From Opitutaceae bacterium (lineage in GTDB: Bacteria > Verrucomicrobiota > Verrucomicrobiia > Opitutales > Opitutaceae), in NCBI GenBank assembly GCA_003151495.1, contig PLXR01000163.1, forward strand, positions 1 to 64,000: a DNA stretch of 64,000 nucleotides, given 5' to 3'. The position numbers were made by a program, and so were the translations under genes. Below the pieces are notes generated by a model. It made no database searches. It was not told the origin of the DNA and was given only the letters and a program-made list of their open reading frames with translations. Positions 1 to 64,000 of this stretch are shown piece by piece (position 1 is the first letter of the stretch; each line of letters opens with the position of its first letter).

Positions 1-70
<70 letters not shown>

Positions 71-74
71 AGAG

Positions 75-141
75 TTCAAACCTAGTGATTCGTTTGAACT
101 ACTAACTTGATGCCGACCGGAGCCGGCATCTTTTTATAATT
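75..141 (-). other. hairpins in the 16S rRNA leader
   Basis: Two perfect hairpins lie just upstream of the 16S start. One pairs AGTTCAAAC with GTTTGAACT (9 bp, about 75-102). The other pairs GATGCCG with CGGCATC (about 112-133). On the plus strand the second hairpin is followed by five T, so it could also stop plus-strand transcription entering the rrn operon. On the minus strand both would fold in the pre-rRNA leader, possibly as processing signals. The role is inferred from position. Confidence 0.45.
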
Positions 142-171
142 TTGATTGGGGGTCCCAATCAATCGCACAAA

Positions 172-201
172 GTAAATTTCAAAGAGCCTCCCCATAGGGG
201 A
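172..201 (-). promoter_or_regulatory. rrn antitermination boxB-boxA-like leader
   Basis: Read on the minus strand, a small hairpin TCCCC-TAT-GGGGA (189-201) is followed at once by GGCTCTTTGAAATTT (about 174-188). The latter closely resembles the rrn boxA core TGCTCTTTA. The order hairpin then boxA, about 110 bases before 16S, is the known arrangement of Nus-factor antitermination sites in rRNA operons. I could not identify a convincing promoter further upstream. Confidence 0.6.
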
Positions 202-1013
202 AAGAGTTCCAGCAAGAACTTCTGCTTTTCCTTCGTCAACACCTATTCCAAAATTTCTAATAAATTCTGGCCAAGGAACAGCTGCTTGCGGCCTTGATTC
301 GTCTCACTGCCCGGTTGTTTGCCGTCAGCCCAAGAATCGAAGGGAGGCGGAACATGCGCTTATGGTGGGCGTCTTCAAGACCTTTCTTCGAGGCGATGAT
401 GATCCCCTCGTAACCTGTTGTATTTCAGTGACAAGTGGCGCCATTTTTGCGGCCTGTTTTGGACGGGATTCCGGTCGTAGCCGGGACGATTGGCGGCGGC
501 CCGGGCGCCCGGCGCGGGAAACCCAATATGTATCTGAATAGTTGATACAATATCGCGCCGGCCGCGCCCCCAAGGGGCCCTGCCGGGCTCCGTGACGAGG
601 GGGGGAAGGCAGGGCGGGGCCGTCCCGGGCCTGCGGCCCTGCCCCATTCAAAGGGGGCGTGCAGGTGGCCTCCCTGGGCCCCGGGCGGTCCCCTCCCAAC
701 CGATGGGGTCGCCCCCAAGACCCATGGGAGGGGTGGATCCGGCCCGGTCCCGGCCGTATTAGACCCGCTTTGAGGGGGGAAAGGCGTGAAATTAATATGT
801 TGGCCCCCTCCGGCAAAACGCTGTTTTTAGCCAGAAAAGGCCTATTTTTTCGGAAAAATGGACCTAAAATCGACGGATTTGCCCAAAATTAACGTTAACG
901 CAAATACATGGCCATAGTGGAAAAGATGTGTGTTGACCTTACTCCTTTTGAACGATGGAACGTCGAACTCTACTAACCCGTAGCCCTTCCAGCATTTTCA
1001 ACCAAGGCAACTT
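202..1013. other. long intergenic region between rrn and accB
   Basis: I see no convincing gene here. The centre (about 550-770) is extremely GC-rich and full of inverted repeats, for example CCCCTCCCA (690-698) with TGGGAGGGG (725-733). The flanks are AT-rich. It should hold the rrn promoter on the minus strand and the accB promoter on the plus strand. Reading frames through it are made of proline, glycine and arginine and do not resemble protein. Confidence 0.6.
948..976 (+). promoter_or_regulatory. candidate accB promoter
   Basis: TTGAAC (948-953) and TACTAA (971-976) are separated by exactly 17 bases and lie about 40 bases before the accB start. Match to the sigma-70 consensus is only moderate. 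A second -35-like TTGACC sits at 933-938. Confidence 0.25.
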
Positions 1014-1505
1014 TTGGACCTCAAACAGATCAAGCAGATCATAGACCTGATGAAGCGATCCGAACTCACCGAGTTCGCGGTCGAGGAGGAGGGCTTCAAG
1101 CTGAAGATCCGGCGCGGGATGAATGGCTTGCCGATAGTTTCGACGGGGAAGGGGTCAAACCCGCCGTTCGTTCCGGCCGAATACCACTCCACGCCCCCGA
1201 TGCCGGTGCCAGCACCGCTCCCTGCGAGCATGCCAGGGGCGCCGGTTGCGACCGAGGAGCCGGGGATCACCTATGTGAAGTCCCCGATGGTGGGAACCTT
1301 CTACAGGTCCCCGTCCCCCGAGAGTAAGGCGTTCGTGGACGTCGGCTCCAAGATCGAGGATAACTCGTTGGTCTGCATAATCGAAGCGATGAAGATCATG
1401 AACGAGATCCAGGCCGAGACAAAGGGGACGATCGTCGAGATCCTGGTCGAGAACGGCCAGCCGGTGGAATACGGGCAACGCCTTTTCAAACTGAGGCAGG
1501 GCTGA
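1014..1505 (+). CDS. accB: acetyl-CoA carboxylase biotin carboxyl carrier protein
   Basis: Carrier subunit of acetyl-CoA carboxylase; it holds the biotin that accepts CO2 from AccC for malonyl-CoA formation in fatty acid synthesis. The 163-residue protein begins [13 protein letters not shown], as BCCPs typically do, has a proline-rich linker (about 45-80), and ends in a biotinyl domain with EAMKIMNE. Lys127 is the expected biotinylation site. The start codon is TTG with AAGG 6 bases upstream; no ATG gives the family N-terminus. accC follows 73 bases later, as in most accBC operons. Confidence 0.95.
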
Positions 1506-1578
1506 CCTGTGGCCCCGAAAACGGCCGCTCCCGTCGTGGATATTTCCTGACGAGGATCCCAGCACAATTGACGACCCG

Positions 1579-2943
1579 ATGATCCAAAAAGTTCTCATCG
1601 CCAACCGTGGCGAAATCGCCCTCCGAATCGTCCGCGCCTGCCGCGAGATGGGCATCAAGACCCTGGCCGTCTACTCGGAGGCCGACGTCCAGTCCCTCCA
1701 TGTCCAGCTGGCCGACGAGGCGATCTGCATCGGGGGGCCCCGCAGCGCGGACAGCTACCTGCGGGCGGACAGGATCATCAGCGCCGCCGAGATCGCGGAT
1801 GTCGACGCGATCCACCCGGGCTACGGGTTCCTGTCGGAAAACGCGAAGTTCGCGGAGCAGTGCGAGTCGTGCAACATCAAGTTCATCGGACCGAAGTCAA
1901 AGTCCATCAAGATGATGGGCGACAAGGCGGTGGCCAAGGAGACGGTCCGCAAGGCCCACGTCATCACGGTTCCAGGCAGTGACGGCCCCGTCGAGTCCGA
2001 GGCCGAGGCCGTCAAGGCCGCGCGGTCCATCGGCTACCCGGTGATCATCAAGGCTGTGGCCGGCGGGGGCGGCAGGGGGATGAGGATAGCCCACAACGAC
2101 GTCTCGTTCGCCAAGGAGTTCCATGTCGCCAGGAACGAAGCCGAAAAGGCCTTCGGCGACGGGCGGGTCTACATCGAGAAGTACATCGAGCGGCCCCGCC
2201 ACATCGAGTTCCAGATCCTCGCGGACAGCCACGGGAAGACGATCCACCTGGGGGAGCGCGACTGCTCCGTCCAGCGCAGGCACCAGAAGCTCATCGAGGA
2301 GTCCCCCTCCCCGTTCCTCACGCCCGACCTGCGCAAGAAGATGGGCAAGGCCGCCGTGCGCGCGGCGGAGGCGTCCGAGTACGAGGGCGCCGGGACGATC
2401 GAGTTCCTCGTGGATGCCAAGGGAAACTTCTACTTCATCGAGATGAACACGAGGATCCAGGTTGAGCACCCGGTCACCGAGGAGGTGACGGGCATCGACC
2501 TGATCAAGCAGCAGATCCACATAGCCAACGGGGAGAAGCTGGAGTTCGACCAGGGCGACATCACGTTCGAGAAGCACGCGATCGAGTGCCGGATCAACGC
2601 CGAGGACCCGGCCCGGAACTTTGCCCCGTCGCCCGGGACGATCGGCCTCTATTACCCGCCCGGGGGGATCGGCGTCCGGGTCGACAGCCACATCTACAGC
2701 GGCTACGTGATTCCTCCCTACTATGACTCGATGATCGGGAAGCTGATCTGCTTCGGCTCGACCCGCAAGGAGGCCCTCGAGAGGGCGTACCGCGCCCTGA
2801 GCGAATACCTCGTTCGCGGCATCAAGACGACGATTCCGCTCCATAAGGCGATCATGGCCGACCCCCTCTTCATCGAGGGCAAGGCGACCACGGCCTACAT
2901 GGAGGATTTCCTGTCGCGGACGACGCCCGAGCTGTTCTCCTAG
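1579..2943 (+). CDS. accC: biotin carboxylase subunit of acetyl-CoA carboxylase
   Basis: ATP-dependent carboxylation of the biotin on AccB. At 454 residues it has the normal length. Seen in order: N-terminal [17 protein letters not shown], an ATP-grasp glycine loop [12 protein letters not shown] (about 160), the catalytic stretch [12 protein letters not shown], and [16 protein letters not shown], which carries metal and bicarbonate residues. The ATG start matches the family N-terminus. It forms an operon with accB upstream and ends overlapping the converging prmA by 4 bases. Confidence 0.97.
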
Positions 2944-3839
2944 GATCCGCCGGCAGGCCGGACCAGGCTGACGTCGCACCATTCGCCGAGCGCCCGGGAG
3001 GAGAAGGCCCACCCCGGGGTGAGCTCCGCAAACGCCTGGCGGACCATGCCGGCCTCGGTGGCCAGGATTCCGCTCATGGCGAGGAGGCCCCCGGGGGCGA
3101 CCGAGGAGGCCAGCGCCCGGGCGTGGCGGACCAGCACGTCGGCCTGGATGTTCGCAACGACGACGCCCCATTGGCCGTTCCCGAGGCCCTCGGGGAGCCC
3201 CGCCACCGCAAAGCGCACCCGCCCCGCCAGGGAATTGAGCTCGGAGTTCTCCAGGCTCACCCGCACGGCCTCGGCGTCGTTGTCGAATCCGCTCACCTCC
3301 CCGAACCCGAGGAGGCAAGCCGAGAGCGCGAGGATGCCCGAGCCGCAGCCGGCGTCGACCACGCTCATCCGGGCCGCCGCGGCGGCGCCCCCGGGGAGGC
3401 TCCCCTCGAACTCGACAAGCCTCTCGATGCACAGCCGGGTCGTCTCGTGGTTGCCTGTGCCGAACGCCATCCCCGGGTCCAGCCACAGCACGGAGTGCCC
3501 CCCGGGGAGCTGGAAGGCGGGGCGCTCCCAGACGGGGACCCAGTGAAGGCGCCCGAACGCCCAGGCCTTGAAGTGGTCGCGGTAGCTATTCCTCCAGTCG
3601 GCGTCCGGCAGGCGCCTCACCGCCCTCGGACCGAGGGGCGTGGCCGTCAGGGCGGGGGCAAGCTCGGACCACCGGCTCTGGGCCTCGGCCTCGCTCCGGA
3701 ATATCCCGATGATCCACGCCCTCCTGCCGATCGCGTCCTCGAGGAGGGACCAGCCGTCGCATCCGGACTCGAGGAGGGCGAGCTCGGCGGCCTCGGCGTC
3801 GGCCGCGTCGATCTCGGCCTTGGTCTCCCAGAGCTCCAT
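2940..3839 (-). CDS. prmA: ribosomal protein L11 methyltransferase
   Basis: SAM-dependent methyltransferase that methylates ribosomal protein L11. The 299-residue protein has the PrmA-type N-terminal domain, then [15 protein letters not shown], the SAM-binding motif [13 protein letters not shown] (about 130-143) and [10 protein letters not shown] in the active-site position. It is the last gene of a tight minus-strand run beginning with manA, 4 bases after purN. The 3' end overlaps accC by 4 bases. Identification rests on the FGTGNHETT signature and overall layout. Confidence 0.92.
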
Positions 3840-3843
3840 GGGG

Positions 3844-4428
3844 TCAGGCCGGCCCGGGGCTCTCGCTCAGCCCCGCGATGACCGCGGGAAGCAGCAGGTG
3901 CTCGGCCGCGTGAACCTTCGCGGCGAGCGAGTCATGCGTCTCCCCCTTCGCAATGGGGACCTCCGCCCGGCCGAGGATGGGGCCCCCGTCGACCTCCGCG
4001 GTCACGTGGTGGACGGTGCAGCCCGTCATCGCCTCGCCCGACCTCAGGGCCTGCCCGATCGCGTCGAGCCCGGGAAACCTCGGCAGGAGGCTCGGGTGCA
4101 GGTTGATGATCCTGCCCGAGAAGGCGCCGAGGAACCCGGGCTTGAGGACCCTCATGAAGCCGGCAAGGACGACGAGGTCGGGCCGGGCCCCCGACACGGC
4201 GGCCACGAACCGGGCCTCGCCCTCGCCCTCGAGCTTCGTCCTGAAAGGGGCGGGATCCACGAAGCTCGACGGGACGCCGAAGCGCGGGCCGAGCGCCAGG
4301 ATCCCCGCGCCGGGGACGTCGGAGAAGAGGGCCACGACCCGGGCCCGGCCGAGCGCGCCCGCCTGCTGGGCCGCGAGGACGGCCTCGGCGTTGGAACCGC
4401 GGCCCGAGCCGAGGATGACGACGCGCAT
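3844..4428 (-). CDS. purN: phosphoribosylglycinamide formyltransferase
   Basis: Transfers a formyl group from 10-formyltetrahydrofolate to GAR in purine synthesis. The 194-residue protein starts MRVVILGSGRGSNAEAV (the substrate loop) and contains LAGFMRVL, then NLHPSLLPRFPG with the catalytic Asn and His, and later EVDGGPIL. Length and motifs are typical. It lies between the rfaE2-like gene (17 bases) and prmA (4 bases), so it is probably co-transcribed with them; other purine genes are not in the window. Confidence 0.95.
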   Translation of the reverse strand: MRVVILGSGRGSNAEAVLAAQQAGALGRARVVALFSDVPGAGILALGPRFGVPSSFVDPAPFRTKLEGEGEARFVAAVSGARPDLVVLAGFMRVLKPGFLGAFSGRIINLHPSLLPRFPGLDAIGQALRSGEAMTGCTVHHVTAEVDGGPILGRAEVPIAKGETHDSLAAKVHAAEHLLLPAVIAGLSESPGPA

Positions 4429-4445
4429 GCGGCCCCCCGGGTGGC

Positions 4446-4961
4446 TCAGGCCGGGCCCGCGGCCCCCATGCGCCGGATGAGCCTTGTGGTGCTGAACCCG
4501 CGCAGGAACGGGAGGAATACCACCCTTGAGCCGGCCGCCTCGAGGGCGGCCCGCTCCGCGGGGTCGAGCGTGCCGAGCGTGTAGTCGCCCGCCTTGCAGT
4601 AGATGTCCGGCGCCAGGGCTGCGATCTCGCGCGCGAGCCGCTTGCCCCTGAAGATCACGACGCCGTCGACCGAGCGCAGCTCGGCGAGCGTGAGCGCCCG
4701 AGACCTCTCGTCGAGGACCGGCCGCCGGGGGCCCTTGAGCCTCCTGACGCTCGCGTCGGAGTTGAGCGCGACAAAGAGCATCCCCTTCCTCCCGGCCAGC
4801 CTGCGGGCGGCCCTGAGGTAGGAGACGTGGCCCGGGTGCAGGAGGTCGAAGACGCCGTTCGTGAGGACGAACCTGCCCCCGGCCCGGGCAAGCCCGCGGC
4901 GGATCGAGACCGCCCGGGCCAGCGGCACGAGACCCGGGGATGTTTTCGGGGTCGGGGGCAT
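4446..4961 (-). CDS. RfaE2-like nucleotidyltransferase (heptose-1-phosphate adenylyltransferase family)
   Basis: A stand-alone cytidylyltransferase-fold protein of 171 residues. It has TNGVFDLLHPGHVSYL (the HxGH nucleotide-binding motif), then a GDY segment and FSTTRLI near the C-terminus, as in the adenylyltransferase half of HldE. The likely reaction is ADP-heptose formation for lipopolysaccharide; glycerol-3-phosphate cytidylyltransferase relatives are possible. I chose the ATG at 4961 because it lies 1 base after the dnaJ stop; upstream residues are low-complexity. No heptose kinase half is fused or adjacent. Confidence 0.8.
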   Translation of the reverse strand: MPPTPKTSPGLVPLARAVSIRRGLARAGGRFVLTNGVFDLLHPGHVSYLRAARRLAGRKGMLFVALNSDASVRRLKGPRRPVLDERSRALTLAELRSVDGVVIFRGKRLAREIAALAPDIYCKAGDYTLGTLDPAERAALEAAGSRVVFLPFLRGFSTTRLIRRMGAAGPA

Positions 4962-4962
4962 C

Positions 4963-6099
4963 TCAGAAGAACTTCTTGGCCTTCTCGAAGAAGGAGCGCG
5001 AGGTGGGCTCGTGCGCGTCCCCGCTGATCCGCGCAAACTCCTCGAGGACCTTGCGCTGCTCCCCGGTGAGGGTGGACGGCACCTCGACGTGCACGCGGAT
5101 GAGCTGGTCGCCGTGGCGGCCGCCGCGGAGGGTCGGCATGCCCCGGTCCCTGAGCCGGAAGGTCGTGCCGCTCTGGGTGGCGGGCGGGATCTTGAGGCTC
5201 GCCTTGCCCGTGAGCGTCGGGACCTCGATCGACCCGCCGAGGGTCGCCAGCGTGAACTTGATGGGGATCTCGCAGAACAGGTCGTCGCCCTGGCGCTCGA
5301 AGAGCTCGTGCTCCTTGACCGAGAGGACGATGTACAGGTCCCCCGGGGTCCCGCCGGCCGAGGCCGCCTCGCCGTTGCCCGCGGAGCGCAGGCGCGAGCC
5401 CGAGTCGACGCCGGGGGGGATCTTCACGTTGAGCTTCGTCGTCTTGGCGACGCGGCCCTCGCCGCGGCACACCGAGCAGGGCTTCTCGATCTTGACGCCC
5501 GCGCCCCCGCAGGTGGGGCACGTCTGGGTGAACACGATGATGCCGCCCGACCGCCTGACCTGGCCCGCGCCCCGGCAGGTGGGGCAGGTCACGCGCTTCG
5601 AGCCGGGCTCGGCGCCCGAGCCGTGGCAGTGCTCGCAGCTCGCGAGCTTTCGGAAGGAGATCTCCTTCTCGATGCCCCGGGCAGCGTCCTCGAGGGTGAT
5701 CTCGAGGTCGTAGCGCAGGTCGGAGCCGTCGCGCCCGCCGTCGCGGGATCCGCCGCCGAACATCTCGTCGAATATGCCCCCACCCCCCGCCCCGCCCTGG
5801 CCGAAGACCTCGCGGAAGATGTCGAAGGGGTCGTGGAAACCCCCGGAGGGGCTCCGCGCGCCCGCGCCCGGCCCCTGGAACGCGGCGTGCCCGTAGCGGT
5901 CGTACGCCGCCCTCTTGTCGGGGTCCTTCAGGGCCTCATAGGCCTCCGAGACCTTCTTGAACATCTCCTCCGACTCCTTGTTGCCGGGGTTCTTGTCCGG
6001 GTGATACTGCACGGCCTTCTTCCGATAGGCCTTCTTCAGCTCGTCGTCGGTCGCGTTCTTCGGGACTCCAAGAAGCTCGTAATAGTCGGCCTTGGCCAT
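4963..6099 (-). CDS. dnaJ: chaperone protein DnaJ
   Basis: Hsp40 co-chaperone that delivers substrates to DnaK and stimulates its ATPase. The 378-residue protein has a J domain (1-70) with the HPD motif, a Gly/Phe-rich stretch (about 75-120), and four zinc-binding repeats [24 protein letters not shown] and CSVCRGEG (about 150-215). C-terminal substrate domains follow. It starts 3 bases after the grpE stop; dnaK is not in the window. Confidence 0.97.
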
Positions 6100-6102
6100 G
6101 CG

Positions 6103-6663
6103 TCAGGGCACCGCCTCCTCGACCAGCTTGCCGCTCGACACGACGACGGAGGCGGGGCGCAGCAGGCGCCCGTTGAGGGCGTAGCCGGTGCGCACGACCG
6201 AGAGGACGTGCTCCGCCTTCACTTCGGCGCTGGAGTGGTGCGAGAGGGCCTCGTGCTGGTGGGGGTCGAACGGCTGCCCCGCGGGGTTGATCTCCTTCAG
6301 GCCGTGGGCCGCGAGCGCCGCCTTGAGCTGCTGCTGGACCAGCTCCACCCCCCCGGCGAGCGCCTTGAGGTCGGCCTTCGGCTGCCGCGCGGCCGCGAGC
6401 CCCAGCGCGAGGTTGTCGAGCGCGGGGAGGAGGTCCTCGAGGAGCTTGGACGCGGCAAAGAGGCGGAGTTCCTCCTTCTCGCGCACCGCCCTGCGCCGGA
6501 AGTTCTCGAGGTCGGCCATGGCGCGCAGGTAGCGGTCGTGGTTCTCCGCAGCCTCCCTCCTGGCAGCGGCGAGCGGCTCCGCGGGCGCCGGGGCGCCCGC
6601 GGGGGCCTTGGTCTGGTCGGCCGCCGGGCTGTCCGGAGCGTCTTTGGATTCAGGGCTGCTCAT
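6103..6663 (-). CDS. grpE: nucleotide exchange factor GrpE
   Basis: Releases ADP from DnaK. The protein has a variable acidic/alanine-rich N-terminus, a long helix containing YLRAMADLENFRRRA, the conserved LLPALDNL, and a C-terminal beta domain with FDPHQHEAL. I used the ATG at 6663 (186 residues, MSSPESKD). A longer start at 6705 would overlap the preceding gene and adds arginine-rich sequence not typical of GrpE. It sits directly before dnaJ. Confidence 0.93.
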   Translation of the reverse strand: MSSPESKDAPDSPAADQTKAPAGAPAPAEPLAAARREAAENHDRYLRAMADLENFRRRAVREKEELRLFAASKLLEDLLPALDNLALGLAAARQPKADLKALAGGVELVQQQLKAALAAHGLKEINPAGQPFDPHQHEALSHHSSAEVKAEHVLSVVRTGYALNGRLLRPASVVVSSGKLVEEAVP

Positions 6664-6682
6664 TGCAATGGTGCTCAATAAA

Positions 6683-7465
6683 CTACGGCTTCGCCGTTTG
6701 TTCAAGTTTGTCGAGCAGGCCTTTCAGGAATTGTCCGGTCTTGTGCCCGGTGTCCTTGAGCTTGTTCCCCACATGTGCCGCGGCCCCAACGGCATCGGCA
6801 AGGGCCCGGCCGAATTCGCCGGGGAGGAGCTGCTCGGCGTCCCGGCGCAGCCCGAAGGAGTAGAGGCTGCGGATGACGTCGGGCACGAGCAGCTGCCTCG
6901 CCTGCGTGACGTTCTTGTAGGTGTGGTCGATGTTCAGGTTGTAGGTCTTGATCTCCGGCGACCCCAAGGTGTAGTCCGCGATCACCAGCCGGTCCACGCG
7001 AAGGCGCAGCGTCTTTATGATGAACGCGAGGGGCTTGGACCGCGGGGCGGGCGCGGAGCCCCCGCCCCCCCCTCCGCCCTGCCGGGAGCACGCCGCCATG
7101 AACTCCGCCGCGTTGGACTTCCCGCCCTTCTCGCGGACGATCTGGACCGCCTCAAGGTTGATGTACAGGTCGTCGATGACCAGGCGGTCCGTGAACAGCC
7201 AGGAGAACTCGTTCAGGTCCCCGCGGAGCTCCCTGATGCCGATGAAATCGGGCGAAGGATAGCCGGGCGGATTGGTCGCCCTCAGTCCGCCGACGGTCAC
7301 GTGGCCGGTGAAGGGATTCGCGGTGAGGACCTCGATCTTCACGTCGAAGCCGGTGACGGCCCGCAGCTCCCGCTCCACCAGCGAGGGCAGGAAGATCATC
7401 CATGTGAGCGCGGCCATGGCAAAGAGCCCGCCGAGGAAGAGGGCCGTCTTCGCCGCCCAGGTCAT
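6683..7465 (-). CDS. membrane-anchored AsmA-like protein
   Basis: A 260-residue protein with one N-terminal transmembrane helix (about 5-27), followed by a segment resembling the start of AsmA/DUF748 proteins: repeated beta patterns such as NPFTGHVTVGGLRATNPPGY and LVIDDLYINLEAVQI. A glycine run (about 131-137) splits it. The C-terminus is helical and charged. AsmA-type proteins lie in the envelope and are linked to lipid transport; here this is only a resemblance. Its start overlaps the manA stop (ATGA). Confidence 0.6.
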   Translation of the reverse strand: MTWAAKTALFLGGLFAMAALTWMIFLPSLVERELRAVTGFDVKIEVLTANPFTGHVTVGGLRATNPPGYPSPDFIGIRELRGDLNEFSWLFTDRLVIDDLYINLEAVQIVREKGGKSNAAEFMAACSRQGGGGGGGSAPAPRSKPLAFIIKTLRLRVDRLVIADYTLGSPEIKTYNLNIDHTYKNVTQARQLLVPDVIRSLYSFGLRRDAEQLLPGEFGRALADAVGAAAHVGNKLKDTGHKTGQFLKGLLDKLEQTAKP

Positions 7466-8421
7466 GCGAAGTCTTCCGTGACCAGGACGATCGCGGGCTC
7501 GTGCGCCTCAAAGGAGACCTCCGCAGACCAGGGGACAAGGGCGTTCTCCCCCATGCCAAGCGGCTTCCCGGGGTGGGCGTGGCCCGACGGGCTGATCGCG
7601 CCCGCGGCCACGCTGAGGATCCGGGGCTGCTGGCCCGGCTCGAACCGGATCTGCTCGCCCTTGCCGAGCACCATGCGCCGGATCGAGAACTCGTCGCACG
7701 ACGCGACGACCCCGGAGGTGGGCGCCGCCCTCACGAGCTCGGGCGGGCCATCGTCCCAGAGGATGGAGCGCAGCGACTCCTCAATGTGGAGCGTGCGCGG
7801 TTTGCCGTCCAGGCCCACCCTGCCCCAGTCGTAGAGCCGGTAGGTCGTGTCCGAATTCTGCTGGATCTCAAGGATGAGGTTTCCCGCGTCGATCGCGTGG
7901 ACCTGGCCGCTGCGGACGAGGACGGAGTCCCCGGACGCCACCGAGACCCTGTTGATCAGGCCCTCGGCGTTCCCCTCCACCAGGGCCCTCTCGAACCGCT
8001 TGCGCGTCACGCCCGGCTTCAGGCCGACGAAGAGCGACGCGCTGGGGCTGGAATGCGCAACGTACCAGTTCTCGGTCTTGGGCTCCCCGCCCAGGGACGG
8101 GGCCACCCCGGCCGGCGGGTGCACCTGGAGGCTCAGGCGGTCGGAGCAGTCGAGCCACTTGACGAGGATAGGGAAGCGGCGGGAGGGCTTCCAGGCGGGG
8201 CCCATGACCTCCGCGCCGTGGCGCTCGATCAGCTCCCGCAGGGTGGCGCCCCCGAGGCGCCCCCCCCGCACGCGGGACTGGGCCTCCGGCCGGTCCACTA
8301 TCTCCCAGCTTTCCCCTATGGGCGGCCCCGGGGGAAGCGTGCGCCCGAGCAGCGTCTCAAGGCGGCGTCCGCCCCAGACGCGCTCTTGGTAAATGGGCTG
8401 GAACTGAAGAACTTCTCGCAT
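7462..8421 (-). CDS. manA: class I mannose-6-phosphate isomerase
   Basis: Interconverts mannose-6-phosphate and fructose-6-phosphate. The 319-residue cupin protein belongs to the shorter Bacillus-like group: ERVWGGRRLE near the N-terminus, the metal-binding LQVHPP, KTENWYV, and SGQVHAI followed by LILEIQQNSDTTYRLYDWGR. Zinc ligands (His, Glu, His) are visible in these motifs. It is first in the minus-strand run down to prmA and is divergent from ftsK with about 105 bases between, which should contain both promoters. Confidence 0.93.
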   Translation of the reverse strand: MREVLQFQPIYQERVWGGRRLETLLGRTLPPGPPIGESWEIVDRPEAQSRVRGGRLGGATLRELIERHGAEVMGPAWKPSRRFPILVKWLDCSDRLSLQVHPPAGVAPSLGGEPKTENWYVAHSSPSASLFVGLKPGVTRKRFERALVEGNAEGLINRVSVASGDSVLVRSGQVHAIDAGNLILEIQQNSDTTYRLYDWGRVGLDGKPRTLHIEESLRSILWDDGPPELVRAAPTSGVVASCDEFSIRRMVLGKGEQIRFEPGQQPRILSVAAGAISPSGHAHPGKPLGMGENALVPWSAEVSFEAHEPAIVLVTEDFA

Positions 8422-8526
8422 GAAAGCAGATATCGAGATTATTGTAAAAAAGGTCGGGAGGGGTTTACAATTGACCGGCCCGGGTGCTACGGTCCAATCC
8501 GCAAATCGCTGCGCCCGGAAGCACAG

Positions 8527-10926
8527 ATGCCCAAAACAGATAGTTCAAATCCAAACGGCGGTCCGTCGTTCCAAGCTCCCCGTTATCGCCCCAACTGGCT
8601 GGCGGCGATCGTTTGTTTCATTGTCGCCACATACCTTTTTGCTGCGCTGCTGAACTACGACCCCAACCAGACGCGCTTCCAGTCGACCGCCCCGACGGGG
8701 AAGAACTGGGTCGGTTGGCTTGGGGCCGACACCGTCTGGGTCCTTTTCTACTCGATCGGGGTGACGACCTGGCTGCTCGTCCCCGCGTTCTACTGGATGT
8801 TCTACGTCGCGGTCCGAAACTCGAGGCATCTCGTCGGGACCCGGGTGACGGCGATCGTCATCGGGATCGTCTCCATGTCGGGCCTCCTCGCGATGTTCGA
8901 GAGCGTGAAGGCGAACGACACCTTTCCCCGCGCCTGGGGGGGGATGACGGGCCAGATCATCTACCAGCGGCTCCTCTCCGAGGCGCTTGGACCCTTCGGG
9001 AGCGGCCTCCTGCTCGGGACCGTGTATTGCTTCGCCCTGCTCTTCGTCATCACCAAGGACATCGGCTCCGAGATCGAGAAGATCATGGCGAACTTCACCC
9101 AGTGGCGGGCCGGGCGGGCCCAGCGCAAGGCCGCGCTTGCCGAGGAGAAGGCGAAGCGCAAGGAGGACATCGCCCGCCAGCGCGCCGCCTCGTCGGTCAC
9201 GATGCCGCCGTTCCCCGTGCCGCCGGTGGGGCCGACATCCGCCAAGAAGATCGTCACCCCGCGGTCGGCCGACGACCTCCTCGCCAAGCCGGCGGTGAGG
9301 CAGCCGATCACCATGGCCCCGCCGGATCAGCCCAGGGAGGAGCCGAGGGCGCAGAAGATCGCGCTCACGATCGTCAAGCCCGAGGAGCCGAAGAAGGCCA
9401 AGGTCGTCCTGCCCCAGTCGTTCGACGAGAACTATGAGTTCCCCCCTCTCAAGCTGCTCAAGGAGCAGGCGAAGGCGCCGGCGGGCAGCAGCGACGAGGA
9501 GCACCGGCACAACGCGGAGACCCTCCTCAGGATCCTGGGCGAGTTCGGCGTGGAGGTCTCCCTGGGGGAGATCCATGTCGGGCCGGTGATCACCCGCTAC
9601 GAGCTCGTTCCCGCGCCGGGCGTCCGCGTGGAGAAGATCGCGGGGCTCGACAAGAACATCGCCCTCGGGATGCGCGCGCAGTCGGTGCGCATCCTGGCCC
9701 CGATACCCGGCAAGGCCGCGGTCGGCGTCGAGGTCCCCAACCTGCACCCGACTCCCGTGGGAATGCGCGAGCTCCTGGAAAGCGAGGACTGGGCCAACGC
9801 TAAGGCGGAGCTGCCCATCGCACTCGGGCGCGACGTGTCGGGAAAGCCGCTCGTGTCCGACCTGGCGAAGATGCCCCATCTCATGATCGCGGGGGCGACC
9901 GGCTCGGGGAAATCGGTCTGCATCAACTCGATCGTCACCTCGCTGCTCTACTCGAAGAGCCCGAAGGACGTGAGGCTGATCATGGTAGACCCGAAGGTGG
10001 TCGAGCTGAAGATCTTCAACAGCCTCCCGCACATGTTCATCCCGGTCGTCACCGAGCCCAAGAAGGTCCCGGCGGCGCTCAAGTGGCTCCTGGGCGAGAT
10101 GGAGCAGCGCTACCAGATCTTCGCGAAGGCGAATGTCAGGAACATCCTGGGTTTCAACAACCGCAAGAAGGACCCCAGGCACCTGGTGGAGCCCCAGGCC
10201 TCCCTCCAGGGCCTGGACGCGCTAGGGGGCGACGACCTCGAGATTCCCGAGCACCTGCCCTACATCGTCGCCATCATCGACGAGCTCGCGGACCTGATGA
10301 TCCTCGCGCCCGCGGAGATCGAGACCTCCATCGCGCGCCTCGCCCAGCTCGCGCGCGCGGCGGGAATCCACCTCATCATCGCGACGCAGCGGCCCTCCGT
10401 GAACGTCATCACCGGCGTGATCAAGGCCAACCTCCCCTCGCGGATCGCGTTCCAGGTGGCCTCCCAGGTGGACTCGAGGACGATCCTCGACACCAAGGGC
10501 GCCGAGACCCTAATCGGGCGCGGCGACATGCTCTTCTCGCCGCCGGGCACCTCGCGGCTGGTCCGCGCCCAGGGCGCCTACGTCGGCGACGAGGAGGTCC
10601 ATGACATCGTCGAGTTCCTGAAGAAGAACGGCCCGCCCCAGTATGCGCACGCCGTCCAGCAGCAGATCGACCGGGCGTCGAGCGAGGACGACGAGGAGGA
10701 TGAGGCCGAGGACGGCGACGCGGGCAGCGACGAGGAGCTGTACTCGCGCGCCCTCGACGTGCTCAAGTCCACCCGCAGGGCGAGCACCTCGATGCTCCAG
10801 CGCAGGCTTCGCATAGGCTACAACCGAGCGGCCAGGATCATGGAGATGATGGAGGAGAAGGGCATCGTAGGGCCGGAGAACGGCTCGAGCCCCCGGGAAA
10901 TCATCGGCGACCTCGACTCGCTGTGA
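8527..10926 (+). CDS. ftsK: DNA translocase FtsK/SpoIIIE
   Basis: Septum-located motor that pumps chromosomal DNA and activates dimer resolution. The 799-residue protein has four membrane helices within 1-190, a charged linker (about 190-330), the alpha/beta motor with Walker A GATGSGKSVC (Gly456 onward) and Walker B IIDELADLMI, LIIATQRPSVNVITG, and a C-terminal winged-helix gamma domain with RALDVLKSTRRASTS. I start at ATG 8527 because the upstream in-frame sequence overlaps manA antisense and lacks protein character. The acidic run DEEDEAED before the gamma domain is notable. Confidence 0.96.
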   Translation: MPKTDSSNPNGGPSFQAPRYRPNWLAAIVCFIVATYLFAALLNYDPNQTRFQSTAPTGKNWVGWLGADTVWVLFYSIGVTTWLLVPAFYWMFYVAVRNSRHLVGTRVTAIVIGIVSMSGLLAMFESVKANDTFPRAWGGMTGQIIYQRLLSEALGPFGSGLLLGTVYCFALLFVITKDIGSEIEKIMANFTQWRAGRAQRKAALAEEKAKRKEDIARQRAASSVTMPPFPVPPVGPTSAKKIVTPRSADDLLAKPAVRQPITMAPPDQPREEPRAQKIALTIVKPEEPKKAKVVLPQSFDENYEFPPLKLLKEQAKAPAGSSDEEHRHNAETLLRILGEFGVEVSLGEIHVGPVITRYELVPAPGVRVEKIAGLDKNIALGMRAQSVRILAPIPGKAAVGVEVPNLHPTPVGMRELLESEDWANAKAELPIALGRDVSGKPLVSDLAKMPHLMIAGATGSGKSVCINSIVTSLLYSKSPKDVRLIMVDPKVVELKIFNSLPHMFIPVVTEPKKVPAALKWLLGEMEQRYQIFAKANVRNILGFNNRKKDPRHLVEPQASLQGLDALGGDDLEIPEHLPYIVAIIDELADLMILAPAEIETSIARLAQLARAAGIHLIIATQRPSVNVITGVIKANLPSRIAFQVASQVDSRTILDTKGAETLIGRGDMLFSPPGTSRLVRAQGAYVGDEEVHDIVEFLKKNGPPQYAHAVQQQIDRASSEDDEEDEAEDGDAGSDEELYSRALDVLKSTRRASTSMLQRRLRIGYNRAARIMEMMEEKGIVGPENGSSPREIIGDLDSL

Positions 10927-10982
10927 CCCGGCGCCTCCAAATCAGTCTTTCCCTGCCCCCCAAAACCTGCAACTGATCGAGC

Positions 10983-11801
10983 ATGCAGACCATCGGAGAG
11001 CGCCTGGAGGAGGCGCGCAAGAAGAAGGGCATCTCGATCCGCGAGGCGGCCGAGGCCACGAAGATCAGGGGCGAGTACCTTCAGAAATTCGAGGGCAACC
11101 AGTTTGAGATCGGCCTGACGGACATCTACACGAGGGGATTCCTCCGGGGATACGCCAATTACCTCCGCATACCGGCGGACCGGCTCCTCAACGACTTCAC
11201 CGCCCTGCGCGGCGGCGAGCCCCGCTCCCGGCAGCCCAGCCGCGAGGTGTACGGGCGCATGGACATCGCGATCTCCTCGGCCGACGAGCGGGGCGACCCC
11301 CAGGGCGACGCGGCCGCGGCCGAGGCGGGCCAGAGGCCGCACCAGGCGAGGTTCCAGCGCCCCGGAGAGAACCTCCCGAAGGCGCCGGCGATCGACCCGG
11401 CGCTCGTGTTCAAGGGCGGCATCATCCTTGTCTTCGTCGTGCTCCTCCTGGTCGCGTTCTGGATCATAAAGGCGCTGGCCGGCTCCGGCGCCGCTCCCGC
11501 GCCGACCCATGGTGCCGCGGCCGCCCAGGGTGAGATTTCCGAGGCGCCGGCGAACGCGCCGGCCGGGACCGTCTCCATCGTCGCGCTGGAGCCGGTGCGG
11601 ATCAAGGTGGTGCGCAAGCAGGACGGCGTGGAGCTCTTCCAGGGCCCGCTGCAGACCGGCGAGCGGCGGGACTACGCCAACGTACCGATCTACCTGACGG
11701 CGTCCGAGCTGGCGGCCGTGGAAATCGAGTACAAGGGCCGCCGCTTCCCGACGGGGCACTCCGGGCACGAGCGCATCCAGTTCGACTTTTCGAACCGGTG
11801 A
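10983..11801 (+). CDS. RodZ-like helix-turn-helix membrane protein
   Basis: A 272-residue protein with a cytoplasmic helix-turn-helix domain (1-70: IGERLEEARKKKGISI, then YTRGFLRGYANYL), a single membrane helix (about 140-162) and a C-terminal beta domain resembling DUF4115 (about 190-272). This is the layout of RodZ, which links MreB to the envelope and shapes the cell. It follows ftsK by 56 bases and is probably co-transcribed. mreB is not in view, so the role is inferred from architecture. Confidence 0.8.
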   Translation: MQTIGERLEEARKKKGISIREAAEATKIRGEYLQKFEGNQFEIGLTDIYTRGFLRGYANYLRIPADRLLNDFTALRGGEPRSRQPSREVYGRMDIAISSADERGDPQGDAAAAEAGQRPHQARFQRPGENLPKAPAIDPALVFKGGIILVFVVLLLVAFWIIKALAGSGAAPAPTHGAAAAQGEISEAPANAPAGTVSIVALEPVRIKVVRKQDGVELFQGPLQTGERRDYANVPIYLTASELAAVEIEYKGRRFPTGHSGHERIQFDFSNR

Positions 11802-11854
11802 CCCGGGGCGCGCGCCGGTTTGCAAAGGCGGGCGGGCACGCCCTGAATTGAGGC

Positions 11855-12775
11855 ATGGAGAAGATCCCGTACCTGGGGCAGACCCTGACCCGCTGGCGGG
11901 CTGGGGCCTCGACATTCGTGGCGCTTCCCGAGAGGGGCGCGAGGCTCATGTACTGGAACATCGCCATGGGCGACGGCTCCGTGCGCGACGTGATTCTATG
12001 GCCCGAGCTCAAGTCGCTCGACGGGTTCCACAAGGCCCGCGGCGGAAACCCGATCCTGTTCCCGTTCTGCGCCCGCTCCTATGACCGCGGGGAGCTCGGA
12101 TTCTGGCGCGACGCAAAAGGGGTCCGCCGGCCGATGCCGACCCATGGCGTGGCGCGCCAGGGCGACTTCCGCGCGACCCGGGTCGATGCCGGCGGCTTTG
12201 AGGCCGTGTTCCATCCGGGAGACGAGGCGAGGGAGTGCTACCCCTTCGCCTATGAGTTCCGGGTCGAGTACCGTTTCGCGGCGCTGGGACTCACGTGCAC
12301 CCTGAGCCTCGAGAACCTGGGCGATGAGCCCCTGCCCTGGAGCGCGGGCCATCACTTCTACTTCGCGGTGCCCTGGGGCGAGGGTGCCAGGCGGGCCGAC
12401 TATTCCCTGCGCATCCCGGCCGGGCAGCGCCTGCGCCAGGACGCCTCGGGCCAATTGGTGGCCGGGCCGGCGCTCGGCCAGGTCGAGCCCATGGACAACC
12501 CGGCCCTCATCGACACCTTCCACACGGGCCTGCGGGGCCCGGAGGCCGTGTTTGGCGAGAGGGGGCATCCCGGCGACGTCGTCGTCACGCTGGGATCCGA
12601 CGGCGCGCCCGCGGCGGGCTCCGCATTCGTGACCTGGACCCAGTCCGAAGACTCCCCCTTCTACTGCGTCGAGCCCTGGATGGGGCCTGCAAACGCACCG
12701 GAGCACAAGGTCGGCCTTCACGTCGTCCCGCCGGGAGGCAGCGAGAGGTTCTCGGTGAGCGTGTCCGTCAGATAG
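11855..12775 (+). CDS. aldose 1-epimerase family protein
   Basis: A 306-residue galactose-mutarotase-like beta-sandwich protein. Visible signatures are NPILFPFCAR near residue 65, PTHGVARQGDF (about 90), which carries an expected catalytic His, and AGHHFYFAVPWG. Family members interconvert sugar anomers or bind hexose-6-phosphates. Substrate cannot be read. It lies 53 bases after the rodZ-like gene in the same direction. Confidence 0.82.
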   Translation: MEKIPYLGQTLTRWRAGASTFVALPERGARLMYWNIAMGDGSVRDVILWPELKSLDGFHKARGGNPILFPFCARSYDRGELGFWRDAKGVRRPMPTHGVARQGDFRATRVDAGGFEAVFHPGDEARECYPFAYEFRVEYRFAALGLTCTLSLENLGDEPLPWSAGHHFYFAVPWGEGARRADYSLRIPAGQRLRQDASGQLVAGPALGQVEPMDNPALIDTFHTGLRGPEAVFGERGHPGDVVVTLGSDGAPAAGSAFVTWTQSEDSPFYCVEPWMGPANAPEHKVGLHVVPPGGSERFSVSVSVR

Positions 12776-12811
12776 GGTTGCCGTCCGGGACGTTCCCTGC
12801 AATGCTGTCCC

Positions 12812-13162
12812 GTGCCGTCACTCATGCCCGCCCCGCACGCAGCCCTCTCATTCCTTGATTCCCTCGGGGGACCGGAGCTCATCCTGATCCTTGTGGTCGT
12901 GCTGATCTTCTTCGGGGGCGAGAAGATGCCGGAGCTTGCGCGCGGCCTCGGGAAGGCGATCCGTGAGTTCAAGAAGGCCGCGGGCGACGTGGAGCAGGAA
13001 TTCAAGCGGGCGATGGACGAGGCGCCCGACAAGGCCCTCGTGCCGCCCGCAAAGCCGATCGCAGCCGCCTTCCCGCCCTACCCGCCCGCCCCCTCCGCGC
13101 ATCAGGGCGACCGGACAACGCCCGCGGCCGAGACGCCCCCCGATCATGGGATTGACGGTTGA
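12812..13162 (+). CDS. tatA: twin-arginine translocase subunit TatA/TatE
   Basis: Pore-forming component of the Tat system that exports folded proteins. It has one short membrane helix ([13 protein letters not shown]), the conserved [17 protein letters not shown] hinge and amphipathic helix, and a Pro/Ala-rich tail. The listed start is GTG 12812 (116 residues); an ATG at 12824 is equally possible and neither has a clear ribosome-binding site. tatB and tatC are not adjacent. Confidence 0.9.
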
Positions 13163-13204
13163 GGCCCGCCCCTCCCCTCCGCTTACCCCCCCAACCCCCA
13201 CCCC

Positions 13205-13738
13205 ATGAAAACCTGCGCACTCTACGGCTTCATCTGGGCGCTCGCCGGCGCCTTCCTCACGCTGATCCTGTACTTCACCGGATTCCACTCGGATGCCGCC
13301 AAGCTTGGCACCGCGGGATGGATCGGCGGACTCGGGGGGCTCGCGGTTGCCATCGCGTGCCTGACGATCGGCATCAAGGCGAGGCGCGAGGAGACGCCTC
13401 CAGCGGCGGAGTTTGGCTATGGAGCCGCGCTCTGGGCGGGAGTGCTCATCTCGATCGTGTCCGGCGTTCTCACCTCGCTGTTCACCTTTGTCTACTGGTC
13501 CTTCATCAATCCCGGGTTTGCCGACGTCGTGGTCCAGGACCAGGTGTCGAAGCTCGAGGCGCGAGGCGTGACCGGCGACGGGCTGGACAAGGCCGAGGCC
13601 ATGACAAAGGTGATGGCCGCACCCCTCCCGCAGACCGTGATCGCCCTGATCTTCGTCGTCCTCTTCGGAACGGTCATCGCGCTGGTCGTGGCCGCCTTCG
13701 TCAAGAGGCCGGTGCCAGGGACCCCACCCACGATGTAG
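13205..13738 (+). CDS. DUF4199 family membrane protein
   Basis: A 177-residue protein with four hydrophobic helices: two near the N-terminus (about 5-30 and 38-58), one at about 75-100 and one at 145-168. A soluble loop lies between the last two. The pattern, with FVYWSFINPGF after the third helix, matches DUF4199. No function is established that I can use. It ends the plus-strand run from ftsK, 43 bases after tatA. Confidence 0.75.
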   Translation: MKTCALYGFIWALAGAFLTLILYFTGFHSDAAKLGTAGWIGGLGGLAVAIACLTIGIKARREETPPAAEFGYGAALWAGVLISIVSGVLTSLFTFVYWSFINPGFADVVVQDQVSKLEARGVTGDGLDKAEAMTKVMAAPLPQTVIALIFVVLFGTVIALVVAAFVKRPVPGTPPTM

Positions 13739-13747
13739 CCAAAAAAA

Positions 13748-13769
13748 GGGCCCGGATTTCTCCGGGCCC
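13748..13769 (-). terminator. intrinsic terminator of the small membrane protein gene
   Basis: A perfect 9-bp stem GGGCCCGGA/TCCGGGCCC with a 4-base loop is followed on the minus strand by seven U (A7 at 13741-13747). It lies 25 bases past the stop of the 13795-13974 gene. On the plus strand the downstream sequence is only TTGAGG, so it would terminate the DUF4199 transcript weakly. Confidence 0.85.
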
Positions 13770-13794
13770 TTGAGGTTGGGAACTGACCGGCCGC

Positions 13795-13974
13795 CTAGCG
13801 GCTGACCAGCCGTCGAGCGTCCACTCGGTAATCGAGCGCCATTACGGCGCCAAGGCCCACGACGCAGAAGTATCCTGCGAATAGGGCGCTGGCATTCAAC
13901 GAACGGAAAGAAAGCAGGATTGCGGCAATGGCGATGATCGCCGGGGTAGCCGCTCTGATGATGTTGTTTTTCAT
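13795..13974 (-). CDS. small two-helix membrane protein
   Basis: A 59-residue protein, MKNNIIRAATPAI onward, with two hydrophobic segments (about 8-24 and 28-47) and a basic C-terminus. I recognise no family. Evidence that it is a gene: a strong terminator directly downstream, a TATTAT element upstream, and a shared divergent region with the OxyR-like regulator. A longer start at 14076 would run through the operator and is unlikely. Regulation by the neighbouring OxyR-type protein is inferred. Confidence 0.65.
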   Translation of the reverse strand: MKNNIIRAATPAIIAIAAILLSFRSLNASALFAGYFCVVGLGAVMALDYRVDARRLVSR

Positions 13975-14063
13975 GATGTATGTTTCTTTGTTTGCTCCGA
14001 GCCCACTTGAGCTTGGATGCACTATAATACGGCCTCTGGAGCAATAATGGTAGTTGCAGTTAT

Positions 14064-14089
14064 CTATGGTTATCATAGGTTATACCTAT
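14064..14089. promoter_or_regulatory. OxyR-type operator
   Basis: The sequence reads CTAT-N7-ATAG-N7-CTAT (14064-14067, 14075-14078, 14086-14089). This reproduces three of the four quarter sites of the E. coli OxyR consensus ATAG-N7-CTAT-N7-ATAG-N7-CTAT with exact spacing. The right half, ATAGGTTATACCTAT, also matches the inner positions of ATAGnTnnnAnCTAT. The fourth expected quarter site (14053-14056) reads GTTG. The element overlaps the regulator's start codon, pointing to autorepression and control of the divergent gene. Confidence 0.7.
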
Positions 14090-14990
14090 GGAACTGAGCC
14101 AGCTGAAGTACGTCCTGGCGGTTGCCGAGGCTGGGAATTTCACCCGGGCAGCCGCAAAATCACACATTGCTCAACCTTCTTTGAGCCAACAGATTATGAA
14201 GCTCGAACGCGAGCTCGGCCACAAACTTTTCCACCGCCTGGGACGCAAGGCGGTCCTCACCGAGGCAGGAATCGCCCTCGTCGACCGGGCCCGCCGAATC
14301 CTTTCCGAGGTCGAGGATACAACCAAGGAACTGGGCGACAGCGCCTCGTTTGAGAGGCAGATCATCGTCGGTGCGATTTCCACGGTGGCGCCCTACCTTC
14401 TCCCCAACCTCATCGCCCGCTGCCGAAAACGCTATCCAAACATTCAAGTCAATATCCGTGAGGACTTTAAGGCGAACCTGGTCCGGTCTCTGCTCGACGG
14501 CGAGCTGGACCTCGTGCTCGCCTCGCCGCCCATCGCGGAGTCGAACATCCTTGTCGAGGCCCTCTGGAGCGAGTCGCTCATCCTGGCGGTCGCCAGGGAC
14601 CACCCCCTGGCCCTGAAACCGCGCGTCACGGCCGCCGACCTGGCCGACCAGACCTTCATCCTCCTGGGCTCCCTGAGCTCCCTCACGGCCGAGGTGCGCC
14701 GGTTCTGCGGGGACCACCATTTTGAGCCGAAGATCGGGTCTCGCTGCGCGCAGGTGGCGACCGTGAAGGCCCTGGTGGGCATCGGCGAGGGCATCTCGAT
14801 CCTCCCGTCCGGCGCACGCTCCGAGGAGGACGACGGCGCTCTGGCGTATGTCACGATGGAGGACGCTAAGCCCATCCGCGAGATTGTGGTCCTCAGGCAC
14901 ATGCAGCGTTACCAGAGCCGGGGGGCCGAGCAGTTCCTCGGCCTCCTAAGGGAGCGGAGGGCGGAGTCCGCGGCGAAGGCCAAGGCCTAG
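14088..14990 (+). CDS. OxyR-like LysR-family transcriptional regulator
   Basis: A 300-residue LysR protein with an N-terminal winged helix (1-60; NFTRAAAKSHIAQPSLSQQI) and a substrate-binding-like effector domain (about 92-295). Overall resemblance, plus the OxyR-type operator over its own start, suggests a peroxide-sensing regulator. By eye, Cys207 lies near the position of E. coli Cys208, and a second cysteine is at 220. No cysteine is visible where the peroxidatic Cys199 would align (serines 197-198). The sensing chemistry may therefore differ. Confidence 0.8.
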   Translation: MELSQLKYVLAVAEAGNFTRAAAKSHIAQPSLSQQIMKLERELGHKLFHRLGRKAVLTEAGIALVDRARRILSEVEDTTKELGDSASFERQIIVGAISTVAPYLLPNLIARCRKRYPNIQVNIREDFKANLVRSLLDGELDLVLASPPIAESNILVEALWSESLILAVARDHPLALKPRVTAADLADQTFILLGSLSSLTAEVRRFCGDHHFEPKIGSRCAQVATVKALVGIGEGISILPSGARSEEDDGALAYVTMEDAKPIREIVVLRHMQRYQSRGAEQFLGLLRERRAESAAKAKA

Positions 14991-15004
14991 GCAAAACGGC
15001 GCCG

Positions 15005-16813
15005 TCAGGCCCAGGGAATGAGGAACTGAAACTCCGTCCCCCCGCCGGCACGCCTTGAGCACGAGATCGTCCCGCCGTGCGCGACGACGATTTCCCGCGC
15101 TATGGCGAGGCCTATCCCGGCGCCCGGCTTGTCCTGGCTGGGCACCCGGTAGAAGCGGTCGAAGACATGGGGCAGCGCCTCGTCCGGTATTCCCACCCCC
15201 TCGTCCCTCACGGTGAACCGTACGAAGCCCTGGGGCTCGGTCGCCGCGCCGAGCGTGATCGTCGAGGCGGCCGGCGAATACTTGGAGGCGTTCGAGAGAA
15301 GGTTGATGAACACGTGGCGAAGCCGGCCCTCGTCGGCGTTGACCTGGCCCAGGCCGTTCTCCGCGCTGATGACGAGCCGCTGGCCCGCGGCCGCAATGAA
15401 CGCCCTTGCCTCGGCGGCCACCGCCGCGAGCAGCGCCTCCACGGCCACGGGCTCGCGCTCGAGGGCCGACGCGCCCGCCTCCAGGCGGGTTAGGTCGAGG
15501 AGCGAGTCGAGGATCCTTAGGAGCCGGTCCGCGTCGTCGCGGGCCGATTCCAGGAGCTCGCGCTGGCCGGCCGAGAGCGGTCCCGCCGCCTTTTCGAGGA
15601 GGAGGTACACCGCCATCCGGAGGCCGGTGAGCGGCGTCTTGAGCTCATGGCTGACGGTGCCCACCAGGTTCGTCTTTGCGTCGTCGAGAAGGCGGAACTT
15701 GGTGACGTCCTGAAGGATGACCGCGGCACCCTTGAATTCCGTCAACTTGTCACCGATCGCCAGGATCCTAGGCAGGTAATGCCTGTCCTCGCGGCCCACG
15801 CGGAGCGTGACCGCGCGCCCGTAGTCTGACGGCACGTAGTGCTCCTCGGTCGCCAGAACGAACGCAAGGCGGTCGGCGATCGCGGGCGGGAACCCGCCCG
15901 CGAACTCCGGGAGCCGCGACAGCTCCTCGGCGGCGGGGTTGCGGACCTCGACCGAACCCTCCCTGGAGACGACAAAGAGCGGATCCGGCACGGAGGTGAG
16001 GGTCGCCTCCATCGTTCGCTGCGTCCGGAGGACCCGGGCCATCGTCGCCTCGCGGTAGGATCGCAGCTTCGCGGCCATCGTGTTGAAGGACCGGGCGAGG
16101 CTGCCCAGCTCGTCGCGCGAGAACTCGGGGACGTGCGTGTCGAGGTCCCCCTCCCCCAGGGCCGTCGCGGAGGCCGTCAGTGCCTTGATCGGCTCCAGGA
16201 GCGACGAGGCCATGAGCCACGCGATAAGGACCGAGAGGATCACGCCGGCCGCGATCGTTGCCGCGAGGATCCCCACGGCCGTGCCCGCAAGGTGCTCGGC
16301 CCTTGCCTCGGTCGCCTGCGACGCGGCATAGTCGCTCGCGATCAGGCGGTCGAGGACGGCGAGGACCCGGTAAAGCGCATCCTGGCTTGCCCTGAAGTCG
16401 TCGAGGGAGGAGGCCCCGCCCGCGGCGACCATCCGGTCGCAGCGCGCCGAGAAGTCCTGGAACGCGGTGTCCAGCTCGTCGACGAGGCGCGACCTCGGCT
16501 TTCCCGCCGAGGCCGCCGACTGGCCCATCAGTTCCCGGGTGAAGGCCGACCGCCTGTCCTCGAGCCGCCGGCGGGCGCCGATCGGGTCTGGCGCGCCCGC
16601 GTACGCGAGGGCATTGGACATGAGCGTCGCCGCCGCGCGCATGTCCTGGAGGCCGAGCTCGGCCCTGTACGCGGCCACCAGCTCCTTCTCCACGGGGCCG
16701 GCAAGCTGGTGGCACACGCGGATCGCGTAGGCCCCGGTGCCCACGACCACCATGAGCAGCGGCAGGAGCCCAAAGAAGAGGCGCGTCCGAAGCATGCCCG
16801 GTGTGCCGCTCAA
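15005..16813 (-). CDS. membrane sensor histidine kinase (KinB-like)
   Basis: A 602-residue kinase: membrane helix (about 10-30), periplasmic helical sensor domain (31-175), second helix (176-200), HAMP (200-255), PAS (about 270-370), HisKA with phospho-acceptor His389 in VSHELKTPLTG, and a HATPase domain with the N box INLLSNASKYS. The start shown is TTG overlapping the regulator's stop, with GGGA 5 bases upstream; ATG 16795 is an alternative. It forms an operon with the sigma-54 activator, like KinB-AlgB. The signal sensed is unknown. Confidence 0.9.
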   Translation of the reverse strand: MSGTPGMLRTRLFFGLLPLLMVVVGTGAYAIRVCHQLAGPVEKELVAAYRAELGLQDMRAAATLMSNALAYAGAPDPIGARRRLEDRRSAFTRELMGQSAASAGKPRSRLVDELDTAFQDFSARCDRMVAAGGASSLDDFRASQDALYRVLAVLDRLIASDYAASQATEARAEHLAGTAVGILAATIAAGVILSVLIAWLMASSLLEPIKALTASATALGEGDLDTHVPEFSRDELGSLARSFNTMAAKLRSYREATMARVLRTQRTMEATLTSVPDPLFVVSREGSVEVRNPAAEELSRLPEFAGGFPPAIADRLAFVLATEEHYVPSDYGRAVTLRVGREDRHYLPRILAIGDKLTEFKGAAVILQDVTKFRLLDDAKTNLVGTVSHELKTPLTGLRMAVYLLLEKAAGPLSAGQRELLESARDDADRLLRILDSLLDLTRLEAGASALEREPVAVEALLAAVAAEARAFIAAAGQRLVISAENGLGQVNADEGRLRHVFINLLSNASKYSPAASTITLGAATEPQGFVRFTVRDEGVGIPDEALPHVFDRFYRVPSQDKPGAGIGLAIAREIVVAHGGTISCSRRAGGGTEFQFLIPWA

Positions 16814-18144
16814 TGCAGTCCCAGCTTGTTCCGCTTCCGGTAGAGGGTCGCCGGGTCGATCCCGAGAGTCTGGGCGGCCTCGTCCAGGTTGCGGGAGGTG
16901 GCGAGGATCCGCCTTATGTGCTCGGCCTCCAGCTGGTCAAGGGTGACGCGGGCGCCGACCGAGGTCGCCTGCTGGCGCGGGACCCCGAACTCCTCGGGCA
17001 GGTCCGAGAGCTCGATCGTGGGGCCCGGGGCGAGGATGACCGCGCGCTCGATCACATTGCGCATCTCCCGGAGGTTCCCCGGCCACGGGTAGCCGGCAAA
17101 GGCTCCCATGACCGCAGGCGAGAAGTGGGTCTCGCCCTTGCCGGCCCGGGACGAGAAGTACCTGCGCGCCCCGTCTGCGAGGCGCTTCAGGTCCGCGGGC
17201 CGGTCCCTCAGGCCGGGAAGCGTCACCGCGATCACGTTCAGCCGGTAGAACAGGTCCTCCCGGAACCGCCCGGCCTTGACCTCCGCCGCCAGGTCCCGGT
17301 TGGTCGCCGCGATGACGCGGACGTCGGCCCTTCGCGGGAGGGCCTCCCCCACGCGCTCGTACTCGCGCTCCTGGAGTAGCCGAAGCAGCTTCGGCTGGAT
17401 CTCGGGCGGCATCTCCCCGATCTCGTCCAGGAAGAGGGTCCCGCCGTCCGCCGCCGCCACCTTGCCGGACGTCTCGGCCACGGCGCCCGTGAACGAGCCG
17501 CGCGCGTGCCCGAAGAGCTCGCTCTCAAAAAGCTCCCGGGAGAGGCTCGGGCAGTTCACCGTGACGAATGCCGACTCGCGGCGGGCGCTCCGCTTGTGGA
17601 TCTCGCGCGCGAGGATGCTCTTGCCCGTGCCGCTCGAGCCGAGGACCAGGATGTTCGCGTCGGTCTCGGCCGCCCTGAACGCGACCTGGATGGACCGGAC
17701 CATCGAGGGCTCCTCCGACTCCAGGTCCACGGGCGGCGCACCGGACGCCAGGTCGTTCTCGAGCGCCTGGACCCTGCGCTCGAGGGAATGCGCCTTTGAG
17801 ACCTTCGAGAGCACGGCCCGGATCTGGTCCGGGGTGAAGGGCTTCGGGATGAAGTCAAATGCCCCCCTGCGCATCGCCTCGACCGCCGTGGCGATGTTGG
17901 CGAACGCGGTGAAGAGGACCACCGCCGGCGCCGGCCGCAGCTTCACCATGCGGTTCAGCACCTCGAGGCCGTCGTCGGCGCCGAGCTTCAGGTCCACAAA
18001 GGCGACGTCGAAGCCCTCCTCCTCGGCCAACTTCATGGCCCTCGCGGCGTTCGGCGCCTCGACCGCCACGTGGCCCGCGGACTCGACCGCAATCCGCGTC
18101 GTCCTGCGTATCGAGGGCTCGTCGTCGACGATTAGTACGCGCAT
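16810..18144 (-). CDS. sigma-54-dependent response regulator (AlgB/NtrC-like)
   Basis: A 444-residue activator: receiver domain (1-120) with acceptor Asp51 in AFVDLKLG, AAA+ domain (about 140-370) with Walker A GSSGTGKS and Walker B GGTLFLDEIGEM, and a C-terminal Fis-type helix-turn-helix ending DPATLYRKRNKLGLH. The sigma-54 contact loop reads GSFTGA in place of GAFTGA, a known natural variant. Start ATG 18144 matches the receiver N-terminus. It is co-transcribed with the kinase. The TonB receptor gene lies upstream on the same strand. Confidence 0.93.
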   Translation of the reverse strand: MRVLIVDDEPSIRRTTRIAVESAGHVAVEAPNAARAMKLAEEEGFDVAFVDLKLGADDGLEVLNRMVKLRPAPAVVLFTAFANIATAVEAMRRGAFDFIPKPFTPDQIRAVLSKVSKAHSLERRVQALENDLASGAPPVDLESEEPSMVRSIQVAFRAAETDANILVLGSSGTGKSILAREIHKRSARRESAFVTVNCPSLSRELFESELFGHARGSFTGAVAETSGKVAAADGGTLFLDEIGEMPPEIQPKLLRLLQEREYERVGEALPRRADVRVIAATNRDLAAEVKAGRFREDLFYRLNVIAVTLPGLRDRPADLKRLADGARRYFSSRAGKGETHFSPAVMGAFAGYPWPGNLREMRNVIERAVILAPGPTIELSDLPEEFGVPRQQATSVGARVTLDQLEAEHIRRILATSRNLDEAAQTLGIDPATLYRKRNKLGLH

Positions 18145-18303
18145 GGATTCAAGCGCGGGAGTCTGGTCCCGCAACCGCCGCGGGCCAATGACAAATAAAT
18201 CCGCGGCTGGTTCCCCTCGGGGCGGCCCGCCGCGTCGCCGGGCCACCCCGCCGCCCCGGCCCGGACGGCCCGTATTCGGGCCGGCGGGCGCGGGCTGCGC
18301 CCG

Positions 18304-21216
18304 TCAGAACTTGTAGGAGACGTCCGCGAAGAACATGCGCCCTATGCCGCCGTCGTACTCGCTGATGTCCGACCGGGTGTTCTCCAGCTGGTAGGGCGCC
18401 TTCGGGGGAACCCGGTTGAAGGCGTTGTTCACCCCGAGGCGCACGGTCAGGCCGTCCGTCCAGTGGCTCAGGTGCGCCGAGGAGAGGTCGTAGGACACCG
18501 CGAAGTCCCACTGCGAATAGGAGGCCACCGGCAGGGGTGCGGCCTCGTTCGCCCCGCCCGAGCCGATGTCGGTCACCGTCGGGACAAACGTGAACGCCGC
18601 GAGGGCGTCAAAGCCCCTGTACCTCCACTTGAGGGACGTGTAGCTCCTGTAGCGCGGCGTCGTGCCGCCCTCGTCGAGGGCGGACGCGGCGACCTGGTCG
18701 ACGTGCCCGGCGTGCTGGTAGTAATTCTGCGAGGGGAGCACCTGGATCATGTAGCTGTCGTACACGGTGAGCGCCTCGTCGAACTCGAAGCGGCCGAACC
18801 GGCTCGTGGGGACGATGTAGGTTATCGCCGTGTCGTAGCCCTTGATGGCGAGCGAGCTCAGGTTGACGACGAAGTCCAGGATGTAGGTCGACGCAAGCGG
18901 CTTCGAGCTGATCTGCCCGGGCGTGTTTCCGTTCGGCCCGGGACCCGAGGGGCTCCCAAAGCGGACGAGCGCCGCGAACGGGGACGCGGCCCCGAGGTTC
19001 TCGACGCTCTGGACGATCGTGGTCTCGTCGACGGTGCCGACGATCTGGTGCTGGGTGGTGTCGAAGTAGTCGAAGCTCACGCTCAGGTTCGCGACCTCCT
19101 TGGGCGTGTAGGTGAACCCCACCTCCCACGTGCTCGCCTTGGACGGCTTGAGGTTGGGGTTCGAGCCGGTCACCGACTGCATCTGGACGTTGGTGTAGGT
19201 GGTCCCGTTCGCGCCCGTGTAGGTCAGCTCGCTCGAGGACCCCTGGGTCGTCGGCCCGTAGATCTGATACAGCGGCGGCGCGATGAACGACTTACCGGCG
19301 CTCGCCCGCAGGGTCAGCTCGTCGCTGAAGGGCTGGTACTTGAGGTCGACCTTCGGGACCTTCGACGACCCCACGTTGCCCGAGTAGGAGTCGAACCGCC
19401 CGGCGGCCCCGAGGTCCGCGGCATACACGCCCGGGAGGGGATGGCCCTTGTCCACGAGGGGTATCTCGACCTCCGCGTAGTACGAGGTGATCGTCCTGTT
19501 GGCGTTGAAGGGAAGGATCGTCGGCGAGTCGACCCACAGGTTGGCCGCCGTGTTGAGGTCGGGAATCGCGGTCAGGTTCTGGCGGCTGTACTCGATCCCC
19601 GCCGCGAACTTCACCTTTCCGGCAGGCAGGCTGAACAGGGCTCCGCGGAGAAGGGCGTCGAAGGTGTTGTTGGTGCTGACATAGTTGACGAACGCGGACC
19701 CGACGACTCCGTTCAGCGCCCCTGGGGCCTGGGAGAGGGCGAAGGGGTTGATCTGGCCGCTTGCGAACGCCGCGATCAGGTTGGTGGTGTCGAGGACGCC
19801 CGGGTTGGTGTAGTTGTCCACATAGCGGTTGAAGTTCGCGGCGGCCTCCCACGACCAGTCGGCGTCAATGTTGCCCCTCAGCCCGGCGACGCCCGTGAAG
19901 GACACGTCGTCGTTCTGGAAGAGCCGGGGGTTCTGGACAAAGCGGTTGTGGACCAGGGCGGAGTACCCCCCCGACCCGTCCGAGAATCCCTGGTCCAGGC
20001 TGGCCTGCGAAAGGGGGTTGGTCGGCGCGTCGACGGGGACCAGCTCCGTGCTCGCCGGCGGCGGATAGGACCCGAAATTCCCGAGGTCGGTGTTCTGCGT
20101 CGAGATGATCGGGAAGAGCGGCTGGGCATTGAGCCCCGACTCCGTGTTGACGTGCGAGTAGAGCACGTAGCCGAACGCCTCAAGGCTGTCCCCGTAGATC
20201 TTGTGGGAGACGTTCACCGTCGCGCTCTGGCGCTTCGTCGACTGGATCAGGTACTGCTTGGCCGCGAGGTTGAGGATCTGCTGGACGCTCGTGATCACCG
20301 ACTGGTTGTTGAAGCTGCCCAGGTCCTTGTAGACGCCCATGGCGACAAGCTGCTGGATCGTGTAGGTGCCGCCCCCGGGCGGGGCCTTGACGCCGGGTGC
20401 CAGCTGAAAGGCCTCGTCGTAGCTCGTGGTCAGCCCGTAGATCTCGAGGATACCCGGGACGTACGTGGTGGCGTAGAAGGGGTTCGTCTCCGGCCGCTGG
20501 TCCTGGAAGATCGGGTCGCTGTGGGTGTACTCGACCGAGGCGGTGATCGACGTGGTCCCGTTGCTCACCCCTCCGGTGAGGGACGCCGTCCTCTCCTTGT
20601 AATGGCCGGGAAGGTCGCTGAAGCCGTAGTGGGTGTTGGCCTCCCACCCGTTGAAATCCTTCTTCAGGATGATGTTGATCACCCCGCCGACGGCGTCGGC
20701 GCCGTAGATCGCCGAGGAGCCGTCGCTGAGGACCTCGATCCTGGAGATGGCCGCCAGGGGGATCGTGTTGAGGTCAACGAACTCATTGCCGTCCGAACCG
20801 TCGACCGGGTTGTAGGCCATGCGGCGGCCGTTGATCAGGACCAGGGTCGGAAGGTTGTGGAGGCTGACCTGTGAGCCGCCGTTGGTGGCGCCCGTGGAGG
20901 TCGTGGCGTTCTCGCCGCCGAGGCCGCTGATCGAGGGTGAAATCTTCCGCAGGACGTCCAGGACGTTGGTGTCCACGCCGCTGTTCTGGATGTCGCCCGG
21001 GGAGATCACGGCCACCGGGATCGAGAGGGCCTCGCCGGCGTTCTGGATGTTCGATCCGGTGACGACGAAGGACTCCATGACCTGGGGGGTCTTGTCGTCG
21101 GCCGGGGACGACGCGGTGGAGCCTGTGCCGGCCGCGGTCTGGGCCGACAGGGAGCATGCCGCGCAGATCCCCAGGAGGGCCGCCGGCACGGACTTGAGTT
21201 TCTTCAGTGTGTGCAT
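18304..21216 (-). CDS. TonB-dependent outer membrane receptor
   Basis: Outer membrane transporter driven by TonB. The 970-residue protein has a signal peptide (MHTLKKLKSVPAALLG, then cleavage near SLSAQ), a TonB-box-like stretch ESFVVTGSNIQ, a plug domain (about 45-170; INGRRMAYNP and DAVGGVINIILKK) and a long beta barrel ending in aromatic FADVSYKF. I chose ATG 21216 because it begins the signal peptide. Substrate cannot be read. No SusD-like gene is adjacent. Confidence 0.95.
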   Translation of the reverse strand: MHTLKKLKSVPAALLGICAACSLSAQTAAGTGSTASSPADDKTPQVMESFVVTGSNIQNAGEALSIPVAVISPGDIQNSGVDTNVLDVLRKISPSISGLGGENATTSTGATNGGSQVSLHNLPTLVLINGRRMAYNPVDGSDGNEFVDLNTIPLAAISRIEVLSDGSSAIYGADAVGGVINIILKKDFNGWEANTHYGFSDLPGHYKERTASLTGGVSNGTTSITASVEYTHSDPIFQDQRPETNPFYATTYVPGILEIYGLTTSYDEAFQLAPGVKAPPGGGTYTIQQLVAMGVYKDLGSFNNQSVITSVQQILNLAAKQYLIQSTKRQSATVNVSHKIYGDSLEAFGYVLYSHVNTESGLNAQPLFPIISTQNTDLGNFGSYPPPASTELVPVDAPTNPLSQASLDQGFSDGSGGYSALVHNRFVQNPRLFQNDDVSFTGVAGLRGNIDADWSWEAAANFNRYVDNYTNPGVLDTTNLIAAFASGQINPFALSQAPGALNGVVGSAFVNYVSTNNTFDALLRGALFSLPAGKVKFAAGIEYSRQNLTAIPDLNTAANLWVDSPTILPFNANRTITSYYAEVEIPLVDKGHPLPGVYAADLGAAGRFDSYSGNVGSSKVPKVDLKYQPFSDELTLRASAGKSFIAPPLYQIYGPTTQGSSSELTYTGANGTTYTNVQMQSVTGSNPNLKPSKASTWEVGFTYTPKEVANLSVSFDYFDTTQHQIVGTVDETTIVQSVENLGAASPFAALVRFGSPSGPGPNGNTPGQISSKPLASTYILDFVVNLSSLAIKGYDTAITYIVPTSRFGRFEFDEALTVYDSYMIQVLPSQNYYQHAGHVDQVAASALDEGGTTPRYRSYTSLKWRYRGFDALAAFTFVPTVTDIGSGGANEAAPLPVASYSQWDFAVSYDLSSAHLSHWTDGLTVRLGVNNAFNRVPPKAPYQLENTRSDISEYDGGIGRMFFADVSYKF

Positions 21217-21460
21217 GGTCTTGGTCAGGTTGGATTGCTTGAAGCCGCCCCGGTGACCGGAGCTGTGTTTGCTTGGCACAATCCAATGCGGGCAGCCGCG
21301 ATTCTCGCACACGCTTCTGCGACGAACCGTCGTCCAATTGCCGCGAATCGACGTCTTTTCGGGACAGAATGGGGTGGCCGGATTCACCCGCCGCGCAATC
21401 CCCGCCACCCATCGCTCCCGAGGGTCCGCTCGACGACGCGCGCTCGCGGCCCCAGGCCCA

Positions 21461-21552
21461 TAAAAAGCCAAGGCGGGGTCGCTTGCGCGACCCCGCCAGG
21501 TCCAGCTTCAACTAAGTGCTCTCGCGGGCTTTCGCCCACCGAGATGGCACAC
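21461..21552 (-). ncRNA. candidate minus-strand small RNA or attenuated leader
   Basis: Read on the minus strand, there is a hairpin capped by a GAAA tetraloop: CTCG-GT-GGGC-GAAA-GCCC-G-CGAG (21521-21543). It is extended outward by GTGC/GCAC pairing. About 23 bases further comes a strong terminator hairpin. No minus-strand protein gene lies upstream, because the adenylate kinase gene is divergent. The terminator must therefore end a non-coding transcript or a leader of the TonB receptor gene. I do not recognise the family. Confidence 0.4.
21472..21497 (-). terminator. intrinsic terminator upstream of the TonB receptor gene
   Basis: A perfect 11-bp stem GGCGGGGTCGC/GCGACCCCGCC with a 4-base loop. 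On the minus strand it is followed by TTGGC and then five U (A5 at 21462-21466). No U-tract exists on the plus strand, so it acts on minus-strand transcription about 255 bases before the TonB receptor start. Confidence 0.7.
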
Positions 21553-21636
21553 TAACATGACCGCATTCCCCCGGGTCGGTTCCCATAGAAAGCTTGCCAG
21601 CCGGGATCGCCCCTCTGAGCGTGCGGCAACCCAAAG

Positions 21637-22863
21637 ATGCCCCCAGACCCCGCCAAGACAGCGCCCGAAGCGGCCGAGGCGCCCGCAGCGCCCAGGATCA
21701 CGGATTTAGAGATCAAGGACGCCCAGCTGATCTTTAATGCCGTCTGGCAACGGCTTGAGGCCGAGGTCGGCAGGGAGCACCTGCGCTTCCCCAAGGAGAT
21801 CATCCTGCTCGGCGGCGCCCCGGGTGCCGGAAAGGGCACGAACACCCGGTTCATAGGCAAGGCCAGGGGGCTGACCTGCGGGCCGATCGTCGTCAGCACG
21901 CTCCTGGATTCCCCGGAGGCCCGCCGTTACAAGGACGCGGGCATCATGGTCGGGGACAGGGAGGTGATCGATCTCCTCTTCCACCGCCTCCTGATGCCCG
22001 AATACCGCGACGGCGTCATCCTCGACGGGTTCCCGAGGACAAAGGTCCAGGTGGAATGTCTCAAGCTCCTCGTGGACAAGATGCATGCGCTGCGCCGCGA
22101 GTTCTACAACACCCCGCTCAGCATCCACTTTCGCCAGCCCACGATCCACATCATGGTGCTCTTCGTGGACGAGGCGACGAGCGTCGCCCGCCAGGTGCGG
22201 CGCGGGATCGAGGTGCGCGCGCACAACAAGGAGGTCCGGCGGACAGGCATCGGGGTGATGCACGAGGAGAGGGCGACCGACTTCGACAAGGCCCTGGCGC
22301 AGCGGCGCTACAGCGTGTTCAAGGAGCAGACCTGGGACGCCCTCCAGGAGCTCAAGGAGATCTTCCACTACCACTTCGTAAACGCCCAGGGCACCCTGCC
22401 GGAGGTCGAGAAGAACATCCTCCACGAGCTCGAGTACCAAAGCACCCTTGAGCTGGACCCGAGGACGGTGGACCGCCTGCGGTCGATTCCCGTGGCGAGC
22501 GAGATCGTCGTCCACGCGAGGCAGGACCTCGTCAAGCGGCTCGACTCGTATGCGCTTGAGCACGAGGCGCTTTTCGGGGGCGTGGCGACCTTCGTGGAGC
22601 GGAAGATCATGCCCATCGTCATCAGGCACGCGATCTCGGGGACGGCCCTCGTCAACACGGAGGACCCGATGCTGGACGACCCGCGCGCGCTCGCCATGCT
22701 GATCGACATCTTCTCCGAGCGCGGCTACCACGCGATGGTCGACGTCCATCGCATCGAGATTCCCGAGACGGTCGACCTCCAGACCGGCGCCGTGAAGTGC
22801 CGGCTGAAGAAGGTCTACCGGATCCAGATCCGGTTCACCGGGTCCGAGATCCGGCGCGGCTGA
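21637..22863 (+). CDS. adenylate kinase-like nucleoside monophosphate kinase with extra C-terminal domain
   Basis: The first ~270 residues look like adenylate kinase: P-loop GGAPGAGKGT (59-68), the NMP-binding region, VILDGFPRT and an arginine-rich lid-like segment. The 408-residue length is about twice that of normal Adk. The C-terminal ~140 residues (from about 270) contain KIMPIVIRHAISGTALVNTED and a beta-rich end, a domain I cannot name. It probably phosphorylates AMP or a related nucleotide. It is divergent from the TonB receptor gene and convergent with the efflux operon. Confidence 0.75.
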   Translation: MPPDPAKTAPEAAEAPAAPRITDLEIKDAQLIFNAVWQRLEAEVGREHLRFPKEIILLGGAPGAGKGTNTRFIGKARGLTCGPIVVSTLLDSPEARRYKDAGIMVGDREVIDLLFHRLLMPEYRDGVILDGFPRTKVQVECLKLLVDKMHALRREFYNTPLSIHFRQPTIHIMVLFVDEATSVARQVRRGIEVRAHNKEVRRTGIGVMHEERATDFDKALAQRRYSVFKEQTWDALQELKEIFHYHFVNAQGTLPEVEKNILHELEYQSTLELDPRTVDRLRSIPVASEIVVHARQDLVKRLDSYALEHEALFGGVATFVERKIMPIVIRHAISGTALVNTEDPMLDDPRALAMLIDIFSERGYHAMVDVHRIEIPETVDLQTGAVKCRLKKVYRIQIRFTGSEIRRG

Positions 22864-22869
22864 AGGGCC

Positions 22870-24105
22870 CTACTCGAAGCGGAGGGCCTCGATCGGATCC
22901 AGCGAGGACGCCTTCCAGGCCGGATAGAGGCCAAAGGCGATCCCTATGACGGAGCACACGACAACCCCCGTGAGCGCCCATCCCCAGGGGAACACGATCG
23001 AGACGTTGAGGAACATCGCGAGCCCGTCTCCGGCAAAGGTCCCGAGCACGATCCCGAAGAGCCCCCCCGTCACGGAAAGGACCACGGATTCCACGAGGAA
23101 CTGGGTCAGGATGAGGATCTTTCGCGCGCCCACCGCCTTCCGGACCCCGATCTCCTTCGTCCGCTCCGTCACGCTGACGAGCATGATGTTCATGATCCCG
23201 ACGCCCGCGGCGAGGAGCGCTATGGCGCTGATGATGAACGCCCCCGCGCTGATCACGTCGGCGATCTTCGCGAATGCGGCGATCAGCGAGTCGTTGGAAT
23301 AGAGCTCGAAATCGTTGGCCTGCTCGGGCCGCAGGCCGCGGACAATCCTCATCGCCGAAATCCCCTGGTCCATCGTGATGTTGTAGGCGGCCTGGGACGA
23401 GGCCTGGGTGGTGATGTTCACCGAGTACCTCTGCGCGCCGAAGTCCATGAGGTAGCGGGAAACCGGGATCATGATGATGTCGTCCTCGCTCTGCCCGAAC
23501 ATCGTGCCCTTCGGCGCGAAGGTGCCGATCACGAGGTAGGTGCGCCCGTTGGCCTTGATCGTCTTTCCCAGGGGGCTCTCGGAGGGAAAGAGCTTCGTGA
23601 CGACGTCCTTTCCAAGGATGCAGACGGGCCTGACCATGTCGACGTCCCCTCCCGTGAAATTGCGCCCGGTGTCGATCGAGAACTGGTTGGCCATCAGGAA
23701 GTACTCGTTCGTCCCGCCAAAGGTGATCCCGGGGGTGGTCTTGTGCCCGTTGGCGGTCGCCTGCACCAGGCTCTCGTTGTTGAACACCTTGAAGCAGATC
23801 ACCTCGGTGGTGCCCTTCATGAGGTCGGCGTAGCGCTCGGCCTGCTCCAGGGAGATCTTCCGCCGCGCCATGATCTTCTCCCAGTCAGCCCCGCCGCCGG
23901 TGATGCCCGTGGGCCATTTTGCGAACTGGAAGGTGTTCGAGCCGAGGAAGCTCAGGCCCGTCTCGATCGAGCCGCGAAGCGCGGAAACCGCCGTCATGAC
24001 GCCGATGACCGAGAACACCCCGATGGTGATCCCGGACATCGTCAGGAATGAGCGGAGCTTGTTAACGCCCAGGGCCCCGAAGGCCATCCTCATGATCTCA
24101 CTCAT
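22870..24105 (-). CDS. MacB-like ABC transporter permease (second)
   Basis: A 411-residue permease: N-terminal membrane helix (about 18-40), a large periplasmic MacB_PCD domain (about 45-270) and three C-terminal helices forming an FtsX domain with RTKEIGVRKAVGA. Its ATG overlaps the end of the upstream permease gene by 8 bases, so the two are translated together. A heterodimer with that permease, driven by the shared ATPase, is likely. Substrate is unknown; MacAB systems export peptides, macrolides or lipoprotein-like molecules. Confidence 0.88.
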   Translation of the reverse strand: MSEIMRMAFGALGVNKLRSFLTMSGITIGVFSVIGVMTAVSALRGSIETGLSFLGSNTFQFAKWPTGITGGGADWEKIMARRKISLEQAERYADLMKGTTEVICFKVFNNESLVQATANGHKTTPGITFGGTNEYFLMANQFSIDTGRNFTGGDVDMVRPVCILGKDVVTKLFPSESPLGKTIKANGRTYLVIGTFAPKGTMFGQSEDDIIMIPVSRYLMDFGAQRYSVNITTQASSQAAYNITMDQGISAMRIVRGLRPEQANDFELYSNDSLIAAFAKIADVISAGAFIISAIALLAAGVGIMNIMLVSVTERTKEIGVRKAVGARKILILTQFLVESVVLSVTGGLFGIVLGTFAGDGLAMFLNVSIVFPWGWALTGVVVCSVIGIAFGLYPAWKASSLDPIEALRFE

Positions 24106-25351
24106 ACCGAAGGGCGACGACGGGGTCCAGGCGCGAGGCGCCGAGCGCGGGCACGAAGCCCGAGATGATGCCCGTCGCAATGGCGACCGTCATCGAGATG
24201 GCGACGAGGCTGACCGAGAATTCCAGCGGGAAATTGGGCATCGCCGTCTTGACCGCCATGCACATGCCGTACGTGACCCCGAGCCCCACCACCCCGCCGG
24301 CCGCGCAGATCGACACGGCCTCGATCAGGAACTGGAGCAGGATCGTCCTGCGCCGGGCGCCCAGCGCCTTGCGCGTGCCGATCTCCTTGGTGCGCTCCCT
24401 GACGCTGACGAAGGTGATGTTCATGATCCCTATGGCGCCCACGAAGAGCGACAGCCCCGTGATGAAGAGCCCGGCGAAGGCGATGCCCTGCTTGATGGGC
24501 TCGAGCTGCTTCTTGAACCCGTCGCCCCCGTTCAGCGAGAAGTTGTCGCGCTCGCCCGGCGCCAGGCCGCGAACGCGGCGCATCGCGCCGGTCAGCTCCT
24601 CGCGCGCCTCGTCGAGCTTGTTCTTGTCCTTCACCTTGACCTGGAGCTGCGTGTTGTCGTCGCGGATCCCGAAGTATTTACGGTAGGCCCCCAGGGGGAG
24701 CATCATCTGGTTGTCCATGCTGAACAGCCCGAGGAACGAGCCCTGCTTCACGAGCACGCCGACGACCGTGAAGGGCTGGCCCTGCACGATGACCTTCTGC
24801 CCGATGGACGAGCGGCCCGGGAACAGGGCCTGCGCCACATCGAACCCGAGGACGCACACCTGGCGGGCCGAGTCGCTCTCGGTCGCGCTGTAAAGCCGGC
24901 CCTCCTGGAAGTCCGCGACGAGGAATCGCGAGTAGTCCGCGTTGGCGCCGAAGGTGTAGACACCGTTCACGCTCTCGCCCCCGGCCTTGACCGAGGTCGA
25001 CCGGGCATCGGTGAAGACGCCGATCTCGAGCTGGGAATTGGCCGTGCCCGCGATGATGCGGTTGAGCGCGACCGCGTCCTCGGGCTTGAGCGGCGGCCGG
25101 TTGACGTAGTTCCACCAGTCCTCGACGTTCCCCCAGGGCCACTTCTGCACGTAGAGGACATCGTCCCCGAGCATCGCAAGGCTCTTGTTGAAGCCGATGT
25201 CGATGCCCCGGATGGCGGTTCCCATCAGCGTGACCGCCACGATGCCGATGATCACGCCGAGCGCGGTCAGCGCCGAGCGCATCTTGTTGGCGCGGACCTG
25301 CGCCATCGCGATGCGCACCGACTCGGTCAGTTCATAGAAGATTCGGTCCAT
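24098..25351 (-). CDS. MacB-like ABC transporter permease (first)
   Basis: A 417-residue permease with the same design as its neighbour: helix near 28-48, periplasmic domain, then three helices with VRERTKEIGTRKALGARR. The two permeases are clearly paralogous but divergent. It lies 15 bases after the ATPase gene and overlaps the second permease gene. Two separate permeases with one stand-alone ATPase differ from classical MacB, where ATPase and permease are fused. Confidence 0.88.
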   Translation of the reverse strand: MDRIFYELTESVRIAMAQVRANKMRSALTALGVIIGIVAVTLMGTAIRGIDIGFNKSLAMLGDDVLYVQKWPWGNVEDWWNYVNRPPLKPEDAVALNRIIAGTANSQLEIGVFTDARSTSVKAGGESVNGVYTFGANADYSRFLVADFQEGRLYSATESDSARQVCVLGFDVAQALFPGRSSIGQKVIVQGQPFTVVGVLVKQGSFLGLFSMDNQMMLPLGAYRKYFGIRDDNTQLQVKVKDKNKLDEAREELTGAMRRVRGLAPGERDNFSLNGGDGFKKQLEPIKQGIAFAGLFITGLSLFVGAIGIMNITFVSVRERTKEIGTRKALGARRRTILLQFLIEAVSICAAGGVVGLGVTYGMCMAVKTAMPNFPLEFSVSLVAISMTVAIATGIISGFVPALGASRLDPVVALRYE

Positions 25352-25366
25352 GGCCGGGGGGTTCCG

Positions 25367-26098
25367 TCAGTCGGCGGGCGCGTCGCTCTCGATGAGGCCG
25401 TCGCGCAGGCGGATGATCCGGCGGGCGTGGCGGGCGACGGATTCCTCGTGGGTCACGACGATCAGCGTGTTGCCCTTCTCGTAGAGGTCCTCGAACAGGG
25501 CCATGATCTCGACGCCGGTCTTCGAGTCCAGGTTCCCGGTGGGCTCGTCCGCGAGGATGATCGAGGGGCGGTTGACGAGGGCGCGGGCGATGGCGACGCG
25601 CTGGCGCTGCCCGCCGGAGAGCTCGTTCGGCCTGTGGTGGATGCGGTCGCCGAGGCCGACGCTCACGAGGGCGGCCGTGGCCCGCTCGTGGCGGTCGTGC
25701 GGGGAGATCCCCCCGTAGATGAGGGGCAGCTCCACGTTCCGGAGCGCGTCCGACCGCGCCAGCAGGTTGAATGTCTGGAACACGAACCCGATCTCGCGGT
25801 TTCGGATGTCGGCCAGCTCGTCGTCCACCATCGACGCCACATCCTGGCCGCTGAACTCGTACTTCCCCGCCGTGGGGGTGTCGAGGCAGCCGAGCATGTT
25901 CATCAGCGTCGACTTCCCGGAGCCCGACGGTCCCATGATCGCCAGGTACTCGTTTCGGCGGATCTCCAGCGAGACGCCCCGGAGGGCATGGATGGTCTCG
26001 TCGCCCATGTGGTAGAGCTTGGTCACGTTCTCAATGGATATGACCAGCGGCCCCACGGGGCGCAGGATTCGGGACTCGACGGGTGCCGGAGGCGACAT
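25367..26098 (-). CDS. ABC transporter ATP-binding protein (MacB/LolD type)
   Basis: A 243-residue ATPase with Walker [11 protein letters not shown]-loop FQTFNLL, signature [15 protein letters not shown], Walker [13 protein letters not shown] and switch VVTHEE. The motifs place it in the MacB/LolD group. I start at ATG 26098 (MSPPAPV); an in-frame TTG at 26104 adds two residues. It follows the MacA-like gene by 16 bases and energises the two permeases encoded downstream. Confidence 0.93.
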
Positions 26099-26114
26099 GT
26101 TCAAGGGAGGGCGC

Positions 26115-27515
26115 CTATTTCGCCTCGGGTGTTTCCGGCTTGGGCTTCTCGACCTTGATTGCAGAGCCGTCCTTCAGGAGGCGGCTGATCGCGGCGTAGG
26201 TGCCGGCCACGACCTCGTCCCCGGCCTTCACGCCCGACTTGACCTCGATAACGGAGTTGTCGGCAATGCCGGTCTCCACCTTGACCGCCTTGACCTTGTT
26301 GCCGTCCCGCACGAAGGCGATGCGCTGGAGCTTCTCGCGGTCCCGGCGCGCCGCGTCCTTCTCGCTGGCCACATCGAGGTCGTTGCCGGAGCGCTCGTGC
26401 GCCTCCTTTGCCTTCTTCTTCTCAAGCTCGTCGGCCGTCAGCCCGCCCTCGGCCCTGACCGTGACGCTCTGGATCGGGATCGCGACGACGTCCTTGACCG
26501 TCTGGGTCTCTATGTCGGCCGTGGCGCTCATGCCCGGCCGGAGCATCAGGTCCTTGTCGGCGACCCGGATCTTCACGATGAAATTGGTCACCTGGTCGGA
26601 GACCGAGCCGGAGGCCTGGCCAGACGAGCCGCTCCCCGAGCCGCCATTGTTGTCCGCCGAGGCTGCGATCTCGCGCACCGCCCCGTTGAACTTGCGGTCC
26701 GGGTAGGCGTCGATGCTGATCTTGACGGGGTCGCCGACCTTAACGTTGACGATGTCGTTCTCGTTAACCTTGACGCGCACCTCCATCTTGCTGAGGTCGG
26801 CCACGCGCATGATCTCGGTCCCGGCGAACGAGGTCGACGCCTGGACCCGCTCCCCCACCTCGGAAGAACGGGAGCTCACGGTGCCGTCCATCGGCGAGTA
26901 GATGTCGGTCTTGGAGAGCGAATCCTTGGCCTGCTTCAGGATGCCCTCGGCCTCGTCGACCTGGGCGAGCGCGGACTCACGGTTGGCCTTCGCCCCGTCA
27001 TAGGCCGTCTTGAAGCTCAGGTAGTCGAAGTCGGAGACGAGCTTCCGGTCGAAGAGGTCCTGGTATTTCTTGAGGTCGGCCTCGGCCTTCATGAGCTGCA
27101 CGAGGCTGTTGACGGCGCCGGAGCGCGCGGCGGCGACCGCCGCCGTCTGCTGGTCGACCTGGGCCTGGTAGAAGTCGGACTTGATCCGGACGATCACGTC
27201 GCCCTTCTTCACGGTCGCGCCCTCCCGGTACGGCAGCGCGGTGATCTCGCCGAAGACCTCGGGCGAGATCTTCACCTCGACCTCGGGCTGCACCTTCCCG
27301 GTGGCCGTCACGGTCTGGACGATCGTCTTGACGACGGCCTTCTCGGTCGTGACCGAGATGCCGTTGGTCTCGCCGCGCTTCTTGATGATCACGGCCGTCA
27401 CAAGGAGGACGAGCAGCACGGTGGCGCCGATGAGGTACCACTTGAGCTTCGATTTCTTGCGGGGCTTGGCCGCGGCGGGAGCCGACGCGGTTCCTGACGA
27501 GAGGGGGGCGGTCAT
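26115..27515 (-). CDS. MacA-like periplasmic adaptor (HlyD family)
   Basis: A 466-residue membrane fusion protein: short cytoplasmic N-terminus rich in Ala/Pro/Lys, one membrane anchor (about 27-45), a lipoyl-like half motif ([20 protein letters not shown]), a helical hairpin (about 110-200), the second lipoyl half, and beta-barrel/membrane-proximal domains. A Gly/Ser-rich insert ([13 protein letters not shown]) interrupts the beta-barrel region. It links the inner-membrane ABC pump to an outer membrane channel, which is not encoded here. First gene of the four-gene efflux operon. Confidence 0.9.
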
Positions 27516-27860
27516 GGAGGTAGCATTCACGGGTAATTGATTGTGGGTCAAACGTTCAAGCCACCAATTCCCGCCTCTCGCCCCAAAAAAACAGCGTGGA
27601 GGGGCCGGAACCGGCCCCCCCACGCTAACACAACTAACAACGAGCAAGGGGGGACGAAACAGGTTGCCCCGGAAAGGGAAACCCATTTGCGCCCAATGGG
27701 AGCCAAAATGCGCCGAACCGCCGTTTCGACGGGGTCGAAGGGCGGGAATGCATGCTGTCCCAGGGATGGCATCCCCCCACAACACCCCCTGTGGGGCCAA
27801 AGTTACACCAATTTTTGATGAGCGGATGCGCCGAGGGATGGGCGGGGCGCCCCGGGCCCC
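27516..27860. other. intergenic region upstream of the efflux operon
   Basis: About 345 bases with no protein-like reading frame. It holds a strong minus-strand terminator (27593-27626) and, between that and the stop of the exported protein gene, about 235 bases of unassigned GC-rich sequence that would form a long 3' untranslated region. The promoter of the MacA operon should lie in the 77 bases between terminator and start. Confidence 0.6.
27593..27626 (-). terminator. intrinsic terminator upstream of the MacA-like gene
   Basis: The stem AGCGTGG plus GGGGCCG pairs with CGGCCCC plus CCACGCT around a GAAC loop, with a small bulge. On the minus strand it is followed by G and seven U (A7 at 27585-27591). 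It probably ends the transcript of the exported protein gene to its right; attenuation of the MacA operon is possible. Confidence 0.8.
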
Positions 27861-28616
27861 CTAGCCCTCCGGGACGGGCCGGGAGGGGATCGTCGCCCAT
27901 CCGCCGGGCGGCGCCTTGCGGGTGCCCGCGATAGCCAGGGTCCGGAAGCCCGAGACGGTGCCGCCCTTCACGTATTCCGCGATGGAGAGCATGTCGGAGC
28001 CCAGGTAGGCGGGCAGCCTCACGGCCTTGTCCGAGTACATGGAGTTGATCACCGAGAGGGATCCTGCCGAGCGGAAGAGGAGGACCGTGTGGCCCAGCCG
28101 CCCCATGGGCGAGTCCACGTAGTAGAGCAGCAGCTGGGGGGAATCCGCCTCCCCGCCCGCCGCCACCCTGCGGTTCAGCGCCCTCAGGCTCTCGAGGAAG
28201 CAGGCCCTCGGGGGGGTCTCGCCCGCCCGGACCGCGGGGGCGGCCTGGGAGTCCGCCCACTCCCACGAGGCGACCCCGGGGTCGATCGCCCGGAAGAGCG
28301 GCCCGGGGTCGGCCTCGTCCCGGGCGGCGGTCCCCCGAGTCAGCGAGAGGCTCTGGGTTCCGTCGACGTCGCAGTAGAGCCAGAGGATCCCCGAGAGCTC
28401 GAACACGAGCGCGTACATCGTCCTTGGATACGCCTGGCCCCGCCAGGCGCCCCGCGGGTGCCTGTTGTCGATGCGGACGACGCGGGCCCACGTGTCGGGG
28501 GCGAGCATGGCCCGGGCGGCGATCGCGTCCGTCAGTCCCGTCGGCGCCGGGGATGTCCTGGCGGCCGCCGTCGCCGCGGTCGCAAGGAGGAGAAGAGTAA
28601 GTCGGAGGGCTTGCAC
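27861..28616 (-). CDS. exported protein of unknown function
   Basis: A 251-residue protein with a clear signal peptide (MQALRLTLLLLATAATAAA). I do not recognise the family. The mature part has a conserved-looking core: WLYCDVDGTQSL, an acidic Trp-rich stretch, CFLESLRALNRR, and YYVDSPMGRLGHTVLLFR followed by VINSMYSD. A Cys followed by GHT and an Asn could suggest a papain-like Cys/His/Asn arrangement, but this is speculation. It stands alone, 94 bases downstream of the LytTR gene on the same strand. Confidence 0.6.
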   Translation of the reverse strand: MQALRLTLLLLATAATAAARTSPAPTGLTDAIAARAMLAPDTWARVVRIDNRHPRGAWRGQAYPRTMYALVFELSGILWLYCDVDGTQSLSLTRGTAARDEADPGPLFRAIDPGVASWEWADSQAAPAVRAGETPPRACFLESLRALNRRVAAGGEADSPQLLLYYVDSPMGRLGHTVLLFRSAGSLSVINSMYSDKAVRLPAYLGSDMLSIAEYVKGGTVSGFRTLAIAGTRKAPPGGWATIPSRPVPEG

Positions 28617-28710
28617 AGCCCTGTAAACCCACGGCGGGTCCCCTCAGATCCATGTTTGCGACGGCCCCACGCAACAATGCGGCGAACCGCCCGGCCCTGG
28701 CGCCGGACTG

Positions 28711-29502
28711 CTACTCCACCCTTCCCAGGAGCGCCTTTATGCGATCCTGGTAGCCGCGGCTCAGCCTCAGCTTCGTCCCATCCTGCAGCACCACGGCGTA
28801 CTCGCCCTCGAACGAGGGGCTGAGCTTTCTCAGGCGGTCGGCGTTCACGATCGTCGAGCGGTGGATCCGGATGAACCTCGCCGGGTCGAGGCGCTCCTCG
28901 AGGGCCGCCATCGTGCCGCGCATCAGGTGCGAGCGGCCCGCGACGTGGAACTTTACGTAGTCCCCCTCGGCCTCGATCCAGTCGATCTCGGCCGTCTTCA
29001 GGAAGATGATCTCGCCCGAGGACTTCAGGAGTATCCTGTCCCGGCTCTCCCCCTCGAGGTGGGCGATCAGGCGGGTGAGCCGGGTGTCGACGGCGTCGTT
29101 GCGCTTGCGCATGACGAGCTCCCTCGCGCGGCTGAGCGCCGCCCCGAACCTCGCGTCGTCATAGGGCTTGAGCAGGTAGTCCACGGCGTTGAAGTCAAAC
29201 GCCCGCAGCGCGTACTCGTCGTAGGCCGTGACAAAGACGACCACGGGCGCCGCCTCCGGGCCGACGCGCATCAGCGTCTCGAACCCGTCGCAGCCCACCA
29301 TCTGCACGTCGAGGAAGACGAGGTCGGGGCGCAGCCGCCTGATCAGCTCGGCGGCCTCTATTCCCCCGGTCGCCTCCCCGACTATCTCGATGCCGGACTC
29401 GCGTTCCAGGAGGATCCTCACCCCCCGGCGGGCCATCGGCTCGTCGTCGGCGATCAGGGTGCGGATGCGTGTCTCGGTGGCGGCCATTCTTTGGGGTGTC
29501 AT
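28711..29502 (-). CDS. LytTR-family response regulator
   Basis: A 263-residue regulator with a receiver domain (about 13-130; acceptor Asp65 in VFLDVQM, then VTAYDEYALRAF and KPYDD) and a C-terminal LytTR DNA-binding domain (about 165-260; IDWIEAEGDYVKF, FIRIHRSTIVN). The ATG at 29502 overlaps the kinase stop (ATGA), which decides the start over a later ATG at 29487. It pairs with the LytS-like kinase upstream. Target genes cannot be read from the sequence. Confidence 0.93.
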   Translation of the reverse strand: MTPQRMAATETRIRTLIADDEPMARRGVRILLERESGIEIVGEATGGIEAAELIRRLRPDLVFLDVQMVGCDGFETLMRVGPEAAPVVVFVTAYDEYALRAFDFNAVDYLLKPYDDARFGAALSRARELVMRKRNDAVDTRLTRLIAHLEGESRDRILLKSSGEIIFLKTAEIDWIEAEGDYVKFHVAGRSHLMRGTMAALEERLDPARFIRIHRSTIVNADRLRKLSPSFEGEYAVVLQDGTKLRLSRGYQDRIKALLGRVE

Positions 29503-30596
29503 TTGGGGCAGGGCAGTACGATCTCGACCGAGATGCCGCCGGTCTTGCGGTTTGCAAGGGTCATGCGGCCCGCCGAGCCGTAGGTCTTTGAGAGGCGCTC
29601 CCGCGTGTTGGAGAGTCCCGTTCCCTCGACCACGCGCCGGTGCTCGGGGAGGCCCGGCCCGTCGTCCGCCACCTCGAGGTGCAGGAACCCGCCCTCCACC
29701 CTTCCCCGGATCTCCACGCGCCCGGGCCCGGACTTGGGCACGACTCCGTGCAGGATGGCGTTCTCCACGATCGGCTGGAGGATCAGCCACGGGACGGGCA
29801 CGCCGAGGGCCTCCTCCTCAACCGCGATTTCCACGGTGAGGCGGTCGGGGAACCTTGCCTTCTGTATTTCTATGTAGCGTTCCAGAAAATCCATTTGCAC
29901 GCGCAGCGTCGTCTCATCCTCCTGGCTTCCGTCCAGCGACATCCGCAGTAGAGAACCCAGACGGGCGAGCAAAGTTACAGCCATCTCGTTCTTCCCGTCC
30001 CTCACCATCACCGAGACCGTGTTGAGGGTGTTGAAGAGGAAGTGCGGCCTGATCTGCTCCCGCAGGGCCTTCAGCTCCGCCTCTATGAGCCTCGACTCCA
30101 GCTGGACGGCCCGGATCTCCTCGTTCCTCACCCGGCGCTGGAGCTCGCTCCCGTAGCCGAAGGCGATCACGCCCCAGTAGTACGCCATGTCCACCAGGTT
30201 GTGCCCGTAGAAGCTGGCGAACGCCGTGCGCCAGTACCCGTATTTCTCCGGGCCGAAGAAGATCGCGTAGGCCTCGATCCGGCCCAGGTAGAAGGTCGCC
30301 ATCACCGTGAAGCTGAACCCGAGGTGGAACAGGATCCCGCCGACCCAGCGTCCCGAGCTGAGCGGCATCCTCGCACGGAGCATCAGGATGAAGGGGGAGA
30401 GGCATGCCCACATCGCGGCGCGACCGAACTGGGGGATCGCGATCCCGACAAAGTCCCCCCAGCTCATCTCGGCCCGCATGTTGAAGTAGAGCTCGATCGA
30501 CAGGATCAGCCCGAGCGCGGCCCAGCCCGCGATCACCGCGGCTATCCTCAGCCATCGATTGTTCATGGATTCGGAATGCTTCATTCCGCGGGCCAT
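29499..30596 (-). CDS. LytS/YehU-type membrane histidine kinase
   Basis: A 365-residue kinase with four predicted membrane helices in the first ~150 residues, then a His_kinase domain with His185 in REQIRPHFLFNTLN, N box ILQPIVENAILHG and G box DDGPGLP. These mark the LytS/YehU class that phosphorylates LytTR regulators. Translation starts at 30596, 30584 or 30566; none has a clear ribosome-binding site. It is co-transcribed with the LytTR gene through a 4-base overlap. Confidence 0.92.
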   Translation of the reverse strand: MARGMKHSESMNNRWLRIAAVIAGWAALGLILSIELYFNMRAEMSWGDFVGIAIPQFGRAAMWACLSPFILMLRARMPLSSGRWVGGILFHLGFSFTVMATFYLGRIEAYAIFFGPEKYGYWRTAFASFYGHNLVDMAYYWGVIAFGYGSELQRRVRNEEIRAVQLESRLIEAELKALREQIRPHFLFNTLNTVSVMVRDGKNEMAVTLLARLGSLLRMSLDGSQEDETTLRVQMDFLERYIEIQKARFPDRLTVEIAVEEEALGVPVPWLILQPIVENAILHGVVPKSGPGRVEIRGRVEGGFLHLEVADDGPGLPEHRRVVEGTGLSNTRERLSKTYGSAGRMTLANRKTGGISVEIVLPCPK

Positions 30597-30685
30597 CGTC
30601 CCGGATCAAGCCGATACCCCTGCTTTTGCGACGAATCGACGCAAAAGCGCGTTGGACCGGCCCGGGCGAGCGACCGGAAAGGGGG

Positions 30686-31438
30686 TCAGCGGCGGCGCTC
30701 CCGCTCGGCCCAAAGGGCCGCCCCGACGATCCCCGCCTCGTTCAGGAACTCCGCCGGCACCATCTTCACGCGCGGCTTGATGTACTTGAAGAACTTTGCG
30801 TGCTTGGCGCTCACGCCCCCGCCGATGATGATCAGCTCGGGCCAGAGTATGTCCTCGAGCGTCCGGATGTAGCGGCCGAGGCGCTCCCCCCACTGCTTCC
30901 ACGACAGGTTCTTCCTGTGCCGGGCGGAGGCCGCAACCCGCTTCTCGGCGTCCCTCCCGTCGATCTGCAGGTGGCCCAGCTCGCAGGGGAAGAGGGCGCC
31001 GCGGAAGAAGAGGACGGAGCCGATCCCGGTTCCGAGCGTCAGCATGAGCGCCTTCCCGCCGAAGTTCCTGCCTGCCCCGAAGGTCATCTCCGCGAGGCCT
31101 GCCGCCGCCGCGTCGTTGGTGAGCGCCACCGGCCTGCCGGTCGCATCCCCGAAGAGCCTAACCCCGTCGCAGCCGATGAACTTCTTGTCGAGGTTGGCGG
31201 AGGTGAGGATCGTCCTGCCGTGGATCACCCCGGGGAAACCCACCCCAATCGGGCCCCGCCAGCGGAAGTGGGCCGCGATCATCGCGGCTGCGTCGGCCAT
31301 CTCGCCCGGGGAGAGCGGGAGGGGGGTCTCGATCTTGAAGCGGCCGGCAAGGAGCCGGCCGGTGGAGGTGTCCACGGGGGCGCCCTTGATCGCGGACCCG
31401 CCTATGTCGATTCCGAGCACCTTCATCGGGCGGGACAT
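30686..31438 (-). CDS. ppgK: polyphosphate glucokinase (ROK family)
   Basis: Phosphorylates glucose using polyphosphate, sometimes ATP. About 250 residues with the ROK phosphate motif LGIDIGGSAIKG, VGFPGVI, LTNDAAAAGLAE, LTLGTGIGSVLF and the PPGK-type C-terminal pattern NLSWKQWGERLGRYI then PELIIIGGGVS. Start is ambiguous among 31456, 31438 and 31426 (MKVLGID); none has a good ribosome-binding site. It is separated from the LytS gene by 89 bases on the same strand. Confidence 0.88.
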   Translation of the reverse strand: MSRPMKVLGIDIGGSAIKGAPVDTSTGRLLAGRFKIETPLPLSPGEMADAAAMIAAHFRWRGPIGVGFPGVIHGRTILTSANLDKKFIGCDGVRLFGDATGRPVALTNDAAAAGLAEMTFGAGRNFGGKALMLTLGTGIGSVLFFRGALFPCELGHLQIDGRDAEKRVAASARHRKNLSWKQWGERLGRYIRTLEDILWPELIIIGGGVSAKHAKFFKYIKPRVKMVPAEFLNEAGIVGAALWAERERRR

Positions 31439-31560
31439 AGACAGCCACGGGGGCATTTACAATGCCGGGTTTGCGGGGCCCCGTCGTCCCCGGGGAACCC
31501 GTCGTCCCCGGGTCAGGCGCCTTGACGCCGGGCTCACGTCCCGCTCCTCTTTCCGGAAAA

Positions 31561-32220
31561 ATGAAGGTCACCTATTATCTCGAGGTCCTTTCGTCCTGGT
31601 GCGCTTGGGCGGAGCCGGCCTGGGCCGAGCTGAAGGCGCGGTACGCGGGGCGCGCCGAGTTCGAGTGGAGGATCGCCCTGATGAGGCAGGAGGATTTCCC
31701 CGTCTCCCGCAGCCAGTGCGAATGGTTCTACCGCCGCAGCGGCGGCACCGTGATGCGCTCCCCGGTCATGCTGAACTCGGGCTGGTTCCAGGAGGGCCGA
31801 ACCGACGCCTACCGCAACCCGAGCCTTGTCTCGGAGGCCGGCAAGGACTTCGGGTTCGGCGACGACACGATCCGGCTCGCCCTGTCGCGCGCGGCGCTGG
31901 TCGAGGGCCGCAAGGTAGGGGACATGGCCGAGGCCGTCGCGGTCGCCTCCAAGGCTTCCGGTGTCCCGGCCAAGAAGCTGCGGGCGCGCGCCGAGTCGGC
32001 CGCTGTGAGGGCCCGGGTCGACGGGAGCACCGCGGAGTTCCTCTCGCACAGGATCACCCAGCGCCCGGCGTTCATCCTGCAGGACGCGATCGGGGACAAG
32101 GCGGTGTTCTCGGGACTGGTGAGCCTCGCGCCCCTTGCGGCGACAATCGACGCGATGCTCTCTGACACGGCGGCCTACGCCTCCCACCTCGCCCACCACG
32201 GCGCCATGCCGAAGGCGTAG
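31561..32220 (+). CDS. DsbA-family (FrnE-like) thioredoxin-fold protein
   Basis: A 219-residue protein starting MKVTYYLEVLSSWCAW. The position of the thioredoxin CxxC holds a single Cys14, so disulfide exchange by the classical two-cysteine route is unlikely. The cis-proline segment TQRPAFILQ is near residue 160. It resembles the DsbA/FrnE and hydroxychromene isomerase group; it may act as an isomerase or glutathione-dependent enzyme. No signal peptide, so cytoplasmic. The aldo/keto reductase gene follows 7 bases later. Confidence 0.75.
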   Translation: MKVTYYLEVLSSWCAWAEPAWAELKARYAGRAEFEWRIALMRQEDFPVSRSQCEWFYRRSGGTVMRSPVMLNSGWFQEGRTDAYRNPSLVSEAGKDFGFGDDTIRLALSRAALVEGRKVGDMAEAVAVASKASGVPAKKLRARAESAAVRARVDGSTAEFLSHRITQRPAFILQDAIGDKAVFSGLVSLAPLAATIDAMLSDTAAYASHLAHHGAMPKA

Positions 32221-32227
32221 CTCCTCC

Positions 32228-33208
32228 ATGGAATTCGCAAACCTGGGGTCCACGGGCCTGAAGGTGTCCCGCATATGCCTGGGGACCATGACCTACGGCT
32301 CGAAGAAGTGGCGCCCCTGGGTGCTTGAGGAGGAGGAGAGCCGACCGTTCATCCGGCGCGCGATCGAGCTCGGGATCAACTTCTTCGACACGGCGGACAT
32401 GTACTCCCTCGGCATGAGCGAGGAGATCCTCGGCAGGGCCCTCAGGGACTTCGGACCGGGAAGGGACCGCGTCGTCATCGCGACCAAGGTCTTCAACGCG
32501 ATGGGCGACGATCCCAACCAGCGGGGGCTCTCCCGCAAGCACATCCGCCATGCGATCGACGACAGCCTCAGGAGGCTCGGCACCGACTACGTCGACCTGT
32601 ACCAGATCCACCGCTTCGACCCGGCGACCCCGATCGAGGAGACGATGGAGGCCCTGAACGACCTCGTGCGGGCCGGCAAGGTCCTCCATGTCGGGGCGTC
32701 CTCCATGTTCGCGTGGCAGCTCGCCCGGATGCAGCAGGTGGCGGGGGAGCGCGGCTGGACGCCCTTTGCCACGATGCAGAACCACTACAACCTCCTCTAC
32801 CGGGAGGAGGAGCGGGAGATGATCCCGTTCTGCGCGGACCGGGGGGTGGGGCTCCTGCCGTGGAGCCCGCTCGCCCGGGGGGCCCTCGCCCGGGGCCCCG
32901 CCGCGGCGACCGTCCGTGCCAGGACCGACGAGTACGCCCGCAACATCTACGGGGCCGAGCTTTCCGAGGCCGACCGCTCGATCCACGCGGCGGTCCAGAA
33001 GATCGCCGGGGAGCGCGGGGTGCCGGCGGCCCAGGTCGCATTGGCGTGGGTCTGCCAGAAGCCGGGCGTCGTGGCGCCGATCATCGGTGCCTCGAAGCCC
33101 CACCATCTCGAGGACGCCGTCGCCGCGCTCTCCCTCGGGCTGGGCGCCCAGGAGATTGCTTCCCTGGAGGCGCCGTACGTCCCGCGCGCCGTGGCCGGCC
33201 ACCAATGA
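32228..33208 (+). CDS. aldo/keto reductase
   Basis: A 326-residue NAD(P)H-dependent oxidoreductase of the AKR fold. The catalytic tetrad is visible: Asp54 and Tyr59 in FFDTADMY, Lys87 in VVIATKVF and His128 in YQIHRF. C-terminal VVAPIIGASKPHHLEDA is the cofactor-binding region. The sequence suits the YajO/YghZ-type group acting on sugars or ketones. ATG 32228 gives the family start MEFANLGSTGLKVS. Its stop overlaps the start of the phosphoesterase gene. Confidence 0.93.
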   Translation: MEFANLGSTGLKVSRICLGTMTYGSKKWRPWVLEEEESRPFIRRAIELGINFFDTADMYSLGMSEEILGRALRDFGPGRDRVVIATKVFNAMGDDPNQRGLSRKHIRHAIDDSLRRLGTDYVDLYQIHRFDPATPIEETMEALNDLVRAGKVLHVGASSMFAWQLARMQQVAGERGWTPFATMQNHYNLLYREEEREMIPFCADRGVGLLPWSPLARGALARGPAAATVRARTDEYARNIYGAELSEADRSIHAAVQKIAGERGVPAAQVALAWVCQKPGVVAPIIGASKPHHLEDAVAALSLGLGAQEIASLEAPYVPRAVAGHQ

Positions 33209-34725
33209 CACGCGGCTCGGGCACGGCCCGGGCCGCCCTCGTGGCGGCGTCCCTGGCGCTCTCCGCGACGGGCGCGCTCGCCACGGACGGGAGCGTGTTC
33301 GACGACGCGAACGGCAACGGGCTGCGCGATCCAGGGGAGGCCGGGCTGGCGCGGGTCGGGGTTTCCAACGGGGTTGACGTCGTCGAGACCGGCGCCGACG
33401 GGTCCTACCGGATCGCCGACCGGCCGGGGTCGCGGATCTTCGTGATAAAGCCGCGGAACTGGGCCGCACCCGCCGACGCCGCTGGCCTTCCGCGATTCTA
33501 CGCTCCCGCCCGAGCTTCGGCCGACTTCCCGCTGCGCCGCTCGGACGAGCCGGACGACCTTCGGGCCCTTGTGCTGGCGGACCCCCAGCCCTCGTCGCCG
33601 GCCGAGGTCGGCTACCTGGACCGCGGCCTCGTCGGGAGGATCGGCAGGAGGCCGGACCTGGCGTTCGGGGTGACGCTCGGCGATATCGTCTACGACCGGC
33701 CTGACCTCTTCGGGGACGTGAATGCCGTGCTCGCGCGGATCGGAGTCCCCTGGCACAACCTTCCCGGCAACCACGACCTCGCGCTTGGCACGCCCGACGA
33801 GGCGGCGGCGGCGGCCCCGTTCGAGGCGGTCTACGGCCCGTCGACCTACGCATTCCATGCGGGCCCCGCGCTCTTCGTCGCGCTGGACGACGTGAGGCCC
33901 CTGGGCGGGCCCCGCTACGTCGGCGGGCTCCGCGGGGACCAGTTCGAGTTTCTGGGCAACCTGCTCAGGGATACACCCGTATCGGAGTGGGTCGTCCTGA
34001 TGGTGCACATCCCGCTCTTCTCGCCCGACCCGTCCGGGGCCGAGACGTTTCGCTTCGCCGACCGCTCCAGGCTCTTCGGCCTCCTCACCGGCCGCAGCCG
34101 CGTCCTCATCCTTTCCGGCCACACCCACTATCAGCGCCACGTGATGCACGGGCGCGACGAGGGCTGGAACGGGGCGGAGCCGCTCCACGAGTACAACGTC
34201 GCGGCCGCGAGCGGCGGCTTCTGGGGCGGGCCGGCGGGGCCGGACGGGGTGCCGGTGTCCACGATGTGGGACGGGACGCCGCCCGGGTACGCGGTCCTGG
34301 GCTTCCGGGGCGGCACCGTGTCGCTGGACTATTTTCCGGCACGGCTCCCTGCGGACCGCCAGATCCGGCTTCACGCCCCCGAGGCGGTCGCCCCGGGCCA
34401 GGGGTTCGTCTCTTTCTACGCCAACGTGTTCAACGGCCACGACGGCTGGGCTGTCGAGTCCCGTGTCGACGGCCGGGCTTGGAATCCTGTCCGAAGGGTC
34501 CTGGGATGGGACCCCTCCTACGCCGCGGATTTCCTCGCGCAGGACGCCGTCGCCCGGCCGTCCCGGGGACCCCGCCTGCCCGACCCCGCCCTCTGCTACC
34601 ACCTCTGGCGGGGAATGCTGCCCGCCGACCTTCCAGCCGGCAGCCATGTCCTGGGCGTCCGCGCGACGGATCCCGGCGGAAGGGTCTTCCAGGCGGAGCA
34701 GCCGTTTGAGGTGGCGGTTCCCTGA
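33205..34725 (+). CDS. secreted calcineurin-like phosphoesterase
   Basis: A 506-residue exported protein: signal peptide (about 1-26, ending ATGALA), an N-terminal SdrD/Cna-B-like domain (DDANGNGLRDPGEAGLARV), a metallophosphatase core with DPQP, LGDIVYD, GNHD, MVHIPLF and SGHTHYQ (about 115-330), and a C-terminal beta domain. The five motifs supply a two-metal centre. This matches proteins with Metallophos N, core and C domains. Start ATG 33205 overlaps the aldo/keto reductase stop. Substrate unknown. Confidence 0.9.
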   Translation: MTRGSGTARAALVAASLALSATGALATDGSVFDDANGNGLRDPGEAGLARVGVSNGVDVVETGADGSYRIADRPGSRIFVIKPRNWAAPADAAGLPRFYAPARASADFPLRRSDEPDDLRALVLADPQPSSPAEVGYLDRGLVGRIGRRPDLAFGVTLGDIVYDRPDLFGDVNAVLARIGVPWHNLPGNHDLALGTPDEAAAAAPFEAVYGPSTYAFHAGPALFVALDDVRPLGGPRYVGGLRGDQFEFLGNLLRDTPVSEWVVLMVHIPLFSPDPSGAETFRFADRSRLFGLLTGRSRVLILSGHTHYQRHVMHGRDEGWNGAEPLHEYNVAAASGGFWGGPAGPDGVPVSTMWDGTPPGYAVLGFRGGTVSLDYFPARLPADRQIRLHAPEAVAPGQGFVSFYANVFNGHDGWAVESRVDGRAWNPVRRVLGWDPSYAADFLAQDAVARPSRGPRLPDPALCYHLWRGMLPADLPAGSHVLGVRATDPGGRVFQAEQPFEVAVP

Positions 34726-34955
34726 GCGGGAGGCGGCCCCGGAGCAGGGCCGGGGTCCGGGAGGCCGCAATCCCGTAAATTTGCGTACGAATAGGCGATG
34801 ACTGGCCCGGGAATTCCCCTTTCATCGCCCGTGCCATTCCAGCCGCCCCACCCTTCCGCAGGATCATAGCCGTCTGCGCCGTCCTACTGACCGGATTCGC
34901 GGGCGTCGCCCCTGGAGCCGGCGCCGCGCCCGGCTGGCGGCAGGGAACCGAGGGG

Positions 34956-37900
34956 ATGCCCCCGATGCGCATCTTCACGTCGCGCGACACCGGAGTCGCG
35001 ACGATGGCCTGGTCGGCGGCCCAGGATCACGCGGGGACCCTCTACTTCGGGTGCGACACGGTGGTGTCCTTCGACGGGGACCGATGGCGGACGGAGGGAA
35101 TGGGGCCGACCTACCTCGTACGGGGCCTCGACGTCGGCCCCAACGGCAGGATCTGGGCCGCGGGAGTGAACCAGATCGGCTGGTTCGATCCGGGGGCCCG
35201 GGGCCGGCCGGAATACCATTCCCTCATCGACCGCCTGCCCGGGGCCTCCGCGGACCTCGGCGACGTGTGGAGGGTCTACGCCCAGGGCAATGACAGCGCG
35301 GTCTTCGTGGCGCGGGGAAGGGTCCTGAGGTGGGACGGCAGGGCGTTCACGTCCTGGGACTACCCGGGCATGCACCTGGTGTGGTCGACGCGCACCGCGA
35401 AGGCCGTCTACGTGCACTATCCCCCGGCCGGCCTCCTGAGGATCGGCGCCGCGGGCCCGGCGGTCGCCCTCGGGGCGTCGGTCATCGGCCCTTCTGAGAT
35501 CCGCTGGCTTGACGACTCCCGCGAGGACTGGCTCCTGCTGACGGCGCAGGGCTTCAGGCGGGTCCACGGCTCGACCTGCCTGCCGTGCTACACGGAGGCG
35601 TCGGCCTTCGCGCGCGCCAACACGCCGACGTCGGTCGTGCGCCTGGCCAGCGGCGACCTCGCGATGGGCACGCTCCAGGGCGGGATCGCAGTGATCGACG
35701 GGTCGGGCGCGATCCTCCGGGTCTTCAACGTCGGGTCCGGGCTTCCCGCAAACCAGGTCTACTCCCTCTTCGTCGACCGCGACGGAGCGCTTTGGGCGAT
35801 GGGCCCGGCGAGCATCGTGCGGCTCGCCGTCGGTTCAGGCTCCTCCGTCTACAGCCAGCGGGGCGGATACCCCCCGGGGGGGTGCAGCTCCCTCGCCAGG
35901 TCAGGCGACTCGCTCCTCGCCATCTCGCACAGCGACATCCTTCGCCTCGCCTCGGATCCCGACTCGGGGGGCGCCGGCAGGTTCGAGCCCCTCGGGAACC
36001 GGAACAGCCGCTTCTACTGCCTGATGACGACGCCTGCCGGCGTCGTCGTGGGGCATTCCAACGGTCTCGGCCTCCTCTCCGATGGCGTCGTGAGCGCCCT
36101 GGTCGAAACCTGGGAGGCCGTGTTCCGCATGAACCCCTCGCTTTCCAGGCCCGGCAGCATCCTCGCCTCCCTGCACGACCGCATCCTCTCCGTCGATCCG
36201 GCCACGGGCGAATCCAGGGTCGCGGTCGACGGGCTTCCCGACTACGGCGACACCGTGGTCGACGAGGCCTCCGGCAGGATCTGGATCGGCACGCCCTCAA
36301 GGGGCCTCTTTGTCTCGGAGGGACCAGGCAAGGCGGCGGCTCCCGCGGGTCCCCGCTACGGCCCGTTGCCGACCGAGGGACCCGCCCTTGTCGCACGGGC
36401 CGGCGCCACGGTGGTGGTGCTCGCCGGCGGAACCGCGTTTGCCCTGCAGCCAAGCGGAGGGGTGTTCCAGGAGGTCGCCGGATTTCCACCGGGAAGTCCC
36501 CTGGCGGTCTCCAACCCGGACAGCCTTGGGGGGGTCTGGGCCGCGCTCGCACCCAACACCGGCGGGCGAACCCCGATGCTCGGCAGGATCGCGCCCGACG
36601 GGGCGGGGGCCACGTGGACGCCCCGGTCCGTGGAGGGCATCTCCAGCATCGGCTCCATGGTCTGCCTGCAGGTTGACCGCTCGCCGGGAGGCGACGTCCT
36701 GTGGATCGCGGGAACGGAGTCCCTCCTGCGCGCCGGGCCGGCGGCCGCCGCCGCGCACCCGCCGCCACGCAGGCCCGTCATCCGGGCATGGGTGAGGTCA
36801 GGCGGGAACCCGGGCGCGGTGGCGCCGGCCGGAGCCCTCCCCTACTCGACCCAGGGCATCCACGTCGAATTCAGCTCCCTCGACTACGGGATGCGCGAGT
36901 CCGAGCGGTTCCAGACGATGCTTGGCGGTGCCGAGGGCCAGTGGTCCCCGCCGACGGATTCCCCCGAGAGGGATTTCTCGGGGCTAAGGGAGGGGAGCTA
37001 TTCCTTCAGGGTCAGGCTTGCGACCGACTCCGGCGTGGCCGGCGAGTATGCGGAGCTTCGCTTTGAAATCGCGCCGCCGTGGTGGAGGCGGCCCGTGTCC
37101 CGTGCGGCGTTCGCCTCTGCCGCTGCGCTCGCGGTCCTGTGCCTCCTGCGGATCCGCACGAGGGCGCTAAGGCGACGGGCCGAGCTCCTGGAGAGGAGGG
37201 TCAGCCAGCGCACGGAGGAGCTCGAGAGGGCCAATGCGGCGAAGAGCGAGTTTGTCGCAAACATGAGCCACGAGATCCGGAACCCCATGGGGGGAATCCT
37301 GGCCTCCGCCCATGAGCTGTCCCTCGCCCCCCTGGGCCCCGAGCATCGCCAGGCCGTGGCCACCCTCCAGGGCTGCGCCACCTTCCTCGCGTCGCTCGTC
37401 GAGGACGTGCTCGACTTCGCGTCGGTCGAGGCGGGCGCCTACAGGGTGGCGCAGGCGCCCTTCAGCCCCGGGGAGGTCCTCGCCAGCGTGGTCGAGATGC
37501 TCCGCTCCAAGGCCGGCGGCACCCGGATGGACGTGGCCCTCGATCCCTCGCTCCCGGCGCTCGTCGTCGGCGATGCAGCCCGGATCCGGCAGGTGCTGCT
37601 CAACTTCGCGGCGAACGCCGTTAAGTTCGGCGGAGGGGCCGTCCGCCTCTCCGCGGGCGCGAAGGGCGGCCAGGTCGTGTTCTCGGTCGAGGACAACGGC
37701 GAGGGCATACCCCTGGACGAACAGAGGAACCTGTTCGTGAGGTTCTCGCGCCTGAAATCGGCGCGCAGCTCGGCTATACCCGGCACCGGGCTCGGGCTTG
37801 CGGTCAGCCGTGTCCTTGCCGAGCGGATGGGCGGGACGGTCGGGTACTCAACGGCGCCCGGGCTCGGCTCCACGTTTCACCTGAGGATTCCCCTGGTCGA

Positions 37901-38705
37901 GGGCGCGGTGGCCGCCCCGGGGGCCCAGGGGATGGACGCGCGCGGCGAAAGGGCGCTGGTGGTCGAGGACATAGCGTACAACGCGCGGGCCCTGGGCGCG
38001 ATGCTCACAGACCTCGGGTTCGAGGTGGAGTTCGCCGAGGACGGACCCACCGCCCTCGCGCGCCTCTCGTCGGCCCCCTACCGCGCCGTCTTCCTCGACT
38101 GCGATATCCCGGGAATCGACGGGGCCGAGGTGGCCCGCCGCTTCAGGGCGTCGGAACCCCCGGGCAGGCGAACCCTCATCCTCGCCACGACGGCCCATTC
38201 GGCGGCGACCGTCCTGGAAAGATGCCTGGCCTCCGGCATGGACGCCTGCATGACCAAGCCCATAACCCACGAGAAGCTCCGGGAGGCCCTGGGGCGCCGG
38301 CACGGGGCCCAGGCAGGTGATGCGGCAGGCGCAGGGTGCGATCCCCCGGGGCTTGACCTGCGCCTTGTCCTCGGGCCCGCGGGCCCCTCGCCCCGCGAAA
38401 GGCAGCGGGAGCTTGCCCGGTTTGTCGCGGCGCTTGACGAGGCCGTGCTCCAGGTGGAGGGGTCCCGCTCTCTCCCGCGCGCCGCCGTTTCCTCGCGCGC
38501 CCACCGGGTGCTCTCGCTCGCCCGCATGGTGGGCGCCGGGGCGCTCGCGGGCACGGCGGCCGACCTGCAGGAGTACGCGGACGCCTACACCGACACAGAG
38601 CTCGCCGCTGAGATCGGCACGCTCTGCCGGAAGGCCTCCGAGCTCAGGGACGCCCTTTCGTCGGGCACCGGCCGGGACCCGCTCAATCCGGCTTCGGCTT
38701 CTTGA
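34956..38705 (+). CDS. giant hybrid two-component sensor kinase with beta-propeller sensor
   Basis: At least 1249 residues: a periplasmic two-component-type beta-propeller (to about 600), a YYY-like beta domain (about 625-710), membrane helix (about 716-733), HisKA with His772 in MSHEIRNPMGG, HATPase, a receiver with Asp1048 in FLDCDIPG, and a C-terminal Hpt-like helix with His1183. Such one-protein systems often sense polysaccharide products. The first in-frame ATG (34956) lies after an apparent signal peptide coded from about 34824, which has no in-frame ATG, GTG or TTG; see the finding. No DNA-binding output domain is present. Confidence 0.88.
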   Translation: MPPMRIFTSRDTGVATMAWSAAQDHAGTLYFGCDTVVSFDGDRWRTEGMGPTYLVRGLDVGPNGRIWAAGVNQIGWFDPGARGRPEYHSLIDRLPGASADLGDVWRVYAQGNDSAVFVARGRVLRWDGRAFTSWDYPGMHLVWSTRTAKAVYVHYPPAGLLRIGAAGPAVALGASVIGPSEIRWLDDSREDWLLLTAQGFRRVHGSTCLPCYTEASAFARANTPTSVVRLASGDLAMGTLQGGIAVIDGSGAILRVFNVGSGLPANQVYSLFVDRDGALWAMGPASIVRLAVGSGSSVYSQRGGYPPGGCSSLARSGDSLLAISHSDILRLASDPDSGGAGRFEPLGNRNSRFYCLMTTPAGVVVGHSNGLGLLSDGVVSALVETWEAVFRMNPSLSRPGSILASLHDRILSVDPATGESRVAVDGLPDYGDTVVDEASGRIWIGTPSRGLFVSEGPGKAAAPAGPRYGPLPTEGPALVARAGATVVVLAGGTAFALQPSGGVFQEVAGFPPGSPLAVSNPDSLGGVWAALAPNTGGRTPMLGRIAPDGAGATWTPRSVEGISSIGSMVCLQVDRSPGGDVLWIAGTESLLRAGPAAAAAHPPPRRPVIRAWVRSGGNPGAVAPAGALPYSTQGIHVEFSSLDYGMRESERFQTMLGGAEGQWSPPTDSPERDFSGLREGSYSFRVRLATDSGVAGEYAELRFEIAPPWWRRPVSRAAFASAAALAVLCLLRIRTRALRRRAELLERRVSQRTEELERANAAKSEFVANMSHEIRNPMGGILASAHELSLAPLGPEHRQAVATLQGCATFLASLVEDVLDFASVEAGAYRVAQAPFSPGEVLASVVEMLRSKAGGTRMDVALDPSLPALVVGDAARIRQVLLNFAANAVKFGGGAVRLSAGAKGGQVVFSVEDNGEGIPLDEQRNLFVRFSRLKSARSSAIPGTGLGLAVSRVLAERMGGTVGYSTAPGLGSTFHLRIPLVEGAVAAPGAQGMDARGERALVVEDIAYNARALGAMLTDLGFEVEFAEDGPTALARLSSAPYRAVFLDCDIPGIDGAEVARRFRASEPPGRRTLILATTAHSAATVLERCLASGMDACMTKPITHEKLREALGRRHGAQAGDAAGAGCDPPGLDLRLVLGPAGPSPRERQRELARFVAALDEAVLQVEGSRSLPRAAVSSRAHRVLSLARMVGAGALAGTAADLQEYADAYTDTELAAEIGTLCRKASELRDALSSGTGRDPLNPASAS

Positions 38706-39168
38706 ACTGCTTGTGCTCCTTCCGCTCGAAATCCTGCAGGTCCGCGAAGATCGCCGCGGCATCCTCGTTCTTCCCGGCGGCAAAGGCGTCCTGGAGCCTG
38801 GCGAGCCTGTCATCGAGTTCCTTGAGCCCCGCCTTGAAGTCCTCGACGAACTTCGCCCGCTGGTCCTGGGGGAGATCCTCCGCCTTCGCGGGCGTGAAAG
38901 CCGCGGCCTCCTTCGCGGCGTCGCGCATCGCGGCGACAAGCTGGAGGGACGACGCGTTCTGGGCCGGGTCCGAGATCTGCTTCTTGAGCTTCCTCACGGC
39001 CTTGCCGATCTTGTCCATGCGCGCCTCAAGGTCGGTCTTCTTCTCCTCGCCGGGAGCCGCCTTGCTTGCCGCCGGGGGAACGGGAACGGGCAATGAGTCC
39101 GCGCGGCAGAGGACGGGGGAGGCAATGGAGACTGCGAGGAGCCATGCGAGAAAGCGGGAATTCTTCAT
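38683..39168 (-). CDS. cytochrome b562-like periplasmic protein
   Basis: A 161-residue protein with a signal peptide (MKNSRFLAWLLAVSIASP) and a four-helix pattern resembling cytochrome b562. Helix 1 has RMDKIGKAVRKLKKQI, helix 2 AAMRDAAKEAAAFTP, helix 3 FVEDFKAGLKELDDRL, and helix 4 ends ERKEHKQFKK. Met51 and His152 occupy the positions of the heme ligands Met7 and His102 of E. coli b562. It may be a small electron carrier; some b562 relatives bind no heme. Its 3' end overlaps the converging hybrid kinase gene by 23 bases. Confidence 0.6.
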   Translation of the reverse strand: MKNSRFLAWLLAVSIASPVLCRADSLPVPVPPAASKAAPGEEKKTDLEARMDKIGKAVRKLKKQISDPAQNASSLQLVAAMRDAAKEAAAFTPAKAEDLPQDQRAKFVEDFKAGLKELDDRLARLQDAFAAGKNEDAAAIFADLQDFERKEHKQFKKPKPD

Positions 39169-39208
39169 GTTCGGGACCGTTGTTGCTTTGGGAGTGGTGA
39201 TGCTTGGA

Positions 39209-40006
39209 TCATCCGGCCGACGCGCCGGGCGGCAAATCGTTTCTCGCCCCCGGCTTTCGGCGCGCCTCGGCCCGCAGGCAGAGGTCGTGGATGAGGATGG
39301 CGGCAGCGGCGGACACGTTTAGGGATTCCACGAGGCCACTGCCGGGGATCGTCACGAAGCGGGTGCAGGCCTTCTCGACCGAGGGCGAGAGGCCATGCTC
39401 CTCGTTTCCCAGGACAAGCGCCCAGGTTCCTCCCCTGTTGTCGCGCGGAGCGCCCGCGGCCCCGCCGCGCGTCGCAGCGCCCACGACGTCGAATCCGGCG
39501 GTCGCTAGAGCGCGCAGGAAGGGCGGGATCGAGGGGGTGACGCAGATCTCCACCGCGTCCATGCCCCCCTCGGCGACGCGGTACGCCGCGGCGCCGGGGC
39601 GGGCCGACTCGGCCTCGCCGGAGATGACGATCCTCGGGACGCCGAAATAGGCCGCCGTGCGGACGATCGCCCCTAGGTTGTGCGCGTTGCCGATCCGGTC
39701 CAGCACGACGAGGTTCTCGTTCCGGCGGCACCAGACCGCGGCGTCCTCCGGGGTCGGGGCGGGCGGGGGCGTGTCCTCCACCACGGCGACGACCCCGCCG
39801 TGGTGCACGCTGCCGGCGATCTTCTCAAGCTCGGCCGGCTCGACGCACCGGTACACCTTCCTCGCCGCCGCCATGGCGCTGCACATCGGGCCGATCTTCT
39901 TCGACCTGGGGAGGTCGAAGAACAGCCGCACGATCGAGTCGGGGTCCCGTTGGAACCGGGCCCGGACGGCCGCAAGGCCGCAGATTGTGATTTCGGTGTC
40001 CTTCAT
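39209..40006 (-). CDS. TrmH/SpoU-family RNA 2'-O-methyltransferase
   Basis: A 265-residue SPOUT methyltransferase: N-terminal substrate-binding domain (1-80), then motif 1 LDRIGNAHNLGAIVRTA, motif 2 LVLGNEEHGLS and motif 3 IPGSGLVESLNVSAAAAIL, which form the SAM-binding knot. Members methylate ribose in 23S rRNA or tRNA; which site is not clear here. Its start overlaps the stop of the RlmM gene (ATGA), so two RNA-modification genes are coupled. Confidence 0.92.
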   Translation of the reverse strand: MKDTEITICGLAAVRARFQRDPDSIVRLFFDLPRSKKIGPMCSAMAAARKVYRCVEPAELEKIAGSVHHGGVVAVVEDTPPPAPTPEDAAVWCRRNENLVVLDRIGNAHNLGAIVRTAAYFGVPRIVISGEAESARPGAAAYRVAEGGMDAVEICVTPSIPPFLRALATAGFDVVGAATRGGAAGAPRDNRGGTWALVLGNEEHGLSPSVEKACTRFVTIPGSGLVESLNVSAAAAILIHDLCLRAEARRKPGARNDLPPGASAG

Positions 40007-41043
40007 CTCTTGACGCTCCCGGTCACGGTAAGCTCTTCCCTGTCGTGGTAAAGATGAACGATCCTGACCCCCGCACCGTGGACTGAGAAGGGCGAGGTTG
40101 CGGAGCGGAGGTCGGCGAGGAGCGCTATCGGGTCAACCCGGCCGAACTTGAGGTTGACGACGAAGCGCCTGCACCAGCCGCCCTCAAGCCAGGGGCGGAC
40201 GATCGACTGGACCACCTTGTGGGGATCCTCAAGCATGTCGCTGAAGAGCCAGTCGAATACGGCCTCCCTGCCCGGGCTGAAGCCGAACGCGTCGTCGTGG
40301 CGGTGGTCCACGAGCGGGTTGCCAAGCGCCCCCCCCTTCAGGGGCCCGTTGTCGACGGCCACGACCCGCGCGCCCCGCTTCGCGGCGCTGTAGCTCCAGC
40401 CGCCCGGCGCGGCGCCGAGGTCGCAGACCGACTCGCCGGGCGCCGGCTCCGCCCCGGCTATCGCGTAGGATTCCTCGATCTTCAGGTAGGAGCGCGACGG
40501 GGCGGAGTCGTCGTCGGCCATGCGGCACTGCCCGTTCATGTGCGCCGACCTGGCGACCTGGGCCGTCCCGAAGTCGGTGAACCATACGAAGAGCCCGCGC
40601 GCGGGGCCCAGGCGGGGCCGGTCGCCGGTCGCAAGCCTGGCGACCCGCCCAAGCCGCTTCTTGAGGAGCTGGTGAAATGCCGCCTCGACCGACGAGACCC
40701 GCCGGCCGAGCCCCGTCATGTCCTGGCTTCCAGCGAAGACGCAAGGCCAGCGCTCCTCGATCCTCTCGCCGCGGACCGCCTCCGCAAACTGCTCCATTAT
40801 CCGCTGCGCGATCTCGTTGACGCCCGAGCCCGAGACGGGCGCGGGCGCATCGAGGATCGCGTGGGGGAAGGCGGCGTCCCTGAGGCGCAGGCCGGGATCC
40901 GCCTCCCCTTCCGCGGCATCCCACCGGGCCAGCGCCCAGCCCGGGCCGCTCTCGCCAGCCGAAAGCCCAAGGCCCGCGATCTCCCGCGCTAGGAATCCCT
41001 CGTACCCGGATTGGCAGACCACGAGGGCCCCTTTGGATGGCAT
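40003..41043 (-). CDS. rlmM: RlmM-like 23S rRNA 2'-O-methyltransferase
   Basis: A 346-residue SAM-dependent methyltransferase. It has an N-terminal THUMP-like part, then the Rossmann core with DLGAAPGGWS. The K-D-K-E catalytic set appears in YLKIEES, FSDML, NLKFG and REELTV. This matches RlmM, which methylates the ribose of C2498 in E. coli 23S rRNA. Coupled with the TrmH-family gene. The start at 41043 has 33 bases to the dipeptide epimerase stop. Confidence 0.88.
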   Translation of the reverse strand: MPSKGALVVCQSGYEGFLAREIAGLGLSAGESGPGWALARWDAAEGEADPGLRLRDAAFPHAILDAPAPVSGSGVNEIAQRIMEQFAEAVRGERIEERWPCVFAGSQDMTGLGRRVSSVEAAFHQLLKKRLGRVARLATGDRPRLGPARGLFVWFTDFGTAQVARSAHMNGQCRMADDDSAPSRSYLKIEESYAIAGAEPAPGESVCDLGAAPGGWSYSAAKRGARVVAVDNGPLKGGALGNPLVDHRHDDAFGFSPGREAVFDWLFSDMLEDPHKVVQSIVRPWLEGGWCRRFVVNLKFGRVDPIALLADLRSATSPFSVHGAGVRIVHLYHDREELTVTGSVKR

Positions 41044-41076
41044 TTCCGCAGAGCTAATCCGAGCGGCGCGGGCCGT

Positions 41077-42183
41077 TCAAAGCAAAAGGTCTGCCGGAAG
41101 CACGCCGTGGCCGTGGCTGATGTGGGCGACCGAGATCCGGCTCCCCTCGAGGGTGTAGCCGCCCTGGAACGGGTTCTCGGCGAGGAAGAGGGGCGTGTCG
41201 AGGTCCGCGTGGGCGAACCCCCCGAGGCCGGCCGCGAAGCATGCCGAGGCGGTCATGGCCAGTATCGACTCGACGTTTCCCCCGATCATGAGGCCGATCC
41301 CGGCCTCCCGCGCCGCGCCCACGACCCCCAGGGCGCCGGAGATCCCGTCCTTCATCAGCTTTATGTTGACCACCTGCGCCGCGCCGGACCGGGCGACGCG
41401 GCGCAGGTCGCCGGCGGTCGCGACGCCCTCGTCGGCCGCGACCGTCCAGCCGGTCTCCTCTCCCAGGGCCCGCATTCCCTCAAGGTCGTCCCTCGGGAGC
41501 CATTGCTCCAGGAGGATCGGCTCGATCCCCCGTTCCCTGAGCCCGGCGACGAGCTCGCGGGCCTCGGCGCGCCCGAGCCGGGCGTTGCCGTCCAGAATCA
41601 AGGGCGACCCCGGGGCGGCCTCCATGATCGCGCAGATCCTCAGGAGGTCGGCGGAGGGACCTCCCGGGCCGCCCACCTTCGCCTTGATGGTGCGGATCCC
41701 CCGTCGGCGGATCGCGCGGGCCGCCGCCCGCGCCTCGTCGGGCGTGCCCGTGGTGACGGTCATGTCCGTCTCGAGCTCGGTCCCGGCCCCCCCGAAATGG
41801 CGCCAGAGCGAGGTCCCCGCGCTCCTTGCTACCGCGTCCAGCAGCGCCGTCTCGAGCGCGCAGAGCGCCGCCCCGCACGGAGGCGCGGCCCGGGCTCGGA
41901 ACTCGGCGCCGATCCCCTCCCAGTCCGAGGCGTCGCGCCCAGGAAGCCAGTTCGCCGCGGAGGAGAGGGACCCCAGGGTCCCGGGCTGCGTCTCACCGTT
42001 GTAGGCCGGAAAGGGAGCCGCCTCCCCGTGGCCGAGGGTCCCGTCGGCCAGCTCCACGCGAACGAGGGCGTTGGCCGCGACCTCAAGCGCACCGCCGGAG
42101 ATGCCGAACGGCGCCAGCAGTGGGATGTCCATCGCGGTGACGCGCACCGACCGGATCGTCGTGGGATGGAGTGCCGGGGCCAT
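41077..42183 (-). CDS. dipeptide epimerase (enolase superfamily)
   Basis: A 368-residue muconate-cycloisomerase-type protein: capping domain (1-120), barrel with TIKAKVGG (KxK catalytic lysine), metal ligands in LILDGNARL, LLEQWL and AADEGV, and NIKLMKDG with the second catalytic lysine. This arrangement is that of L-Ala-D/L-Glu epimerases, which convert the murein dipeptide. ATG 42183 was chosen because upstream sequence is antisense to the glycerate kinase gene. The nearby NamZ gene supports a cell-wall recycling role. Confidence 0.88.
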   Translation of the reverse strand: MAPALHPTTIRSVRVTAMDIPLLAPFGISGGALEVAANALVRVELADGTLGHGEAAPFPAYNGETQPGTLGSLSSAANWLPGRDASDWEGIGAEFRARAAPPCGAALCALETALLDAVARSAGTSLWRHFGGAGTELETDMTVTTGTPDEARAAARAIRRRGIRTIKAKVGGPGGPSADLLRICAIMEAAPGSPLILDGNARLGRAEARELVAGLRERGIEPILLEQWLPRDDLEGMRALGEETGWTVAADEGVATAGDLRRVARSGAAQVVNIKLMKDGISGALGVVGAAREAGIGLMIGGNVESILAMTASACFAAGLGGFAHADLDTPLFLAENPFQGGYTLEGSRISVAHISHGHGVLPADLLL

Positions 42184-42249
42184 GCCGCGAGGGTTTCCCC
42201 GTCGGGGATGAATTGCAAACCGACAGGGCGGAGGTCTAGCAATGGGCCG

Positions 42250-43404
42250 ATGCGAGTCCTGATTGCGTTCGACAAGTTCAAGGACTCCATCGGCGCCGCG
42301 CGGGCGTGCGAGGTCGCGGCAGGCGCGGTCGCCGCCGCAGGATGGGATGCGGACCCGTGCCCGCTCACGGACGGGGGCGAGGGTTTCATGGACATCCTTT
42401 CCCGTGCCGCGGGGGGCGAGAGGGTCGCCCGGCGGGTGACGGGCCCCCGCGGCGGCGTCGTCGAGGCGTCCTACGGATTGGTCCCGGCGGACAGGATACC
42501 CACGGGGGCGCGCGCCCTGATGGGGACGGCCGCCGGCTCCGGGGGCGCGATCGCCATCGTCGAGATGGCATCGGCCAGCGGGCTCTCCCTGCTCCCCCCC
42601 GGGATGCGGGACCCCATGCGGGCCTCCTCCTACGGGACGGGCGAGCTCATTCGCGCCGCGGCCGCGGGCGCCAGGGCGATACTGGTCGGGTTGGGCGGAA
42701 GCGCCACGCACGACCTCGGGCTCGGGGCCGCGGGGGCCCTCGGCGTCCGATTCATCGACTCGTCGGGCCGGTCGCTTGATCCCCTTGTTCCTGCGGACTG
42801 GGGCCGTCTCCACCGGATCGAGGGGGGTGTGGCGGAGGGCCTCCCTCCCCTCCTGATCGCGTGCGACGTCAGGAACCCCCTCCTCGGCCCGCACGGGGCG
42901 GTGGCGGTCTATGGCCGGCAGAAGGGCCTCAAACCCGAGGACGCCGCCGGCCTCGAGGCCGGGTCCGGCCGCGTCGCGGCCCTTGTCTGCGGCCACTTTG
43001 GCCGCCCCGCGGGGCTTGCCGCGACTCCCGGCGCGGGCGCTGCGGGGGGCACGGCCTTCGGTCTCATGGCGGCCGCCGGCGCCGCGCTTCTTCCCGGTTT
43101 TGACCTCGTCTCGGCGTGGCTCGATCTCGACGCCCGCCTTGCCGCGGCGGACGTCGTCTTCACCGGGGAGGGCCGGTTTGACGACTCATCCCTGAGCGGA
43201 AAGGGTCCGGGCGCCGTGGTGCGCCGCGCACTCTCGATGGGCAAGGAGGTCCACGTCTTCGCGGGGGCCGTCTCGATTGCGCGCCCCATCCCGGGGCTCT
43301 CGGCGCACGCCATCACCCCCGCGGGCATGGCGCTCCCCGAGGCGCTCGAACGCGCGCCGGGCCTTCTCGCCAATTCGGTCGGGCGCGCGCTCGCGGGGCG
43401 ATGA
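42250..43404 (+). CDS. glxK: glycerate kinase (type II, GlxK-like)
   Basis: Phosphorylates glycerate to 2-phosphoglycerate. The 384-residue protein starts MRVLIAFDKFKDSIGA and contains LTDGGEGFMDIL, IVEMASASGL, VGLGGSATHDLGLG and FTGEGRFDDSSLSGKGP, which are the marks of the GlxK/GarK family. Length is typical. ATG 42250 is the only good start. Its stop overlaps the NamZ-like gene start (ATGA). The 66 bases to the left separate it from the divergent dipeptide epimerase. Confidence 0.93.
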   Translation: MRVLIAFDKFKDSIGAARACEVAAGAVAAAGWDADPCPLTDGGEGFMDILSRAAGGERVARRVTGPRGGVVEASYGLVPADRIPTGARALMGTAAGSGGAIAIVEMASASGLSLLPPGMRDPMRASSYGTGELIRAAAAGARAILVGLGGSATHDLGLGAAGALGVRFIDSSGRSLDPLVPADWGRLHRIEGGVAEGLPPLLIACDVRNPLLGPHGAVAVYGRQKGLKPEDAAGLEAGSGRVAALVCGHFGRPAGLAATPGAGAAGGTAFGLMAAAGAALLPGFDLVSAWLDLDARLAAADVVFTGEGRFDDSSLSGKGPGAVVRRALSMGKEVHVFAGAVSIARPIPGLSAHAITPAGMALPEALERAPGLLANSVGRALAGR

Positions 43405-44819
43405 AACGGCTCGACCAAGCCCCGCCGGCTGCCGATATCTTTTTGATGCTCAGCCTTCTTCCCCGGTCGATCCGGCGCGCCGTCTCAAGCGTGGCGCCCC
43501 TCATGGGATTGATCGGATGCACGACGACCCCGCCCAAGCCGGCCGCCGAGCCCGCTGTCAAGGCGGTGGCGCCCGCCCCGCCCGCCGCGCCCAAGTCGAC
43601 CTATGACGCCGCCCACCCCGTCATGCTCGGGATCGACGTCCTCGAATCCGAGGGATTCGCGATCCTGAAGGGCAAGTCGATCGGCCTCCTGACCCACGCC
43701 GCGGGGGTGAACATGCGCGGTGTCAGCACGGTGAGCGTCCTGCGCCGCGCCCCGGGCGTGCACCTGGAGGCGCTCTTCGCGGCCGAGAACGGGCTCTACG
43801 GCGAGCGCGCGAGCGGTGTCAACTACGGCGACCAGGTCGACCCCAAGACCGGCCTCATGGTCCATTCACTCTACAACGGGATCAGCTACAATGGCGCGAT
43901 AGACCGGCCGACGAGGGCGCAGCTCAAGGGAATCGACGCCGTCGTCATCGACCTCCAGGACATCGGCTCGCGCAGCTATACCTTCGTGAGCGCGATGAAG
44001 ATGTGCATGGAGGGCTGCTTTGAGAACGGCGTGGAGGTGATCGTGCTCGACCGGCCCAATCCCCTGGGCGGCCAGAAGGTGGACGGCCCTCCGCTGGATC
44101 CCCAGTGGGTGAGCTATGTCGGGGAGTTCCGGGTGCCCTACGTGCACGGCCTCACGATCGGCGAGCTCGCGAGGATGGCGAAGGAGGCCCCAGATATCCT
44201 GAAGATACCCGAGGCGCGCCGCGTCGCCGGGAGGCTGACGGTCGTCCCCATGCGCGGCTGGCGAAGGAGCATGCGGTGGCCCGACACGGGGCTTCCCTGG
44301 GTGGCGACGTCGCCCTACATCCCCGACTTCTCGGCCGTCGAGGGCTACCCGATGACGGGGCTTGGATGCCAGGTCGGGGGTTTCACCAACGGGATCGGCA
44401 GCGCCTATCCCTTCAGGGGGGTCACCTACCATGGTATGCGCATCGAGGCGCTCGAGAAGGAGCTTCGCGCCCTGAAGATCCCGGGCATCGACTACAGGCG
44501 GGTCAGTGTGCCCAACGCCAAGACGGGCCAGCCCGGGATGGGCCTGTACGTGGAGATCACCGACTGGGACCTGTGGAGGCCCACCGAGTTGAGCCTCCAG
44601 ATGATGAGGCTCGCCTGCAAGTTCGACGCGCGAAACCCGTTCTCCACGGCCCCAAAGAAGGAGGCCAACCTCTTCATGAAGGTGATGGGCTCGACATCGT
44701 TCTACAACGAGCTGGTGGCCCGCGGGGCCAAGACCGACGTGGAGGCCTTCGTGCGCGAATGCCAGGCGCGCAACGCGGTCTACCAGCAGCAGAGCCGCCG
44801 GTACTGGCTCTACAACTGA
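43401..44819 (+). CDS. NamZ-like exo-beta-N-acetylmuramidase lipoprotein (DUF1343)
   Basis: A 472-residue DUF1343 protein; the characterised member NamZ removes terminal MurNAc from peptidoglycan fragments. Typical stretches are LGIDVLESEGFAILKGK, GLLTHAAGVN, AENGLYGERASG, DLQDIGSRSYTFVSAM, VLDRPNPLGG and VEGYPMTG. A lipobox LIGC puts the lipidated Cys at position 40, so it is anchored outside the cytoplasm. The listed start overlaps glxK; Met16 (43446) gives a more normal lipoprotein signal peptide and could be the true start. Confidence 0.88.
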   Translation: MKRLDQAPPAADIFLMLSLLPRSIRRAVSSVAPLMGLIGCTTTPPKPAAEPAVKAVAPAPPAAPKSTYDAAHPVMLGIDVLESEGFAILKGKSIGLLTHAAGVNMRGVSTVSVLRRAPGVHLEALFAAENGLYGERASGVNYGDQVDPKTGLMVHSLYNGISYNGAIDRPTRAQLKGIDAVVIDLQDIGSRSYTFVSAMKMCMEGCFENGVEVIVLDRPNPLGGQKVDGPPLDPQWVSYVGEFRVPYVHGLTIGELARMAKEAPDILKIPEARRVAGRLTVVPMRGWRRSMRWPDTGLPWVATSPYIPDFSAVEGYPMTGLGCQVGGFTNGIGSAYPFRGVTYHGMRIEALEKELRALKIPGIDYRRVSVPNAKTGQPGMGLYVEITDWDLWRPTELSLQMMRLACKFDARNPFSTAPKKEANLFMKVMGSTSFYNELVARGAKTDVEAFVRECQARNAVYQQQSRRYWLYN

Positions 44820-44858
44820 GCGCCGCCCAGGCAGGCCCCTCTAAAAAAAATCGCCAAG

Positions 44859-44888
44859 GGGCCCCGGCGGGCCAAGGATCCGGGGCCC
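44859..44888. repeat. inverted repeat after the NamZ-like gene
   Basis: GGGCCCCGG (44859-44867) pairs perfectly with CCGGGGCCC (44880-44888) around a 12-base loop. An A8 run (44843-44850) lies on the left, so a U-tract exists only on the minus strand. It may serve as an inefficient terminator between the NamZ-like gene and the next operon. Confidence 0.4.
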
Positions 44889-44913
44889 GCCTTCCCGGCG
44901 CCACGCCCAGGAC

Positions 44914-45981
44914 ATGATCGCCCATAGAAAAAAGAACCACTTCCGCGTCGCCGTTGTCGGGGCCGGCGCCATAGGCGCAGACCACATCGCGAGCTTCAGG
45001 CTCCATTCCGCGGCGAGCGTGGTGGCGATCGCCGAGGTCTCGCCCGAGCGGGGGCGGGAGGCTGCGGAGAGGTACGGGATCCCCGAGGTGGTGACCGACT
45101 ACAGGGCCCTTCTCGGGCGCGCCGACATCGACGTCGTCTCGGTCGCGGTCCCCAACTACCTCCATGCGTCGGTCGCGCTCGACGCGCTGCGGGCCGGCAA
45201 GCACGTGATGCTCGACAAGCCGATGGCGACCAACGCGCGCGACGCCGCGAAGCTCGTCGCCGAGGCCAGGAGGAGGCGGGTCCTCTTCATGGTCGGGCAG
45301 AATTTCAGGTTCAACTCGGACACGCAGACGGCCCGCCAGATCGTGGACCGCGGCACGCTCGGCGACGTCTACCACGCCAAGACCTCGTGGATGCGCAGGG
45401 CCGGAATCCCGAGGATCGGCTCCTGGTTCACGCAGAAACGGTTCGCGGGCGGCGGATGCACCTACGACATCGGCGTGCACGCCCTCGACCGCTGCCTCTA
45501 CCTCATGGGCGAGTTCGACGCGGCCGCGGTGAGCGGGCAGACGTTCGCCAAGTTTGGCCCGAGGGGGCTGGGCAACGGGGGATGGGGCAGAAGCGAGATC
45601 GACCCAGGGGCGCGCTTTGACGTGGACGACCTCTCGACGGCGTTCATCAAGCTGAAGAGCGGCAGGACGGTCCTCCTCGAGGCCTCCTGGGCCGCGCACG
45701 GGCCCCACACCGACATCAACGCGACCCAGCTCTTCGGGACGGATGCGGGCCTGAGCCTGCCTCCCCTCCAGCTCTACCGGCAGACGAAGGGCGGCTACAT
45801 GACCGAGGCGGTCGACCTGCTCCCCCCCCTCGTCAACACGAACCGGATGGTACACTTCATCGACTGCCTGGTCGGGAAGGCCAAGCCTTTCGTGGCCCCG
45901 GCCGAGTCGCTCGCCGTGCAGAAGATCCTGGACGCCATCTACCTCTCCTCGGCGACGGGCAGGGAGGTCCGGATCAAATGA
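44914..45981 (+). CDS. Gfo/Idh/MocA-family oxidoreductase (first)
   Basis: A 355-residue NAD(P)-dependent sugar dehydrogenase-type protein: Rossmann fold with VVGAGAIGADHI (about 14-25), the catalytic lysine motif LDKPMAT, GQNFRFNSD, and GGGCTYDIGVHALDRCLYLMG with the Asp/His pair of the active site. It opens a four-gene set and overlaps the next gene by 4 bases (ATGA). Related enzymes oxidise C3 of glycosides, inositol or glucose; the exact substrate cannot be read. Confidence 0.9.
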   Translation: MIAHRKKNHFRVAVVGAGAIGADHIASFRLHSAASVVAIAEVSPERGREAAERYGIPEVVTDYRALLGRADIDVVSVAVPNYLHASVALDALRAGKHVMLDKPMATNARDAAKLVAEARRRRVLFMVGQNFRFNSDTQTARQIVDRGTLGDVYHAKTSWMRRAGIPRIGSWFTQKRFAGGGCTYDIGVHALDRCLYLMGEFDAAAVSGQTFAKFGPRGLGNGGWGRSEIDPGARFDVDDLSTAFIKLKSGRTVLLEASWAAHGPHTDINATQLFGTDAGLSLPPLQLYRQTKGGYMTEAVDLLPPLVNTNRMVHFIDCLVGKAKPFVAPAESLAVQKILDAIYLSSATGREVRIK

Positions 45982-46730
45982 GCGCGAAGCCGAAGGCGGC
46001 GGTCCCCGTCGCCCTGCAGCTCTGGTCCGTCCGGGACGAGGTGAAGCGGGACTTCGCCGCGGCCGTCGCCGAGGTGGCCGAGATCGGCTACGCCGGGGTG
46101 GAGCTGGCAGGATACGGCGGCCTCGACGTGAAGGGCGCGAAGGCGGCGCTGGATTCCGCGGGCCTCCGTGTGGCCGGCATGCACGTGAGCTACCCGAGCC
46201 TCACCAACGACACCCAGACGGTGGTCGGCGATGCGCTCGCCCTCGGGGCCCAAAATGTGGTGTGCTCCTGGTGGCCACCCGGGCACTTCGTGTCCGCGGT
46301 GGCGTGCGAGAGGATCGGCGAGCAGCTCGGCGAGGTGGGGGCGATGCTCCGCCCCTTCGGCATCCGCTTCGGATTCCACAACCACGCCAGCGAATTCAGG
46401 CTGTTCGACGGGCGGCCGGCCATGGACTGGATACTCGGCGCCGCGGAGCCCAGGAACCTCTTCGCCGAGGTCGACGTGTACTGGGCCCAGTTCGCGGGCT
46501 ATTCCCCCGCGAAATTCATCCGCGACCAGGGGGCGCGGATCCCACTCCTCCACCTCAAGGACAAGAAGGAGCTCGGCCAGGGCCCGGTGAATTTCGACGA
46601 GGTCTTCGCCGCATCCGACTCGGTCGGGGCGGTCGAGTGGTTCATCGTGGAACAGGAGGAGTACAGCCACGCCCCCATGAAGTCCGTGCGCCTCTGCCTT
46701 GAGCAGATGAGGGCGTGGGGACGGGCTTGA
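45978..46730 (+). CDS. sugar phosphate isomerase/epimerase family protein (first)
   Basis: A 250-residue xylose-isomerase-like TIM barrel. Metal ligands are recognisable in GFHNHASEF, AEVDVYW, PLLHLKD and VEQEE. It is translated from an ATG that overlaps the oxidoreductase stop. Members isomerise or epimerise free or phosphorylated sugars, and some act as lyases or hydrolases on 3-keto-glycosides. The neighbours suggest work on a keto-sugar made by the oxidoreductases. Confidence 0.87.
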   Translation: MSAKPKAAVPVALQLWSVRDEVKRDFAAAVAEVAEIGYAGVELAGYGGLDVKGAKAALDSAGLRVAGMHVSYPSLTNDTQTVVGDALALGAQNVVCSWWPPGHFVSAVACERIGEQLGEVGAMLRPFGIRFGFHNHASEFRLFDGRPAMDWILGAAEPRNLFAEVDVYWAQFAGYSPAKFIRDQGARIPLLHLKDKKELGQGPVNFDEVFAASDSVGAVEWFIVEQEEYSHAPMKSVRLCLEQMRAWGRA

Positions 46731-46769
46731 AATTCCGGCGATCGAGGAAACAATAAAAGGACACCCACC

Positions 46770-47813
46770 ATGCCCCGCCCCGTAACCCTATTCACCGGCC
46801 AATGGGCCGACATGCCCCTGGAAGAGCTCGCCCCCCTCGTCAAGAGGATGGGATACGACGGCGTGGAGCTCGCCTGCTGGGGAGACCACTTCGAGGTCGA
46901 CAAGGCGCTGTCGACGAAGAGCTACGTCCAGGAGAAGTGGGACCTGCTTCGCGCCCACGGACTCTCGTGCCAGGCCGTGTCGAGCCACCTGGTCGGGCAG
47001 GCCGTCTGCGACCTGATCGACGACCGCCACCGCTCGATCCTGCCCCCCGACGTATGGGGCGACGGGAAGCCCGAGGGCGTCCGCCGCCGCGCGGCGAAAA
47101 AGATGATCGCGACGGCAAAGGCAGCCCGGAAGTTCTTCGACGCCCGGCCGGGGGCGGCGGAAAGGGGGGGCTTCCCCGCCGTGGTCAACGGCTTCACGGG
47201 CTCCTCGATCTGGCATTCCCTCTACGCCTTCCCCCCGACCTCCCAGGACTACTGGGAGAAGGGATTCCAGGATTTCGCGAGCCGCTGGGGCCCAATCCTC
47301 GAGGAATTCGACGCGTGCGGCGTCAACTTCGGGCTGGAGGTCCACCCGACCGAGATCGCGTTCGACACGGCGAGCGCGCAGCGCGCCGTCGACGCCGTGA
47401 AGGGCCACCGCCGCTTCGGCTTCAACTACGACCCCTCGCACCTGGGCTACCAGGGCGTGGACTATGTGCGGTTCATCCGCGCCTTCGGGAAGCGCATCTA
47501 CCATGTCCACATGAAGGATGTCTGGTGGGGCCACGGGGACGGCTCGGCGGGCGTGTTCGGCGGCCACACGAGCTTCGGCGATCCCCGCCGGCACTGGGAC
47601 TTCAGGTCGCTCGGCCACGGGGACATAAAGTTCGAGGAGATCATCGTCGCCCTCAACGACGTCGGGTACCGGGGCCCCCTCTCGGTCGAGTGGGAGGACA
47701 TCCGCATGGACCGCGTGCACGGCGCCACGGAGGCCGCGGCATTCGTGCGCAAGGTGGACTTCCCCCCGAGCGCGCTCGCGTTCGACGCGGCGTTCGACAA
47801 GAAGAACCAGTGA
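46770..47813 (+). CDS. sugar phosphate isomerase/epimerase family protein (second)
   Basis: A 347-residue TIM-barrel protein, larger than the first. Metal ligands lie in [37 protein letters not shown] and [10 protein letters not shown]. The motif set is that of the family often encoded beside Gfo/Idh/MocA oxidoreductases. It lies 39 bases after the preceding gene, with AAAAGGA upstream as a possible ribosome-binding site. Function inferred from family and context only. Confidence 0.9.
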
Positions 47814-47855
47814 CCGGGGCCTGACGAAGCCGCGCCGGGCGCCGAAAAAAATATC

Positions 47856-49013
47856 ATGAGGAGAAAACTTCGATTTGGAATGGTCGGCGGGGGCCGGGGC
47901 GCGCTGATCGGCGCCGTGCACAGGATCGCAGCCGTGATGGACGGCCACGCGGAGCTCGTCGCCGGGGCCTTCTCGAGCGACGCCGTGCGCTCCAAGCTGT
48001 CCGGCGCGGACCTCCTGCTCGACCATGCGCGCGTCTACGGCTCCTACCGCGAGATGGCGCAGGCCGAGGCCGCGATGCCGAAGGACAGGCGGCTCGACTT
48101 CGTCGTCATCGTGACCCCGAACCACCAGCACTTCGAGCCCGCGAGCCTCTTCCTTAAGGCCGGGTTCAATGTCGTCTGCGACAAGCCCGTCACCTTCGAC
48201 ATGGCCCAGGCCAGGAAACTCAGGACCCTGGTGAGGAGGTCGGGCAAGGTGTTCGTCCTCACCCACAACTACACGGGCAACGCAATGGTGAAGCAGGCAC
48301 GCGAGCTGGTGCAGGACGGGACCGTCGGGACGGTCCGGAAGATCGTCGTCGAGTATCCCCAGGGATGGCTCGCCGACGCGGTCGAGCGCACGGGCCAGAA
48401 GCAGGCCTCGTGGCGCACGGACCCGAAGCGCTGCGGGGCGGCCGGTTGCATGGGCGACCTCGGCACCCACGCCGACAACCTTGCGCGCTACATCACCGGC
48501 CTTGAGACCGAGGAACTTTGCGCCGACCTGACCACCTTCGTGAAGGGCCGCAGGCTCGACGACGACGGCAACGTCCTCGTGCGGTACAAGGGAGGCGCAA
48601 AGGGCGTGCTGCACGCGTCGCAGATCTGCGTCGGCGACGAGAACAACCTCAACATCCGCGTCTATGGGACGAAGGCCTCCCTCGAGTGGCACCAGGAGCA
48701 CCCCAACGAGCTCGCTGTGAAGTTCGTCGACAAGCCCCGGCAGATATGGCGCCGCGGGAACAGCTACGTCGGGGACGAGGCCAAGCGTTTCACGAGGATC
48801 CCCTTCGGCCACCCGGAGGCCTATCTCGAGGCGTTCGGCAACATCTACCGCGAGGCGTTCCGCGCCATAGCGGCGGAGGTGGAGGGGCGCCCGATCCCAA
48901 AGAAGCTTGATTTCCCGACGATAGACGACGGCGTCAAGGGCATGGCGTTCATCGACGCCGTCGTGAGGAGCAGCCGTCTCGGCGCGCGCTGGGTCAGGCC
49001 CGAGGCACCCTAG
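47856..49013 (+). CDS. Gfo/Idh/MocA-family oxidoreductase (second)
   Basis: A 385-residue NAD(P)-dependent oxidoreductase: Rossmann motif MVGGGRGALIGAVHR, the lysine motif CDKPVTFDM, HNYTGNAMVKQAREL and MGDLGTHADNLARYI, giving the His of the active site. It belongs to a longer subgroup distinct from the first oxidoreductase of the set, so the two are not recent duplicates. AGGAG lies just before the start region. Last gene of the quartet; pckG converges from the right. Confidence 0.9.
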   Translation: MRRKLRFGMVGGGRGALIGAVHRIAAVMDGHAELVAGAFSSDAVRSKLSGADLLLDHARVYGSYREMAQAEAAMPKDRRLDFVVIVTPNHQHFEPASLFLKAGFNVVCDKPVTFDMAQARKLRTLVRRSGKVFVLTHNYTGNAMVKQARELVQDGTVGTVRKIVVEYPQGWLADAVERTGQKQASWRTDPKRCGAAGCMGDLGTHADNLARYITGLETEELCADLTTFVKGRRLDDDGNVLVRYKGGAKGVLHASQICVGDENNLNIRVYGTKASLEWHQEHPNELAVKFVDKPRQIWRRGNSYVGDEAKRFTRIPFGHPEAYLEAFGNIYREAFRAIAAEVEGRPIPKKLDFPTIDDGVKGMAFIDAVVRSSRLGARWVRPEAP

Positions 49014-49040
49014 GCCCGCACGCCGCCTGGGACCGGCCCG

Positions 49041-50855
49041 TCACATGCGGCAGATCAGCAGCTCCCGCTCGTAGACCATCTCCTTCGGGAGCCGATCGTG
49101 CAGGTCGAGGAAGAGCTCCTCGTGGCTCATGACCTCCGCCCGCCAGGACAGGCGGTTGAACGACTGGAGCTCCTCGAAGCGACCCTTCGGGAAATCCAAG
49201 CCGACCCAGTCGATGTCCTCGTACTTGGGCATCCAGCCGATCGGCGTCTCCTTCGCGAGGCTCTTGCCGCGGGCCCGGTCGACGATCCACTTGAGTATCC
49301 TCATGTTCTCGCTGAATCCCGGCCACATGAACCTGCCCTCCTCGTCCTTGCGGAACCAGTTCACGTGGAAGATGCGGGGCGTCTCGCTCAGGCTCTTCTG
49401 CATCAGGATCCAGTGGCCGAAGTAGTCCCCCATGTGGTAGCCGCAGAACGGGAGCATGGCCATCGGGTCCCGGCGGACCTTGCCGATGGTCCCCGCGGCG
49501 GCCGCGGTCATCTCCGATCCCATCGTGGCCCCCAGGTAGACGCCCGAGCTCCAGTTGAAAGCCTGGTACACCAGCGGTATCGTGCTGGCCCGGCGGCCGC
49601 CGAATACGATGGCGCTTATCGGGACGCCGTCGGGCCTCTCCCAGTCCGGGTCGATCGTGGGGCACTGCGACGCCGGCGCGGTGAACCGGGCGTTCGGGTG
49701 GGCGGCCGCACGGCCGCATCCCGGGACCCAGTCCTTTCCCTGCCAGTCGGTCAGGCGAGCCGGTGGTGTGTCGGTCATCCCCTCCCACCAGACGCCGCCC
49801 TCGGGCGTGAGCGCCACGTTGGTGAAGATCGTGTTCCTCGAGAGCGCGGCCATCGCGTTCGGGTTCGTCTTCACCGAGGTCCCGGGCGCGACCCCGAAGA
49901 ACCCGGCCTCGGGGTTGATCGCCCTCAGGCGGCCCTCCGCATCGGGCTTCAGCCACGCGATGTCGTCGCCAAGCGTCCACACCTTCCAACCCTGGTCCGT
50001 GAACGACTTGGGCGGCACCAGCATCGCGAAGTTGGTCTTCCCGCAGGCGCTCGGGAACGCGGCGCTCACGTAGGTCTTCTCCCCGTGCGGGCTCTCGACG
50101 GCGAGGATAAGCATGTGCTCGGCCATCCACCCCTCGTCCCGGGCGATGTTCGAGGCGATCCTCAGCGCGAAGCACTTCTTCCCGAGGAGCGCGTTGCCCC
50201 CGTATCCCGACCCGTAACTCCAAATCTCCCGGGTCTCGGGAAAATGGACGATGTACTTGTCGGGGTTGCACGGCCATGGCACGTCCTTCTCGCCCGCCTT
50301 CAGCGGCGCGCCAACCGAGTGCATGCAGGGGACCACGCGCTTCTCGGCCTTGTCGATCTCTGCGAAGACGGGGACGCCGATCCTGGCCATGATGCGCATG
50401 TTGGCCACGACGTAGGGCGAGTCCGTGAGCTGCACGCCAATCTGGGCCATCGGGGACCCAACCGGCCCCATGCTGAAGGGAAGCACGTACATCGTGCGCC
50501 CCCTCATGGAGCCGCTGAAGACCTCCCGGAGCTTCCGCCGCATCTCGAAGGGCTTGACCCAGTTGTTCGTTGGGCCCGCGCCGTCGCGCGAGTTCGAGCA
50601 TATGAAGGTCCGGTCCTCGACCCGCGCGACATCCCCCGGGTTGCTCCGGGCGTAGAAGCAGCCCGGCCAGAGGTCCTGGTTGAGCTCGATGAACGTCCCG
50701 TTGGCGACCATCAGCCTGCACAGGTCGTCATACTCCTCCTTGGAGCCGTCGACCCAGTGAAGCACGTCGGGTTTGCACAGCTCCGCCATCTTCCCGACCC
50801 ACCGGAGCAGGTGCTCGTTCTTCGCCAAAGGAGTCGCCGGATTGCGTTTGTTCAT
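49041..50855 (-). CDS. pckG: phosphoenolpyruvate carboxykinase (GTP)
   Basis: Converts oxaloacetate and GTP to phosphoenolpyruvate in gluconeogenesis. The 604-residue protein is of the GTP-dependent family: [11 protein letters not shown] near the N-terminus, [27 protein letters not shown], the kinase loop [13 protein letters not shown], and SAIVFGGRR followed by TIPLV. The ATG at 50855 has GGGGA 7 bases upstream, which decides the start over 50882 and upstream frames. It is divergent from the RNB ribonuclease gene across about 250 bases. Confidence 0.96.
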
Positions 50856-51107
50856 AGGATTCCCCGTGAGGACCGCCGACATTGGATTACTGTGCGCGGC
50901 CAAGGCAAGTTTCGGGAGGTTGCCCCGGGCGGATTCACCGCGGCTAATATGGCGTATTTCGGGAAGGGACGGATCTGCAAGGCATCGGCGGGGCGTTTGC
51001 TTATGACATCCCGGCCCCCGTCCCGGCGGGAGGGACCCCTCCCCGGGATCCGGGCCCGCATCGGACCGCAAATTTGACCAAGGAGGGAAAAGCGCTACGT
51101 AGAGTGT

Positions 51108-52586
51108 GTGCCGACACCAAACCCCGACGGAGGAAAGCCGCGCCTCGTTCTCCACGAAATCGCCCGCCGGGCGATGCTTGAACACGGCCTAGCCCCGGAT
51201 TTTCCGCCTGCCGCCGTGGTCGAGCTCGCCGCGATCCACGGGGCGCCGGTCAAGTCCACCGTCCCGGTGCGCGACCTCAGGGGCCTCCTCTGGTGCTCGA
51301 TCGACAACGACGACTCGCGCGACCTTGACCAGCTCTCAGTCGCTCAGCCCCTCGCCGGCGGCTCCACGAAGGTGCTTGTCGCGGTGGCCGACGTGAGCGG
51401 CCTCGTGCCCCAGGGGTCCGCCCTGGACGGGCACGCCCGGGCCAACACGACCTCGGTGTACACGGCCGGGGGGATCTTCCCGATGCTCCCCGAGAGGCTG
51501 TCGACCGACCTCACGTCACTCGGCTTCGGGGTCGACCGGCTCGCTTTCGTGATCGAGATGGTGTTCGGCGCGGAGGGTGCGCTCACGTCGTCGGACGTGT
51601 ACCCGGGCCTGGTGACGAACAAGGCGAAGCTCGCCTACAACGGGGGCGCCGCGTGGCTCGAGGGGACAGGCCCACTCCCGGGAGCGGCCGGGGCGGTCCC
51701 GGGGCTCGCGGAAAACATCCAGCTTCAGCACCGGGTCGCCGACCAGCTCAGGGGACTCCGCCACATGCGCGGCGCGCTCTCCCTCCAGACGCTCCAGTCG
51801 AGGGCTGTTTTCGAGGGCGACATCCTCAGGGACCTGCTGCCCGACCAGAGCAACTCGGCCAAGAGCCTGATCGAGGAACTGATGGTCGCCGCGAACGGCG
51901 TCACGGCTCGCTTCGTCTCCTCGAGGAAACTCCCGCTGATCCGCCGGGTGGTGCGCACCCCCACGAAATGGGACCGGATCGTCGAGCTGGCGGCCGAGCA
52001 CGGCTCCACCCTCCCCGCCCAGCCGGACGGGCGGGCCCTCGAGCAGTTCCTGATGTCGGCGAAGAAGGCGGATCCCGCCTTCTTCCCCGACCTCTCGCTG
52101 TGCGTGATCAAGCTGCTCGGCCGCGGCGAGTATGTCGTGGAGTTCCCGGGGGCCACGGTTGCGGGCCACTTCGGCCTCGCCGTCGCGGATTACGCCCACT
52201 CCACCGCGCCCAACCGACGCTATCCGGACCTGCTCGTCCAGCGCCTCGTGAAGGCCGCGATCTCATCTTCCAAGCCGCCGTATGGAAACGACGAGCTCAC
52301 GGCGCTGGCCGCCCACTGCACCGAGATGGAGGACGAGGCCAAGAAGGTGGAGCGGCAGGTCGTCAAATCGGCCGGCGCAATGCTCCTCGCCAGGAGGATC
52401 GGCGAGAAATTCCCAGCCACGGTCACCGGGGCCTCGGAAAAGGGGACGTGGGTGCGCCTCTTCAATCCACCGGTAGAGGGAAAGCTTGTGAAGGGATACG
52501 AGGGAAGGCGCGTCGGCGACCGCCTCACGGCGCAGCTCGTGTACACGGATGTCGAGCGCGGCTACATCGACTTCGCGGCCGCGTGA
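51108..52586 (+). CDS. RNB-domain ribonuclease
   Basis: A 492-residue protein dominated by an RNase II/R-type catalytic domain: [13 protein letters not shown] (about 66-78), [40 protein letters not shown] and [25 protein letters not shown]. Canonical N-terminal cold-shock domains are missing, and only a short S1-like tail is seen. In the metal-binding motif the last Asp of DxDD is Gln. Start is GTG 51108 without a close ribosome-binding site. It likely degrades RNA 3' to 5' or has a specialised role. Confidence 0.88.
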
Positions 52587-52595
52587 CCGCGCGCC

Positions 52596-53135
52596 TCAGC
52601 CCGCCAGCCAGCCCTGGGCCAGGAAAAGGATCCCCACCAGCCCGAAGGCCAGGCTCACGTGCCAGAAGAGCCTCCGGTTGGTGAGCGCCGCGATCGCCCC
52701 TATCGCGATGGCGATCTGGAACAGCGTGACCGCCCGGGCGAAGACGACATGCCTCTTCAGGTGCCCCTCCGCCGCCCGCTCGCCCGCGGCCGCCTCGGCT
52801 GCGATGTCATCCTGCTCCTTCTTGTAATCGAGCATCTTCTGCCTGTCCCTGGGCGCCACGGGCCTCCCCTCGGCCTCGAGCAACTCCAGCTTGGAGCCCA
52901 GGACCGCCGCCTTGATCCCCTTGGCCTGGTAATAGGCCCACTTGTCGGAGCTTCGGATCTGCTCGATCATGGCCTCGTTTGAGTGGTGGCCGGCGAGCAG
53001 CGAGCAGACCGCCGCTAGCCCGGCAAGCAGCGCCGAGCTGAGCGCGACGCCCAGGGTCCACGGGGCCTTGCCGTGGCCCGCGCGGTGCTCCATCGCCTCG
53101 TGCAGGTGTTCAGTGGGTACCTCGGGATCTTCCAT
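52596..53135 (-). CDS. DUF4337 family membrane protein
   Basis: A 179-residue protein with one helix near the N-terminus (about 28-48), a long charged helical stretch with NEAMIEQIRSSDKWAYYQAKGIK (about 53-75; a DUF4337 signature region), and two helices at the C-terminus (about 135-152 and 157-178). Function unknown. It converges on the RNB ribonuclease gene with 9 bases between stops. Confidence 0.75.
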   Translation of the reverse strand: MEDPEVPTEHLHEAMEHRAGHGKAPWTLGVALSSALLAGLAAVCSLLAGHHSNEAMIEQIRSSDKWAYYQAKGIKAAVLGSKLELLEAEGRPVAPRDRQKMLDYKKEQDDIAAEAAAGERAAEGHLKRHVVFARAVTLFQIAIAIGAIAALTNRRLFWHVSLAFGLVGILFLAQGWLAG

Positions 53136-53194
53136 AGGGGCCCTAGCAAGCCGGGCCCGCCCCTCCCGCCAAGCAAAAACCGCTCCCGGACGCG

Positions 53195-53230
53195 GGACGA
53201 CGGGGCGCGCATTCGCGCGGCCCGTCGTCC
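53195..53230 (-). terminator. probable terminator of the beta-barrel protein gene
   Basis: A 10-bp stem GGACGACGGG/CCCGTCGTCC encloses a smaller GCGC-rich hairpin, just past the beta-barrel gene stop on the minus strand. The U-tract (A5 at 53175-53179) is about 15 bases away, so efficiency is uncertain. Confidence 0.5.
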
Positions 53231-53238
53231 GGGGGTCG

Positions 53239-53928
53239 TCAGAACCGGTAGCTCACTCCCGCCCGCAGGCCGAGGTCATTCGTGCTGTGCTGGTCGAGGA
53301 AGACGCCCAGCGAGGCATTCCACTCCCGGGTCAGCCTGTAGGTCGCCTTGACGCCGTAGTCCATCACGTGGTTCGGGATGTCTGCGAGGGGCTTCGCGTT
53401 GTTGTACAGGCGCGGTTCGTCCTGGAACTCCATGTACGGGGTGAGGGCCAGGTTCTTGAGTACCTGGAACTCCACGCCGCCAGTCAGCGTGTAAGCGGCC
53501 GAATTGCGCGAGACGCCCGCTGCGTCCTGCCAGGCCCAGCCGACGTCCGCTGTCACGAACGGCTTCCCCCAGCCCTCCGCGAGGAATCCCGTCACCCCGA
53601 GGAGCGCCTCGTTGCGCCGGTCCCTGTACCCGTTGGCCGAACCCGACAGGTAATCGTACCTGAAGTTGGCGTCCACGCCCCAGGCGCCCTGCCTGAGCAC
53701 GGCCCCGTTTGAGACGAACTCGAAGTCCCTGAGGTCCTTTGGCGCCCCGCCCTGTCGCACGCTTGCGACGCTCACCTCGGCGTAGCTCGCGCCGACAAGG
53801 CCCGGGCCCGGGTCGACCGCGGCGGCCTCCTGGGGCGTGGCTGGCGCATTCTGGGCGAACGCGGGAATGACCATCCCGAGCGCGAGCACGGAGATGAGGG
53901 AGGGTTTCAACAGTTTTATTTTCTTCAT
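53239..53928 (-). CDS. outer membrane beta-barrel protein
   Basis: A 229-residue exported protein: signal peptide MKKIKLLKPSLISVLALG ending near AFAQ, then alternating beta strands and a C-terminal strand ending GLRAGVSYRF with final Phe, as in outer membrane barrels. Strands such as NLALTPYMEFQDEP and GVKATYRLTREWNASLGV fit an eight- to ten-stranded barrel. Specific family not recognised. An AT-rich stretch with a poly-A run just upstream fits a strong promoter region. Start ATG 53928 is fixed by the signal peptide. Confidence 0.75.
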   Translation of the reverse strand: MKKIKLLKPSLISVLALGMVIPAFAQNAPATPQEAAAVDPGPGLVGASYAEVSVASVRQGGAPKDLRDFEFVSNGAVLRQGAWGVDANFRYDYLSGSANGYRDRRNEALLGVTGFLAEGWGKPFVTADVGWAWQDAAGVSRNSAAYTLTGGVEFQVLKNLALTPYMEFQDEPRLYNNAKPLADIPNHVMDYGVKATYRLTREWNASLGVFLDQHSTNDLGLRAGVSYRF

Positions 53929-54255
53929 TGTATCTTTTTTTTGGATATACCGGGCGTGCCCCGTGGATCCCGATCTCCTCTTGGACCGCGCCGGCGGGAA
54001 AAGTTCCACGGCCACGGCGGGCGGCTTGCCCGCAGCCCCTCGACCGCGCCGCGTCACCTTTTTTCCGGCCGGTGCGTCATGCTTGGAGGATGAACCCCCT
54101 GCGCACTTGCGAAGCGCCCCTTTCAACCGTACGCTGCCATCAGGTGCCGGCCGCCATGGGGCTAGCGGCCGGCGAAATCAGTCGGAACAGCGGCCATCCG
54201 CCCCATGTCAAAGGTGGGGGTGCACCCTGAGCAGAAATAAGGAGAATCCAAAGCC
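53929..54255. other. divergent intergenic region
   Basis: About 327 bases between the barrel protein and the YXWGXW protein genes. It holds an A/T run next to the barrel gene, a 9-bp inverted repeat GCCGGCCGC/GCGGCCGGC (54146-54173), and AAGGAG (54239-54244), the likely ribosome-binding site of the plus-strand gene. I see no further gene. Confidence 0.6.
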
Positions 54256-55023
54256 ATGAATACAAGAACCCGAGTCTCACTGGCTGGAGCCGCGGGCGTG
54301 CTGGGCCTGGTGATCGCGCTCGCGGCACCCGGGAGCGCGCTCGCAGAGAACCCCCCGGCCACCGCCGAGGGCCAGTATTCCGCGCCGCCGTCGCCCGCCT
54401 ACGTGTGGATGTCGGGCCACTGGAACTCGGACAACGGCCGATGGGCGTGGGTTGCCGCCCACTGGGAGCTGCCGCCCTCAAGGAGCGCGACCTGGGTCAC
54501 CGGCCACTGGGTTCCCCAGGCGGGCAGCTGGGTCTGGGCGAACGGCGCCTGGAACCTGTCGGAGCCGCCGCAGTCGCAGGAAGCCCCCCCTCAGCCTCCA
54601 GCCCAGGGCAGCTCCCCGGAGGCCCAATCCGTGCCGATGCCCTCGACCCCGCCGCCCCTGATCGGGGGCGCGTACGGGCCGGACGGGGTCGTCCGGGCAA
54701 TCGACCTGCCTCCCACCACCGCGGACTACGGTCCGATTGAGTACTCGGAGCCAGGCCCGGGATACAATTACTGGGCGGGAGACCCCTATTGGGCGGGCGA
54801 CTCGTTTCTGTGGGGATACCCCGGCCCCTACTTCGGACTCGGATGGGGACCCGCCTTCTACGAAGGCTACTACGGGCGCGGCTTCCGCGGCGGCGGGCGG
54901 GAACACGGCCATGGAGGCCACCCGCCGGGCGCACATGGGGGAAACCCAGGGCATGGGGGCGGCCAGTACGGCGGGCACTCGGCGACCTCGCCCGGCGGCC
55001 ACGACCGCGGACACTCGCACTAG
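54256..55023 (+). CDS. YXWGXW repeat-containing exported protein
   Basis: A 255-residue protein with a signal peptide (cleavage near SALA), then repeated Trp-rich units: WMSGHWNSDNGRW, WVTGHWVPQ and WVWANGAW (about 50-95), as in YXWGXW repeat proteins. A proline-rich linker follows, then Tyr/Gly/Trp-rich sequence, ending in a His/Gly-rich tail (GGHDRGHSH) that could bind metal. Function of the family is not known. AAGGAG lies 11 bases before the ATG. Confidence 0.8.
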   Translation: MNTRTRVSLAGAAGVLGLVIALAAPGSALAENPPATAEGQYSAPPSPAYVWMSGHWNSDNGRWAWVAAHWELPPSRSATWVTGHWVPQAGSWVWANGAWNLSEPPQSQEAPPQPPAQGSSPEAQSVPMPSTPPPLIGGAYGPDGVVRAIDLPPTTADYGPIEYSEPGPGYNYWAGDPYWAGDSFLWGYPGPYFGLGWGPAFYEGYYGRGFRGGGREHGHGGHPPGAHGGNPGHGGGQYGGHSATSPGGHDRGHSH

Positions 55024-55032
55024 GCGCCCAAA

Positions 55033-55974
55033 TTACTTTTCCGGAACGACGCCGAGGGTCTTCACGTCGCCGATGTCGACACGCCCCAGTGGCAGCGGCT
55101 TGCGCAGGAGCCCCTGGCTGTCCTTGCCGAAGAACTGCGAGCCGTACTTGACCATTGCAGGCAGGACCTTGCCGAAGTCGGTGCCGCGCTCGCGGACGCT
55201 CATGCGGGTGACCCAGAGCAGCTTGTGTTTCTTGTGCTTCCAGAGCTCCTGGAAGTCATAGGCCATCAGGACCACGAGGTAGCGGTTCTCCTCGATCTCG
55301 GAGATCAGGTCCTGGTGCCTCAGGCGGAACGCCGTCATCTCGAGGCTCGCCGAGGCCGCGAGTTCGCCATCGTAGCCCAGGAGCGCGGCGTTCTGGGCGT
55401 CGATCTGGTTGCGAAGGTTGTTTTCGGCCGACACCGCGGCCAGGGCCCCCGAAAAGGCGTTTTCCCTGGCGGACTGCTCGACCGCAGCGGCATTCGCGCT
55501 GCCCGGTGAAACGTGGTTGTTGCCCGAGGGGGGCGGCGGGGGCGGCGGGGGCGGCCCGACCTGGTTTGACTGGAGATTCTGGAAGGCCACGGAACTTGAG
55601 GAGTTCTCCGTCCCGCTGGTCTTGCCCCAGTAGATCATGATCAGGATCCTCGTGTCGTTCGGATCGCGCTCGCCCGCGGAGACGTATTTCTGCTCCGCCA
55701 GCGGCACCGCAACGATCTTCGCCAGCTCCAGGAACGACAGCTTGTCCACCGAGTCGTCTCGCATCGGCCCCGCCAGGTGACCGCCCTCGCCAAACGTGTA
55801 GCTTTCGGGCAGGAGCGATCCGTCCGGCAGCCTCGCCCGCGCATAGTCGTCGCTGACCAGCGAGTACACGGCGGTGATCACCCCGTCGTCCGCGCGGGCC
55901 CGCGTCGCCGCGGCGCAGCACGCCGCGGTGACGATCAGCCGGCAGAGCCCGCGCGTGACGTCGGGAGTCTTCAT
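55033..55974 (-). CDS. exported protein of unknown function
   Basis: A 313-residue protein with a signal peptide (MKTPDVTRGLCRLIVTAACC, cleavage near ARA). It has a proline run of nine residues (about 140-148) between two domains. The C-terminal half is helical (ENAFSGALAAVSAENN) and contains YLVVLMAYDFQELWKHKKHKLLWVTRMSVRERGTDF in consecutive parts, which looks conserved. I do not recognise the family. It converges on the YXWGXW gene with 9 bases between stops. Confidence 0.6.
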   Translation of the reverse strand: MKTPDVTRGLCRLIVTAACCAAATRARADDGVITAVYSLVSDDYARARLPDGSLLPESYTFGEGGHLAGPMRDDSVDKLSFLELAKIVAVPLAEQKYVSAGERDPNDTRILIMIYWGKTSGTENSSSSVAFQNLQSNQVGPPPPPPPPPSGNNHVSPGSANAAAVEQSARENAFSGALAAVSAENNLRNQIDAQNAALLGYDGELAASASLEMTAFRLRHQDLISEIEENRYLVVLMAYDFQELWKHKKHKLLWVTRMSVRERGTDFGKVLPAMVKYGSQFFGKDSQGLLRKPLPLGRVDIGDVKTLGVVPEK

Positions 55975-56118
55975 GCTATCCTTTGATGGGGTCAAAGCTT
56001 GCCACGCACAACACCCATGTGGGCCGTTTCCCTTCACCCTCCGGGGGAAGCCGGCCCCTTCCGGCCGCTCCCGCGTTAGAAATCGCCTTTTTTCGGCCCT
56101 CGCCCATTTCCTTGGAGC

Positions 56119-56280
56119 GTGAACAAGCTCTGCATCTTCGTCGGAACGATGGTGGGAGGCTACGTCGGGGGCTTCCTTGGCTCCGGATTCGGTCTCATGA
56201 CCGAGATCGTGACGAGCGGGATCGGGAGCATGGTCGGGGTCTACCTCGGCTGGAAGCTAGCCCAGCGGATAGAGCGCTAG
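56119..56280 (+). CDS. small glycine-rich membrane protein
   Basis: A 53-residue frame beginning MNKLCIFVGTMVGGYVGG, with two hydrophobic Gly-rich helices (about 4-26 and 33-47) and a basic end WKLAQRIER. The start is GTG with GGAG only 1 base upstream; ATG 56149 would remove the first helix. Codon use and the conserved-looking glycine pattern suggest a real gene. Its end overlaps the converging CDF gene by 4 bases. Function unknown. Confidence 0.6.
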   Translation: MNKLCIFVGTMVGGYVGGFLGSGFGLMTEIVTSGIGSMVGVYLGWKLAQRIER

Positions 56281-57200
56281 GCTCCGGGTCCCGTCCGGCC
56301 CAACAAGGTCGGCTCGACGTGGACCGTGACATCGGTAACCCGAAGCCGGGACGCGAGGAGCGTGTCCTTCACCGCGTGTGCGATCCCGTGGCCTTCGCGC
56401 ACGCTCAGGTCCCCGGGGACGCGAATCTGGATGTCGACCAGGTAGCTGAGGCCGCTCTTCCTGACGCGGCACTTGTCCAAGCTCGCGACTCCCGGCACGC
56501 GCGCGGCCAGGGCCCGGACCTCGTTCTCCATCTTGGCGGGGACCGCCATGTCCATCACCTCGTTGAGCGCCTTCTGGGAGATCTTCACCCCGTTGAACGC
56601 GATGACGACCGAGGCCGCGAGCGCCGCCCATCCGTCCGCCGCCCCGAATGCCGGGCCCCCGGCGACCGCGATCGATATCCCGATGAACGCGGCCGCGGAG
56701 GAGATCGCGTCGGAAAGGTGGTGCCACGCCTCGGCTCCAAGCGCGGTGCTGTCGGTGTCGCGCCCCACCGCGTCGAGGCGCCTCGAGAACACCACCTTGG
56801 TGGCGATGACCGCGGAAAGGATGAGGAGCGTCCACCAATGGGGCTGGCGTTGGGGATGCTGGATCTCGGCGACCGCGTGCCACCCCACCCCGGCGCTCGC
56901 GCCGAGGACCATGACCGCGGTCAGGAGCCCCGACACCGCCTCGGCCTTGCCGTGGCCGTACGGATGGTTGGCGTCGGGCGGCTGCGCCGCCCACTTGAAC
57001 CCCGTCCATATGAGGACCGATATCGCGATGTCGCACAGGGACTCGATCCCGTCGGCAACAAGCGCATAGGCGTCCCCTGCGATCCCTCCGGTTATCTTTA
57101 TCACCGCGAGGACCGCGTTGAGCGCCATGCCGCGCGCGATAAGCCTCGCGCCCCGGTTTGCCCGTTCGATGACCGCCGCGTGGTGTGCGGGAATGTTCAT
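56277..57200 (-). CDS. cation diffusion facilitator family transporter
   Basis: A 307-residue metal/proton antiporter of the inner membrane. Six membrane helices lie in the first ~205 residues. Signatures are ALVADGIESLCD, ANHPYGHGKAEAV and GAEAWHHLSDAISS, which carry His/Asp residues of the transport site. A C-terminal cytoplasmic ferredoxin-like domain follows (about 210-295). Probable substrates are Zn, Fe or Mn. An ABC/DUF3299 set lies close by. Confidence 0.92.
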   Translation of the reverse strand: MNIPAHHAAVIERANRGARLIARGMALNAVLAVIKITGGIAGDAYALVADGIESLCDIAISVLIWTGFKWAAQPPDANHPYGHGKAEAVSGLLTAVMVLGASAGVGWHAVAEIQHPQRQPHWWTLLILSAVIATKVVFSRRLDAVGRDTDSTALGAEAWHHLSDAISSAAAFIGISIAVAGGPAFGAADGWAALAASVVIAFNGVKISQKALNEVMDMAVPAKMENEVRALAARVPGVASLDKCRVRKSGLSYLVDIQIRVPGDLSVREGHGIAHAVKDTLLASRLRVTDVTVHVEPTLLGRTGPGA

Positions 57201-57288
57201 TGCGCGTCCGACGCTGGGGCGGCGCGCGGAAAATCACAACACCTCGCCGTTGACCCTGGCCCCATGCGCGCCATCATTCCCCCACGCC

Positions 57289-57744
57289 ATGTCCGCGCGA
57301 ACGAGCTCCCTGCCGCACGACCCGGTCAAGCAGTTCTCGGTGTTCGCCGAGAACCGGGTCGGCCGTCTCTACGACCTGACGAACCTCCTGAAGGAGCACA
57401 ACGTGCACGTCATGGCCATCACGGTCCTGGACACGACGGACAGCTCGATCATCAGGCTTGTCGTCGACGACCCCACCAAGACGCGCGAGCTGCTGGTGAA
57501 CAACGACTTGGCATATGGGGAATGCAACATACTTGCCGTCGAGCTGGCGGACGAGTCCGAGCTGAAGGGCGTCCTTGCAGCCCTCCTTGAGGCGGAGATC
57601 AACACGAACTATATCTACAGCTTCATCAAGCGGCCGGCCGAGCGCGCCGCGCTGGCCATCAGCGCCGAGGATCCCGAGACCGCCGCGCAGGCGCTCGGGC
57701 AGCGCGGCTTCAAGGTCCTCCAGCAAGGCGACATTTCGAGATAG
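57289..57744 (+). CDS. tandem ACT-domain protein
   Basis: A 151-residue cytoplasmic protein made of two ACT domains: KQFSVFAENRVGRLYDLTNLL (about 14-80) and the second from about 85. ACT domains bind amino acids or other small ligands. No enzyme domain is attached, so it may be a regulatory subunit. ATG 57289 begins just before the first ACT domain; an upstream ATG in another frame does not give this protein. The CDF gene diverges to its left. Confidence 0.85.
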   Translation: MSARTSSLPHDPVKQFSVFAENRVGRLYDLTNLLKEHNVHVMAITVLDTTDSSIIRLVVDDPTKTRELLVNNDLAYGECNILAVELADESELKGVLAALLEAEINTNYIYSFIKRPAERAALAISAEDPETAAQALGQRGFKVLQQGDISR

Positions 57745-57777
57745 GCGCACCACGCCGGGCAGGATGCCGCGGGACTC

Positions 57778-58281
57778 CTACTCCGCGACCTGCCCGGGCC
57801 CCTCGGCGTCGAGCTCGTAGATTCCCGTCATGTACCCGCTCTCAAACATCGGGCTGACCTTGAACACCCCGCGGAACGATATGGGAACGTCCTGGGTGAT
57901 CGGGACCCCCTTCGCGACCCTGACCACTACCCAGTCGTTCATGTTGGGCACGGTGCCGTAGCAGCACGCCATCTGGTTCGCCATCAGCAGGAATTCGACG
58001 GCCCTGCCGTTGTCGAGCTTGGTGGGGAGCATGAATCCCGTGACGACGGCCTCCCGCCCGCTCCAGCCCTTAACGGCGGCGGGAATCTGATCCTCGCCGG
58101 TCGGGGGCGCGGCCTTCGGGCTCGCCAGGGGATCGTACTCGGGCGCGACAAACTTGAAGCTCGATAGGAGGTCGAAACCGAGCCTCAGGTAGGCCCCGTC
58201 CATCTGCGGCGCCGGGACCTGCGGCTGCGCCCCGCGGAGCGCGAGGGGCAGGACGGCGAGGACTAGGAGCAGGCGCTTCAC
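57778..58281 (-). CDS. DUF3299 exported protein
   Basis: A 167-residue protein with a signal peptide (MKRLLLVLAVLPLALRG). The mature part contains VVTGFMLPTKLDNGRAVEFLLM and the conserved cysteine pair in ANQMACCYG, marks of DUF3299. It follows an ABC permease gene by 61 bases on the same strand. DUF3299 proteins are found with FtsX/LolD-like ABC genes in zinc-responsive operons of Vibrio; a metal role here is inferred from that context. Confidence 0.8.
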   Translation of the reverse strand: MKRLLLVLAVLPLALRGAQPQVPAPQMDGAYLRLGFDLLSSFKFVAPEYDPLASPKAAPPTGEDQIPAAVKGWSGREAVVTGFMLPTKLDNGRAVEFLLMANQMACCYGTVPNMNDWVVVRVAKGVPITQDVPISFRGVFKVSPMFESGYMTGIYELDAEGPGQVAE

Positions 58282-58342
58282 TTCCCCACGCTACCACAAG
58301 AGCCCTTCCCGTCAAAGGGCCGTTTGCCGCCGGAGGGCGCGC

Positions 58343-59548
58343 CTAGGACACCGGCGCCAGGTTCTCGGCGACCGGAAGTCGGTAGGCCTTCAGGGCGGGG
58401 ATGATCCCGCCCAGGGCGCACAGGGCCACGAGGCCGGCCGGGGCCAGCGCGAGCACGGGATGGAGCTCGCCGAGCGGGAGCACGACGCCCGTCTGCGCGC
58501 GGATCACCCGGGCCACCGCGGCGAAGAGGACGAAATAGACCCCGAATCCCGCGAGGGCCCCGAGCGCGCCGATGCAGGCGGACTCCGCCACCACGGCCCC
58601 GAAGACCAGGCGGCGGCGGGCCCCCAGGGCACGCAGGATCGCGATGTCACGCTTCCGGGCGTTCATGGAGTTGTAGATGCTCGCGAGGACCGATGCCGAT
58701 GCCACCAGGGCCACGAGGTAGGCCACCAGCGCGAGCACGCGGTCGAACCAGCTTATCTTGTCGAAGAGCTCCGCCAGGATCGCGCCGACCGGGTACGCCA
58801 GGGTAAGCCGGTTCCCCTGCTTGTTGATCATGATGTCCAGCATGAAGCCAGCCGTCGGGGAATGAAGCTTCAGGAGGACGGCGCTGATGTCCGTGGCGGC
58901 GCGGGGATCGTGACCGCTCATGGTCTGCACGCCCTTGATCGGGACCAGGATGACCCGGTCGAGCGGTGTGCCGGTGGGCCTGAGGATCCCGACGACGGTG
59001 AAAAGGTCCGCGTGCTGGGCCGCCGGGTCGTAGGAAAGCCCGTGGAACGGGTGGAAGGTGTCGCCCACCGCCAGCCGGAGCATGGCCGCGGCGAAGCTCC
59101 CGACGACGGCCTCGCGCGCCTCGGGCGAGAAGGCCCGGCCGCCTTCGGCGAAGCCGTACCGCAACCCGGGCGCGTATTCCACATCGGTGAATATCCCCGG
59201 GACCGTGCCCACAATCCTGTAGCCCCTGAGGTTGTCGCCGACGGCGATCGGGATGGCGGTCTTCACGGCCGGGTGCCTGCGGATGAACTCGTAGTCCTGC
59301 CACGAAAGGTTCCCGGGAGACGCCTCCAGGTGGAAGATCGCGTTGAGGACGAGCTGGAGCTTGGAGCCGCGGGCCCCCAGAACCGCATCGAAGGCCGTGG
59401 TCGTGCGCAGGAATGACTTCTGGGCCTGGGCCTTGACCATCCAGACGCTCATGAGGAGCCCGCCGGCGAGCGCCAGGCTCCCCGCGGTCACGAGGGTCGA
59501 GAAGGCGTGCTGCCTCAGGCTCCGGTAGACTATGAGGAGGAGCGTCAC
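58343..59548 (-). CDS. FtsX-like ABC transporter permease
   Basis: A 401-residue permease: N-terminal helix (about 18-40), a large periplasmic MacB_PCD-like domain, then three helices of an FtsX domain with [18 protein letters not shown]. Its start overlaps the ATPase stop (ATGA). With that ATPase and the DUF3299 protein it forms a three-gene operon, probably involved in envelope or metal-related transport. Substrate unknown. Confidence 0.88.
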
Positions 59549-60222
59549 GGCGCGTGCGCCGCGGCGGCGGCGTTGAGCGTCGTGAAGTCCTCGACGCTCC
59601 CGAACTCGGCGAGGACCCCCTCGTCGTGGCTCACGAGAAGGAGCGACGCGCCGCTCTCCCTGCAGGCCTCACGGATGAGCGCGATGGCCTCCCGCGAGTT
59701 GCGACGGTCCAGGTTGCCCGTGGGCTCGTCGGCGAGCACGAGGGCCGGCCGGTTGGCGAGCGCGCGAGCGACGGCGACGCGCTGCTGCTGGCCGGTCGAA
59801 AGCTGCCTCGGGAAGTGGTCCAGGCGGTTCCCGAGGCCCACGCGGCCGAGGAGCTCCCTGGCCCGCCGGTGATCGGCGCCGGCCGGCGAGAAGCTCATGC
59901 CGAGGACGACGTTCTCCATCACCGTGTATCCCTGGAGGAGGTTGAACGTCTGGAATATATAGCCCAGCTTCGCGGCCCTCAGCCGGTCGCGCGCGGGCTC
60001 CGGGAGGGAGGCCATGTCGGCGCCGTCGATCCCGATCCGGCCCGAGTCCGCCGCGAGGATCCCGGCCACGAGGTTGAGGAAGGTCGTCTTCCCGCACCCG
60101 CTCTCGCCCCGGAGCGCGCGCTCGGCCCCCGCGGCCAGCGAGAACCGCCCGATACGGACGACCTCGACCCGCGCCCCGTCGGGCCCGGGATACGACTTGC
60201 ACAGGTTTTCGACCTCAAGCAT
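59545..60222 (-). CDS. ABC transporter ATP-binding protein (LolD-like)
   Basis: A 225-residue ATPase with Walker [11 protein letters not shown]-loop FQTFNLLQG, signature [15 protein letters not shown], Walker [13 protein letters not shown] and switch VSHDE. The signature has Thr in place of the usual Gly (LSTGQ). ATG 60222 gives the normal N-terminus [13 protein letters not shown]; longer frames add unrelated residues. First gene of the ABC/DUF3299 operon. Confidence 0.92.
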
Positions 60223-60332
60223 GACCGGCCAAGGATGGGTCGGGCCGCGCCGATGCCAAACGTTTTGCGCCGGACGGGGATTCCCGGGAGGGGTTGCATC
60301 GCCGGGTGAAGTGGCCATGATCGGGGGATTCC

Positions 60333-61667
60333 ATGCCGTATGCCGCGTATGAGTTCGTGATCCTCGGGCTCCTGATCGTCGCCAACGGACTGATGACCGC
60401 GGCCGAGACCGCGTTCGTGTCGGCCCGCAAGGTGAAGCTCCTGAGGATGGCCGAGGCGGGCGGCGAGGGCGCCGGCGCCGCCCTGGTGATCGCGGAGCAT
60501 CCCGGCAGGTTCCTCGGGCTCGTGCAGTTCTGGCTGACCCTGACGTGCATCGTCGCAGGGGTGGCGCTGGTGTCCCCCGCCGCCCAGGAATTCGGGACCT
60601 GGTTCACGAGGTGGCCGGCGCTCGCGCCGTGGGCGGAGACAATCGGCCTTGTGGCGGGCACGCTCGGGATCAGCTCGGTCATGCTGCTTTTCGGGGAGCT
60701 CCTGCCCAAGCGGATCGTCCTTGCAAACCCGGAGCGCGCCGCGGCGATCCTCGGGCCGGCCATGCGCATGTTCTCGCGCGTCGTGAGCCCGTGCTCCGCC
60801 GTGCTCGGCCTGGCAAGCGAGGCCATCGCCACAGCCCTCGGGTTCCATCTCAGGCCGGTGTCCGAGACGGTGGGGGACGACGACGTGCGGGCGCTCGTCG
60901 AGCGCGGCCTCCACGCCGGCGTGTTCAAGCGCGCCAAGAAGGAGATGGTCGAGGGGGTGCTGTCCCTGGACAAGCTCCTCATCACGGCGATCATGACCCC
61001 CCGGGCCAAGATCGTGTTCCTCAACATCGACGACAACGAGGAGACCAACTGGAGGAAGATCGTGACGGGCGGGCACTCGTACTTCCCCGTCTACCAGAAG
61101 AACAGGGACCAGGTGGTCGGCATGGTGTCGGTCAAGGCGCTCTGGGCGAACTCCGCGATAGGCCTGCCCACGGCGCTCAAGAACCTGCTCGTGCCCCCGC
61201 TCATAGCTCCGGAGTCGATGACCGTCCTGCAGCTCCTGGAGCAGTTCAAGAAGACGGGCCGCCACACCGCGGTGGTCTCGGACGAGTTCGGCGCGGTGCA
61301 GGGCCTGGTCACGGTGATCGACGTGTTCGAGGCGATCGTGGGAGACCTGCCTGAGCCCGGGCACCGCAGCGAGTCCGGCGCGAAGCGCAGGGAGGACGGG
61401 TCGTGGCTGGTCGACGCGACGATGCCGATCGCCGAGCTCAAGTCCGTCCTGGGGATCAGGGAGCCGCTTCCGAACGAGGCCGAGGCGGAGTACAGGACGG
61501 CGGGGGGCTTCGTCGTGACCCAGTTCGGGCGCATTCCCGCGGTCGGCGACCGCTTCGAGTGGTCCGGCTGGCAGTTCGAGGTGGCCCAGATGGACCGCCG
61601 CAGGGTCGAGTCGCTCATCGTCGCCAGCACGACGCCGAAGGCTCCGGCCGCGAGGCAGGCCCAGTGA
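60333..61667 (+). CDS. CorC/HlyC-family membrane protein with CBS domains
   Basis: A 444-residue protein: DUF21/CNNM membrane domain with four helices (1-190; MTAAETAFVSARK, GELLPKRI), a pair of CBS domains (about 215-335; IMTPRAKIVFL, VVSDEFGAVQGLVT) and a C-terminal CorC_HlyC domain (about 355-430; EYRTAGGFVV). Relatives take part in magnesium or cobalt efflux. It is divergent from the ABC operon, with about 110 bases between. Confidence 0.92.
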   Translation: MPYAAYEFVILGLLIVANGLMTAAETAFVSARKVKLLRMAEAGGEGAGAALVIAEHPGRFLGLVQFWLTLTCIVAGVALVSPAAQEFGTWFTRWPALAPWAETIGLVAGTLGISSVMLLFGELLPKRIVLANPERAAAILGPAMRMFSRVVSPCSAVLGLASEAIATALGFHLRPVSETVGDDDVRALVERGLHAGVFKRAKKEMVEGVLSLDKLLITAIMTPRAKIVFLNIDDNEETNWRKIVTGGHSYFPVYQKNRDQVVGMVSVKALWANSAIGLPTALKNLLVPPLIAPESMTVLQLLEQFKKTGRHTAVVSDEFGAVQGLVTVIDVFEAIVGDLPEPGHRSESGAKRREDGSWLVDATMPIAELKSVLGIREPLPNEAEAEYRTAGGFVVTQFGRIPAVGDRFEWSGWQFEVAQMDRRRVESLIVASTTPKAPAARQAQ

Positions 61668-61737
61668 GCCCTGCCTGCGAATAACTTGTCGGCAAAGAGT
61701 CGTTGCGTTTGAGTCGGTCGCCGCCGACGTTTCGCGC

Positions 61738-61944
61738 ATGGCGGACACATGCAAGATGCCTTCACCGGAAAGCCAACCCGCATCCGGGGCCACGTCCTCC
61801 CGGACGAGGCCGGGCGAGCCGCTATTCAAGACGATCACGAGCGACGACTGGAAGCGCTCGCTCGACTTGGCGAGGCGGCAGCCAAATGCGATCTCCGAGC
61901 AGATTCGGACCGCGATCTCGTCCTCCTCGCGGAAGACGAAGTAA
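61738..61944 (+). CDS. small protein of unknown function
   Basis: A 68-residue hydrophilic frame with a Ser/Pro-rich N-terminus and a helical C-terminal half (FKTITSDDWKRSLDLARRQP). I do not recognise it. It overlaps the first ~200 bases of the kinase-like gene in another frame. Its amphipathic C-terminus looks more protein-like than the overlapping sequence of the kinase frame, so either or both may be translated. No clear ribosome-binding site. Confidence 0.45.
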   Translation: MADTCKMPSPESQPASGATSSRTRPGEPLFKTITSDDWKRSLDLARRQPNAISEQIRTAISSSSRKTK

Positions 61945-62681
61945 GCCTGCTTGAGGGGGCGGGCGCGCAATGGGCGTCCCTCGGCGAGGCGATCAGGGCG
62001 TTCCGGCGCAGCCTGCCGCTGCGGCCGCTTTCCGACTTCGGGTTCGCGGAGGGCGAGGGCAACCCCATCGAGGAGGCCAATCCCCGGCTGCGCCAGATCG
62101 GCGTGGGCGTGGAGGCGTGGGCCTACGAGGCCGTCGGAGAGGGCGCCGTCTACAAGTTCTACCGTCCGCGCGAGGGAAAGAGGATCGGAAGCGAGTTCGG
62201 ATTCCGGCGCGGCGGCGAGACGATCCTGGAGGCGGAGGCGGGGCTCGGCGACTACCGGGGCCTCCTTGAGAAGCTGCTCATCATCCAAGTGCTCGGGGGC
62301 ATGGCGACCGAGGTCGTCGCGGTGACGCCCGAGGGGATCCTGGTCGCAAAGCAGGTGCGCGGCGAGACGCTGCCCCAGGGCGAGGACATGTCAGGCAGCC
62401 TGCCGGGCGGCCTCATCGAGATCCCCTCGCGGTTCCTGAGGGCGGACCGGGACCATCCCCGGCTGCTCTTTGTCCGGGGCGTCCCCTACCTCGTCGCGGA
62501 CCTTCACGCGCGCAATTTCGTGCGCGGGGCCGACCGGGCGCTGCGGGTGATAGACCTCGTCGCCGGCCGTTGGCCGGCGGGGGCGCACCTGCGCGATCCC
62601 CTGATATCGGAGTGGCTGGGCCGGGTGCTCGCCAACCCCTCGGCCGCGGCCCTGCCGCAGGCGCCGGACGACGAGCTCTAG
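61749..62681 (+). CDS. polyvalent-protein-type kinase-like protein
   Basis: A 310-residue protein; the supported part starts at about residue 75. It resembles the kinase-like domain found in phage and plasmid polyvalent proteins: GVGVEAWAYEAVGEGAVYKFY as nucleotide loop with lysine, later YLVADLHARNFV as catalytic loop (Asp, Asn) and LRVIDLVAGRWP as metal-binding Asp. The target is unknown. The only good start codon, ATG 61749, lies inside the preceding small ORF, so the first 65 residues overlap it. A phage-linked origin is inferred from the family. Confidence 0.65.
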   Translation: MQDAFTGKPTRIRGHVLPDEAGRAAIQDDHERRLEALARLGEAAAKCDLRADSDRDLVLLAEDEVSLLEGAGAQWASLGEAIRAFRRSLPLRPLSDFGFAEGEGNPIEEANPRLRQIGVGVEAWAYEAVGEGAVYKFYRPREGKRIGSEFGFRRGGETILEAEAGLGDYRGLLEKLLIIQVLGGMATEVVAVTPEGILVAKQVRGETLPQGEDMSGSLPGGLIEIPSRFLRADRDHPRLLFVRGVPYLVADLHARNFVRGADRALRVIDLVAGRWPAGAHLRDPLISEWLGRVLANPSAAALPQAPDDEL

Positions 62682-62688
62682 ACCCCGG

Positions 62689-63210
62689 TCAACCCTTGTC
62701 GGCCGCGATGAAGTCCAGGATGGCCTGCGCCTGGGTCGTCGTCGTGCCCTTGTAGTCGGTGTAGACCACGACTCCCCCCTTGATGAGGTAGGCCGAGCGG
62801 TGGGCCATGCCGCCGGGGTAGGTCGTCACTCCGAACGAGCCAATGACCGCGTCCTCGGTGTCCGCGACGAGAGTGAACGGAAGGTGGTATTTCTCCTTGA
62901 AGGCCTTCTGGGAGGCGACGTCGTCATGGCTGACACCGATCACGGCCACGCCCTTGCCCGTCAGGCTCTCGTACCCGTCCCGGATCGAGCAGCCCTGGGC
63001 GGTGCAGCCGGGCGTATCGGCCTTGGGGTAGAAATAGACGAGGGTGTACCTCTGCTTGGAATAGACGTCCGAAAACTTGACGGGCTGGCCGGCGTCGGTG
63101 ACGCCGGTGACCTCGGGGGCCTTGTCGCCCACCTTGAGCTCGGCTTTTGCGTGGTTGGGCATGGCGAGGGCCAGCGGAAGGGCCAAAACGGCTAAAATCC
63201 TGTTTTTCAT
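62689..63210 (-). CDS. exported thioredoxin-dependent peroxiredoxin (BCP family)
   Basis: A 173-residue protein with a signal peptide (MKNRILAVLALPLALA, cleavage near AKA) and an AhpC/TSA fold. Peroxidatic Cys69 lies in YPKADTPGCTAQGCS, with a second cysteine 5 residues later (Cys74), as in BCP/PrxQ 1-to-5 types. It reduces peroxides in the periplasm. ATG 63210 fits the signal peptide; a start at 63240 would add ten odd residues. Its 3' end lies 7 bases from the kinase-like gene stop. Confidence 0.92.
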   Translation of the reverse strand: MKNRILAVLALPLALAMPNHAKAELKVGDKAPEVTGVTDAGQPVKFSDVYSKQRYTLVYFYPKADTPGCTAQGCSIRDGYESLTGKGVAVIGVSHDDVASQKAFKEKYHLPFTLVADTEDAVIGSFGVTTYPGGMAHRSAYLIKGGVVVYTDYKGTTTTQAQAILDFIAADKG

Positions 63211-63303
63211 GGGGCCTGCAAGCTGTTCCTTGGGGGCCATTTTTGCAAGCTGCCTGGACGGTTCGGAAATCGTCCGGATCGGGGCCCCTTTTCCGGAACC
63301 TTT

Positions 63304-63360
63304 TGCAATGCCGGTGAGACTAAAAAGCTCCTCCGGGAGCCCCCGCTACCCGGCATTGCA
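63304..63360. repeat. nested palindrome upstream of the peroxiredoxin gene
   Basis: An 11-bp perfect outer stem TGCAATGCCGG/CCGGCATTGCA (63304-63314, 63350-63360) encloses a second hairpin GCTCC-TCCG-GGAGC (63327-63340). On the minus strand the inner hairpin is followed directly by five U, which makes it a terminator. It lies between the divergent peroxiredoxin and delta-60 repeat genes. Confidence 0.65.
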
Positions 63361-63394
63361 TTTGTGCGCTTTCTCTGTAAGCAGCATTACCTTC

Positions 63395-64000
63395 ATGCCA
63401 TTCCTATCGTCCCCAAGAAGCCGGCTGTCCGGGCTCCCTTTTGCCGGCCTTGTGCTTCTGGTGTCCCTGGGCGCGGCTCTTGATGCCCGCTCGTTCACGC
63501 TCCCCAACGATGGGTTCGACCCGAACGCGAACGGGATCGTCAACACCCTGCTGATCCAGCCGGACGGTAAACTTTTGATGGGGGGATACTTTACGCAGAT
63601 TCATCCCTACGGGAATCCGATCTCGGGGCACAGCTACATCGCCAGGCTCAACCACGACGGCACGGTCGATTCCGGCTTCAGCCCCAACGCCAACGATGTG
63701 GTCCGGGTGATGGCCCTCCAGCCCAACGGCCAGATCATTGTCGGCGGCCAGTTCACGACGATCCAGCCGGGTGGCGGCGGGGCACCGGTTCCGCGCGGCT
63801 ATGTGGCACGGCTCAACGCCGACGGGTCGCTTGACAATGTCTTCAACCCGAACGCGAACGGGGTCGTCTATGCCGTGGCCTACCAGCCGAACGGCCAGAT
63901 CGTGATCGGCGGATCGTTCACGACGGTCCAGCCGGGAGGGGCCGCCGCCCCGACGACCCGCAACCATATCGCGAGGTTCAATTCGGACGGGACGCTCGAC
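63395..64000 (+). CDS. delta-60 repeat protein, N-terminal part
   Basis: An open frame of 202 residues running off the right edge. It has a signal peptide (hydrophobic about 10-30) and at least three repeats of about 54 residues beginning FDPNANG, FSPNAND and FNPNANG (residues 41, 95, 150), each continuing with QPDGK/QPNGQ and a GGxF motif. This is the delta-60 repeat, which builds beta-propellers in secreted or surface proteins. Full length and C-terminal domain are outside the window. Confidence 0.88.
   Translation, partial: MPFLSSPRSRLSGLPFAGLVLLVSLGAALDARSFTLPNDGFDPNANGIVNTLLIQPDGKLLMGGYFTQIHPYGNPISGHSYIARLNHDGTVDSGFSPNANDVVRVMALQPNGQIIVGGQFTTIQPGGGGAPVPRGYVARLNADGSLDNVFNPNANGVVYAVAYQPNGQIVIGGSFTTVQPGGAAAPTTRNHIARFNSDGTLD

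Follow-up and report, generated by a model that had tools for sequence, protein, structure and literature searches.

Among the described systems that come closest to the gene pair reported here is rnpA-rpmH of Thermus, in which a ribosomal protein gene is fully nested in the gene for an RNase P subunit and expression is guided by a Shine-Dalgarno sequence. The excerpted text of PMC9841429 terms it the sole earlier bacterial case of neighbouring starts, adds pqiA, tamA, and narQ of Escherichia coli, and also names a case from phage lambda. A nested same-strand gene is likewise known from Bacillus subtilis, where comS lies within srfA, and the portion of PMC12350097 that describes it states that genes inside genes are dropped by many annotation tools. 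Long same-strand overlaps in which both frames are demonstrably under selection are rarely documented in bacteria.

The pair that we describe resembles rnpA-rpmH, as presented in that excerpt, in having, at the 5' end of the larger gene, a small one nested in another frame with the two starts a few nucleotides apart, and resembles comS/srfA in that a small same-sense gene lies out of frame within a larger bacterial gene. It differs from the Thermus case in its products, a kinase and a phage-type small protein, and, in the form that we call type I, in having starts 11 to 20 nt apart with the small gene starting first. Nor, in type I, does a single Shine-Dalgarno motif serve two starts as it does in Thermus: just 4 of 108 loci show an SD-like core ahead of the small start. 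From comS/srfA, as far as the excerpt goes, the pair differs in that the overlap falls at the very beginning of the kinase gene, with the start codons close together. Our literature search, whose scope left out most subscription papers and the supplement of PMC5512222, found no description of this kinase/small-protein pair. The case stands out in that two versions occupy one place, each frame has relatives of its own, and no Shine-Dalgarno sequence is evident; it offers a natural, testable example of the way in which two proteins come to occupy common bases and of how ribosomes choose between starts 4 to 20 nt apart.

The window, by which we mean the whole analysed stretch of 64,000 nucleotides, belongs to a genome of the Opitutaceae or a near relative (Verrucomicrobiota). 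It contains a kinase-like ORF of 310 amino acids that begins within an ORF of 68 amino acids, both on the + strand and in different frames, with 196 bases in common. The preliminary description had placed the only normal start of the kinase gene inside the 68-residue ORF, with an overlap of about 196 bases, and the ORF list and a start scan both agree: between the point 12 codons upstream at which the kinase frame becomes open and residue 100, the ATG at 61749 is that frame's sole ATG, GTG, or TTG. The small frame is shifted by +1 against that of the kinase, and hence its second codon position is the kinase's third and its third is the kinase's first. The features of the region are as follows.

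60333 to 61667, + strand: upstream neighbour, CNNM/CorC-type transporter-associated protein (Pfam CNNM, CBS, and CorC_HlyC)
61677 to 61710, + strand: conserved upstream element, a putative promoter or operator, consensus near GCGAAnAACTTGTnGGCAAAnnnCCTTTGC (from 113 aligned upstream regions; not present at every locus)
61738 to 61944, + strand: small nested gene, type I small protein of 68 amino acids, with its ATG 11 nt before the kinase ATG
61749 to 61944, + strand: overlap of 196 bases, almost certainly dual coding (third-position suppression, two-way shuffles, two-frame substitution test, downstream controls)
61749 to 62681, + strand: predicted stand-alone kinase of polyvalent-protein type, 310 amino acids (ORF calling, AlphaFold2 model, conserved residues)
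61756 to 61758, + strand: second in-frame ATG of the small gene, at +7 from the kinase start
62154 to 62156, + strand: codon of Lys136, the putative ATP-binding lysine, invariant in 112/112 loci
62499 to 62516, + strand: DLHARN catalytic-loop motif, with Asp251, His253, and Asn256 invariant in 112/112 loci
62553 to 62555, + strand: codon of Asp269, the putative metal-binding aspartate, invariant in 112/112 loci
62689 to 63240, - strand: downstream convergent neighbour, peroxiredoxin (Pfam AhpC-TSA)

The CNNM/CorC-type and peroxiredoxin genes are markers of the site and lie outside the unit formed by the kinase and the small gene.

The kinase turned up in 68 of 189 related genomes and, in broader draws, in 23 of 288 and 45 of 384, counts that take in partial and weak matches as well as those of polyvalent type. 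Named genomes supplied 146 kinase stretches, 80 of which entered the analysis, and the relatives among these 80 are mostly titled Opitutaceae, Opitutae, Opitutus, or Verrucomicrobia. The 152 oriented type I loci were reduced to 114 distinct ones by treating as duplicates those identical over the first 600 kinase bases and by leaving out one locus with no upstream sequence (L187) and two very long ORFs (L068 and L069); subtracting two degraded copies (L036 and L067) gives 112 intact distinct loci. All 112 keep the +1 small ORF. The overlap measures 196 nt in 75 of them, 199 in 14, 202 in 21, and 205 in 2, and in a first set of 63 intact loci the small-frame stop stands at the same homologous place in 61 and is shifted by 6 bases in 2. 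In the 288-genome draw, the small-protein profile scored strongly (E of 4.5e-26 or better) in 17 genomes, which are the same 17 of their family that have the chromosomal kinase. A separate count gave the small frame in 81 of 140 family genomes. The small-frame survey did not extend to weak or partial kinase matches, among them G404, G410, G505, G607, G684, G612, G356, and G393, the last of which yielded a stretch with a partial kinase only.

The +1 ORF in the window gene alone means little, because 92.5% of 200 synonymous-codon shuffles of the kinase gene keep that frame open to the same point or beyond (P=0.93); the same shuffle applied across the 112 loci gives a mean of 69%. Given that openness, it is conservation alone that rules out a chance open frame. 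Over the last 40 codons, the small frame has an identity between loci of 0.659 (98 loci), compared with 0.349 (standard deviation 0.004, maximum 0.359, n = 200) in codon shuffles that preserve the kinase protein, and in the reverse shuffle the kinase-frame identity is 0.652 versus 0.419 when only the small protein is kept. The tests on 98 loci excluded 14 with a 6-base insertion. Pairwise differences at kinase third positions amount to 0.274 in overlap residues 30-64 and to 0.51-0.54 downstream of the overlap (63 loci), with weaker suppression, at 0.381, in the first part of the type I overlap (residues 2-29).

Substitutions tell the same story for each frame. Among 12,623 isolated single-base differences the largest share (6,208) falls at the small frame's third position, and the fraction altering the kinase is 0.568 where 0.714 is expected, the fraction altering the small protein 0.584 where 0.737 is expected. 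These are not independent events, because they are drawn from pairs of related loci, and the two-sided effect of selection is large despite that relatedness. Two downstream control blocks, residues 68-100 and 222-238, behave like ordinary single-frame sequence, +1-frame amino acid changes being above expectation at 0.899 and 0.956 against 0.720 and 0.705; the control result covers these two blocks, as blocks 24-64, 150-190, and 176-204 had no gap-free rows. By these patterns, purifying selection acts on both frames across the overlap, and dual coding is almost certain. The preliminary description had called for a look at homologous pairs, and there both frames proved conserved in all 112 intact loci, with purifying selection in each. 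It had also named loss of the small frame in relatives as evidence to the contrary; none of the 112 intact type I loci has lost it, although a 2,589-aa ORF of genome G056 contains a related kinase module without the small frame.

The kinase ATG lies at the homologous place or within 6 bases of it in 112/112 intact loci, and the small-frame start codons vary more: ATG in 93 and GTG in 15, standing 11, 14, 17, or 20 nt before the kinase ATG, with the in-frame ATG at +7 as the only nearby ATG, GTG, or TTG in the remaining 4. Separate initiation at the two starts is very probable. Farther upstream, GCGAAnAACTTGTnGGCAAA...CTTTGC is prominent in the consensus of 113 type I upstream regions, some loci being without it, and the search pattern built on it has a single exact match in the source genome. 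The copy at 61677-61710 (AACTTGTnGGCAA ... TTTGC) may be an unusual promoter or operator.

AlphaFold2 models the kinase confidently (pLDDT 90.4, pTM 0.90). The protein keeps a start motif, D-x-F-T-G-x-P-T-x-I, in the first half of the overlap, and E122, K136, Q202, D251, H253, N256, and D269 are each present in 112/112 loci, E174 in 109/112. In the model, E122 precedes the strand at 123-128 and Q202 ends the strand at 198-202. The C-terminal kinase subdomain appears to be lost in the predicted structure, where the 41 residues after D269 form one helix of at least 4 residues, and H253 and D269 are 16 positions apart, a spacing counted without a reference alignment. In the excerpt of PMC5512222 on which we draw, the published features of PolyVal kinases include a Glu before strand 2, a Gln in the final strand of the N-terminal part, conserved catalytic residues, and a shortened C terminus, and all four have counterparts here (Glu122 and Gln202 for the first two); a fifth is an insert between the phosphotransfer His and Asp, to which the spacing of 16 positions may or may not correspond. 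With most of the published features present in sequence and model, assignment of the putative kinase to the polyvalent-protein kind is supported. It differs from the PolyVal Ser/Thr/Tyr kinases of that excerpt in being stand-alone and chromosomal, in having a dual-coding N-terminal segment, and in having no related Pfam match.

The two viral fold matches at E<=0.001 are named "large polyvalent protein" and "PolyVal Serine/Threonine/Tyrosine Kinase" (E of 2.4e-4 and 2.9e-4, with low TM-scores of 0.32-0.36 by query length). Matches to protein kinases in the PDB (Foldseek best E 0.027; best Z 6.8, middling) were too weak to assign a known fold and were used for the label "kinase-like" only. Pfam at E<=0.1 returned two unrelated families, each for one member of 35 kinases, and NCBIfam, PHROGs, and PADLOC likewise gave nothing except weak, unrelated matches. 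Neither PLSDB nor INPHARED gave a tblastn match to the kinase, and none of 36 candidate stretches from a profile search of IMG/VR was a confirmed relative, which leaves no confirmed plasmid or phage carrier in the three collections. The preliminary description had called the kinase-like domain typical of phage and plasmid polyvalent proteins; the fold family bears this out, whereas no phage or plasmid with the gene was found.

The type I small protein consists of a Ser/Pro-rich N-terminal part followed by the core motif F-x-TIT-x-DDW-x-RS-L-x-x-AR-x-x-PNA-x-S-x-QIRT. AlphaFold2 places helices at residues 35-47 and 51-62 after an unstructured start, with low confidence (mean pLDDT 69.5, pTM 0.30). 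Pfam, NCBIfam, PHROGs, and PADLOC gave no family match save weak, unrelated ones, and three small proteins searched against INPHARED gave no matches.

Elsewhere in the class, in families f29, f33, and f130, distant kinases have a different nested +1 protein in the same place. This type II ORF is present in 10/10 loci with a full-length kinase frame; in 5 further loci (L279, L280, L282, L283, and L285) the small core and the kinase frame are open, the starts being outside the check, for a total of 15 type II pairs. The type II core reads LALPLT-x-x-ER-x-x-S-x-x-x-L-x-x-LHPGNRFRLMFG-x-PLLP. In 9 loci (L212 and L222 were left out of the rate test), kinase third positions differ by 0.248 in residues 31-66, below the first positions at 0.387, and by 0.564 in residues 3-30 and 0.64-0.69 in residues 80-290. 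A kinase-frame TTG or GTG stands exactly 4 nt before the small ATG in 6/10 loci, a spacing like that of the AUGGAUG of Thermus in the excerpted account; 2/10 loci have a start 7 nt before the small ATG, 1/10 a GTG 13 nt before it, and the remaining genome (G344) no normal start codon around the position expected for the kinase. Because some loci also offer upstream alternatives, these type II kinase starts are presumptive. Profile comparison relates the kinase N-terminal segments of the two types (probability 65.5, E 5.9e-5) and finds no relation between their small proteins (probability 0.7), giving no support for treating these as one family and leaving a shared partner function of types I and II no more than possible.

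The explanation that we favour, and consider somewhat probable taken whole, is a true same-strand overlapping pair with one transcript, two starts, and a small protein that is the partner of the kinase. A single transcript, probably made from the conserved upstream element, would be read by ribosomes from two differently framed start codons, 11 nt from each other, with no Shine-Dalgarno sequence evident. The products would be the 68-aa small protein from one frame and the 310-aa stand-alone kinase of polyvalent-protein type from the other, such that the N-terminal segment of the kinase (residues 1 to about 65) would share its bases with nearly the whole small protein. Within the overlap, the first half would be constrained mainly for the kinase, whose start motif is there, and the second half, with the small core, for both. 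The pair was probably assembled from phage-type material and then settled on the chromosome, and the small protein is most likely made alongside the kinase as its partner, be it a regulator, an inhibitor, or a docking subunit. We infer translation of both frames, the single transcript, the origin, and the physical or functional partnership. For a functional partnership between the two proteins, considered by itself, the chances seem evenly balanced; it would be the simplest reason for the pair to have been kept at 112 type I and 15 type II loci. If it is true, a kinase family with a role that is so far only predicted, in the excerpted text of PMC5512222, gains a small-protein regulator.

The preliminary description had suggested a toxin-antitoxin-like or defence module of a small partner and a kinase. 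In a kinase-type toxin-antitoxin or abortive-infection system, free kinase would be harmful, the small protein made from the same mRNA would restrain it, and interference by a phage could act as the trigger. As in such systems, the overlapping genes are kept or lost together: 112/112 loci have both, and in four kinase-free genomes of the same genus the peroxiredoxin gene comes directly after the CNNM-type gene, a clean empty site from which both genes of the unit are missing (G008, a further genome of that genus, lacked a CNNM match and yielded no such site). Presence is patchy (kinase in 68/189 relatives, small frame in 81/140 family genomes), and the small protein has relatives in viral contigs. 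What little this explanation gains further comes from the eroding copies, because these keep the small core while the kinase breaks: the kinase is broken and the small core open in L036 and L067 (type I) and in L284 and L286 (type II), and both are broken in L289. These copies, open in the small core in 4/5 cases (L067 without the usual small start, the start of L286 outside the check), number just five, however, and may be recent or partly assembly errors.

A toxin-antitoxin role is weakened because the site is chromosomal and recurrent and because the collections searched hold no mobile carriers. Where the flanks were long enough, 54 of 117 loci have the CNNM/CorC-type gene upstream and 75 of 120 the convergent peroxiredoxin gene downstream, in a survey of 125 loci that included 11 distant ones with neither neighbour and 2 degraded ones. 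Several carriers, among them G016, G060, and G082, consist of a single contig of millions of bases, and the unit is therefore chromosomal in these. No plasmid or phage carrier was found in PLSDB or INPHARED, and PADLOC-DB 2.0.0, searched with the window kinase, the small protein, and one type II pair, returned no family at E<=1. The conserved pairing that the suggestion implied has thus stood, while the lack of a PADLOC match or a plasmid or phage record and the recurrent chromosomal site count against its defence role, and we regard a toxin-antitoxin or abortive-infection system as rather unlikely.

It is also possible, if unlikely, that a phage-type small gene and a kinase gene with two unrelated functions became interlocked by chance and are now inseparable. 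Each frame does occur without the other. IMG/VR viral contigs hold ORFs with the type I core at 19 loci, several of them near-identical (with E-values relative to the candidates only), and in 18/19 the kinase-equivalent frame contains a stop between 60 bases before the match and the end of the small ORF. The type II core occurs there at 10 loci, again several near-identical. Many of the viral small-core ORFs are 57-72 aa long, and in one locus (L245) the core forms the start of an ORF that matches Sak4-like ssDNA annealing proteins (PHROG 124, E 5.1e-19). These viral proteins with TIT-x-DW or LHPGNRFRLMFG (IMG/VR L227-L255) share the type I or type II core motif with the chromosomal pairs and differ from them in being independent genes or parts of other ORFs, with no kinase seen in the other frame.

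On the other side, the kinase module related to ours in the 2,589-aa ORF of G056 (L068; E 3.5e-16) begins with the DPFTG motif but has no small-like +1 frame; searched in its turn, it had no match in PLSDB or INPHARED. Because this relative has the N-terminal motif and no small frame, the kinase fold can exist without the latter. Each frame has lone relatives, and therefore neither is a mere shadow of the other. The difference between the type I and type II small proteins would also fit unrelated functions, but several of the class's families show the nested arrangement, and a small +1 ORF accompanies every intact chromosomal kinase examined, 112 of type I and 15 of type II.

A further variant, which we find improbable, is that the small protein is a bait or safety catch that mimics its phage relative and holds the kinase off until infection frees it. 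Nesting within the kinase N terminus would then make the loss of either gene costly and might be a recurring bacterial trick, and the type I and type II small proteins, with no recognisable kinship but in the same nested position, would look as if the bait had been exchanged; both suggestions are as improbable as the bait itself.

Very improbable is a regulatory leader, in which translation of the small ORF would control kinase synthesis and the peptide itself would be irrelevant. The starts are 11-20 nt apart in 108/112 loci, so ribosomes could compete or couple there, but the peptide is conserved at the amino acid level and its core has relatives that are independent genes. An RNA or DNA element, or kinase-only coding with a +1 ORF born of base composition, is scarcely credible: an open +1 frame is expected by chance in the window (P=0.925), but the differences obey the codon rules of both frames, which such an element would ignore, two downstream stretches do not obey them, and Rfam has no match in 61500-62900. 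Just as hard to credit is a programmed frameshift that makes the kinase as a fusion from the small ORF, since the two frames do have a long open stretch in common but in 112/112 intact loci an ATG of the kinase's own lies no more than 6 bases from the homologous place and no conserved slippery run is visible by eye near the small stop.

Several minor observations concern relatives of either protein. L068 (G056, 2,589 aa) and L069 (G090, 2,255 aa) are very long ORFs with a kinase match, in genomes of the same family, and are possibly polyvalent proteins of mobile elements. Short type I-like motifs with weak scores occur in other contexts in L109, L116 (G276), and L115 (G085), and these may be real short relatives of the type I small protein; the small-protein matches L110-L114 are weak, looked chance-like by eye, and were set aside. 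Viral proteins of 61-68 aa at L232 (4938-5129), at loci near-identical to it, and at L229 and L241 combine an N-terminal motif, GKGDxPRxCFSxxYRxNYDxIF, with the type I core, and the next gene in L229 and L241 is primase-type in appearance. Several neighbours of the viral small ORFs are, judged by eye, what we take to be replication or recombination genes. Within the window, an ORF at 63077-64000 runs off the end; its repeated units contain PNANG, and it may encode a beta-propeller-type repeat protein.
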